From Rhodovarius sp. (GTDB lineage Bacteria > Pseudomonadota > Alphaproteobacteria > Acetobacterales > Acetobacteraceae), in the NCBI GenBank assembly GCA_025057055.1, contig JANWYF010000074.1:1-39026 (forward strand): 39,026 nucleotides of DNA, given 5' to 3'. Of the stretch, positions 1-39,026 are shown piece after piece. The position numbers were made by a program, and so were the translations under genes. Under the pieces are notes generated by a model. That model did no database searches and was not told where the DNA came from. It worked only from the letters and a program-made list of their open reading frames with translations. How positions within the stretch are numbered: position 1 is the stretch's first letter; each line of letters begins with the position of its first letter.

Positions 1-1
1 C

Positions 2-193
2 ACGCTGCGCAGCCTCAAGGGCCGGGTGGCGATGCTGCTCGTCGAGCATGACATGGATGCGGTCTTCGCTCTGGCCGATCGGATCACGGTGCTGGTCTAT
101 GGCCGTGCCATTGCGACCGGCCGGCCGGAGGCGATCCGCGCCGATCCTGCGGTGCAGGAGGCCTATCTGGCCGAGGAATTGCCCGATGCTTGA
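2..193 (+). CDS. livG: Branched-chain amino acid ABC transporter ATPase LivG, C-terminal fragment
   Basis: This frame is open from the window edge and ends in TGA at 191-193, giving 63 codons. The peptide contains [15 protein letters not shown], the switch/H-loop region of LivG-type ATPases (consensus 'VEHDM..V..l.drv.Vl..G'), followed by the usual tail 'G.p..IraDp.V.eAYLG' seen here as [18 protein letters not shown]. LivG is one of the two cytoplasmic ATPases of the high-affinity branched-chain amino acid or amide importer. The start lies outside the window. Its stop overlaps the livF start (ATGCTTGA), which supports translational coupling. The substrate may be another small amide or acid, since Liv-type systems are diverse. 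Confidence 0.85.
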
Positions 194-887
194 GGTTTCG
201 GGCCTGGTTGCGGGCTATGGCGCCTCGACCGTGCTCTTCGACGTCTCCCTCAAGGTGGGGGAGGGGGAGGTGGCAACCCTGCTCGGGCGCAACGGGATGG
301 GCAAGACCACGACGGTGCGCGCGATCATGGGCCTCAATCCGCCGCGCGGCGGGCGGGTGCGCTTCCGCGGGGTCGAGATCACCGGCTGGGCGCCGGAGCG
401 CATCGCGCGCGCCGGCATCGGGCTGGTGCCGGAGGGGCGGCAGGTCTTTCCCACGCTCACGGTGCGGGAGAATCTGATCGCCACCGCCGCCGACCGCTTC
501 CGGCGGGCCCATCCCTGGACGCTCGAGCGGATCGAACGGCTCTTCCCCCGGCTGCGCGAGAGGCGCGACCAGCCCGCGCGCACCCTCTCGGGCGGGGAAC
601 AGCAGATGCTCGCGATCGGGCGGGCGCTGATGACCAATCCCTGGCTGCTCATTCTCGATGAGGCGACAGAGGGCCTGGCACCGGCGATCCGGGCCGAGAT
701 CTGGGCGACTTTGGCGGCGCTGAAGGCGGAGGGGCAGGCGATCCTGCTGATCGACAAGAATCTGGCGGCGCTGAAGAGGCTGGCGGACCGCCATCACGTC
801 CTCGAGAGGGGGCGGACGGTCTGGTCCGGCAGCACGGCCGAACTCGAGGCGGCGGCGGAGCGGGTGCGCGGCTGGCTGGGGGTGTGA
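186..887 (+). CDS. livF: Branched-chain amino acid ABC transporter ATP-binding protein LivF
   Basis: This is a 233-residue ABC ATPase that pairs with LivG to power an amino-acid type importer at the inner membrane. Walker A is GRNGMGKTT (about residues 34-42). The Q-loop region VPEGRQVFP is the LivF hallmark, the signature is LSGGEQQ, and Walker B is [13 protein letters not shown]. The ORF track begins at 48, but the ATG at 186 is preferred: it overlaps the livG stop, and the family's N-terminus ([12 protein letters not shown]) begins exactly there. The D-loop/switch reads LLIDKN instead of the more common LLVEQN. It is the last liv gene before the photosynthesis genes, and a 126-bp gap follows. 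Confidence 0.93.
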
Positions 888-948
888 GGGCCGTCAGGCG
901 CGGCTGACATTGCCTGAGGCTTCCTATCGGATTTTTTACCCCGCGGAC

Positions 949-966
949 TGTCCATTTCGGATGACA
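949..966. promoter_or_regulatory. Putative PpsR/CrtJ operator upstream of crtE
   Basis: TGT, then 12 bases, then ACA (TGTccatttcggatgACA) exactly matches the TGT-N12-ACA palindrome bound by the aerobic photosynthesis repressor PpsR/CrtJ. It lies 47 bp before the crtE start in the 126-bp livF-crtE gap, where a superoperon promoter is expected. The motif is seen directly. Binding is inferred from the known regulator, which is not encoded in this window. I could not identify a convincing -35/-10 pair. Confidence 0.6.
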
Positions 967-1013
967 GGCTGATTCCGCGACGGTAACGTTTCGCCTCGAC
1001 AACGGAGGCGCCC

Positions 1014-1907
1014 ATGAACGCCGGACAGCGCATCGAACAGGCCTTGGCCGCGGCCCTGGACCTGCCAGAGGCCGCCGCCACCCCGCCGCTGCTGCGCCGT
1101 GCCATGCACCATGCCGTCTTCCCCGGGGGGGCACGGCTCCGCCCGCGCCTGACGCTCGCCACCGCCGCCGCCTGCGGCCGGCCGGATTCCGATCTGGCGC
1201 TGGCCGCGGCCACGGCGATCGAGCTGCTGCACTGCGCCAGCCTCGTTCATGACGACATGCCCTGCTTCGACAACGCCGCCCTGCGCCGCGGCCGGCCCTC
1301 GGTGCATGCGCAGTTCGGCGAGGCGCTGGCGCTGCTCGCCGGGGATGGGCTGATCGTCCTGGCCTTCGAGGTGATCGCCCGCGCAGCCGCCCGCCCCGGC
1401 CAGGGCCAGCGGGGCGCGCAGGTCCTTGCCATCATCGCCCAGGCGGTCGGGCCGGGAGAGGGGATCGTCGCCGGCCAAGCCTGGGAATGCGAAGCGGCGG
1501 TCGATGTGGCGCATTACCACCGCGCCAAGACCGGGGCGCTATTCGCCGGCGCGGCCGCCGCCGGGGCCGCCGCCGCGGGGGCGGAGCCGCAGCGCTGGCG
1601 CGCGCTGGGCGAGCGGCTGGGCGAGGCCTATCAGATCGCCGATGATCTGGCCGATGCGCTGGGCGAGGCGCGGGTGACCGGCAAGCCGGCCGGGCAGGAC
1701 GCCGCGCTCGGCCGGCCCAATGCGGTGCGCGAGCTCGGGGTCGCGGGGGCGCTCGCCCGGCTGCAGGCGCTGACCGAGGCGGCGATCGCCGCGATCCCCG
1801 ACTGCGCCGGGCGCGAAGAGCTGGAGGCGATCATCCGCGGCCAGGCGCGGCGGCTGCTGCCGGCCCATCTCGGCGCGCCGGCCCTGCAGGACAGCCAGGT
1901 GGCCTGA
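1014..1907 (+). CDS. crtE: Geranylgeranyl diphosphate synthase CrtE
   Basis: This 297-residue trans-isoprenyl diphosphate synthase makes GGPP for carotenoids and for the bacteriochlorophyll tail. The first aspartate-rich motif is DDMPCFD (residues 80-86), in the bacterial DDxxxxD form. The second is DDLAD, with the usual [11 protein letters not shown] substrate-binding segment near residues 36-46. GGAGG at 1004-1008 sits 5 bases before the ATG. FPP synthase (IspA) is close in sequence, but the position directly before crtF and bchC identifies CrtE. The stop overlaps the crtF start (TGATG). A PpsR-type palindrome lies upstream, so aerobic repression is likely. Confidence 0.92.
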   Translation: MNAGQRIEQALAAALDLPEAAATPPLLRRAMHHAVFPGGARLRPRLTLATAAACGRPDSDLALAAATAIELLHCASLVHDDMPCFDNAALRRGRPSVHAQFGEALALLAGDGLIVLAFEVIARAAARPGQGQRGAQVLAIIAQAVGPGEGIVAGQAWECEAAVDVAHYHRAKTGALFAGAAAAGAAAAGAEPQRWRALGERLGEAYQIADDLADALGEARVTGKPAGQDAALGRPNAVRELGVAGALARLQALTEAAIAAIPDCAGREELEAIIRGQARRLLPAHLGAPALQDSQVA

Positions 1908-3037
1908 TGGCCGAGGCGCCCGCCATTCCCGCGCCGGAATTCGTCCTCAGGCTGCGCGACCGGCTGGCCGCGAGCCCCGCCTTCCGCCGCTGGGCCGGCG
2001 CCTTCTGGCCGACGCGCTTCCTGGCCCGCCGTCGTGCCCGCCAGCTCTTCGACCTGGCCGCAGGCTTCGTCTACGCGCAGGTGCTGCGCGCTTGCGTCGA
2101 GCTCGATCTGTTCCGCGTCCTGGCGGCAGGGCCGCTGCCGTTGCCCGAACTCGCGCGCCGGCTCGGCCTCTCCGAGGAGGCGGCAGGCCGCTTGGCCGAG
2201 GCGGCCACCGCGGTCGGCCTGCTGCAGCGGCGGCGGGGCGGCTATGGGCTCGGGCCGCTCGGCGGGCCGATGGTCGGCAACGGCGCGGTGGCCGCGATGG
2301 TGCGCCATCACGCGCTGTTCTACGCCGATCTCGCCGATCCGGTGGCGCTGATTACGGGTCCGCCGGGGCAGGGGGCGCTCGCGCGCTTCTGGGGCTATGC
2401 CGATCCGGCGCGCCGGGCTGGGCTGACGCCCGAGGAGGCGGCGGCCTATTCCGACCTGATGGCTGCCTCCCAGCCGCTGGTGGCGGAGGAGGTGCTCGCC
2501 GCCTACGACTTCTCCCGCCATCGCGTGCTGCTGGATGTCGGCGGCGGTCTGGCCGCCTTCCTGATCGCAGCCGCCCGCCGGCATCCCGGGCTTGCGCTGT
2601 GGCTGTTCGATCTGCCGGCGGTGACCGCGTTGGCCGAGGCACGGCTCGCCGCGGCCGGGCTGTCGGCGCGCGCGCGGGTCTTCTCCGGGGATTTCCATGC
2701 CGATCCGCTGCCCCAGGGGGCGGATGTGATCACCCTCATCCGCGTCGTGCACGACCACGACGATGAGGCGGCGCAAGCTCTGCTGCTGCGCGTGCGCCAA
2801 GCGCTCAAGCCCGGTGGGGCGCTGCTGATCTGCGAGCCGATGGCAGGCACGCCCGGGGCCGAGGCGATGGGGGCGGCCTATTTCAACCTCTACCTCCACG
2901 CGATGGGCAGCGGCCGGGCGCGTCGGCCTGAGGAGCTCGCCGCCATGCTGCGGCGGGCTGGCTTCGGGCGGGTGCGGCTGCTGCCCACGGCGACGCCGGT
3001 GCAGACGCGTGTCCTCCATGCCGTTGCGGGGTCGTGA
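1907..3037 (+). CDS. crtF: Demethylspheroidene (hydroxyneurosporene) O-methyltransferase CrtF
   Basis: This 376-residue SAM-dependent methyltransferase methylates the C1 hydroxyl of acyclic carotenoids, giving the methoxy group of spheroidene or spirilloxanthin. The N-terminal half is the dimerisation/winged-helix region (LFDLAAGFVYAQVLRACVEL onward). The Rossmann SAM motif is LLDVGGGLAAF, followed by the acidic residue in LWLFDLPAV and the catalytic-region VVHDHDD typical of the plant-like O-methyltransferase family. It starts 1 base into the crtE stop. Length and position (crtE-crtF-bchC) match purple bacterial superoperons. The presence of crtF implies methoxylated carotenoids, although other crt genes lie outside this window. 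Confidence 0.92.
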   Translation: MAEAPAIPAPEFVLRLRDRLAASPAFRRWAGAFWPTRFLARRRARQLFDLAAGFVYAQVLRACVELDLFRVLAAGPLPLPELARRLGLSEEAAGRLAEAATAVGLLQRRRGGYGLGPLGGPMVGNGAVAAMVRHHALFYADLADPVALITGPPGQGALARFWGYADPARRAGLTPEEAAAYSDLMAASQPLVAEEVLAAYDFSRHRVLLDVGGGLAAFLIAAARRHPGLALWLFDLPAVTALAEARLAAAGLSARARVFSGDFHADPLPQGADVITLIRVVHDHDDEAAQALLLRVRQALKPGGALLICEPMAGTPGAEAMGAAYFNLYLHAMGSGRARRPEELAAMLRRAGFGRVRLLPTATPVQTRVLHAVAGS

Positions 3038-3057
3038 TGACAAGCACGCCATATTGC

Positions 3058-3085
3058 TTGACAGTGCTGGTTGTCATTTTAGATT
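3058..3085 (+). promoter_or_regulatory. Putative bchC promoter (sigma-70 type)
   Basis: A perfect TTGACA (3058-3063) is followed after 16 bases by TAGATT (3080-3085), a 4/6 match to TATAAT, within the 78-bp crtF-bchC gap. The proposed -10 lies inside the PpsR-type palindrome at 3072-3089, an arrangement suited to repression. The spacing and boxes are seen directly; activity is inferred. Confidence 0.5.
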
Positions 3086-3089
3086 GACA
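3072..3089. promoter_or_regulatory. Putative PpsR/CrtJ operator upstream of bchC
   Basis: TGTcattttagattgACA is an exact TGT-N12-ACA match, 26 bp before the bchC GTG and overlapping the putative -10 box. The well-studied CrtJ sites of Rhodobacter capsulatus also lie at the bchC promoter. The interior is AT-rich in an otherwise very GC-rich region, which favours a real site. A weaker inverted repeat, CAAGC-N10-GCTTG, lies just upstream at about 3041-3060. Confidence 0.7.
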
Positions 3090-3115
3090 ACGATACGAGG
3101 CTGAAAGGACCTGCC

Positions 3116-4048
3116 GTGGACACCCTGGCGGTGCTGCTTCGCCAACCCGAGGAGCTCGAGCTGAGCCGCCTTCCGCTCGCCGAGCCGACGGAGGCCGATG
3201 TCGTGGTGGAAATCCGCTGGTCCGGCATCTCCACCGGCACCGAACGCCTGCTCTGGTCCGGCCGCATGCCGCCCTTTCCGGGCATGGGCTATCCCCTGGT
3301 GCCCGGCTATGAGTCGGTGGGCGTGGTCAGCGCAGCCGGCCCCGCTTCCGGCCGGCGCGTGGGGGAGCTCGTCTTCGTCCCCGGTGCGCGCTGCTTCGGC
3401 CCGGTTCGCGGCCTCTTCGGCGGGGCGGCGCGGCGCCTCGTGGTGCCGGGAGAGAGAGTGACACCCCTGCCCCCCGGTCTCGGGCGCGAGGGGGTGCTGC
3501 TCGCGCTCGCCGCCACCGCCCGCCACGCCCTGGCCGGCGGGCCGCTGCCCGAACTCATCGTCGGGCACGGCGTGCTCGGTCGGCTGCTCGCGCGGCTGAT
3601 CCTGGCCGAGGGCGGATCCTGCACGGTCTGGGAGAGCCATCCGGCGCGCATGGCGGGTGCCGATGGCTATCCGGTGCTGAAGCCAGAGGACGACCCGCGC
3701 CGCGACTATCGCGGCATCATCGATGCCTCGGGCGATGCGCAGCTGCTCGATGCCTTGATCGGCCGCCTCGCCCGCGGGGGAGAGATCGTTCTGGCGGGCT
3801 TCTACCACGAGCGACTCTCCTTCGCCTTCCCGCCCGCCTTCATGAAGGAGGCGCGGATCCGCATCGCCGCCGAGTGGAACGCCGAGGATATGGCCGCGCT
3901 GCAGGGGCTGCTTGCGCGCGGGGCGCTCTCTCTTGCCGGGCTGATCACGCATGAGGCGAACCCGACCGAGGTCGGCGACGCCTACCGCACCGCCTTCACC
4001 GACCCTGCCTGCCTCAAGATGGTCCTCGACTGGAGAGACGTCGCATGA
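3116..4048 (+). CDS. bchC: Bacteriochlorophyllide a (3-hydroxyethyl) dehydrogenase BchC
   Basis: This 310-residue enzyme oxidises the 3-hydroxyethyl group of the bacteriochlorin to the 3-acetyl group of bacteriochlorophyllide a. It belongs to the alcohol dehydrogenase-like (MDR) fold: [27 protein letters not shown] in the catalytic domain is typical of BchC, followed by the glycine-rich nucleotide segment [13 protein letters not shown]. The start is GTG at 3116, preceded by AAAGGA. No upstream in-frame ATG gives a family-like N-terminus. Its last codons overlap bchX (ATGA). It has its own putative promoter and PpsR site, as in Rhodobacter, so bchCXYZ-puf may be transcribed independently of crtEF. 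Confidence 0.95.
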
Positions 4049-5055
4049 CCGCACTGCCTGGGAAGCCTGCCGCCGCCGCCGCGATGACCAGCGCCTTGCG
4101 CGCGGAGGCAGCCGTCGAACCCGACCCGGTTCCGACCGGGCCGGTGCGGAAGAAGACGCAGATCATCGCGATCTACGGCAAGGGCGGGATCGGCAAATCC
4201 TTCACGCTTGCCAACCTCAGCTACATGATGGCCCAGCAGGGCCATCGCGTGCTGCTGATCGGCTGCGATCCGAAGAGCGACACCACCTCGCTCCTCTTCG
4301 GCGGTCGCTCCACCCCCACCATCATCGAGACCTCGAGCCGCAAGAAAGCCGCCGGCGAGGCGGTGGCGATCGGCGATGTCTGCTTCAAGCGCGATGGCGT
4401 CTTCGCGATGGAGCTTGGGGGGCCCGAAGTGGGCCGCGGCTGCGGCGGGCGCGGCATCATCCACGGCTTCGAGACGCTGGAGAAGCTCGGCTTCCACGAC
4501 TGGGACTTCGACTACGTCCTGCTCGACTTCCTGGGCGATGTGGTCTGCGGCGGCTTCGGCCTGCCGATCGCGCGCGACATGTGCCAGAAGGTGATCGTCG
4601 TCGCCTCCAACGACCTGCAGTCGCTCTATGTTGCGAACAACGTCTGCTCGGCGGTCGAGTATTTCCGCAAGCTCGGCGGCCATGTCGGCATCGCCGGCCT
4701 GGTGGTCAACAAGGACGACGGCAGCGGGGAGGCGCAGGCCTTCGCCGAGAAGGCGGGCATTCCGGTGCTCGCCTCGATCCCGGCGCATGAGGACATCCGC
4801 CGCAAGAGCGCGGCCTACGAGATCATCGGGCGCCCCGACGGCCCCTGGGGCCCGCTCTTTGCCGCCCTCGGCGAACGCGTGGCGCAGGCGCCGCCCCTGC
4901 GCCCGACCCCGCTCAGCCACGAAGAGCTGCTCTCCCTCTTCAAGGGAGAGGCGGTGGGGCGCGACGTCGTGCTCGAGCCGGCGAGACCGGAGGACATGTG
5001 CGCCTCCGGCCGGATCGAGAAGCCCTCGCTCGAGGTCATCTACGAGGGGGTGTGA
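4045..5055 (+). CDS. bchX: Chlorophyllide a reductase iron protein BchX
   Basis: This 336-residue, nitrogenase NifH-like ATPase passes electrons to BchYZ for C7=C8 reduction of chlorophyllide a, the step that makes a bacteriochlorin. The P-loop is GKGGIGKS (residues 45-52). The two cysteines that bridge the [4Fe-4S] cluster between subunits are in GRGCGGRG (C133) and DVVCGGFG (C168). The roughly 35-residue basic/acidic leader before [12 protein letters not shown] is usual for BchX and distinguishes it from BchL. It overlaps bchC by 4 bases and is followed after 3 bases by bchY. Confidence 0.97.
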
Positions 5056-5058
5056 GCG

Positions 5059-6558
5059 ATGGCGGTCGATCCTCCAGCCGATCGGGGCGGGGGCTGCCAC
5101 GGCGGGCAGGAGAAGCTGCGCGAGGCAGCGCGCGCTGCCGGCAATGCCGAACTGATGGAGCGCCTGGCCGCCGACTATCCGCGCGGACCGCACGACCAGC
5201 CGCAGAGCATGTGCCCGGCCTTCGGCAGCCTGCGCGTCGGCCTGCGCATGCGCCGGGTGGCCACCATCCTCTCGGGCAGCGCCTGTTGCGTCTATGGCCT
5301 GACCTTCACCAGCCATTTCTACGGCGCGCGCCGCACCGTGGGCTATGTGCCCTTCAACTCCGAGACCCTGGTCACCGGCAAGCTCTACGAGGACATCCGC
5401 GAGGCGGTGCACCGCATCGCCGATCCCAAGGACTTTGACGCGGTCGTGGTCACCAACCTCTGCGTGCCCACGGCATCCGGCGTGCCGCTGCACGCGCTGC
5501 CCAAGCAGATCAACGGTGTGCGCATCATCGGGATCGACGTGCCGGGCTTTGGCGTGCCCACCCATGCCGAGGCGAAGGATGTCCTGGCCGGTGCCATGCT
5601 CCGCTACGCCCGCATGGAGGCGGAGGCCGGCCCCGTCGCGCGCCCACGCCACCTGAGCGAGCAGGAACGCCGCGTGGCCCTGCTGGGCGAGCTCTTCCCC
5701 GGCGATCCGCCGGGGATTGCGGCGCTGATCGCCCCGCTCGGCCTCGGCCTTGCGCCGCAGACTCCCCCGCGCGAGTGGCGCGACCTCTACGGCGCGCTCG
5801 ACAGCGTCGTGGTGGCGGCGGTCCATCCCTTCTACACCGCCGCGGTGCGGGAGTTCCGCGCGGCTGGCCGGCCGGTGGTGGGCAGCGGCCCCGTCGGGGT
5901 GGAGGGCACCGCGGCCTGGCTCGAGGCGATCGCGGCGGCCGCCCATGTGCCGACCGCGCTGCTCGATGCGGCAAAGGCGAAGGCGCTGCCGGCGATCGCC
6001 GCTGCCCTTGCCGCCGCGCCCATCCGCGGGCGGATCACCGTGAGCGGCTATGAGGGCAGCGAGCTGCTCGTCGCTCGGCTGCTCATCGAGGCGGGGGCCG
6101 AGGTGCCCTATGTCGGCACCGCTTGCCCGCACACCGAATGGTCGGAGCCGGACCGCGCCTGGCTCGCTGCCCGCGGCTGCCACGTGCAGTACCGGGCGAG
6201 CCTCGAGCAGGACATCGCCGCGATGAAGGAGGCGAAGCCCGATCTTGCCGTCGGCACCACGCCGCTGGTGCAGAAGGCAAAGGAGATGGGGCTGCCCGCC
6301 CTCTACTTCACCAACATGATCAGTGCCCGGCCCCTCTTCGGCGTCGCCGGTGCGGCATCGCTCGCCGCGATCATCGCCAACCAGCTGCGCAACCGGGAGC
6401 GCTTCGACCGCATGGTCGCCTTCTTCGACGGCGTCGGCACGCCGGAACGCGCGGGCTATGGCTGGCGCGGGGTGCCGCCGGATCATCCCGGCTTTCGCGA
6501 GCGGATGCGCAAGCTGCGCGCGGCGCGGGCGAAGGCGGAGGAGGCGATCGGCACATGA
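5059..6558 (+). CDS. bchY: Chlorophyllide a reductase subunit Y
   Basis: This 499-residue NifD-like subunit of the chlorophyllide a reductase catalytic component binds a [4Fe-4S] cluster together with BchZ. Candidate ligand cysteines are in QSMCPAFGS (C52), SACCVYG (C77) and TNLCVPTAS (C135). The C-terminal part holds the substrate-side NifD-like domain ([25 protein letters not shown]). The start ATG at 5059 follows the GAGGGGG that ends bchX, so the genes are tightly coupled. Length is normal for BchY. The stop overlaps bchZ (ATGA). Confidence 0.96.
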
Positions 6559-7988
6559 CCCTGGTGCTCGATCACGACCGGGCCGGCGGCTACTGGGGGG
6601 CGGTCTACGTCTTCACCGCCGTGCGCGGCATGCGCGTCATCATCGACGGGCCGGTGGGCTGCGAAAACCTGCCCGTGACCTCGGTGCTGCACTACACCGA
6701 TGCTCTGCCGCCGCATGAGCTGCCCATCGTCGTCACCGGCATTGACGAGGACGCGATGAGCAAGGACGGGACCGAGGCGCTGCTCAAGCGCGCCGCCGGC
6801 ACGCAGGATCAGGACCTGCCCGCGGTGGTGGTCACCGGCTCCATCGCCGAGATGATCGGCGGCGGTGTCACGCCCGAAGGGTCGAACCTGCACCGCTTCA
6901 TCCCGCGCACCATCGATGAGGACCAGTGGCAGTGCGCGGACCGCGCCATGAACTGGCTGTGGGCGGAATACGGGGCCAAGCGCGGCAAGACCAAGCCGCG
7001 CACCCGCAAGGAAGGGGAGAAACCCCGCGTCAACATCATCGGGCCGATCTACGGCACCTTCAACATGCCATCCGACCTGGCCGAGCTGCGCCGCCTCATC
7101 GAGGGGATCGGCTGCGAGGTGAACATGGTCTTTCCGCTCGGCAGCCACCTCGAGGAGATCCCGAAGCTCGCCGAGGCCGACGTCAACATCTGCATGTATC
7201 GCGAGTTCGGCGCGCTGCTGTGCGAGAGCCTGGGGCGCCCCTGGCTGCGCGCGCCGATGGGCATCTTCGGAACGACCAACTTTCTGCGCAAGCTGGGCGA
7301 GCTGACGGGCTGCGATCCCGAACCCTTCATCGCCGCCGAGAAGCAGACCACGCTCAAACCGCTGTGGGATCTGTGGCGGTCGGTCACGCAGGATTTCTTC
7401 GGCAGCGCCAGCTTCGGCGTCCACGCCACCGAGACCTACACGCGCGGTATCCGACGCCTCTTCGAGGAGGAGCTCGGCATTCCCTGCGCCTTCGCCTTCG
7501 CCCGCCGCCCCGGTGTCAAGCCGGACAATGCGGCGGTGCGCGAGGCGATCCGCTCCTCCCCGCCGCTTGTTCTCTTCGGCTCCTACAACGAACGCATGTA
7601 TGCGGCCGAGGCGAAGGCGAAATGCGTCTACATCCCGGCGAGCTTCCCCGGCGCCTGCATCCGCCGCCACACCGGAACGCCCTTCATGGGCTATGCGGGG
7701 GCGACCTATCTCCTGCAGGAGTACTGCAACGCGCTGTTTGATGCGCTGTTTCACATCCTGCCGCTGAGCACCGAGATGGACGCGATCGCCGCCACCCCGG
7801 TGCCGCTGCCCTTCCGCTGGGAGCAGGAGGCGGTCGCGCTGCTCGAGGCCCGCCTCGAGAGCGAGCCCTTCCTGCTGCGCATCTCGGCTGCCAAGCGCCT
7901 GCGCGAGCGCATCGAGGCCGCCGCGCGCGATGCCGGCGAATCCTCGATCAGCCGCGAGCGTGCGGCGCAGGTTCTGGAGCGCGCGTGA
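6555..7988 (+). CDS. bchZ: Chlorophyllide a reductase subunit Z
   Basis: This 477-residue NifK-like partner of BchY completes the dark-operative chlorophyllide a reductase. [13 protein letters not shown] holds the cluster cysteine (about residue 36), and [15 protein letters not shown] and [16 protein letters not shown] are characteristic internal blocks. The ORF track extends upstream to 6123 only by reading through bchY. The ATG at 6555 overlapping the bchY stop gives the family N-terminus [21 protein letters not shown] gap of 103 bp separates it from pufB. In many purple bacteria the puf promoter lies within or just after this gene. Confidence 0.96.
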
Positions 7989-8011
7989 TGACTGCCGCTC
8001 CCGCCCCGCTT

Positions 8012-8036
8012 CCGGGTTGTCCGCGCCCGGTTGTCC
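8012..8036 (+). repeat. Short direct repeat between bchZ and pufB
   Basis: CCGGGTTGTCC (8012-8022) and CCCGGTTGTCC (8026-8036) match at 10 of 11 bases with a 14-base period, within the 103-bp bchZ-pufB leader. It may be a regulator-binding direct repeat for the puf genes, but it has no known consensus that I can name, and could be chance in GC-rich DNA. No pufQ-like reading frame is present in the leader. Confidence 0.3.
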
Positions 8037-8091
8037 CAGCAGCGAGGGATGGTCGCTGCAGTGGCCGCAAGGCCGTCTCGGAGGACCGACT

Positions 8092-8259
8092 ATGTCCAAT
8101 GGTATCACCGAGGCCGAGGCCCGCGAGATCCACCGCCTGGTCATGCAGGGATGGATCTTCTCGGTCTTCGCCTCGATGGGCGCGCACATCCTTGTCTGGC
8201 TGTGGCGTCCGCTCGTCTACGGGCAGCCCGCTCCGCCCGACTGGCGCTTCTTCCAGTAG
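8092..8259 (+). CDS. pufB: LH1 antenna beta polypeptide PufB
   Basis: This is a 55-residue membrane antenna protein of the core light-harvesting ring. The N-terminal cytoplasmic part carries the conserved His-14 (EIHRLV, position -18). The single transmembrane helix runs from about W21 to W38, with the bacteriochlorophyll ligand His-32 (GAHILVWLWRP). GGAGG at 8080-8084 precedes ATG 8092 by 7 bases. Two features are odd. Position +9 after the ligand is Leu-41, where LH1 beta chains normally have Trp (RPW). The periplasmic tail after RP is also longer than usual and ends PPDWRFFQ. The ORF track only shows it inside the 7930-8259 frame. Confidence 0.95.
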   Translation: MSNGITEAEAREIHRLVMQGWIFSVFASMGAHILVWLWRPLVYGQPAPPDWRFFQ

Positions 8260-8283
8260 GCGGGAGCAGGAGGAGTTCTCGAC

Positions 8284-8466
8284 ATGCACAAGATCTGGAT
8301 GGTGACGAATCCGCTTCGCCTCGGCCTCTCGGCCGCGGTGGCGGTGATGACCGTGGCCCTGGTGATCCATTTCGCGGTGCTCAGCTCGCCCCGCTATTGC
8401 GACCACCTCGGCTGGTGCTCGGCGGCGCCCTCCGCCAACGCCCAGCTGCCGGCGCCGCGGAACTGA
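8284..8466 (+). CDS. pufA: LH1 antenna alpha polypeptide PufA
   Basis: This is a 60-residue core antenna alpha chain. The N-terminus MHKIWMVTNPLR matches the 'M.kiW...dPrr' pattern. The transmembrane helix (about L13-S34) holds the bacteriochlorophyll ligand His-29 in ALVIHFAVLSS. A purine-rich GGAGCAGGAGGA precedes the ATG. The C-terminus is unusual. After RY (positions +8/+9) the sequence is CDHLGWC, so the usual Trp at +11 (as in RFNW or RYNW) is replaced by Asp-40 and the nearest Trp is at +15. Two cysteines (C39, C45) and a Pro/Ala-rich tail extend the protein beyond the common length of roughly 50 residues. Confidence 0.93.
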   Translation: MHKIWMVTNPLRLGLSAAVAVMTVALVIHFAVLSSPRYCDHLGWCSAAPSANAQLPAPRN

Positions 8467-8478
8467 CGGCGGCGGGGT

Positions 8479-8522
8479 CGGCGGCGGCCTCCGTGCCGTA
8501 AGGGGCGGGCCGGCCGCCGCCG
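8479..8522 (+). promoter_or_regulatory. pufA-pufL intercistronic mRNA hairpin
   Basis: An 11-bp perfect GC stem (CGGCGGCGGCC at 8479-8489 pairing with GGCCGCCGCCG at 8512-8522) encloses a 22-base loop, 12 bases after the pufA stop. No T-run follows, so full termination is unlikely. A hairpin in this position in Rhodobacter stabilises the pufBA message against 3' decay and sets the excess of LH1 over reaction centre. The same role is inferred here. Confidence 0.75.
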
Positions 8523-8598
8523 GCGAACGCGATCCCGTCCGGCCCGGCGTCGCGGCGCTGGGCTCAGGGCTTCCGCAACCACAAGGGGGTTCCGGCCC

Positions 8599-9429
8599 AT
8601 GGCTGTGCTGACTTTCGAGAAGAAATACCGGGTCCGCGGGGGTACCCTCTTCGGCGGCGACCTGTTCGATTTCTGGGTGGGGCCCTTCTATGTGGGCTTC
8701 TTCGGCGTCACCACCCTGTTCTTCAGCGTGGTCGGCACCGCGCTCATCATCATCGCCGCCGCCCAGGGGGACACCTTCAACATCTGGCGCATCAACATCG
8801 CGCCTCCGGACCTCTCCTATGGCCTTGCCCTCGCCCCAATGCGGGAGGGGGGCTACTGGCAGGTGATCACGATCTGCGCGCTCGGTGCCTTCATCTCCTG
8901 GGCGCTGCGGCAGATGGAGATCGCGCGCAAGCTCGGCATGGGGTTGCACATCCCCTTCGCCTATCTGACCGCGGTCTTCGCCTTCTTCACGCTGAACGTG
9001 ATCCGCCCGGTGCTGATGGGCGCCTGGGGACATGGCTTCCCCTACGGCATCTTCAGCCACCTCGATTGGGTGAGCAACGTCGGCTACCAGTACCTGCACT
9101 TCCACTACAACCCGGCGCACATGATCGCGGTGAGCCTGTTCTTCGCCACCACGTTCGCGCTCTCGCTCCATGCATCGCTGGTGCTCTCGGCGATCAATCC
9201 CAAGAAAGGGCTGCCGGTCGCCACGGCGGAGGCCGAGAACACCTTCTACCGGGATTTGATCGGCTACTCGATCGGTACACTGGGCATCCACCGGCTGGGG
9301 CTGTTCCTCGCCCTCTCGGCCGGCATCTGGTCCGCCATCTGCATCGTCATCTCCGGGCCGTTCTGGACCCGCGGCTGGCCCGAATGGTGGAACTGGTGGC
9401 TCCAGATCCCGATCTGGCGCGGCCTGTGA
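8599..9429 (+). CDS. pufL: Photosynthetic reaction centre L subunit
   Basis: This 276-residue, five-helix membrane protein binds half of the reaction-centre cofactors. Counting the initiator Met, the ligands are His-154 (accessory BChl, HLDW), His-174 (special pair, YNPAH), His-191 and His-231 (non-haem iron, with quinones nearby). His-169 (L168) is kept for special-pair hydrogen bonding. Near the QB site are Glu-213 (L212), Asn-214 (L213) and Ser-224 (L223). L213 is Asn as in Rps. viridis, not Asp as in Rba. sphaeroides. The gene starts 132 bp after pufA, behind the intercistronic hairpin, with an AGGGGG-rich leader. Confidence 0.98.
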
Positions 9430-9447
9430 GGAGAGGAGGAGGGAACC

Positions 9448-10422
9448 ATGGCACTGGAATACCAATACCTCTTCACCCGCGTGCAGGTCCGCGGGCCGCA
9501 CTACAAGGGTCTGCCGCTGCCGCCCGGCCATGACGTGCGCAGCAAGGGCGGGCGGTTCTCGCACCTGCTGGGCAAGCTCGGCGATGCGCAGATCGGGCCG
9601 ATCTACCTCGGCCATCTCGGGGTGCTGTCGCTGTTCTTCGGCTTCATCGCCTTCGAGATCATCGGGCTGAACATGCTGGCCTCGGTGAACTGGAACCCGC
9701 TGCTGTTCGTGCGCGACCTGTTCTGGCTCTCGCTCGATCCGCCGCTGCCCCAGCACGGCCTCAAGGTCTTCATGCCGCTGCACGAGGGCGGCTGGTGGCT
9801 GCTCGCCGGCTTCTTCCTGACGCTCTCGCTCTTCCTGTGGTGGGGGCGGACCTACCGCCGGGCGCGCGCGCTCGGCCTCGGCACGCACACCAGCTGGGCC
9901 TTCCTCGCGGCGATCTGGCTCTATCTGGTGCTGGGCTTCATCCGCCCGATCCTGATGGGCAGCTGGAGCGAGGCGGTGCCCTTCGGCATCTTCTCCCACC
10001 TCGACTGGACCGCGGCGTTCTCGATCCGCTACGGCAACCTCTTCTACAACCCCTTCCACGCGCTCTCGATCGTCTTCCTCTACGGCTCGGTGCTGCTGTT
10101 CGCGATGCACGGGGCCACCATCCTGGCGGTCGGCCGCTTCGGGGGAGAGCGCGAGGTCGAGCAGGCCTATGACCGCGGCACCGCCATGGAGCGGGCCGGC
10201 CTGTTCTGGCGCTGGACCATGGGCTTCAACGCCACGAGCGAGAGCATCCACCGCTGGGCCTGGTGGTTTGCGGTGCTGACGCCGGTCACCGGCGGCATCG
10301 GCATCCTGGTCACCGGCACGCTGGTGGACAACTGGTACCTCTGGGCGATGGAACGCGGCTTCGTCGCCGCCTACCCGCCGATTGCCACCCCTGACCCCTA
10401 CCTGACGGGAGCCGGCCGATGA
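9448..10422 (+). CDS. pufM: Photosynthetic reaction centre M subunit
   Basis: This 324-residue, five-helix partner of PufL has an offset of +2 from Rba. sphaeroides numbering. His-184 (M182), His-204 (M202, special pair, NPFH), His-221 (M219), Glu-236 (M234) and His-268 (M266) supply the chlorophyll and iron ligands. Tyr-212 (M210) and Trp-254 (M252, QA pocket) are present. Asp-46 occupies M44, which is Asn in Rba. sphaeroides, and matches the L213 Asn in PufL. GGAGAGGAGGAGGG precedes the start. The stop overlaps pufC (ATGA). Confidence 0.98.
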
Positions 10423-11516
10423 GGGACAACACGACCAACAACACGCTGCTCGCGCTCGGCGGCGTGGGCGCCCTGATCGGCATCGGGTTGCTCTTCACCT
10501 TCGAGCGACCGCCGATCGAGACGGTGCAGGGCGGCTTCCGCGGCACCTCCATGGGGCAGGTCTACAACCCGCGGACCGTCAACCGCCTGGCGGCGGTCAA
10601 CCAGGTGCCGCCGGCGCCCGAACCGGCAGACCCGGGCGGCGAACGGGCGCGGGACGTGTTCCAGAACGTGCAGGTGCTGGGGCACCTCTCGGTCGAGCAG
10701 TTCAACCGCATCATGCAGGTGATGACCGAGTGGATCTACCCGCGCGAGAACATCGCCGACGGCTGCAACGGCTGCCACGTGCCGGGCAACTTCGCGGCCG
10801 AGGACATCTACACCAAGCATGTCGCGCGCCGCATGCTGCAGATGACCATGGCCCTCAACAGCACCTGGCAGGTGCATACGCAGGAGGTGGGGGTGACCTG
10901 CTGGACCTGCCATCGCGGACAGGCCGTGCCGGCCTATGTCTGGTCGCAGCAGCCTGTCAGCAGCAACGGCGGCGGCTTCGCCACCGGTCCGGGCGAACAG
11001 AACCGCCCCGGCCGCCAAGTGGGTCTCGCCTCCCTGCCCAATGATCCCTTCACCCCCTATCTGTGGCGGGCCGAGGAGATCCGCATGCAGGGCCGCGACC
11101 AGCATCCGCGGCCCAACAGCCGGCAGTCCATCCAGCAGACGGAATGGAACTACGCGCTGATGATGCACATGTCGACGGCGCTCGGCGTCAACTGCACCTT
11201 CTGCCACAACAGCCGCGCCTTCTCGAGCTGGGAGGAGAGCCCGCCCCAGCGCCTGACCGCCTGGCATGGCATCCGCATGGTGCGCGACATCAACAACACC
11301 TACATCGAGCCGCTGCGCGAGCGCTTCCCGCCGCATCGGCTGGGGCCGCTTGGCGATACGCTCAAGGTCAACTGCGCGACCTGCCATCAGGGCGTCTATC
11401 AGCCCATGTTCGGCGCGCCGATGATCCGCGATTATCCGGAGCTGCTGCCCCCGCCTGAACAGCGGCGAGCGGAGGCGCCGGCTCCCGGCTGGGTGGCCGG
11501 GCCGCGCCTGCCATAG
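10419..11516 (+). CDS. pufC: Reaction centre tetraheme cytochrome c subunit PufC
   Basis: This 365-residue periplasmic subunit re-reduces the special pair. It has four CxxCH haem c sites: CNGCH, CWTCH, CTFCH and CATCH. An N-terminal hydrophobic segment (about residues 10-28, [19 protein letters not shown]) has no lipobox cysteine. The first Cys in the protein is in haem site 1, so it is probably held by an uncleaved helix rather than a lipid as in Blastochloris viridis. It overlaps pufM by 4 bases and ends the operon, with a terminator 20 bp beyond. There is no pufX. Confidence 0.97.
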
Positions 11517-11535
11517 CGCAGGGCGGAAGCGACAG

Positions 11536-11568
11536 AGGGGCCGGCCCCGCAGGGGAGCGGCCCCTTTT
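11536..11568 (+). terminator. Rho-independent terminator after pufC
   Basis: AGGGGCCG (11536-11543) pairs perfectly with CGGCCCCT (11558-11565), an 8-bp stem with a 14-base loop ending in TTTT at 11565-11568. It begins 20 bp beyond the pufC stop and marks the end of the photosynthesis superoperon. Confidence 0.85.
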
Positions 11569-11654
11569 CCGTCCGCTTGCCGGGGCTGCCTGCTGCGCGC
11601 AGCGCCGGGCCGATCCGCCCATCTCCCGGCCGCCGTCGCGTATATAGGTGCGCG

Positions 11655-13256
11655 ATGCCACCTCCGACCGCCCTGGCGCCGCTGCGCCATCCGATCTTCC
11701 GTCTGCTGTGGCTGGCCAATCTCGCCTCCAACATCGGGTTGTGGGTGCAGAACACCGGTGCGGGTTGGCTGATGACCACGCTCGACCCCTCGCCGCTCAT
11801 GGTCTCGCTGGTGCAGGCGGCCTCGATGTTGCCGGTCTTCCTGCTCGCCCTGCCCGCCGGCGCCTTGGCCGATATCCTGGAACGGCGCCTCTTCCTGCTC
11901 CTCGTGCAGGGCTGGCTCGCGGCGGTGGCCATTCCCCTCGCCCTGCTGGATGCCGGGGGCGTGCTGGGGCCGTGGGGTTTGATTGCCTTGACCTTCGCCC
12001 TGGGGGCGGGGCTCGCGGCTTCCTTCCCCGGCTGGGCGGCGACCACCGCCGAGCTCGTCCCGCGGGAGGATCTGGTGGGAGCGATCGCGCTCAACGGGAT
12101 CGGCTTCAACATCGCACGCGCGGTCGGTCCCGCGCTCGGCGGGCTGATCATCGCGAGCCTTGGCACGGCGGCTGCCTTCGCCTTCAACGCGCTCTGCATC
12201 GCTGCCCTGGCCTTGGCCTTGCTGGCCTGGCGGCGCCGGACGCCCAAGCCCGCCCTGCCGGCCGAGAGCTTTCTCTCTGCCATGCGCGCCGGGTTGCGCT
12301 TCGTCTCGGCAGCACCTGCCATCCGCAACGCCATCCTGCGCGCCTGCGTCTTCTTCCTCTTCGGCGCGGCGGTCTGGGGCCTGATGCCGCTGCTCGTGCG
12401 CCAAGGATTGGGGCTCGGGCCGCAGGCCTTCGGCCTGATCCTGGGCACCATGGGCGCAGGTGCGGTCGCCGCAGGTTTCATCATGCCCTATCTGCGCCCG
12501 CTCACCGACCGATCGGGGATGGTGCTCGGCGCATCGCTGCTCTCCTGCCTGGCACTGGCTTTGATCGGCCTTGCGGTGCCGAGCGGCATCGGCTGGCCGC
12601 TTGCCGTGATCGGCATCTTCCTCTTTGGGATGTGCTGGCTTGCGGGTGCGAGCACGCTGCAGACCGCGGCCTCCCTCGCGGCCCCGGGCTGGGTCCGGGC
12701 GCGCGCCCTTGGCATCTATCAAATGTGTTTCTTCGGAGCGATGACGGTGGGCGCCGTCGCCTCCGGCTGGCTTGGCGAGCGCATCGGCGTCTCCGGTGCG
12801 CTGGTCGCGTTTGCGCTGCTGGGGGCGGCGGCGGCGGTGGCGGTGCGCGGCCGCAGCCTGGATGCGGAGGCCGAGATGCCGCCCCTCCCGCAGGCGCCGA
12901 TCCTCTCGCCCAAGCCCGAAGCGCCGGAATTGCGCGCCCTGCTCGAGGCCGGGTCGGGGCGTGTGCTGGAAGTCGTGCGCTACACCGTCGCCGCCGAGGA
13001 CAGGGCAGCTTTCCTGGCCCACATGGAGAAGGTGCGGCGCGCCCGCCTGCGCGCCGGCGCCCTCATCTGGCGGCTCTACGAAAACGTGGCCGAGCCCGAG
13101 CGTTTCGTCGAACTCTGGCTGGTCGAGAGCTGGACGGAGCATCTGCGCGAGGCCGGGCGCATGACCGAGACCGACCGCGCGCTGATCGCGGCTGCCCTGG
13201 CCTTCGACCGCAGCCCGACCGGGGCGGAAGCGGCCCGCTACGTCAATCTGCTGTGA
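11655..13256 (+). CDS. MFS transporter with C-terminal monooxygenase-like domain (MFS_3/EntS type)
   Basis: This 533-residue inner-membrane protein has about 12 hydrophobic segments (residues 1-410) starting HPIFRLLWLANLASNIGLWVQNTGAGWLM, the opening typical of the MFS_3 'transmembrane secretion effector' family related to EntS. After residue about 430 there is a soluble region (RVLEVVRYTVAAEDRAAFL through WLVESWTEHL) resembling the antibiotic-biosynthesis monooxygenase ferredoxin-like fold, a fusion known in this family. The ATG at 11655 is chosen over the track start at 11577, which would add an arginine-rich leader. A TATATA lies only 8 bases before the ATG. The substrate is unknown; export of a small molecule is inferred. 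Its end overlaps the convergent Rieske gene by 14 bases. Confidence 0.85.
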   Translation: MPPPTALAPLRHPIFRLLWLANLASNIGLWVQNTGAGWLMTTLDPSPLMVSLVQAASMLPVFLLALPAGALADILERRLFLLLVQGWLAAVAIPLALLDAGGVLGPWGLIALTFALGAGLAASFPGWAATTAELVPREDLVGAIALNGIGFNIARAVGPALGGLIIASLGTAAAFAFNALCIAALALALLAWRRRTPKPALPAESFLSAMRAGLRFVSAAPAIRNAILRACVFFLFGAAVWGLMPLLVRQGLGLGPQAFGLILGTMGAGAVAAGFIMPYLRPLTDRSGMVLGASLLSCLALALIGLAVPSGIGWPLAVIGIFLFGMCWLAGASTLQTAASLAAPGWVRARALGIYQMCFFGAMTVGAVASGWLGERIGVSGALVAFALLGAAAAVAVRGRSLDAEAEMPPLPQAPILSPKPEAPELRALLEAGSGRVLEVVRYTVAAEDRAAFLAHMEKVRRARLRAGALIWRLYENVAEPERFVELWLVESWTEHLREAGRMTETDRALIAAALAFDRSPTGAEAARYVNLL

Positions 13257-14274
13257 CGGTTTCGTTGCGGGCAGCGGGCCGCGCCGCCTCGGAGCGCATC
13301 AGATCGAGCAGCATCCGCCGCATCAGCACCCCCGGCCGGTCCGAGACCATGTTGTACTCGCGCCCGGTTTGGTCGAGCGGCACATCCGGGTCGGTGCTCT
13401 CCAGGATGTCGCGGTCCTCGGCGGTCACCAGCCGGTCGAAGGCGATGATGTCCTCGGCCTTGGCGTCGGCCTCGGTGTCGTTGCGGTAGACGAACTGCAC
13501 GATCTGGCTGCGCGTATCGTCGATCGGCGTCGCGGCGGTGACGATGGAGTGGCTGAGGCCGTTCGGGTAGCGGATGCGCAGCTTGCGCAGGAAGGGCATG
13601 TACCAGCGCCCGCGCATCATGCGCACGGTCCGGTCGGAATCCATGCGCAGCACCTTCTTCTGGATCTCCGGATTGCGCACCGGGACCTCGGTGATCATCA
13701 GGAAGCCGTCAGGGTATTCCTCGATCTCGAGCTTGGCCGGTTCGGGGTGGCCTTGGTCGCCGAAGCTCGCGCGATGGACGAAGCTGAAATGCGCGTTGTC
13801 GAAGCTGTTCTCCATCACGCGCAGCCCGGCACAGTTCCACACCTCGTAGAACTCATCGATGCGGCGGCAGCCCTCGGCCTCCTCCTCGAAGTCCGGGATC
13901 GGAAACAGCGGTTCCTCGAGCGCGCACCAGAGATAGCCGTAGCGCGCGGCGGCGCGATAGGCCGGGGTGGACATCCGCCCGCCCGACTGGCGTTCGGGCG
14001 GATGTTGGGGGATGCGCACGACCCGGCCATGGCGGTCGAACTCCCAGCCGTGATAGCCGCACGCGAGGCGCCCATTCTCGTAGAAGCCCTTGGACAGCTT
14101 GGCCGTACGGTGGCAGCAGCGATCCTCGAGCACCGCCGGCTGCCCCTCTCCATCCAGCCAGAGGACGAGGTCCCGCCCGAGCAGCCGGAAGGGCTTGGGC
14201 CCATCGGCCAGCATGGAGAGCGGCATCAGCGGATACCAGAAGCGGCGCAGCAGCGGGGTCTGGGTCGCGAGCAT
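13243..14274 (-). CDS. Rieske-type ring-hydroxylating oxygenase, alpha subunit-like
   Basis: This 343-residue oxygenase has an N-terminal Rieske [2Fe-2S] domain with the pairs CCH (DRCCHRTA, about residues 53-55) and CGYH (LACGYHGWEF). The C-terminal catalytic domain carries the mononuclear iron motif DNAHFSFVH, matching D-x2-H-x4-H. Length and the single-component look resemble the VanA/PaO-like group of Rieske oxygenases, which demethylate or hydroxylate aromatic or cyclic compounds using a separate reductase. No reductase is adjacent. It is divergent from the solute-binding protein at 14503, with a 228-bp shared upstream region. The substrate cannot be told from sequence. Confidence 0.88.
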   Translation of the reverse strand: MLATQTPLLRRFWYPLMPLSMLADGPKPFRLLGRDLVLWLDGEGQPAVLEDRCCHRTAKLSKGFYENGRLACGYHGWEFDRHGRVVRIPQHPPERQSGGRMSTPAYRAAARYGYLWCALEEPLFPIPDFEEEAEGCRRIDEFYEVWNCAGLRVMENSFDNAHFSFVHRASFGDQGHPEPAKLEIEEYPDGFLMITEVPVRNPEIQKKVLRMDSDRTVRMMRGRWYMPFLRKLRIRYPNGLSHSIVTAATPIDDTRSQIVQFVYRNDTEADAKAEDIIAFDRLVTAEDRDILESTDPDVPLDQTGREYNMVSDRPGVLMRRMLLDLMRSEAARPAARNETVTAD

Positions 14275-14356
14275 GGGTCCCTCCTCATCCCCACTCTAGC
14301 TGTTGCAGGGCAAAAGGGCGGCGGGGCGAGCCGGGCTGACCGCCCGGGCCTGTCCG

Positions 14357-14378
14357 CTGCTGCCCAAAGGGGCGGCAG
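14357..14378. repeat. Inverted repeat in the divergent promoter region
   Basis: CTGCTGCCC-AAAG-GGGCGGCAG forms a 9-bp arm pair with one G-T mismatch and a 4-base centre. It lies midway between the divergent Rieske oxygenase and solute-binding protein genes. It could be an operator for a local regulator or a hairpin. No regulator gene is adjacent, so function is open. Confidence 0.3.
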
Positions 14379-14422
14379 ATCGGCGCGCTCAACGCCGAAG
14401 CTGTGGGCGATTGCGGTGTCAG

Positions 14423-14446
14423 GACTTGGGCTGTGCTGACTTGGGC
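14423..14446 (+). repeat. Direct repeat upstream of the solute-binding protein operon
   Basis: GACTTGGGC occurs at 14423-14431 and again at 14438-14446, a perfect 9-base repeat with 15-base period, 57 bp before the ATG at 14503. It may be a protein-binding site. The remainder of 14275-14502 shows no clear -35/-10 boxes. Confidence 0.3.
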
Positions 14447-14502
14447 GGTCGCGGCGGGTCGGGGCAGCCGTTACATCTGCCTCACTTCCCAGGAGGTTCG
14501 AC

Positions 14503-15513
14503 ATGCGCCGCCGTTCCGTCCTCGCCCTCCCTGCCCTTGCCCTTGCTGCCCCCGCGGTCCACGCGCAGCCTCTGCTCAACATCCGCTTCACGCTTGACTG
14601 GGCCTTCCAGGGGCCCCAGGCGGCCTTCCTGGCCGCGCTGGAACGCGGCCATTTCCGCCGGGAAGGTCTGAACGTCACCATGGACCGCGGCACCGGTTCG
14701 GGCGATGTGCCGGTGCGCATCGCCAGCGGCGCCTATGACGTGGGCGTGGCCGACATCAACCCGACCATCCGCATGCGGCTCGAACGGCCCGAGGTTGACG
14801 TCTTCAGCCCCTTCATCATCTACGACGCTACCGCGCTTGCGGTGATGACGACGCGGCAGCAGAACATCCGCACCCCGCGCGACCTCGAGGGCAAGACCAT
14901 CGCCGCCCCCGATGCCGATGCCGGGCGGCAGCTCTTCCCGGCCTTCGCACGCGCGGCCGGCATCAACGCCGCCTCCATCCGCTGGATCTCGGTCACGCCG
15001 CAGCTGCGCGAGACCATGCTGGCGCGCGGCCAGGCCCATGCGATCACGGGCTTCATCACCTCGGGCATCTTCTCCCTGCGGGCGCTCGGCGTGCCGGAGC
15101 AGGACATCATCGTCATGCGCTACAATGAGGTGGGGGCGGATTTCTATGCCACCTCCCTAATCACCTCCCGCCGCTTCGCCGAAGCGAATCCGCAGGCAGT
15201 GACCGGGCTGATCCGCGCCCTGGTGCGCGCGCAATACGAGACCCTGGCCGATCCCGAAGGGATGGTGCAGCTCCTGCGTGCGCGCGAGCCGCTGACCGAC
15301 ATCGCGCTGGAGACGGAGCGCCTGCGGATGGCGCTCGAGCTGCTCACCTTCACCCCGCATGTGCGGGCCAATGGCTTCGGGCAGGTGGACACGGTGCGGC
15401 TGCAGCGCTCCATCGACATGCTGCGCGACGCGCTGGGCATCCAGCGGCCGATGGCGTGGTCGGAGGTGTATGATCCGCGGTGGCTTCCGCCGCCCTCCGA
15501 TCTGCGTGCATGA
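14503..15513 (+). CDS. NMT1/THI5-like (TauA/SsuA) periplasmic substrate-binding protein
   Basis: This 336-residue protein has a signal peptide (MRRRSVLALPALALAAPAVHA, cleavage after AHA near residue 21). The mature start, LNIRFTLDWAFQGPQAAFLAALERGHF, is the classic NMT1-like opening: a beta strand, then 'a..kG.f..eGl.V'. This family feeds ABC importers for alkanesulfonates, nitrate, hydroxymethylpyrimidine and similar small compounds. AGGAGG precedes the ATG. There is no permease or ATPase in this operon, so it is orphan here; the ABC system at 21688-25604 is a possible partner. It overlaps the next gene by 4 bases (ATGA). Confidence 0.87.
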   Translation: MRRRSVLALPALALAAPAVHAQPLLNIRFTLDWAFQGPQAAFLAALERGHFRREGLNVTMDRGTGSGDVPVRIASGAYDVGVADINPTIRMRLERPEVDVFSPFIIYDATALAVMTTRQQNIRTPRDLEGKTIAAPDADAGRQLFPAFARAAGINAASIRWISVTPQLRETMLARGQAHAITGFITSGIFSLRALGVPEQDIIVMRYNEVGADFYATSLITSRRFAEANPQAVTGLIRALVRAQYETLADPEGMVQLLRAREPLTDIALETERLRMALELLTFTPHVRANGFGQVDTVRLQRSIDMLRDALGIQRPMAWSEVYDPRWLPPPSDLRA

Positions 15514-16337
15514 TCGGGGGCATGCCGCTGCCGTCTCGCTACTGGGCCGATCTGCCCTGGCCCGCCTTTCGGTCCCTGCCGCCGGATACGGTGGCGCTGC
15601 TGCCGCTGGCGGCGATCGAACAGCACGGGCCGCATCTGCCGGTCTCGGTCGATGCCACGATCAATGAGGGAATCGTCGAGCGCGTGCTGCGCGGCCTCGA
15701 GGCCGACTTCCCGCTGCTCGTGCTGCCGACGCAGAAGATCGGCTGTTCGGTCGAACATCTGCGCTTTCCCGGCACCCTCACCAGCACGCCGGAGACGCTG
15801 ATCGCGCTCTGGACGGAGATCGGCGATTCCGTCGCCCGCGCGGGAATCCGGCGCCTGGTCATGCTCAACAGCCATGGCGGGCAGGTGCAGGTGATGGAGA
15901 TCGTGGCCAGGCGCCTGCGCATCCGCCACGACATGCTGGTGGTGCCTCTCTCCTGGTCGCGCCTGGGCATGCCGCCCGGCCTGGTCACACCGCTGGAGGG
16001 GCGCTACGGCATCCATGCCGGACAGATCGAGACGGCGGCCATGCTCGCGCTTCGCCCCGATCTTGTGGACATGAGCAAGGCCAAGGATTTCCGGAGCGCC
16101 TGGATGGTCGCCGAGGATGACTTTCCTCATCTGATCCCGGGGGGTGGTGCGGCCATCGCTTGGCAGGCGCAGGACCTGCATCCGGCCGGGGCGGTGGGCG
16201 ATGCCAGCCGAGCGACGGCAGCGGATGGGGAGGCGATCCTGGATCTCGCCGCCCGCCGCATTCTCGCCCTGCTTCAGGAAGTGCGCCGCTTCGACGCTGC
16301 GGCCTGGGTGGGGCGGACGCCCGATCCGGATGCGTGA
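15510..16337 (+). CDS. Creatininase-family amidohydrolase
   Basis: This 275-residue protein of the creatininase family comprises metal-dependent cyclic amide hydrolases such as creatininase, FAPy deformylase ArfB and MftE. Probable metal ligands are Glu and His in AAIEQHGPHLP, Asp in VSVDATI, His in LNSHGGQ and Glu in GIHAGQIETAAM, the full set expected. The ATG at 15510 overlapping the upstream stop is preferred; ATG 15522 is an alternative, and the track start at 15480 is unlikely. Its stop overlaps the next gene (ATGCGTGA). It sits between a binding protein and two FAD oxidases, so it probably opens a ring or amide in an imported compound. The substrate is unknown. Confidence 0.88.
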   Translation: MIGGMPLPSRYWADLPWPAFRSLPPDTVALLPLAAIEQHGPHLPVSVDATINEGIVERVLRGLEADFPLLVLPTQKIGCSVEHLRFPGTLTSTPETLIALWTEIGDSVARAGIRRLVMLNSHGGQVQVMEIVARRLRIRHDMLVVPLSWSRLGMPPGLVTPLEGRYGIHAGQIETAAMLALRPDLVDMSKAKDFRSAWMVAEDDFPHLIPGGGAAIAWQAQDLHPAGAVGDASRATAADGEAILDLAARRILALLQEVRRFDAAAWVGRTPDPDA

Positions 16338-17676
16338 CATCGCCGGGCTCAAGGCGGCGCTGGCGGGCCTCGTGCTCTCCGACGATCCGGCGCTGCTGCG
16401 CCAGAAGTCGCGCGACTTCTACTGGTATTCGCCGATCCTCAAGCAGCGCCTCGACGGGCTGGCCGCCGAGCTCTGGGTGCAGCCGCGCGAGGAGGCGGAG
16501 GTGCTGCGCATCCTGACCGAGGCGCGGGCGCGGCGGATACCGGTCACGGTGCGCGGCGGGGCTACCGGCAACTACGGCCAATGCGTCCCGCTGGAGGGCG
16601 GGGTGCTGCTCGACATGACGGCGATGGCGCGTCCGCTCGCCCTCGAGGATGGCGTGCTGACGGCGCAGGCCGGGGCACGGCTGATCGACCTCGACCTCTG
16701 GGCTCGCGAAAGGGGTTGGGAGTTGCGGCTCTGGCCCAGCACCAAGCGCAGCGCGACGATCGGCGGCTTTGTCGCCGGCGGCGGGGCGGGGGTGGGCGGC
16801 ATTGCGCATGGCACGCTGCGCGAGCGGGGCAATCTGCTCGGTGCCCGGGTGGCCACCATGCAGGACCCGCCTGCCATACTGGAGCTGGCGGGCGAGGCCG
16901 CAGCCCCGATCAACCGCGCCTACGGCACCACGGGCGTGATCACGGCGCTGCGCCTGCCGCTCGCCCCGGCCCAGGCCTGGCGCGACGTAGCGGTGGCCTT
17001 CCCCGCCTATGGCGCCGCCCTGCGCTTCGCTGCCGCGCTTGCCCTCTCGGATGGCATCGCCAAGAAGATGTGCGCGACCTTCCAGCCGGCGCTCGTGCCC
17101 TTCTTCCGCGGCATTGCCGATGCGGTCCCGCAGGGGCAGGCGCTGGTGCTCGCCATGATCGCCCCCTCCGGCCTGCTGCCGCTCGCGGAGCTCGCGCGCG
17201 AATACGGCGGCGCGCTGGTCGCTGAACAGGAGACGCTCGCTGCCGAACGCGATCCCGATGCCACCCCCTTCTACGAATATTGCTGGAATCACACGACTCT
17301 GCAGGTGCTGAAGCGCGACCGCGGCGTGACCTATCTGCAGATGCGCTTTCCCTTCGAGGAGACGGTGGCGGCGGTGGAGGCGGCCTGCGCCCTCTTCCCC
17401 GACGAGGTCTGGATGCACACCGAATGCGTCCGCTTCGGCGGCCGCTTCACCATGACCGCCCTGCCTGTCATCCGCTGGCGTGGGCCCGAGCGCTTGGCCG
17501 AGATCATGGCGGGCTTCGAGGCGATCGGCATCGCCATCGCCAACCCGCATGTCTTCACGATCGAGGAGGGCAGCGGCTATCGCCGCGTGCCGGGCGATCA
17601 GCTCGGCTTCAAGCGGATGACCGATCCGCTGGGACTGCTCAACCCTGGCAAGATGAGGGATTTCGACCGTGGCTGA
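16330..17676 (+). CDS. FAD-linked oxidase, PCMH-type (first of a tandem pair)
   Basis: This 448-residue flavoenzyme has a PCMH-type FAD domain (about residues 35-210). The sequence PREEAEVLRIL precedes the pyrophosphate-binding loop IPVTVRGGATGNYGQCVP, followed by the FAD-contact block TIGGFVAGGGAGVGGIAHGTLRERGN. The C-terminal half is a cap region ending with the family signature DPLGLLNPGKM. Such GlcD/D-lactate dehydrogenase-like enzymes oxidise 2-hydroxy acids or similar alcohols. The first residues of the track ORF (16144 onward) run through the creatininase gene, so ATG 16330 is chosen. It overlaps both neighbours and is clearly paralogous to the next gene. Confidence 0.9.
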   Translation: MRDIAGLKAALAGLVLSDDPALLRQKSRDFYWYSPILKQRLDGLAAELWVQPREEAEVLRILTEARARRIPVTVRGGATGNYGQCVPLEGGVLLDMTAMARPLALEDGVLTAQAGARLIDLDLWARERGWELRLWPSTKRSATIGGFVAGGGAGVGGIAHGTLRERGNLLGARVATMQDPPAILELAGEAAAPINRAYGTTGVITALRLPLAPAQAWRDVAVAFPAYGAALRFAAALALSDGIAKKMCATFQPALVPFFRGIADAVPQGQALVLAMIAPSGLLPLAELAREYGGALVAEQETLAAERDPDATPFYEYCWNHTTLQVLKRDRGVTYLQMRFPFEETVAAVEAACALFPDEVWMHTECVRFGGRFTMTALPVIRWRGPERLAEIMAGFEAIGIAIANPHVFTIEEGSGYRRVPGDQLGFKRMTDPLGLLNPGKMRDFDRG

Positions 17677-19081
17677 ACGCGACATCGCGGGGCTGATCGC
17701 CGCCCTGCCCGGCATCGCCTGGACGACCGAGGAGGCGCTGCTCCGCCAGAAGTCCCGCGACTTCTTCTGGTATTCGCCGGTGCTCAAGCGCCTGCTGGCC
17801 GGCGTCAAGGCCGATGCCATCGCCACCCCGCGCGAGGAGGCGGAGGTGATCGCCATCCTCGCCGAATGCGCGCGCCGGCGCATTCCCGTCACGCCGCGCG
17901 GTGCGGGCACTGGCAATTACGGACAGGCGATGCCTCTCGCCGGGGGTGTGGTGCTCGATCTCTCGGCGATGGACCGGCCGCTCTGGGCGCGCGGCTGGGT
18001 GCTGCGCGCGCAGGCGGGGGCCAAGCTGATCGACCTGGACGCCTATGCGCAGCGGGAAGTGGGCGGGGAGCTGCGCTTTCACCCCTCCACCCGCCGCACC
18101 GCTACCATCGGCGGCTTCATCGCCGGCGGCTCCTCCGGCATCGGCAGCGTGACCTGGGGCACCCTGCGCGAGCCCGGCAATATCCTGGGCCTGCGGGTCG
18201 TGACCATGGAGGAGCAGCCGCGCGTGCTGGAACTGCGCGGGGCGGAGATCCAGAAGGTCAACCACGCCTATGGCACCAATGGCGTGATCACCGAGGTGGA
18301 GGTGCCGCTGGCCCCGGCGCAGGACTGGTATGACCTGGTGGTCGGCTTCGCGACCTTCGCCGACGCTGCACGCTTCGCCGATGCCCTCGCCTCCTGCGAC
18401 GGCATCGTCAAGAAGCTGGTCTCGGTCCTCGCAGCACCGGTGCCGCAGCGCTATTTCCGGGCCTATGATGGCCTCATTCCGGAGGGCGTGCATGTCGTCC
18501 TGGCGATGGTGGCCGCACCCTTCCTCGATTTCCTGGCCCCGCTGCTCGCGCGCCATGGCGGGCGGGAGTTGCATCGCATCCGCACCGCCGAGGCGACGGT
18601 GCCCGCCTATGAGCATTCCTGGAACCACACCACGCTGCAGGCGCTCAAGGTCGACCGCTCCATCACCTATCTGCAGACGCTCTTCCCGGCGCCCGGCCAT
18701 GTCGCGCTGGCCGAGCGGATGCAGGCCATGTTCGGCGATGAGGTGCCGATGCACCTCGAGTTCGTCCGCTTCGGGGGGCAGGTGCTCTGTTTCGGGCTGC
18801 AGCTCGTCCGCTTCACGAGCGAGGAGCGGCTGAACGAGATCATCGCGATCCACGAGGCGCATGGCGCCCCGGTCTTCAACCCCCACGCCTATACGCTGGA
18901 GGAGGGGGGGATGAAGCACGTCGATCGCGACCAGCTCGCCTTCAAGCGGGAGACCGACCCGATGGGGCTGCTCAACCCCGGCAAGATGCTGGCCTTCGAG
19001 GATCCCGAATGGACCCCGGCCAAGCCGCGCACCCACTACATCTTCGGCGAGCCGGCGCCGATCGAGGAGGTGCTGGAGTAG
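17669..19081 (+). CDS. FAD-linked oxidase, PCMH-type (second of a tandem pair)
   Basis: This 470-residue paralogue of the preceding gene starts with GTG at 17669, overlapping its stop (GTGGCTGA). Shared blocks include RDIAGL, ALLRQKSRDF, PREEAEV, the FAD loop IPVTPRGAGTGNYGQAMP, ATIGGFIAGGSSGIGS and the ending DPMGLLNPGKM. Its loop is closer to the common PCMH consensus than the first copy. It has an extra C-terminal tail (WTPAKPRTHYIFGEPAPIEEVLE) missing from its twin. The two may form a heterodimer or act on different hydroxy acids. It is the last gene of the operon; a convergent gene begins 6 bp later. Confidence 0.9.
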   Translation: MAERDIAGLIAALPGIAWTTEEALLRQKSRDFFWYSPVLKRLLAGVKADAIATPREEAEVIAILAECARRRIPVTPRGAGTGNYGQAMPLAGGVVLDLSAMDRPLWARGWVLRAQAGAKLIDLDAYAQREVGGELRFHPSTRRTATIGGFIAGGSSGIGSVTWGTLREPGNILGLRVVTMEEQPRVLELRGAEIQKVNHAYGTNGVITEVEVPLAPAQDWYDLVVGFATFADAARFADALASCDGIVKKLVSVLAAPVPQRYFRAYDGLIPEGVHVVLAMVAAPFLDFLAPLLARHGGRELHRIRTAEATVPAYEHSWNHTTLQALKVDRSITYLQTLFPAPGHVALAERMQAMFGDEVPMHLEFVRFGGQVLCFGLQLVRFTSEERLNEIIAIHEAHGAPVFNPHAYTLEEGGMKHVDRDQLAFKRETDPMGLLNPGKMLAFEDPEWTPAKPRTHYIFGEPAPIEEVLE

Positions 19082-19087
19082 CCCCCC

Positions 19088-19672
19088 TCACCAGGCGGCG
19101 AAGGCGCGTTCGACGCGGGCCAGGAAGGCGCGGCGCCGCGCCTCGGTTGCGCGGTTCATGTCGTAGAGGGCGTGGTATTCGATGCGTGCCCGCGCAGCAT
19201 TGAGCATCCTGAGGTAGCGGGTGACGGCCATGCGTGGCGGATCCGCGACCAGCAGGGCGTTCCAGCGCGGCCGGCCATAGGTCACGACGCCCGCGATGCG
19301 CTGCAGATGGGTGAGGGCGGGGCGGGCGATGCCGTCCTTCCCCAGCGTGAAGGAGACGCCAGGCAGCAGCACCCGGTCGAACCAGCCCTTGAGGATGGCC
19401 GGCATGGAGAAGCACCAGGTCGGAAAGACCAGCACCAGCCCCTCAGCGGCGAGCAGCCGGTCCACATAGCGCGCCACCGGCAGGCGATTGACCGTCAGGT
19501 CGTGGTAGTGCCGCCGCTCCTCGGGGCTCAGAACCGGGTTGAAGCCTTCGGCGTAGAGGTCACAGTCATCCACCGTATGCCCTGCGGCAGCCAGCCCGGC
19601 GAGCACCGCCTGGTGGGTGGCGGCGTTGAAGCTCTCCGGCAGGGGATGGGCATAGAGGACCAGCACGCGCAT
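19088..19672 (-). CDS. NAD(P)H:quinone oxidoreductase-type flavodoxin-fold protein (copy 1)
   Basis: This 194-residue flavodoxin-like enzyme of the NQO1/MdaB/KefF type opens MRVLVLYAHPLPESFNAA, with the FMN/FAD phosphate loop. FPTWCFSMPAILKGWFDRVLLPGVSFT is the hallmark 'P.WW..mPA.LKgw.DRv...G.af' segment, with Trp replaced by Cys in the first part (PTWCF). It probably reduces quinones by two electrons. The track ORF extends to 19783, but the start at 19672 gives the family N-terminus. It is divergent from a clear paralogue at 19782 with 109 bp between. Confidence 0.87.
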   Translation of the reverse strand: MRVLVLYAHPLPESFNAATHQAVLAGLAAAGHTVDDCDLYAEGFNPVLSPEERRHYHDLTVNRLPVARYVDRLLAAEGLVLVFPTWCFSMPAILKGWFDRVLLPGVSFTLGKDGIARPALTHLQRIAGVVTYGRPRWNALLVADPPRMAVTRYLRMLNAARARIEYHALYDMNRATEARRRAFLARVERAFAAW

Positions 19673-19781
19673 CGGATTCCTCCGTGACAGATGGGCGGCC
19701 GCGCGCCAGAAGCGCGGGCATGATGAGGATCGGAATCGGGCGCCGGAGCCGGCGCGGGGGCCCGGTGCGGCGGGTTGCGCC

Positions 19782-20363
19782 ATGAAGGTGTTGCTGGTCC
19801 ACGCGCATCCGCGGCCCGACAGCTTCTCGGCCGCGCTGAAGGATGCTGCCGTCTCGGCGCTCGGCCGGGCAGGGCATGAGGTGAAGCTGCGCGACCTCTA
19901 TGCCGAGGGCTTCGCACCCGTCCTCGGCGCGGAGGAGCATGCCCGCTACCACGATGCGGCAGCCAACACTCGCGGTATCGAGCAGGAGGTGGCCGACCTG
20001 CGCGCGGCCGATGCCCTGCTGCTGGTCTATCCGACCTGGTGGTATGGGATGCCGGCCATGCTCAAGGGCTGGTTCGACCGCATCTGGGTGCCGGGCGTGA
20101 CCTTCACCCTGGGCGAGGGTGCGATCCGGCCGGCGCTGACCAATATCCGCCGCATCGGGGTGGTCACCACCTACGGCTCGCCGCTGTGGCTGCTGTGGTA
20201 TCTCGGCTGGCCGGACCGGCGCGTCATCGGCGGGGGCATCCGGCGGCTCTGCGCGCGCGGCTGCCGCCTCGATTGGCTGTATCTGACGCGCATGGACCAT
20301 CGCGGTCCGGCCGAACGCCGCGCCTTCCTCGCCCGGGTGGAGCGGCATCTCGCCCGCTGGTGA
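19782..20363 (+). CDS. NAD(P)H:quinone oxidoreductase-type flavodoxin-fold protein (copy 2)
   Basis: This 193-residue paralogue of the divergent gene starts MKVLLVHAHPRPDSFSAA. Here the active-site segment is the canonical YPTWWYGMPAMLKGWFDRIWVPGVTFTLGEG. Both proteins share DLYAEGF and end with RRAFLARVER. The function is probably flavin-dependent quinone reduction in the cytoplasm. The two were likely produced by inverted duplication, and the 19673-19781 gap should contain both promoters, though no clear boxes are visible. It is 2 bp from the end of the convergent deaminase-like gene. Confidence 0.88.
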   Translation: MKVLLVHAHPRPDSFSAALKDAAVSALGRAGHEVKLRDLYAEGFAPVLGAEEHARYHDAAANTRGIEQEVADLRAADALLLVYPTWWYGMPAMLKGWFDRIWVPGVTFTLGEGAIRPALTNIRRIGVVTTYGSPLWLLWYLGWPDRRVIGGGIRRLCARGCRLDWLYLTRMDHRGPAERRAFLARVERHLARW

Positions 20364-20365
20364 GC

Positions 20366-21691
20366 TCACCCGACCCCGCCCACCACGGCATCGAGCTCGC
20401 GATAGTCGGGGGGCGTCGAATCGATCGGCCGGCCCGCCCGCAGCACCACGCGATCCGCCTGCGGGCGAGAGAGGAGTTCGGTCCAGCCGCGGGCGTTCAG
20501 CAGCACCAGGTCAGCCGGCGCGCCGACCACCAGCCGCCCGCGGCCGGCAAGCCCCATGGTGTCCGCCGGCGTGGCGGTGACCGCGCGCGGCCAATCCGCA
20601 ATCGGGTGATCGAGGTGGAGGATGCGGGTCGCCTCCCGGTAGACCTCGATCATGTCGAGATCGCCGTAGGCATAGAAGGGATCGCGCGTATTGTCCGAGG
20701 CCAGCGAGACCGGCACACCCGCCGCCGCCAGTTCATGGACCAGGGTCACGCCGCGCCAGCGTGGCGTGCGGCCCGCTGCCCTGGACTGCAGGTAGAGGTT
20801 GCACATCGGCAGCACGACGATGCGGATGCCGGCCTCCGCCACGCGGGCGATGGTCTCGGCCGCGAAATCCTCCGGCTGGATGGAGAGGGAGCAGCAATGC
20901 CCGCACTGGATCGGCCGGCGGAAGCCGCGGCGCAGGGCGGTCAGCGCGATCTCTCGCAGCGCGCGCGACCCGCTCTCGCCGCTCTCGTCCACATGGAGGT
21001 CGAGCGCCAGGCCGCGTGCTTCGGCAAGCGCGAAGAAGCGGTCGAGCATGGGCTGGAAATCGGGCGGCAGCGCATCATGCACATGCCCTTCGAGCCGCGT
21101 CACCATGCCGAGGATGCCGCCGTAGCGGGCGACGAGGTCGGCGAGCTCCTCTCCCTCCGGCCCGGCGAAGCGATCGAGCGGGGCGATCGAGCAGAGCTGG
21201 AGCTCGATCCGGCCCGCCCATTCCGCGCGCAGGCGGTCGAACAGCGCCCAGGTTGTGCGCGCATGCGGCAGATAGCTGTCGAGATGGGTGCGGATGGCGA
21301 CCGTCCCATGCGCGTAGGCCGCGCGCAGCGCGAAGTCGGCCCGCGCGCGCATATCCGCCTCGCTCCAGTGGGCGGCGCGGTCTTCGGCCACGGCGGCGAT
21401 CGCGCCGGCGAAATCCCCTGATGGGTTGGGCGAGCGCGGCCAGATATGCCCCTTGTCCAGATGGGTATGGACATCGACGAAGCCGGGCCAGATCTGCCCG
21501 CCCTCGAGCGATATGCCCTCTGCGGCGCTGCCGGCCGGGGCGATGGCGGCGATGCGGCCGGAATCGATCAGCACATCGCACAGCCGCAGGCCATCCCCGC
21601 CTTCGGCGGTGAGAGCAGCGGGCAGCCGCGCATCCCGCAGCCAGAAGCGCGGGCCGGCGGCGGCGAGCGCGGCGTGCAGTCCTGCCCTCAT
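20366..21691 (-). CDS. Cytosine deaminase-like amidohydrolase
   Basis: This 441-residue, metal-dependent hydrolase of the cytosine/isoguanine deaminase subgroup carries HTH in GFVDVHTHLDKGH, the metal His and catalytic Glu in ALDLHVDESGE, His in QCGHCCSLS, and the metal Asp in SLASDNTRDPFYAYGD. All match CodA spacing. It would deaminate an amino-substituted pyrimidine, purine or related ring in the cytoplasm. It is the last gene of the minus-strand ABC importer operon and overlaps the permease by 4 bases (ATGA), so its substrate is probably what the importer brings in or a product of it. True CodA specificity cannot be assigned. Confidence 0.88.
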   Translation of the reverse strand: MRAGLHAALAAAGPRFWLRDARLPAALTAEGGDGLRLCDVLIDSGRIAAIAPAGSAAEGISLEGGQIWPGFVDVHTHLDKGHIWPRSPNPSGDFAGAIAAVAEDRAAHWSEADMRARADFALRAAYAHGTVAIRTHLDSYLPHARTTWALFDRLRAEWAGRIELQLCSIAPLDRFAGPEGEELADLVARYGGILGMVTRLEGHVHDALPPDFQPMLDRFFALAEARGLALDLHVDESGESGSRALREIALTALRRGFRRPIQCGHCCSLSIQPEDFAAETIARVAEAGIRIVVLPMCNLYLQSRAAGRTPRWRGVTLVHELAAAGVPVSLASDNTRDPFYAYGDLDMIEVYREATRILHLDHPIADWPRAVTATPADTMGLAGRGRLVVGAPADLVLLNARGWTELLSRPQADRVVLRAGRPIDSTPPDYRELDAVVGGVG

Positions 21692-22494
21692 CCGCTCTCT
21701 CCGGCGCCGGCGCTCTCGTGCCAGCGGCGCAGCAGGAGGTAGGAGAGCCAGGAGAGCGCGCCGAAGATCGCAATCCCGGTGGCCGAGACCAGCACCAGGG
21801 CGGCGAACATGCGCGGGATCTGGAGCTGGTAGCCGGCCTCCAGGATGCGGTAGGCGAGGCCCGATGCCCGCCCGCCGGTGCCGGCCACGAATTCCGCCAC
21901 GATCGCCCCGATCAGCGCGAGCCCGCCCGAGATGCGCAGGCCGGCTAGAAAGAAGGGCATGGCCGAGGGCAGCCTGAGCCGCGTCAGCACCTGCCAGCGC
22001 GTCGCCCCGTAGAGCCGGAAGAGGTCCTGCAGATTGGCATCGGCGCTGTTGAGCCCCACCGTGGTGTTGGACAGGATCGGGAAGAAGGCGACGATCCAGG
22101 CGCAGATCAAAAGCGCCAGGCGCACATCATCCGCCCAGATGATGATCAGCGGCGCGATCGCCACGATAGGCGTCACCTGCAGGATCACCGCATAAGGGAA
22201 GAGCGAGATCTCGATCGCGCGCGACTGGGCGAAGAGCACCGCCAGGGCAAGCCCAAGTGTGGCCGCCACCGCCAGCGCGGCGAAGGTGATCTGCAGCGTC
22301 ACCCACAGCGAGGTCGAAAGCGTTCCCCAATCGCGCAGCAGCGTCTGCCCGATCAGCACCGGCCCGGGCAGGATATAGGGCGGCACCTCATAGGCGCGCA
22401 CCGCCCATTCCCAGCTGCCGAGGGCAAGCAGCCCCACGATCAGGGGCGCAACCCAGCGCACCCAGCGCGGTTCACGGCGCAGTGCGGTGCTCAT
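21688..22494 (-). CDS. ABC transporter permease, SsuC/TauC/ThiX type
   Basis: This 268-residue inner-membrane permease has about six transmembrane segments (first WVAPLIVGLLALGSWEWAV). The ATPase-contact EAA loop is LFRLYGATRWQVLTRLRLPSAMPFFLAGL, typical of the BPD_transp_1 permeases that partner NMT1-type binding proteins. The opening VPPYILPGPVLIGQTLL is also family-typical. The start at 22494 is chosen because the 62 residues upstream in the track are low-complexity read-through. It lies 28 bp after the TRZ/ATZ-like amidohydrolase and overlaps the cytosine deaminase-like gene. Confidence 0.92.
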   Translation of the reverse strand: MSTALRREPRWVRWVAPLIVGLLALGSWEWAVRAYEVPPYILPGPVLIGQTLLRDWGTLSTSLWVTLQITFAALAVAATLGLALAVLFAQSRAIEISLFPYAVILQVTPIVAIAPLIIIWADDVRLALLICAWIVAFFPILSNTTVGLNSADANLQDLFRLYGATRWQVLTRLRLPSAMPFFLAGLRISGGLALIGAIVAEFVAGTGGRASGLAYRILEAGYQLQIPRMFAALVLVSATGIAIFGALSWLSYLLLRRWHESAGAGESG

Positions 22495-22522
22495 GCACAC
22501 TCCTTGCGGAACAGGCGGCGCA

Positions 22523-23782
22523 TCATCCGGCCAGCGCCGCCAGGGTGGGAGAGATGAGCCGCCCCTCGCGCAGCAGGAAAACCCCGCCGGCGATGACATG
22601 CCGGAGGTCCCGCGGCCGGGCGGCCAGCAGGAGGCGGGCCGCGAGCTCCTCGGGCCGCGCCTGCGCGAAGGCCGGGGCATCGAGGCTGAAGGCGATCAGG
22701 TCGGCCGCCGCACCAGGGCGGAGATGGGCGCCGCCGGTGGCCATCGAGAGCACAGCCTCCGGGCTCAGCCACTCCTCGTCCGGGCGGCCGGCGCGGGGCA
22801 GCAGGCAGGCGAGCTTGGCTGCCTCCAGCATGTCCTGGGTGTCGTTGCTGCCGGCGCCATCGGTGCCCACGGCCAGGCGCACGCCGCGCGCCAGCGCCCG
22901 CGCCACGGGGGCAATGCCGCTGCCCAGCCGCAGATTGGCGACCGGATTGTGCACCATCAGCGTGCCGGCGCGCGCCAGCTGATCGAGATCCTGGTCGGTC
23001 AGGTGGACGCCGTGGGCGAACTCCACATCCGGCCCGGCAAGCCCAAGGGCCGCCAGCTGTGCCACCAGATCCGGCCCGAAGCGGGCAAGGCAGCGTTGCC
23101 GATCAAGCGCGGTCTCGCACAGGTGCAGGTGCAGGAAATGGCCGTGCTCGCGGGCCAGCCGCGCGAGGCCGGCCAGCAGCGCATCGCTGCAGCGCTGCGG
23201 CGCCGAGGGGCCGAGGCCAAAGACAACCCCGCGCGGCGGATCCCGTGCCAGGGTCGCGGCGACAGCGAGTGCCTCCTCCGTCGCGGGCGCTGCCTCTGCC
23301 GAGGGGGAGGGCAGGTCGCGCAGCATGGCAGCCAGCCGCACCCTGAGCCCCGTTTCGGCCCAGGCCGCCGCGGCCAGGTGCACCGCCGGGACCGAGAGCG
23401 GCAGCTGGCGGAAATGGTCGGTCACCGCCACGGCCCCGCCCAGGATGTTCTCGGCCGCGGTCAGCCGCACTGCCCGGGTGATCGCCGCCGCATCGAGGGC
23501 ATCCTGCCCCTCGGCATAGGCGGCCCTGAGCCAGTCATCGAGCCGGGCCATCGGTGCGCGGCCGCGGGCCAGCGCCTCGGGCGAATGGGTATGGGCATTG
23601 ACGAAGGCCGGCATCAGCAGCAGGCGCGAGGCATCGAGCAGCTCTGCTCCCTCCGGCGCGGCCAGGCCGGGGCCGAGGGCGGCGATCTTGTCCTCCACCA
23701 CCAGCACATCGACCCCCGGGCGCGGCAGCCAATCGCCCCCGCCCGGCAGCAGCGTGGCGGCGCTGAGCAGCAGCGGGCGCAT
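22523..23782 (-). CDS. ATZ/TRZ-type amidohydrolase (deaminase family)
   Basis: This 419-residue metal-dependent hydrolase resembles S-adenosylhomocysteine/guanine deaminases and TrzN/AtzB-like triazine hydrolases. Its metal and catalytic residues are HTH in FVNAHTHSPEA, His and Glu in LHLHLCETA, His in EFAHGVHLT, and Asp in VGTDGAGSNDTQDM. The flanking composite barrel parts (LLLSAATLLPGG and PGAAADLIAFSLDAP) frame the TIM barrel. The start at 23782 overlaps the ATPase stop. It lies inside an importer operon together with a cytosine deaminase-like gene, suggesting stepwise removal of ring amino groups. The exact substrate is unknown. Confidence 0.87.
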   Translation of the reverse strand: MRPLLLSAATLLPGGGDWLPRPGVDVLVVEDKIAALGPGLAAPEGAELLDASRLLLMPAFVNAHTHSPEALARGRAPMARLDDWLRAAYAEGQDALDAAAITRAVRLTAAENILGGAVAVTDHFRQLPLSVPAVHLAAAAWAETGLRVRLAAMLRDLPSPSAEAAPATEEALAVAATLARDPPRGVVFGLGPSAPQRCSDALLAGLARLAREHGHFLHLHLCETALDRQRCLARFGPDLVAQLAALGLAGPDVEFAHGVHLTDQDLDQLARAGTLMVHNPVANLRLGSGIAPVARALARGVRLAVGTDGAGSNDTQDMLEAAKLACLLPRAGRPDEEWLSPEAVLSMATGGAHLRPGAAADLIAFSLDAPAFAQARPEELAARLLLAARPRDLRHVIAGGVFLLREGRLISPTLAALAG

Positions 23783-24552
23783 CAGCCCTCCGCCATCGCG
23801 CGCTCGAGGGCGTGGCTCACCTCCCGGCAATGCGCGGCATAGGTGGCGGAGGTGCGAAACTCCGGCAGGGCCCGGTCCTCGGGCGGGATGCGCAGTTCGG
23901 CCACGATGCGCCCGGGCCGCGGGGCCATCACCACGATGCGTTCGGCCAGGAAGACGCTCTCGAAGACGGAATGGGTCACGAACACCACGGTGAATCGCTC
24001 GGCCTGCCACAGCGCGAGCAGATCGTTGTTGAGCCGAAAGCGCGTGATCTCATCGAGGGCGGCGAAGGGCTCATCCATCAGGAGCAGGCGCGGGTTGGTC
24101 ACTAGGGCCCGCGCGATGGAGACGCGCATCTTCATCCCTCCCGACAGGGCGCGGGGATAGGCGCGCTCGAATCCGGCGAGGCCCACGCGCTGGAGCATGG
24201 CGGCCGCGCGCTCTTCGGCCTGCCTTCGGCGCATGCCGGACAGTTCGAGCGGCAAGGCGACGTTGCGCAGCGCCGTCGCCCAGGGCATCAAGGTCGGCTC
24301 CTGGAAGACGAAGCCGATGCTGCGCCGCGCCTCGCGGTCGGCGGGGAAGGAGATCTCTCCCGCGGTCGGTTCGATCAGCCCTGCGATCATGCGCAGCAGC
24401 GTCGATTTGCCGCAGCCCGAGGGGCCGAGCAGGGCCAGGAAATCCCCGCGCGCGAGCGAGAGATCCACACCCTCGACCGCGAGGGTGCCGGTCGGGAAGC
24501 GCTTGGAGACACCGCGCAGCGTGAGCAGCGGAGGGGCTTGCAAGCCATGCAT
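23782..24552 (-). CDS. ABC transporter ATP-binding protein, SsuB/TauB/ThiZ type
   Basis: This 256-residue ATPase has Walker A LLGPSGCGKST (about residues 41-51), Q-loop FVFQEPTLMPWATALRNVALPLEL, signature LSGGMKMRVSIARAL, Walker B LLLMDEPFAALDEITR, and H-loop FVTHSVFESVFLAERI. The LMPW and MDEPF segments are typical of nitrate/sulfonate/taurine/HMP importers. It drives uptake with the adjacent permease and the binding protein encoded 32 bp upstream. The stop overlaps the next start. Confidence 0.95.
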   Translation of the reverse strand: MHGLQAPPLLTLRGVSKRFPTGTLAVEGVDLSLARGDFLALLGPSGCGKSTLLRMIAGLIEPTAGEISFPADREARRSIGFVFQEPTLMPWATALRNVALPLELSGMRRRQAEERAAAMLQRVGLAGFERAYPRALSGGMKMRVSIARALVTNPRLLLMDEPFAALDEITRFRLNNDLLALWQAERFTVVFVTHSVFESVFLAERIVVMAPRPGRIVAELRIPPEDRALPEFRTSATYAAHCREVSHALERAMAEG

Positions 24553-24584
24553 CGGGCACGCTTTAGCCCGCCCTGCCGCGGAAG

Positions 24585-25604
24585 TCAGGCCAGCCCCACC
24601 CGCCGATTGACGAAGCGCAGGTCATAGGCGCGGCGGATGTCGAGCCCGGGGGGATAGACGCCCGCATCGCGCATGGTGGCATAGAAGCGCGCCCAGCGCT
24701 CATCAGTCATGGCCCCGATGCCCAGGGTCAGCGCATCGCCGCTCATCACGATGCCCATCTCGTTCATGACCCGGATCGCATAGTCGATGCGCTCCTGCGT
24801 CATCTCGGGGTTGTCGCGCATGATCAGGCGGTTGGCGCCCTCGATGTCCTCCCGCCGCATGTATTGCGACCAGCCGAGGATCGAGGCGTCGATGAAGCGC
24901 TGCAGCACATCGCCCCGCTCCTCGACCATGCGGCGGCTGGTGGCGATAACGCAATTGTAGTTCTCATAGCCGGCATCGGCGAGGAGGAAAACGCGCGGCC
25001 GCGCGCCGGCCTGGATCGCGCTGAAGGGTTCGGAGGAGAGGAAGCCCTGCTGGATGGTCATGCGATCTGCCAGGAAGGGCTGGATGTTGAAGGTGTAGGG
25101 GCGGATCTGTTCGTCGGTGAAGCCGAAGCGGGCGCGCAGGAAGGGCCAGTAGCTCACCCGCCCGGCCGCGCCGACCAGGATCGGCCGCCCGCGCATGTCC
25201 TCGAAGCTGTTGATCCCGTTGCCCTCATGGGTCATCAGGATCTGCGGGTCCTTCTGGAAGATCGCCGCGACCACCAGGAAGGGCACATTCTCGCGCAGGA
25301 AGTTCAGGCCGAGGAAGCCGTTGCCCATGATGGCATCGACCCGCCCCGCCAGGAGCAGCTGCGAGGGGTTCATCTGCGGCCCGCCCATGCGGATCTCCAC
25401 ATCCAGCCCCGCGCGGCGATAGAGGCCGCTGGCCAGCGCGTGGTAATAGCCGCCGTGTTCGGCCTGCGCGCGCCAGTCGGTGTGGAAGATGACGCGGTCC
25501 AGGCTCTGGGTGCGGGCGATGCGGGCCCCCGGCACCGGCACCAGGGCAAGCGCGGTGCCGCCCGCGAGCAGCCTGCGGCGTTCGATCCGATAGCGGGTCC
25601 TCAT
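24585..25604 (-). CDS. NMT1/THI5-like periplasmic substrate-binding protein of the ABC importer
   Basis: This 339-residue protein has an N-terminal export signal with a twin-arginine-like motif (RRRLLAGG followed by a hydrophobic stretch). The mature opening VIFHTDWRAQAEHGGYYHALASGLYRRAGL is close to the pyrimidine-precursor binding ThiY/THI5-like members ('l.wka.aeHaGfy.A...G.y...GL'). The track start at 25742 adds 46 non-conserved residues, so 25604 is chosen. It is the first gene of the operon: binding protein, ATPase, amidohydrolase, permease, deaminase. A hydroxymethylpyrimidine- or nucleobase-like ligand fits the THI5-type opening and the deaminases, but this is inference. Confidence 0.9.
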   Translation of the reverse strand: MRTRYRIERRRLLAGGTALALVPVPGARIARTQSLDRVIFHTDWRAQAEHGGYYHALASGLYRRAGLDVEIRMGGPQMNPSQLLLAGRVDAIMGNGFLGLNFLRENVPFLVVAAIFQKDPQILMTHEGNGINSFEDMRGRPILVGAAGRVSYWPFLRARFGFTDEQIRPYTFNIQPFLADRMTIQQGFLSSEPFSAIQAGARPRVFLLADAGYENYNCVIATSRRMVEERGDVLQRFIDASILGWSQYMRREDIEGANRLIMRDNPEMTQERIDYAIRVMNEMGIVMSGDALTLGIGAMTDERWARFYATMRDAGVYPPGLDIRRAYDLRFVNRRVGLA

Positions 25605-26149
25605 GACGGCCTCTCCTGCTGGTTGGCCTTGGTATAGGGCGCTTGGCTTGGCCGCGTCACGCGGCGTTCTGCGCCCTCTGCCGCCTGCGCGGCGAAGGGG
25701 CGCACAGCGCCGCGGCAGCATGCCCAGAGAGCGCGCAGCCAAGAGGCGCCTCGGCGGCAGGGCGGCAGCTCAGCCGCGCCCGTTCCGGGGCGAAGAGGGC
25801 GAAGTCGCGAATCCCGCGGGCAAGAGGGGGAAGGGTGAGTACGCCCTGCCGCCCCGCCCGGTGTCGGTGACGGAGGCGGGGGCAGGGTGCGGAGGGAGAG
25901 CTGGCCTTGCGCGCCGGCGGGGCCGCGCAGCGGCGTTCGGGGCGGCCGATCCCCAGCCGCCCACTGCCGAAGCGGGTGCGCTGAGCCTCTGGGGTGGCGC
26001 AGCCGGTGCCGATCGCCCGCCCCGCCACCACCGGCCGGACCGGGCTCCCCGATCGCGCATGCCCGCGAGCGCGCTGCCGGTGCCCGGCGGCCGGCTGCCG
26101 GGAGTCTGCCGGGCAGCCCAGGCCGGTCGATCTCGGCCTGACCCGCCGA
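25605..26149. other. Intergenic region without a supported gene
   Basis: These 545 bp separate two minus-strand binding-protein genes. Several tracks cross it (for example 25603-26496 plus and 25657-26337 minus), but their translations are Arg/Pro/Ala-rich with no recognisable domain. A strong GC inverted repeat (CCCTGCCGCCCCGCC at 25844-25858 with a near-complementary GGCGGGGGCAGGG at 25875-25887) lies in it. There is no T-run. It is the leader of the importer operon, and I looked for TPP and cobalamin riboswitch cores without finding them. Confidence 0.5.
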
Positions 26150-27115
26150 TCACTCCGGCTGGAAACCGGAGGCCCGCACGACCGGGCCCCATTCCTCGCG
26201 CTCCCGCCGCACCCGGGCGGCGAAGGCGGCTGGGCTTTCGCTGGTCTCGGCGCCGAAATCCAGCCGGGCCAGCGCCTCGCGCATCTCGGCGGTTGCGGCC
26301 ACCTGCCGGATGGCGCCGAACAGCCCCTGCACGACATGGGCCGGCGTGCCGGCAGGCAGGAAGGCGCCGAACCATTCCTCCTTGGTCAGGCCGGGGTGGC
26401 CGAGTTCGGCAAAGGTCGGCACATCGGGCAGGCGCGGATTCCGCTGCGCCGAGGAGACGGCCAGGATCCGCAGGCCCGTGCCGTTGTGCGGCGTGACATC
26501 GCCGAGCACGCCCATGAAGGCGTTGATCCGCCCCGCGATCAGATCCTGCACCGCCGGTACCGCGCCGCGATAGGGGATATGGGTCATCCGGATGCCGAGC
26601 GCCTGGGCCAGCATCAGCCCCATGAAATGCGGTGCCGCCCCGGCCGCCGGAGAGGCATAGGGGATCTCGTTCGGCTGCTGCCGCGCCCAGGCCGCAAAGC
26701 CCGCCAGATCGCGCGCCGGGTGGGCCATGGGCACGCAGAAGGCGAAGGGGAAGGTGCAGACGGTGCTGACCGGGATGAAGTCGGTCAACGCGTCGTAGCG
26801 CACCTCCCGCGGGAAGATATGCGGCTGCAGCGTCATCATGCTGGCCGGGGTCTGCAGGATGGTGGTGCCGTCCTTCTCGGCATCGCGCACATGCTCGACC
26901 GCGATGCGCCCGGCTGCGCCTACCCGCCCGTCGACGATGATGTTGGGCGCATAGATGCCGCGCAGCCGTTCCGCATAGAGGCGGGCCACGATGTCGCTCG
27001 AACCCCCGGCTGGAAAGCCGATCACGATGCGGGCGGTGCGCGAGACAACCTGCGCCAGGGCGGGCAGCGCTGGCAGGCTGAAGCTGGCGGCAAGCACGGC
27101 GCGGCGGCGGATCAT
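26150..27115 (-). CDS. Bug-family (TctC-like) tripartite tricarboxylate transporter substrate-binding protein
   Basis: This 321-residue periplasmic binding protein starts MIRRRAVLAASFSLPALPALA, a twin-arginine-like or Sec signal peptide. RIVIGFPAGGSSDIVARLYAERL matches the Bug signature 'pFpaGG..D..aR..a..l'. Other family blocks are HIPYRG.VPAVQDLIAGRI, RILAVSSAQRNPRLPDVPTFAE and AFLPAGTP. No TctA/TctB membrane genes are adjacent, which is common because Bug genes are often orphans. It diverges from the amidohydrolase operon at 27285 with a 169-bp gap and may bind the acid handled by those enzymes. Confidence 0.93.
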   Translation of the reverse strand: MIRRRAVLAASFSLPALPALAQVVSRTARIVIGFPAGGSSDIVARLYAERLRGIYAPNIIVDGRVGAAGRIAVEHVRDAEKDGTTILQTPASMMTLQPHIFPREVRYDALTDFIPVSTVCTFPFAFCVPMAHPARDLAGFAAWARQQPNEIPYASPAAGAAPHFMGLMLAQALGIRMTHIPYRGAVPAVQDLIAGRINAFMGVLGDVTPHNGTGLRILAVSSAQRNPRLPDVPTFAELGHPGLTKEEWFGAFLPAGTPAHVVQGLFGAIRQVAATAEMREALARLDFGAETSESPAAFAARVRREREEWGPVVRASGFQPE

Positions 27116-27284
27116 GCGGACTCCTCCCCTTGGCTTCTCCTGTGATGTAGCGCGGGGCTTGCCGGCTTGCATCCCCCGCTGCCGGGCCATGGCGCCCGCG
27201 CCGCAGCCGGCCTCTTCGGGCCCTGCGTGCGGGCGGTGGCCTTTTCGGCCTTGCACCGACGCGGCGGGACGGCAGGATGCCGAC

Positions 27285-28319
27285 ATGCCGCCTGCCATCG
27301 CCCCGATCGATTGCGACCTTCATCCGATGGTGCCGGGGCTGGAGGCGCTGCGCCCCTACCTCGAGCCCGTCTGGGCCGAGGCGATCGACCAGCGCGGGCT
27401 GGAAGGTTTCGAGAACCAGTCCTTCCCGCCGCGGGCTGCACGCAACCTGGCGCCGCGCTTCCGCCCCACGGGCGGCGGCTTTCCCGATCTCGCGGCGCTG
27501 CAGGCCTTCCTGGACGAGACCGGGGCGGAGTGCGCCATCCTCAACTGCCTCTACGGCGTGCAGCTGATCTTCAACGCCGACATGAATGCGGGCTTCACCC
27601 GGGCGTTGAACGACTGGATCCGCGCGGAATGGCTGGATCGCGACCCGCGGCTGCGTGCCGCCATCATCCTGCCCAATGAGCCCGACCACGCGGTGGCCGA
27701 GATCGAACGGCTTGCCCCTGATCGACGCTTCGTCCAGGCGCTGCGGCTGGTCGCCGGCAATGAGGTCGCGCACGGCCGCCGGCTGCACTGGCCGGTCTAT
27801 GAGGCGCTGGAGCGTCATGACCTGCCGCTCTGCCTGCATGCCGGCAGCGCCTGGCGACATCCGCCGACTTCGGTGGGCTGGCCCTCCTGGGTGATGGAAG
27901 ATGTGGCGGCGCAGGCGCAGGCCTTCCAATCGGCCCTTGCCTCGCTGCTGACGGAAGGCGTCTTTGTCCGCTTTCCCCGCCTGCGGGTGGTGCTGGCGGA
28001 GTCCGGGGTCTCCTGGTTGCCGCCCTTTCTCTGGCGGCTGTCCAAGACCTGGAAGGGGGTGCGCTTTGAGATCCCCTGGCAGTCCGAGCTGCCCTCCGAG
28101 ACGCTGCGCCGCCATCTGTGGCTGACCGCTGCACCCTTTGATGCGCCGCAGGAGCTGCTGCCGCGGGTGCTGGCGCAGCTTGCCATGCCCGATCGGCTGC
28201 TCTGGGCCAGCGACTGGCCGCACTGGAACGAGGGGGCGCAACTGCCCCCTGATGCGAAGTTTTTGCGCGACAATGCCCTGGCCGCCTATCCTCGGCTGGC
28301 AGGAGGGACCGCTCCATGA
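27285..28319 (+). CDS. Amidohydrolase (PF04909/ACMSD-like), copy 1
   Basis: This 344-residue TIM-barrel hydrolase/decarboxylase resembles the ACMSD/amidohydrolase-2 family. Its metal-site motifs are DCDLHP at the N-terminus, His in LPLCLHAGS, and the Asp in LLWASDWPHWN. Other family blocks are EGVFVRFPRLRVVLAESGVSWLPPFLWRL and LPSETLRRHLW. The start ATG 27285 is chosen because upstream track residues overlap the divergent binding-protein gene. It overlaps its paralogue at 28316 (ATGA). Members decarboxylate or hydrolyse carboxylated cyclic compounds. The substrate is unknown. Confidence 0.9.
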   Translation: MPPAIAPIDCDLHPMVPGLEALRPYLEPVWAEAIDQRGLEGFENQSFPPRAARNLAPRFRPTGGGFPDLAALQAFLDETGAECAILNCLYGVQLIFNADMNAGFTRALNDWIRAEWLDRDPRLRAAIILPNEPDHAVAEIERLAPDRRFVQALRLVAGNEVAHGRRLHWPVYEALERHDLPLCLHAGSAWRHPPTSVGWPSWVMEDVAAQAQAFQSALASLLTEGVFVRFPRLRVVLAESGVSWLPPFLWRLSKTWKGVRFEIPWQSELPSETLRRHLWLTAAPFDAPQELLPRVLAQLAMPDRLLWASDWPHWNEGAQLPPDAKFLRDNALAAYPRLAGGTAP

Positions 28320-29425
28320 ATGCCCCCACCCCCCGCGCGCGGCTGGCCCCGGGCCGTCCGGCCGCGGCAACCCTCGGCCTGATCGATGTCGACATCCACC
28401 CGAGGCTGGCCTCCTGGTCGGATCTCCATCCCTGGCTGTCGGCCGAGCATCGGATGCGGCTGGCGGTCTACGGCACCCGGCCCCGCCACGGCTATGTCAA
28501 GGGTCCGCCCTATCACAAGGCGCAGCCGCTTGCCTGCCGCCGCGATGCCTGGCCGCCGGGAGGCGGGACGCCGGCGAGCGATCCCGACTTCCTCCGCGCC
28601 CAGCACCTCGACCATTTCGGCATCGATATCGGCATCCTCAACCCGCTCAGCCAGGGGCAGGGCGAGCGCAACAACGCCTTCTCCGCCGCGCTCTGCCACG
28701 CCACCAACGAATGGCAGCTCGCGCACTGGGTGGCGCGCGATCCGCGGCTGCGGGCGAGCGTCACCATCCCCTACGAGGACCCGCAGGCCTCGGCCGCCGA
28801 AATCCGCCTGCGGGGGGGCGATGCGCGCTTTGCCCATGTCCTGATGATGAGCCGCACCGCCCAGCCTGCCGGCCACCCGCACTACTGGCCGATCTATGAG
28901 GCGGCGGCCGAGGTCGGGCTGCCCGTCGCCTTTCACGCCTTCGGCTATTCCGGCCATACCATGACCAATGCCGGCTGGCCCTCCTACTACATCGAGGAGG
29001 TGAGCGAACACGCCACCTCCTGCCAGAACCTCCTCACCTCGCTCATCGTCGAGGGGGTCTTCGTCCGCTTCCCCTCCCTGCGCGTGGTGCTGATCGAATG
29101 CGGCTTCGCCTGGCTGCCGAGCCTCGGCTGGCGGCTCGATGCGCTCTGGCCCACCCTGCGCGATGAGGTGCCGCACCTCGCCGAACTTCCCTCCGAGACG
29201 ATCCGGCGCCATGTCTGGGTCTCAACCCAGCCGATCGAGGAGCCGGATCGGCCGGAACAGCTGGTCGAGATCATGGGCTGGATCGGCTGGGATCGCATCC
29301 TCTACGCCTCCGACTATCCGCACTGGGATTTCGACGACCCGCGCTTTGCCATCCCGGCCTATCTGGGGGAGGAGAGGCGCGCCGCCATCTACGGCGGCAA
29401 TGCCCGGGCGCTCTACGGGTGGTAG
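28316..29425 (+). CDS. Amidohydrolase (PF04909/ACMSD-like), copy 2
   Basis: This 369-residue paralogue of the preceding gene has DVDIHP near residue 25, His in PVAFHAFG, Asp in ILYASDYPHWDFDDP, and shared blocks IVEGVFVRFPSLRVVLIECGFAWLPSLGWRLD and LPSETIRRHVW. An extra segment (KGPPYHKAQPLACRRDAWPPGG) after the first beta strand is missing from copy 1. Tandem arrangement with coupling suggests a hetero-oligomer or successive steps on one substrate. The next gene, a small Rieske protein, overlaps its end by 7 bases. Confidence 0.9.
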   Translation: MNAPTPRARLAPGRPAAATLGLIDVDIHPRLASWSDLHPWLSAEHRMRLAVYGTRPRHGYVKGPPYHKAQPLACRRDAWPPGGGTPASDPDFLRAQHLDHFGIDIGILNPLSQGQGERNNAFSAALCHATNEWQLAHWVARDPRLRASVTIPYEDPQASAAEIRLRGGDARFAHVLMMSRTAQPAGHPHYWPIYEAAAEVGLPVAFHAFGYSGHTMTNAGWPSYYIEEVSEHATSCQNLLTSLIVEGVFVRFPSLRVVLIECGFAWLPSLGWRLDALWPTLRDEVPHLAELPSETIRRHVWVSTQPIEEPDRPEQLVEIMGWIGWDRILYASDYPHWDFDDPRFAIPAYLGEERRAAIYGGNARALYGW

Positions 29426-29823
29426 CGCATGTGGTGGCGCCTGCCTCGGCCATTCCTCCGGGCGGGCGGCTGGTGGCGGAGGTGGCGGGGCGACGCATCG
29501 TCATCTTCAACCTGGGCGGAGAGTTCTTCGCCCTGGCCGACCGCTGCCCGCACCAGGGCGGGCCGCTCTCCGCCGGGCCGGTGATGGGTGAGATCCGCAG
29601 CGACTGCCCGGGGCAGTACCGCTACCACCGCCCCGGCGAGATCCTGCGCTGCCCCTGGCATGCCTGGGAGTTCGACATCCGCACGGGCCGGTCGGTCTGC
29701 GACCCGCGCCGGGTCAAGACCGGCAGCTACCCGGCACGGCTCGCCAGCGGGGCGGAACTGGCGTTGCAGGCCGAGACCTTCCCCGTGCGGGTGGAGGAGA
29801 GCTACGTCGTGGTCGAGATCTAG
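29419..29823 (+). CDS. Rieske [2Fe-2S] ferredoxin-like protein
   Basis: This 134-residue soluble Rieske protein starts at GTG 29419, overlapping the previous TAG. Later GTG codons at 29431 and 29434 are alternatives. Cluster ligands are Cys and His in DRCPHQGGPL and in RCPWHAWEFDIRTG. The spacing between the two pairs is 32 residues, roughly twice that of bacterial ferredoxin-type Rieske proteins. The inserted segment contains one extra Cys and one extra His (SDCPGQYRYHRPGE). It may transfer electrons to an oxygenase encoded elsewhere or act with the two amidohydrolases, an association I infer only from coupling. Confidence 0.88.
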   Translation: MVAHVVAPASAIPPGGRLVAEVAGRRIVIFNLGGEFFALADRCPHQGGPLSAGPVMGEIRSDCPGQYRYHRPGEILRCPWHAWEFDIRTGRSVCDPRRVKTGSYPARLASGAELALQAETFPVRVEESYVVVEI

Positions 29824-30189
29824 CCCGGGCCTCTGCGGGCTGCTGCCGCGCCTCACCCGCGACGGCGCCGCGACCCTCAAGCCGGGATGCCGGCGCGACC
29901 CCGGCCCGGCCCAGGGCCCCGCGGCGGGCAGCAGCGCCTTTGCAGGGGCGTGGCCGGGTGGTCGCTGATCTTCGGCTGCCGGGGGCGGCCAGCCCAGGCC
30001 TCGGTCCCATCTCCTCCCGCGCGGACCGGGCACAGGCGGTGCAGGCTTCGCTGCGGGCTTGGCCGCCGCACGGCAGAGGGGGCGGCCGGCGGGGCGGTGC
30101 GGGCTGATCGGGGCTGGCGGCTGCGCTGGCCGGCCCGGCGGGACATCCACCCCCTGGCGAGAGGGCCTCCTCGCCGCCATCTTCCGTTC
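29824..30189. other. Intergenic region without a supported gene
   Basis: These 366 bp follow the Rieske gene. AGCCCG (29822-29827) pairs with CGGGCT (29836-29841), a short stem without a T-tail. GCTGCTGCC (29839-29847) has a perfect complement GGCAGCAGC about 80 bases downstream, so the transcript end could fold. The 29887-30894 track ORF covers it only as an upstream extension of the VWA-like gene with an Arg/Gly-rich, domain-free translation. Confidence 0.45.
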
Positions 30190-30894
30190 ATGAGCCAGGT
30201 ACCCGCGAGGCCACCGGCTGGGAGCGGCGCGGTGGCCGCCTTCCTTGCCAAGGTCAACAGCATGGCCGTCCGCCCCGCGAGCGGCCCCCGGGGCCGGCTG
30301 CTGTTCATGATGGATGCCACGGCCAGCCGCCAGCCGAGCTGGGATCGCGCCTGCCACCTGATGGCCGAGATGTTCGCCGCCACGCGCGAGATCGGCGGCC
30401 TTGCCGTCCAGCTCGCCTATTGGCGAGGCTACATGGAGTTCGCCGCCACCCCCTTCCTGACCGACGCCGCCGAGCTGACGCGGCGGATGGCCGCGGTGCA
30501 GTGCCTGGGGGGCCAGACCCAGGTGCTGCGCGCGCTCTCCCACGCGCTGGCCGAAACGCGCAAGGCCAGGGTCCATGCCTGCATCCTGGTCGGCGATGCG
30601 TTGGAGGAGCCGCTCGATCCGATCTGCCATGCGGCGGGGCAGCTCGGCCTGCACGGCAGCCCGGTCTTCGCCTTCCACGAGGGGCCGGATCCGGCGAGTG
30701 CCGAGGCCTTCCGCCAGATCGCCAAGGTCTCGGGCGGGGCCTTTGCCCGTTTCGATTCGAGGAGCGCCGAGACCTTGCGCGAACTGCTCCGCGCGGTCGC
30801 GGTCTTTGCCGCCGGGGGCCGTGCGGGGCTGGCTGCCCTGCCCGGCGCGGTCGCGCAAGGGGTGCTGGCGCAGCTGCCGCCCCCGCGGCGATGA
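30190..30894 (+). CDS. VWA (von Willebrand factor A)-like protein of unknown function
   Basis: This 234-residue soluble protein resembles a VWA domain. RGRLLFMMDATASRQPSWDRA has the first MIDAS element in the variant form D-x-T-x-S. The Thr in GGQTQVLRAL and the Asp in ILVGDALEE are the likely second and third metal-site elements. The chain ends in a helical segment (ETLRELLRAVAVFAAGG). There is no signal peptide or membrane segment. The ATG at 30190 begins the conserved part; the longer track start is rejected. It is 7 bp before a J-domain gene and probably co-translated with it. The role is unknown; VWA proteins often act in metal-dependent protein assemblies. Confidence 0.78.
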   Translation: MSQVPARPPAGSGAVAAFLAKVNSMAVRPASGPRGRLLFMMDATASRQPSWDRACHLMAEMFAATREIGGLAVQLAYWRGYMEFAATPFLTDAAELTRRMAAVQCLGGQTQVLRALSHALAETRKARVHACILVGDALEEPLDPICHAAGQLGLHGSPVFAFHEGPDPASAEAFRQIAKVSGGAFARFDSRSAETLRELLRAVAVFAAGGRAGLAALPGAVAQGVLAQLPPPRR

Positions 30895-30901
30895 GCGGGC
30901 C

Positions 30902-31582
30902 ATGACCTGGATCGCCCTTGGCCTGCTCGCCTTCCTCGGCCTGTATGCGGCGCTGGCTGCCTTCGCGCGGGCCGATGTGGCGGCGATCAAGCGCGCCCTG
31001 CCCTGGGTCGCGGCCGCCTTTGGCGTTGGGGTGCTTCTCTTCCTGCTGCTCACGGGGCGTGGGGCGATGGCCGTCTCCGCGCTCGTCTTCCTGGGGCCAG
31101 CCCTGTGGCGGGCGTGGCAGGCTTGGCGGACGCGGCTGGTCTTCCAGGGAGCGGCGGGCCCCGGTGAGACGGCGGTGGATACCGCGACCCTCGAGATGCG
31201 GCTCGATCTCGGCAGCGGGGAGATGCGCGGCACCATCCGGCGGGGCCGTTTCGCCGGGCGGGATCTTGCCTCGCTCTCGCTCGCCGAACTTCTCGAGCTG
31301 CTGGCCGAATGCCGGCGCGAGGATGCGGAGAGCGTGCCCCTGCTTGAGGCTTGGCTCGATCGCATCGCCCCCGATTGGCGGGCGCAGGGGCAGGGGATGG
31401 AGGAGGCGCCGCTCGACCGCGCGGCGGCTCTTGCCCTGCTCGGCCTGCGTGAGGGGGCCACTCCGGAGGAGATCCGCGCCGCCCACCGCGCCCGGATGCG
31501 GGAGGCGCACCCCGATGCCGGCGGGGATCCGGCCCTGGCCGCCCGGCTCAACGCCGCGCGCGACCTGCTGCTCAGGGGCTGA
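30902..31582 (+). CDS. Membrane-anchored J-domain protein (TIM14/DjlA-like topology)
   Basis: This 226-residue protein has two or three hydrophobic segments in the first 75 residues (MTWIALGLLAFLGLYAALAAF, then WVAAAFGVGVLLFLLL and AVSALVFLGPALW). A middle soluble region (LEMRLDLGSGEMRGTIRRGRF) follows. A C-terminal J domain (about 165-226, AAALALLGLREGATPEEI) contains the HPD motif in REAHPDAGGDP. The HPD indicates stimulation of an Hsp70/DnaK at the membrane. The C-terminal J domain after transmembrane helices resembles the Tim14/Pam18 layout. It is paired with the VWA-like gene 7 bp upstream. Confidence 0.85.
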   Translation: MTWIALGLLAFLGLYAALAAFARADVAAIKRALPWVAAAFGVGVLLFLLLTGRGAMAVSALVFLGPALWRAWQAWRTRLVFQGAAGPGETAVDTATLEMRLDLGSGEMRGTIRRGRFAGRDLASLSLAELLELLAECRREDAESVPLLEAWLDRIAPDWRAQGQGMEEAPLDRAAALALLGLREGATPEEIRAAHRARMREAHPDAGGDPALAARLNAARDLLLRG

Positions 31583-31671
31583 CGGGCCCCGGCCCTGCTG
31601 ACCCGGCACCCCCCGCCCGTGACAAGCCCCGCCCGCCCGTGGCAGATGCCGGGGCGAGGGAGTCGCGATGC

Positions 31672-32541
31672 ATGCTCAAGCCCTTGCGCAAGGCGGTCCT
31701 GCCCGTGGCGGGCCTCGGTACCAGGTTCCTGCCTGCGACCAAGGTGATGCCCAAGGAGATGCTGACGGTCGTCGACCGGCCGCTCATCCAGTATGCGGTG
31801 GATGAGGCTCGCGCTGCCGGCATCGAGCAGTTCTGCCTGGTCACCGGCCGCGGCAAATCCATCCTGGTCGAGCATTTCGACCTCGCCTATGAGCTTGAGC
31901 GAATCCTGGAGGAGCGCGGCAGGCAGCGGGAGCTTGCCGCCCTGCGCGCCGACATGCTGCCGCCCGGCATGGTGGTCAGCACGCGGCAGCAGACGCCGCT
32001 CGGACTCGGCCATGCCATCTGGTGCGCGCGGCATTTCATCCAGGACGATCCCTTCGCCATCCTGCTGCCGGATGACCTGATGCTGTGTCCCGTCCCCTGC
32101 ATGCAGCAGCTGGCCGAGGCCTATCGCGAGACCGGCGGCAATGTCGTGGCGATCGAGGAGGTGCCGCGCGAACGCGTCAGCCGCTACGGCGTGATCGACG
32201 TCGAACGCGACATGGGCCGGCTGGTCTCGATCAAGGGCCTGGTCGAGAAGCCGCCCATCGACCAGGCGCCGTCCAACCTGACGATCATCGGCCGCTATGT
32301 GCTGATGCCCGAGGTGATCGGGCATCTGGCGCGGATGGAAAAGGGAGCGGGGGGCGAGATCCAGCTCACCGACGGGATGGCGCGGCTGATCGGCAGCCAG
32401 CCCTTCCACGGTCTGCGTTATCAGGGGCGGCGCTTCGACTGCGGCGACAAGGCCGGCTTCCTCGAGGCGCAGATCGCCTTTGCTCTGGCCCGGCCGGACA
32501 TCGCTCCGGCCATGCGCGAGATCCTCGCCCGCTATGCCTGA
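31672..32541 (+). CDS. galU: UTP-glucose-1-phosphate uridylyltransferase
   Basis: This 289-residue nucleotidyltransferase makes UDP-glucose from UTP and glucose 1-phosphate. The N-terminal nucleotide-binding signature is VLPVAGLGTRFLPATKVMPKEML, with the catalytic lysines in KVMPKE and in LVEKP. AILLPDDLM is the metal-binding block, and FDCGDKAGFLEAQ is the GalU C-terminal signature. ATG 31672, following GGGGCGAGGGAG, is chosen; GTG 31639 in the same frame would add 11 residues. It is followed by ugd and a phosphohexomutase, a sugar-nucleotide set for polysaccharide. Confidence 0.95.
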   Translation: MLKPLRKAVLPVAGLGTRFLPATKVMPKEMLTVVDRPLIQYAVDEARAAGIEQFCLVTGRGKSILVEHFDLAYELERILEERGRQRELAALRADMLPPGMVVSTRQQTPLGLGHAIWCARHFIQDDPFAILLPDDLMLCPVPCMQQLAEAYRETGGNVVAIEEVPRERVSRYGVIDVERDMGRLVSIKGLVEKPPIDQAPSNLTIIGRYVLMPEVIGHLARMEKGAGGEIQLTDGMARLIGSQPFHGLRYQGRRFDCGDKAGFLEAQIAFALARPDIAPAMREILARYA

Positions 32542-32583
32542 GCAGCGGCGTTCCCATTGGCCCCTGACCGGGTCGAGCCCGCC

Positions 32584-33894
32584 ATGAAGATCGCCATCAT
32601 CGGTGCGGGCTATGTCGGCCTCGTCTCCGGGGCCTGTTTTGCCGAGTTCGGCGTCGATGTCGCCCTGGTCGAGCGCGATGCGGACCGGATCACCGCGCTG
32701 CGGCAGGGGCGGCTGCCGATCTACGAACCGGGGCTCGACAAGCTGGTGGCCGACAATGTGCGCGAGGGTCGCCTCTCCTTCCACGAGAGGATGGCTCCTG
32801 CGATCGAGGGGGCGGAGGCGGTCTTCCTGGCGGTGGGCACGCCCTCGCGCCGCGGCGATGGCCATGCCGATCTCTCGCATGTCTTCGCTGCCGCGGAGGA
32901 GGTGGCGCGCACCGCGACCCATCCGCTGACCCTGGTCACCAAATCGACCGTACCGGTGGGAACGGGGCGGCGGATCATCGAGCTGGTGCGGCCGATCCGC
33001 CCCGATATCGCCGTCGCCGCCAATCCGGAGTTTCTGCGCGAAGGCGCTGCGATCGGCGATTTCATGCGCCCCGACCGGGTGGTGATCGGCACCGAGCCGG
33101 GCGAGCGGGGCGAGCGGGCGCTGGCCACGCTGCGCCGGCTCTACCGCCCGCTCTACCTGATCGAGACGCCGATCGTGGCGACCAGCATCGAGACCGCGGA
33201 GGTGATCAAATACGCCGCCAACAGCTTCCTTGCGATGAAGATCACCTTCATCAACGAGATCGCCAATTTCTGCGAGCGGGCGGGTGCGGATGTGCACGAC
33301 GTGGCGCGCGGCATCGGGCTCGACGGCAGGATCGGGCGCAAATTCCTCCACCCCGGTCCGGGCTATGGCGGTTCCTGCTTCCCCAAGGACACGCTGGCCT
33401 TCCTCCGCACCGCTGAGGAGCTGGGCGTGCCGCTGCGGCTGGTCGAGACCACGATCGCGATCAATGAGGCGCGCAAGATCGAGATGGCCGAGCGCGTGCT
33501 CGCCGCCCTCAACCCGGCAGCGGGGCGGCGCATCGCGGTCCTCGGCCTGACCTTCAAGCCCGAGACCGACGACATGCGCGAGGCGCCGGCGCTGGTCATC
33601 ATCCCGCGCCTGCTCGCCGCAGGGGCGGAGGTGGTGGCCTATGACCCGGAGGGCATGGGCCAGGCGCGCGCGCTGCTGCCCGCCGCGGTCAGCTATGCCG
33701 AGACGGCCATGGCCTGCCTTGCCGGCGCCGATTGCGCGGTGCTGCTGACCGAGTGGAACGAGTTCCGCGCCCTGCCTCCGGAACGCCTCAAATCCGCCAT
33801 GCGGGGGAACTTGTTCTTCGATTTCCGCAACGTCTACGACCCGGCGGCGATGCGGGCGGCCGGATTCCGCTACATGAGCCTAGGGAGGCCGTAA
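32584..33894 (+). CDS. ugd: UDP-glucose 6-dehydrogenase
   Basis: This 436-residue enzyme oxidises UDP-glucose twice to UDP-glucuronate. The N-terminal Rossmann motif is [23 protein letters not shown]. The substrate-binding segment [21 protein letters not shown] and the catalytic cysteine loop [13 protein letters not shown] are intact, as is the C-terminal UDP-binding domain ([19 protein letters not shown]). The track begins at 32557, but ATG 32584 starts the conserved fold. The stop codon shares one base with the next start (TAATG). It uses the product of galU. Confidence 0.95.
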
Positions 33895-35303
33895 TGGGCG
33901 CGTTCCAGCACCAGTTCCACCCGACCAGTCTGCGCGAATATGACATCCGCGGGATCGTCGGACAGACCCTGGGTCCGGAGGATGCCTTCGCCATCGGCCG
34001 CTGCTTCGGCACCGTGGTGGTCCGCTCCGGCGGACGGCGCCTGGCGGTCGGCTATGACGGGCGGCTCTCCTCCCCGATGCTGGAGGAGAGGCTGGTCGCG
34101 GGCCTGAGCGCCTGCGGTCTGCAGGTGTTGCGGATCGGCTGCTGCCCGACCCCGATGCTCTACTACGCCGCTTATGCGCTCGAGACGGACGGGGCGGTGA
34201 TGGTGACCGGCAGCCACAACCCGCCGGACTACAACGGGTTCAAGGCGATGGTCGGCCGCAAACCTTTCTTCGGGCAACAGATCCGGGCCCTCGGCGCGAT
34301 GGCGGCGGCCGGCGATGTGGTGCCGGAGGCCGAAGGCAGCGCCGAGACGGTCGATCTGGCCGAGGCTTACGTGGCGCGCATCCTGCAGGATTTCGACGGC
34401 GGGCGTGGCCTCTCTGCCGTATGGGATCCGGGCAATGGTTCGGGCGGGGTGATCGCCCGCATGCTGGCCGATCGCCTGCCGGGCCGGCATGTCGTGATCA
34501 ACGGGGAGATCGACGGCCGCTTCCCCAACCACCACCCCGACCCCACCGTGCCGCGCAACCTCGAACAGCTCATCGCCAAGGTGCGGGAGCTGGGGGCCGA
34601 TCTGGGGATCGCCTTCGACGGCGATGCCGACCGCATCGGCGTCGTTGACGGTCAGGGGCGGATGCTCTTCGGCGATCAGCTTCTGATCGTGCTCGCCCGC
34701 GATCTGCTGCGCCAACGCCCGGGGGCGACCATCATCGCCGATGTCAAGGCCTCGCAAGTGCTGTTCGATGAGATCGCGCGCGCCGGCGGCGTGCCGCTGA
34801 TGTGGAAGACGGGCCACAGCCTCATCAAGCAGAAGATGGCCGAGACAGGCGCGCCGCTGGCGGGCGAGATGTCGGGCCACATCTTCTACGCCGACCGTTG
34901 GTACGGTTTCGATGATGCGCTCTACGCCGCGGTCCGGTTGCTCGGCGTGCTGGGCAGGTCCGATCAGTCCCTGGCCCAGATGCACGATGCGCTGCCCAGG
35001 ATGTTGAACACGCCCGAACTCCGCTTCGACTGCCCGGAGGAGCGCAAATTCGCCGTGGTGCGGGAAGTGGCCGCGCGACTGGCCGCCGCCGGGGCCCGGG
35101 TGCAGGATGTGGACGGGGTGCGCGTCCTGACCGAGGACGGCTGGTGGTTGCTGCGCGCGTCCAACACCCAGGCGGTGCTGGTGGCGCGTGTCGAAGCCCG
35201 CACGCCCGAGGGGCTGGAGCGTCTCAAGGCCGAGCTGGCCGCACAGCTGGCCGCCAGCGGGCTGGAGCGGCCCGACTTCTCCGGCCAGAACGCGGGACAT
35301 TGA
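33894..35303 (+). CDS. Phosphomannomutase/phosphoglucomutase (alpha-D-phosphohexomutase)
   Basis: This 469-residue enzyme interconverts hexose 6- and 1-phosphates, giving the glucose 1-phosphate for GalU or mannose 1-phosphate. The active phosphoserine loop is [14 protein letters not shown], the metal loop is FDGDADRIG, the sugar-binding loop is GEMSGHIFY and the phosphate-binding loop [15 protein letters not shown] is near the end. The N-terminus [13 protein letters not shown] resembles Pseudomonas AlgC. The bifunctional PMM/PGM class is likely, but pgm and manB assignments cannot be separated by reading. It starts one base into the ugd stop. A TTG start overlaps its own stop. Confidence 0.93.
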
Positions 35304-35870
35304 CGATAGGTCGGCGCCGGCACGGAATAGCGCCGGCGCTGCTGCTGCTCTGGGCCGTGCCGGCAGCGGCGGAGCGGCTCAACGCCCCGCTGCCCGTCAT
35401 GCCAGGCGCCTGTTGCGGTGAGGAGGCGCAGATCATCGCGACCGCCTTCCGCGACGCCCTGGCGATGAGGCAGCGAGGGATGGCGCGGCTCGATGCCCAT
35501 CCCGAACTGCCGGAGTTCCGCCGCTCGTTCGGCACCGGGCCCGTGGCACCGGTGGGGGCCCATCTGCCGGGCATCGCCGATGGGCTGTCCCGCCACCGCC
35601 CCTTGGCCATGTTCGGCAAGCTGCCCGAGGCCTGCGCGCCGGGGCGCTTTGGCTAAAACCTCCGCGCCGGAGGCGCGATGGGCTTCTGCCCGCTTTTCTT
35701 CCACGCCGGCCAATATGGTCTGGACATTCGGTCTGGACATTCGGCCGGGCGAGATCGTGCATGAGGTCAGCCACATCGCAGCCGGCACTCGCGACATCCT
35801 CTCTTCCCCAACGCACGCGGCGATCCTCGCCAAGAAGGACCCGACGGCGGCAGGGATGAACGCCGACAAC
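35300..35870 (+). pseudogene. Decayed secreted M35-like (deuterolysin/aspzincin) metallopeptidase
   Basis: A coupled TTG start at 35300 begins a signal peptide (RRRHGIAPALLLLWAVPAAA) and a region like the M35 helical part (GEEAQIIATAFRDAL, then LPEFRRSFGTG). This frame stops at TAA 35654-35656. Past the stop the same frame reads GFCPLFFHAGQYGLDIR, then a 13-bp tandem duplication moves the reading into another frame with PGEIVHEVSHIAAGTRD and KKDPTAAGMNADN. HExxH followed by GTxD is the aspzincin zinc site. Similarity ends near 35870, before the usual C-terminal residues. So there is one nonsense change, one frameshift and probable loss of the end. The family assignment is from motif recall. 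The 118-residue first frame (35300-35656) could still be made as a secreted peptide. Confidence 0.65.
35717..35744 (+). repeat. 13-bp tandem duplication that frameshifts the M35-like gene
   Basis: The segment GGTCTGGACATTC is repeated head to tail: bases 35717-35744 have an exact 13-base period (two full copies plus two bases). Deleting one copy rejoins QYGLDIR to PGEIVHEVSH in a single frame, showing that the duplication is a recent disabling slip. Confidence 0.9.
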
Positions 35871-36265
35871 GGCGGCGCCGCTGGTGAGCCAGCGGGGCCT
35901 GCCCCCGAAGCGCTGTCTGCACTCGCCTTTTCTTGCCGGCCTTCGGATCCGGGCGGCGGGGAAGCGGCTCGACACTCCGGGCCCGCTGGGGCTCTCCGCC
36001 ATCGGCATGACCCGGCGGCGCATCCGCCGCGCGGCCCGCCGGGGTGCAGCCGGCCGGCTTTCGGGCGGGCTCGATGCGGGCGCGGGGCTGGGGGCAATCG
36101 CCAGGCGCCGGCACTGCTCCCCGCCAGCTCGGCTGGACGAGATGCGGGGCGGCCTCGGCCGGGCAGAGGCCGCCTTCGCCCCGGGGCGCCCAGCGTCCAA
36201 CCAGGGCTGCGGGCCGCCTTGGCCGGCCGCGTTGTGCCGCGCGCTGCGGCGAGCAGCCCCTGCCG
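35871..36265. other. Region without a supported gene
   Basis: These 395 bp lie between the M35-like remnant and the minus-strand nitronate monooxygenase. Open frames cross it on both strands (35493-36269 and 35884-36552 plus, 35433-36374 minus), but none shows a recognisable motif and compositions are Arg/Ala/Pro-rich. It may be further decayed DNA from the peptidase locus. I see no repeat, terminator or RNA with confidence. Confidence 0.4.
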
Positions 36266-37222
36266 CTAGCGGCCGAAAGCATGGCCGAGCCGGGCCAAGC
36301 CGGCCTCGGCTTCCTCGACCATGCGCCGGATCACTTCGCCCGCCGGCAGCACCTCTCGGATCAGGCCCACGCATTGGCCGGCCCAGACATAGCTCTCCTC
36401 GAGCCGGCCCTCGCTCGCCCCCAGCGCATTGCGCGCGCCAGAGACCCAGCCGAGCAGCTCATCGCGCCCGATCCCCTGCGCCTCGAGCTCCAGGATCCGG
36501 CGGGTATAGGCCGTGGCCAGGGCGCGGCCGGGCTGACCCATGCTGCGCTTGATGACCACGGTCTGGTCGGGCTCGGCCGCGGTCAGCGCCTGCTTGTAGG
36601 CATCATGGGCGCGCGCCTCGACGGTGGCGACAAAGCGAGTGCCCATCTCCACCCCCTCCGCGCCCAGGGCCAGCGCCGCCAGCAGCCCGCGCCCGTCGGC
36701 AATCCCGCCCGAGGCCAGCACCGGAATCTTCACCGCATCGACCACCCGCGGGACCATCACCAGCGTCGTCTCCTCGCTGCGGCCGATATGCCCGCCGCCT
36801 TCGAAGCCCACGGTCGCCACCATGTCAGCGCCGGCGGCTTCCGCCTTGCGTGCAAGCTCCGGCCCGGCGGCGAGCACCAGGGTGCGCACGCCATGGCCCT
36901 CGCAACGGCGGATCCAGGGCGCGGGATTGCCGGCGGTGAAGGCGACCAGGGCGACCTTCTCCTCCAGCGCCACATCGAGCAGGGGCGCGATGTCCATCCG
37001 CCCGATCGGGAAATTGACGCCGAAGGGGTAGGGAGTGAGGGCGCGGCAGCGCCGGATTTCCGCGCGCAGCGCCTCGGGCTCGGTCAGGCCCGGTGTGTTG
37101 ATCTGGCCGAGCCCGCCGGCGTTGGAGACGGCCGCCGCGAGCTCGGCGTAGGCGATCCTGGCCAAGCCGCCCTGCACGATGGGGTAGCGGATGCCGAGCA
37201 TGTCGGTGACGCGGGTGCGCAT
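36266..37222 (-). CDS. Nitronate monooxygenase / 2-nitropropane dioxygenase family FMN enzyme
   Basis: This 318-residue FMN-dependent TIM-barrel enzyme of the NMO/NPD group opens RVTDMLGIRYPIVQGGLARIAYAELAAAVSNAGGLG, the family signature. The FMN phosphate and catalytic region is ATVGFEGGGHIGRSEETT (the GGH His), then IPVLASGGIADGRGLLAALALGAEGVEMGTRF. It probably detoxifies alkyl nitronates; FabK-like enoyl reductases share this fold and cannot be excluded. Start 37222 (MRTRVTDML) is preferred over 37264, which adds a 14-residue leader. It is a monocistronic unit by position. Confidence 0.9.
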   Translation of the reverse strand: MRTRVTDMLGIRYPIVQGGLARIAYAELAAAVSNAGGLGQINTPGLTEPEALRAEIRRCRALTPYPFGVNFPIGRMDIAPLLDVALEEKVALVAFTAGNPAPWIRRCEGHGVRTLVLAAGPELARKAEAAGADMVATVGFEGGGHIGRSEETTLVMVPRVVDAVKIPVLASGGIADGRGLLAALALGAEGVEMGTRFVATVEARAHDAYKQALTAAEPDQTVVIKRSMGQPGRALATAYTRRILELEAQGIGRDELLGWVSGARNALGASEGRLEESYVWAGQCVGLIREVLPAGEVIRRMVEEAEAGLARLGHAFGR

Positions 37223-37431
37223 GGCGCTGAAGCTAGAGCGGCCGATGCGAGAGGGAAACGCCACCAGCTGACCACAGCCGCACGGCGGTCGCTAACTGGC
37301 GCCTGGCCGGCCCCTCCTCTGCCCGCTGCGGCAGACGGGTGCAGCCCCTTGGCCGCCAGGGCGAGCCAGGGGGGCGGCAGATGGCGCCCGCGCGGGCGAT
37401 CGCAGCGCCGCGGGGGGAGGCGCTGTCGGCC

Positions 37432-38097
37432 TCAACCCCGGGCGCCGAAGATGGCCGTCCCGATGCGGACATGGGTTGCGCCCTCGGCGATCGCGATCTC
37501 GAAATCGCCGCTCATGCCCATCGAGAGCGTGCGCAGGCCATGGCGGGCGGCCAGCTCTGCCAGATAGGCGAAGTGCGGGCGCGGGTCCTCACCCAGCGGG
37601 GGGATGCACATCAGGCCCTCGACCGGCAGGCCGAACTCCTCCCGCGCCTGGCGGAGGAAGGCCTCGGCCTCGCTGCGCCGGACACCGGATTTCTGCGGCT
37701 CATCGCCGGTGTTGACCTGGACCAGGCAGGCCGGCCGCCGCCCCTGCTTGGCCATGGCCTTGGCCAAGGCGGCGGCGAGCTTCGGACGGTCCAGGCTTTC
37801 GATGACATCGGCGATCGCCACCGCATCGGCCGCCTTGTTCGTCTGCAGACCGCCGATGATGTGCAGCCTAAGACCGGGATGCGCGGCGCGCAGCGGAGGG
37901 AACTTGGCCGCTGCTTCCTGCACCCGGTTCTCCCCGAAGAGGAGTTGGCCGGCGGCCAGAGCCTCTTCGACCGCGGAAGCCGGCTGTGTCTTGGAGACGG
38001 CGACCAGCTGCACCGAACCGGGCGGCCGATTGGCCCGGGCGGTGGCTTCGGCAATCCTGTCGCGGATGCGACGGAGGTTTTCGGCAATCGCGCTCAT
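37432..38097 (-). CDS. yggS: YggS/PROSC-family pyridoxal phosphate homeostasis protein
   Basis: This 221-residue, single-domain alanine racemase-like barrel protein binds PLP and keeps vitamin B6 and amino-acid pools balanced. The PLP lysine lies in LVAVSKTQPA. Other family blocks are LFGENRVQEAAAKF, LHIIGGLQTNKA (usually IGxLQxNK), VNTGDEPQKSGV, GLMCIPPLGED and LSMGMSGDFEIAIAEGATHVRIGTAIFG. The track starts at 38631, but ATG 38097 begins the family's N-terminus. It diverges from the ThiE-like gene with only 25 bp between starts. Confidence 0.95.
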   Translation of the reverse strand: MSAIAENLRRIRDRIAEATARANRPPGSVQLVAVSKTQPASAVEEALAAGQLLFGENRVQEAAAKFPPLRAAHPGLRLHIIGGLQTNKAADAVAIADVIESLDRPKLAAALAKAMAKQGRRPACLVQVNTGDEPQKSGVRRSEAEAFLRQAREEFGLPVEGLMCIPPLGEDPRPHFAYLAELAARHGLRTLSMGMSGDFEIAIAEGATHVRIGTAIFGARG

Positions 38098-38122
38098 GCG
38101 CGGAAGGCATAGGACAGAGAAG

Positions 38123-38713
38123 GTGCCTCGCCTATGGCTCCTGACCGATCCGCTGCGCCTGCCTGACCCCATGCCGATCCTGCCCAGGCTGCCGCGCGGT
38201 GCAGCGGTCCTGGCCCGCGGCATGCCAGAGGCTGCACTGCCCCCCCTCGCCGTAGCCTGCCGCCGACGTGGGCTTCGCTTGCTGGTCGGCGGCGATGGGC
38301 GGCTCGCGCTGCGCCTGGCCGCGGGCCTGCATGTGCCGGAACGCGGCGCGCCGGGATTGCTCGCCTTCCTGCGCGCGCGGCGGCCCGGTGCCCTGCTTTC
38401 GGCCGCATGCCACGGGCTGCGCGGGCTCGCGCGCGGCCGACGGCTGCGCTGCGATGCGCTGCTCCTCTCCCCGCTCTTTCCGACGGACAGCCACCCGGAG
38501 GCGCGACCGCTCGGCCCGCATGGCTGGGCCTGGCTTGCGCGGGGGGCGGGGCGCGCGTGCATCGCCCTGGGCGGCATCCGGCCCGCCACCCTCGGACGCG
38601 TGCCACCGATCGCGACCGGCGTCGCCGCCATCGGCTGGTGGCGGGGGCTAGAGGCAGGGCTTGCGGCGGAGGACGCCTTATGTCAGATGGCGGACAGAGA
38701 CGGGCGGGCGTAG
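38123..38713 (+). CDS. Degenerate thiamine phosphate synthase/TenI-like protein
   Basis: This 196-residue ThiE/TenI-like barrel starts with GTG 38123 (MPRLWLLTDP). The strongest ThiE mark is LLLSPLFPTDSHPEARPLG (consensus 'SPvFpT.SHpga..lG'), followed by CIALGGI. ThiE substrate residues are changed. The position of NDR reads GDGR, the QLRxK lysine segment reads VLARGMPE, and GVHLG reads GLHVP. Catalysis of HMP-PP plus thiazole phosphate joining is therefore doubtful, and a regulatory or TenI-like role is possible. Its TAG stop (38711-38713) lies inside tRNA-Gly, a 10-base overlap. The start codon is tentative because the yggS start is only 25 bp away on the other strand. Confidence 0.7.
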   Translation: MPRLWLLTDPLRLPDPMPILPRLPRGAAVLARGMPEAALPPLAVACRRRGLRLLVGGDGRLALRLAAGLHVPERGAPGLLAFLRARRPGALLSAACHGLRGLARGRRLRCDALLLSPLFPTDSHPEARPLGPHGWAWLARGAGRACIALGGIRPATLGRVPPIATGVAAIGWWRGLEAGLAAEDALCQMADRDGRA

Positions 38714-38778
38714 CTCAGGGGTAGAGCACAACCTTGCCAAGGTTGGGGTCGAGGGTTCGATTCCCTTCGCCCGCTCCA
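38704..38778 (+). tRNA. tRNA-Gly (anticodon GCC)
   Basis: This is a full cloverleaf: acceptor GCGGGCG (38704-38710) pairs with CGCCCGC (38768-38774), discriminator T and encoded CCA at 38776-38778. The D-loop region is GCTCAGGGGTAGAGC, the anticodon stem CAACC/GGTTG encloses TTGCCAA with GCC at 38736-38738, and the T-arm carries GGTTCGATTCC. It reads GGC and GGU glycine codons. The 248 bp beyond it to the window edge hold no supported gene; the antisense ORFs there translate the tRNA. Confidence 0.98.
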
Positions 38779-39026
38779 GTCGCCGCAGTCCCGAACACTC
38801 TCCGCCAGGGTCGCCGCCGCGCTGAGGCGCAGGTTTGGCCAAGGGTGGCGCGGCGGGGTTGATACTTCGCGAACGCAACGAGGGGCTTCCGGGCGTCTCT
38901 CTCGGCCCGGTTCTCTCCGGACCTTGGGACTCGGCCGGTCTAGTCTACAAGGGTCAGAGTCTTGTTTTTCCACCGCTTTGCCGCCGGTGGGCTGGCTCGG
39001 ATTCAGTAATCCCACCGCCCGGGCGG

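Follow-up and report, generated by a model that had tools for sequence, protein, structure and literature searches.

Two tryptophan hydrogen bonds to the C3-acetyl groups of bacteriochlorophyll (BChl) are textbook determinants of LH1 colour, which raises the question of what kind of antenna is built, and at what wavelength it absorbs, when a puf operon encodes neither tryptophan. Such an operon lies in the window, the 39,026-nucleotide stretch of Rhodovarius sp. DNA analysed here, where bchC-bchX-bchY-bchZ-pufB-pufA-pufL-pufM-pufC follow one another on the + strand. Its light-harvesting genes are pufB (positions 8092–8259, between bchZ and pufA), encoding a 55-residue LH1 beta chain (MSNGITEAEAREIHRLVMQGWIFSVFASMGAHILVWLWRPLVYGQPAPPDWRFFQ), and pufA (8284–8466), encoding a 60-residue LH1 alpha chain (MHKIWMVTNPLRLGLSAAVAVMTVALVIHFAVLSSPRYCDHLGWCSAAPSANAQLPAPRN). 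The ligand histidines, taken as position 0 throughout, are beta His32 (8185–8187, placed by alignment to LH1 beta chains and by the HxxxxxWRP register) and alpha His29 (8368–8370), in the contexts ...GAH32ILVWLWRPL41VY... and ...IH29FAVLSSPRYCD40HLGWC..., respectively. Residue and codon positions bear out the initial annotation, which had reported Leu at beta+9 (Leu41, 8212–8214) and Asp at alpha+11 (Asp40, 8401–8403) where Trp is normally found. Nor has a small insertion displaced the missing residues, since the beta WRP motif and the alpha SSPRY segment (aligned with STPSY/STDRF) are both in register with standard LH1, excluding an indel that masks a Trp; the closest Trp 3' of these sites is at alpha+15 and, in beta, some 20 residues past the ligand His.

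By position and overall features the pair belongs to LH1. It lies directly 5' of the reaction-centre genes pufL (8599–9429; TIGR01157, 410 bits) and pufM (9448–10422; TIGR01115, 506 bits), followed by the reaction-centre cytochrome gene pufC (10419–11516; NF040706, 445 bits), and both chains, carrying the ligand His and in beta the WRP motif, best match, in register, the LH1 chains of solved RC-LH1 complexes, although the variant motif itself is absent from the displayed alignments to those chains. Trp at beta+9 and alpha+11, the feature that is lacking, is usual in LH1 and not definitional. PufA exceeds both family cut-offs (Pfam LHC, E=1.6e-7; NCBIfam pufA, 41.3 bits against 35), and PufB falls slightly under both (Pfam LHC, E=2e-4 and 22 bits, just below the 23-bit cut-off; NCBIfam pufB, 43.4 bits against 61). 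These low beta scores are what could be cited for a peripheral LH2-type antenna, or for a decaying or mis-sequenced pufBA, a reading that is already contradicted and exceedingly improbable in view of the order bchZ-pufBA-pufLMC, the best matches, and the conservation with synonymous variation of 43 distinct pairs described below. It is also at odds with pufBA being the sole LHC pair: no second pair, and thus no normal LH1, was found elsewhere in this 3.07 Mb, 97.5% complete genome, which offers no separate puc genes with the alpha+13/+14 residues characteristic of LH2/LH3. True puc-type pairs do occur in some genus-mates, and look different from the window PufBA.

A changed pigment could in principle dispense with both tryptophans at once, because 3-vinyl BChl has no acetyl group and hence needs no donor. 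Direct support for this was not found, and its likelihood is negligible. BchC carries out the last reaction that forms the C3-acetyl of BChl a, and its gene is in the operon (3116–4048; TIGR01202, 426.5 bits, cut-off 291), followed by bchX, bchY and bchZ for chlorophyllide a reductase (4045–7988; TIGR02016, TIGR02015 and TIGR02014, each above cut-off). BchF, too, is encoded in the genome and scores above its family cut-off, so that loss of the acetyl group through a missing BchF or BchC is excluded and ordinary BChl a with its C3-acetyl should be made.

The same double replacement recurs well beyond this genome, in genus-mates and in cultured relatives. When 398 sampled Acetobacteraceae genomes were searched with a profile built on the variant alpha chain, 39 genomes of 8 genera matched at E<1e-31, and nothing lay between these and the ordinary chains, which begin at 1e-10. 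Carriers, recognized by the signature beta RP[L/M]VY plus alpha SPRYCDHxG[W/F]C, include Roseococcus thiosulfatophilus RB-3, in whose genome the variant pair represents the only LHC genes, Rubritepida flocculans DSM 14296, Dankookia rubra, Paeniroseomonas aquatica and several Falsiroseomonas. Samples of 385 alphaproteobacterial and 399 proteobacterial genomes yielded no further variants outside Acetobacteraceae, and no plasmid copies were found. Among 141 distinct beta/alpha pairs taken from fetched family and class loci, 96 are Trp/Trp, 43 have Asp at alpha+11 together with a beta+9 residue that is Leu or Met, and two are of LH2 type; mixed LH1 pairs, in which one Trp is kept and the other lost, number zero. 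Counted by chain, Trp occupies the two positions in all 95 distinct standard beta chains and all 96 distinct standard alpha chains, and the variant has Leu (35) or Met (3) in its 38 distinct beta chains and Asp in 43 of 43 alpha chains. With 43 distinct variant pairs and no mixed pair, the change is attributable neither to chance nor to error, and codons varying silently around fixed residues further exclude a sequencing error or pseudogene, as the initial annotation had argued from the clean reading frames. Its double change is thus real, while its description as one natural LH1 pair was too narrow for what is a family-level lineage.

Several observations made on other antenna chains in these samples deserve mention. 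Phe occurs naturally at alpha+11 (RYNF, RFNF) in two further alphaproteobacterial LH1 operons, in which beta keeps its Trp (L205, alpha near 1618 on the - strand; L206, alpha near 1489, also on the - strand); these are the equivalents in nature of the alpha W+11F mutant made in the laboratory, and a blue shift is expected for them. Rhodobacterales-like LH1 alpha chains (L195, L197, L198, L202) have one residue fewer and their Trp at His+10, so that counting from the His alone would wrongly score them as Trp-less. In Dankookia rubra (L027/L088), the first conserved His of the beta chain, located 18 residues ahead of the ligand His, is replaced by Asn, which some standard chains of the family also have there.

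Both tryptophans were replaced together, and once, in a single puf-operon lineage. In a 124-row tree of PufL, a protein that does not itself contain the trait, the variant forms a single clade requiring one change (SH-aLRT 92). Three genera contain both antenna types, and their PufL sequences sort by type, which suggests horizontal movement of the puf operon; AU tests of genus monophyly lend this weak support, with weak rejection for g25 (p 0.036) and none for g37 (0.37) or g102 (0.089). Within the variant lineage the residue never changes at alpha positions +6 to +12, +14 and +16 or at beta positions +10 and +11, while silent differences are seen in most of the corresponding codons, indicating that the motif is under purifying selection. 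A coupled fixed change in the reaction centre was considered and rejected: PufL and PufM (the latter partly covered) each offer one weakly separating column, and with almost no fixed difference there the switch appears confined to the antenna chains.

Comparison with published spectra and mutants indicates what this switch would do to the absorption of the ring. LH1 of Roseococcus thiosulfatophilus peaks at 856 nm (PMC12654162), matching the blue-shifted core antenna that the initial annotation had predicted, and with no LHC pair but the variant in the genome of RB-3, this band should belong to it. The mutants of Rba. sphaeroides are altered at the same two positions, and there loss of alpha Trp+11 places LH1 at 853 nm, not far from the natural carrier, and loss of beta Trp+9 shifts it by ~5 nm (PMC10214105); at 4.5 K the values are 884.0 nm for wild type, 861.2 nm for the alpha mutant and 880.3 nm for the beta mutant (PMC11440610). 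Rhodopila globiformis of the same family, whose alpha chain (7xxf_A) has Trp+11, absorbs at 879 nm (PMC9640540), and LH1 maxima of 872 and 874 nm are given for Craurococcus roseus and Acidisphaera rubrifaciens, respectively (PMC12654162). Short-wavelength maxima are also listed for Paracraurococcus ruber (856 nm) and Roseomonas sp. CK155 (854 nm) (PMC12654162), known here by spectrum alone. Other LH1s, such as that of Elioraea tepida (865 nm, likewise compared by spectrum), also lie fairly blue, a point against the reading below. The 2025 review that reports the 854–856 nm peaks, that of Roseococcus thiosulfatophilus included, calls them atypical, gives the spectra without a sequence explanation and notes that comparison of alpha and beta sequences could help explain the shifts (PMC12654162). 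No published sequence explanation for 854–856 nm LH1 was found in the open-access literature (subscription journals lay mostly outside the search), nor any structure or Raman data on the variant lineage.

Taken together, the locus very probably encodes a functional LH1 that lost both Trp donors in one change to Asp and Leu/Met and has its Qy band at ~855 nm, a natural double Trp loss being the simplest reading of a blue-shifted core antenna. Equivalent hydrogen bonds to the C3-acetyl groups would then be absent; without the alpha Trp bond BChl site energies would rise and exciton coupling would fall, moving Qy from about 875–880 nm to ~855 nm. If the double loss is the cause of the blue shift, the window organism should absorb near 854–858 nm, and a single core antenna band there with no LH2 band is predicted. 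Such a loss would account directly, in molecular terms, for the 856 nm LH1 of Roseococcus, a known spectral oddity, and probably for the other 854–856 nm cases too. Sequence and spectrum are matched by name in one strain, RB-3, and given the single origin of the variant their association amounts to one evolutionary event, not replicable across lineages here.

Other donors might still serve the acetyl groups. In this alternative, which is possible but somewhat doubtful, one or both C3-acetyls are hydrogen-bonded by alpha Tyr+9, His+12 or Trp+15, or by beta Tyr+11, and the shift arises from bond geometry or weaker coupling. Alpha Tyr+9, alpha His+12 and beta Tyr+11 are indeed fixed throughout the variant lineage but not across standard LH1, and LH2 donors to the acetyl groups sit at alpha+13/+14; in the Thiorhodovibrio 970 LH1 an alpha Trp-His-Ca network is found at the acetyl group (PMC10214105). 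However, 856 nm is near the maximum of the alpha-Trp-less mutant and unlike that of a fully bonded LH1. As for the alternative donors named in the initial annotation, alpha Trp+15 is unlikely to be an obligate or general one, being Phe in two relatives, whereas alpha Tyr+9 stays a candidate. A different proposal would assign only a minor role to the Trp losses and ascribe the 856 nm band mainly to other changes in the chains, such as the small residues Ala-5/Ser-4/Gly-2 by the beta His, or to ring size and BChl spacing. Many further alpha and beta positions did change along with the Trp losses, the ASMGAH face and several alpha positions being fixed differently between the antenna types, and modelling attributes much of the shift to exciton coupling (PMC11440610). 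Yet in Rba. sphaeroides mutation of the alpha Trp by itself moves the band by as much as is observed here, and nothing comparable is fixed in the reaction-centre subunits (PufM partly covered), making this proposal rather improbable.

If both Trp bonds are absent, as the preferred reading has it, the persistence of the ring calls for an explanation. The engineered Rba. sphaeroides double Trp mutant was too unstable to form a complex, or yielded one with a compromised structure that was unstable in detergent (PMC10214105, PMC11440610). Set against this, a double loss that persists in nature, in at least 39 genomes and together with extra fixed changes, is all the more striking. The instability of the mutant was missed in the initial annotation, as were the invariant alpha Cys pair and the remodelled beta chain. 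Set beside the standard LH1 chains found in purple bacteria, other Acetobacteraceae included (e.g., Rhodopila globiformis, 7xxf), the variant retains operon place, chain length, ligand His, WRP and alpha/beta architecture, but apart from the two replacements a loop, the beta tail and a helix face are new. The loop, on the periplasmic side of alpha, reads Y-C-D-H-x-G-[W/F]-C and in the window includes the motif C39-D-H-L-G-W-C45 (His+10 to +16, 8398–8418), with two Cys flanking Asp-His; among 43 distinct chains Cys+10, Asp+11, His+12, Gly+14 and Cys+16 are invariant, and position +15 is Trp in 41 and Phe in 2. Beta has Tyr+11 (Tyr43, 8218–8220; 38 of 38 distinct variant chains, mostly Pro in standard ones), a tail ending PPDWR(F/M)F and the helix face ASMGAH. 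The CDHxG[W/F]C loop, the beta VY...PPDWR tail and the ASMGAH face are absent from the standard chains sampled.

It is probably these lineage-fixed residues, the alpha Cys+10/Cys+16 loop, beta Tyr+11 with its tail and the ASMGAH face, that would keep the ring stable. A Cys+10/Cys+16 disulfide, or an alpha-beta contact via the loop, could fill in mechanically for the two Trp bonds. More specifically, and tentatively, one may envisage a natural LH1 ring with no hydrogen bond to either C3-acetyl, in which an alpha loop closed by a putative Cys+10-Cys+16 disulfide packs on the beta C-terminal tail; if true, this would amount to another structural way of building a core antenna. In any case the variant, a widespread natural core antenna that is strictly conserved without either colour-determining tryptophan, names candidate residues for how a Trp-less ring holds together, and cultured carriers exist.

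A natural blue shift through removal of C3-acetyl donors has a parallel in LH3 (B800-820), tuned relative to LH2 at alpha+13/+14, although LH3 is a peripheral antenna and the variant, judged by its sequence, a core antenna around the reaction centre. Two near-complete genomes of the same genus as the window organism (G001, G003) are without LHC genes, implying that phototrophy was lost or is absent in part of the genus, and a further relative (G365, locus L151) has a puc-type pair with the ordinary Tyr-Trp. Four genus-mates (G004, G006, G007 and G008; loci L004–L007) encode a puc-type alpha chain with Phe-Leu at His+13/+14 (FPAFL, FAAFL), the residues of blue-shifted LH3, so that in this genus the core antenna and a peripheral partner may both be blue-shifted.
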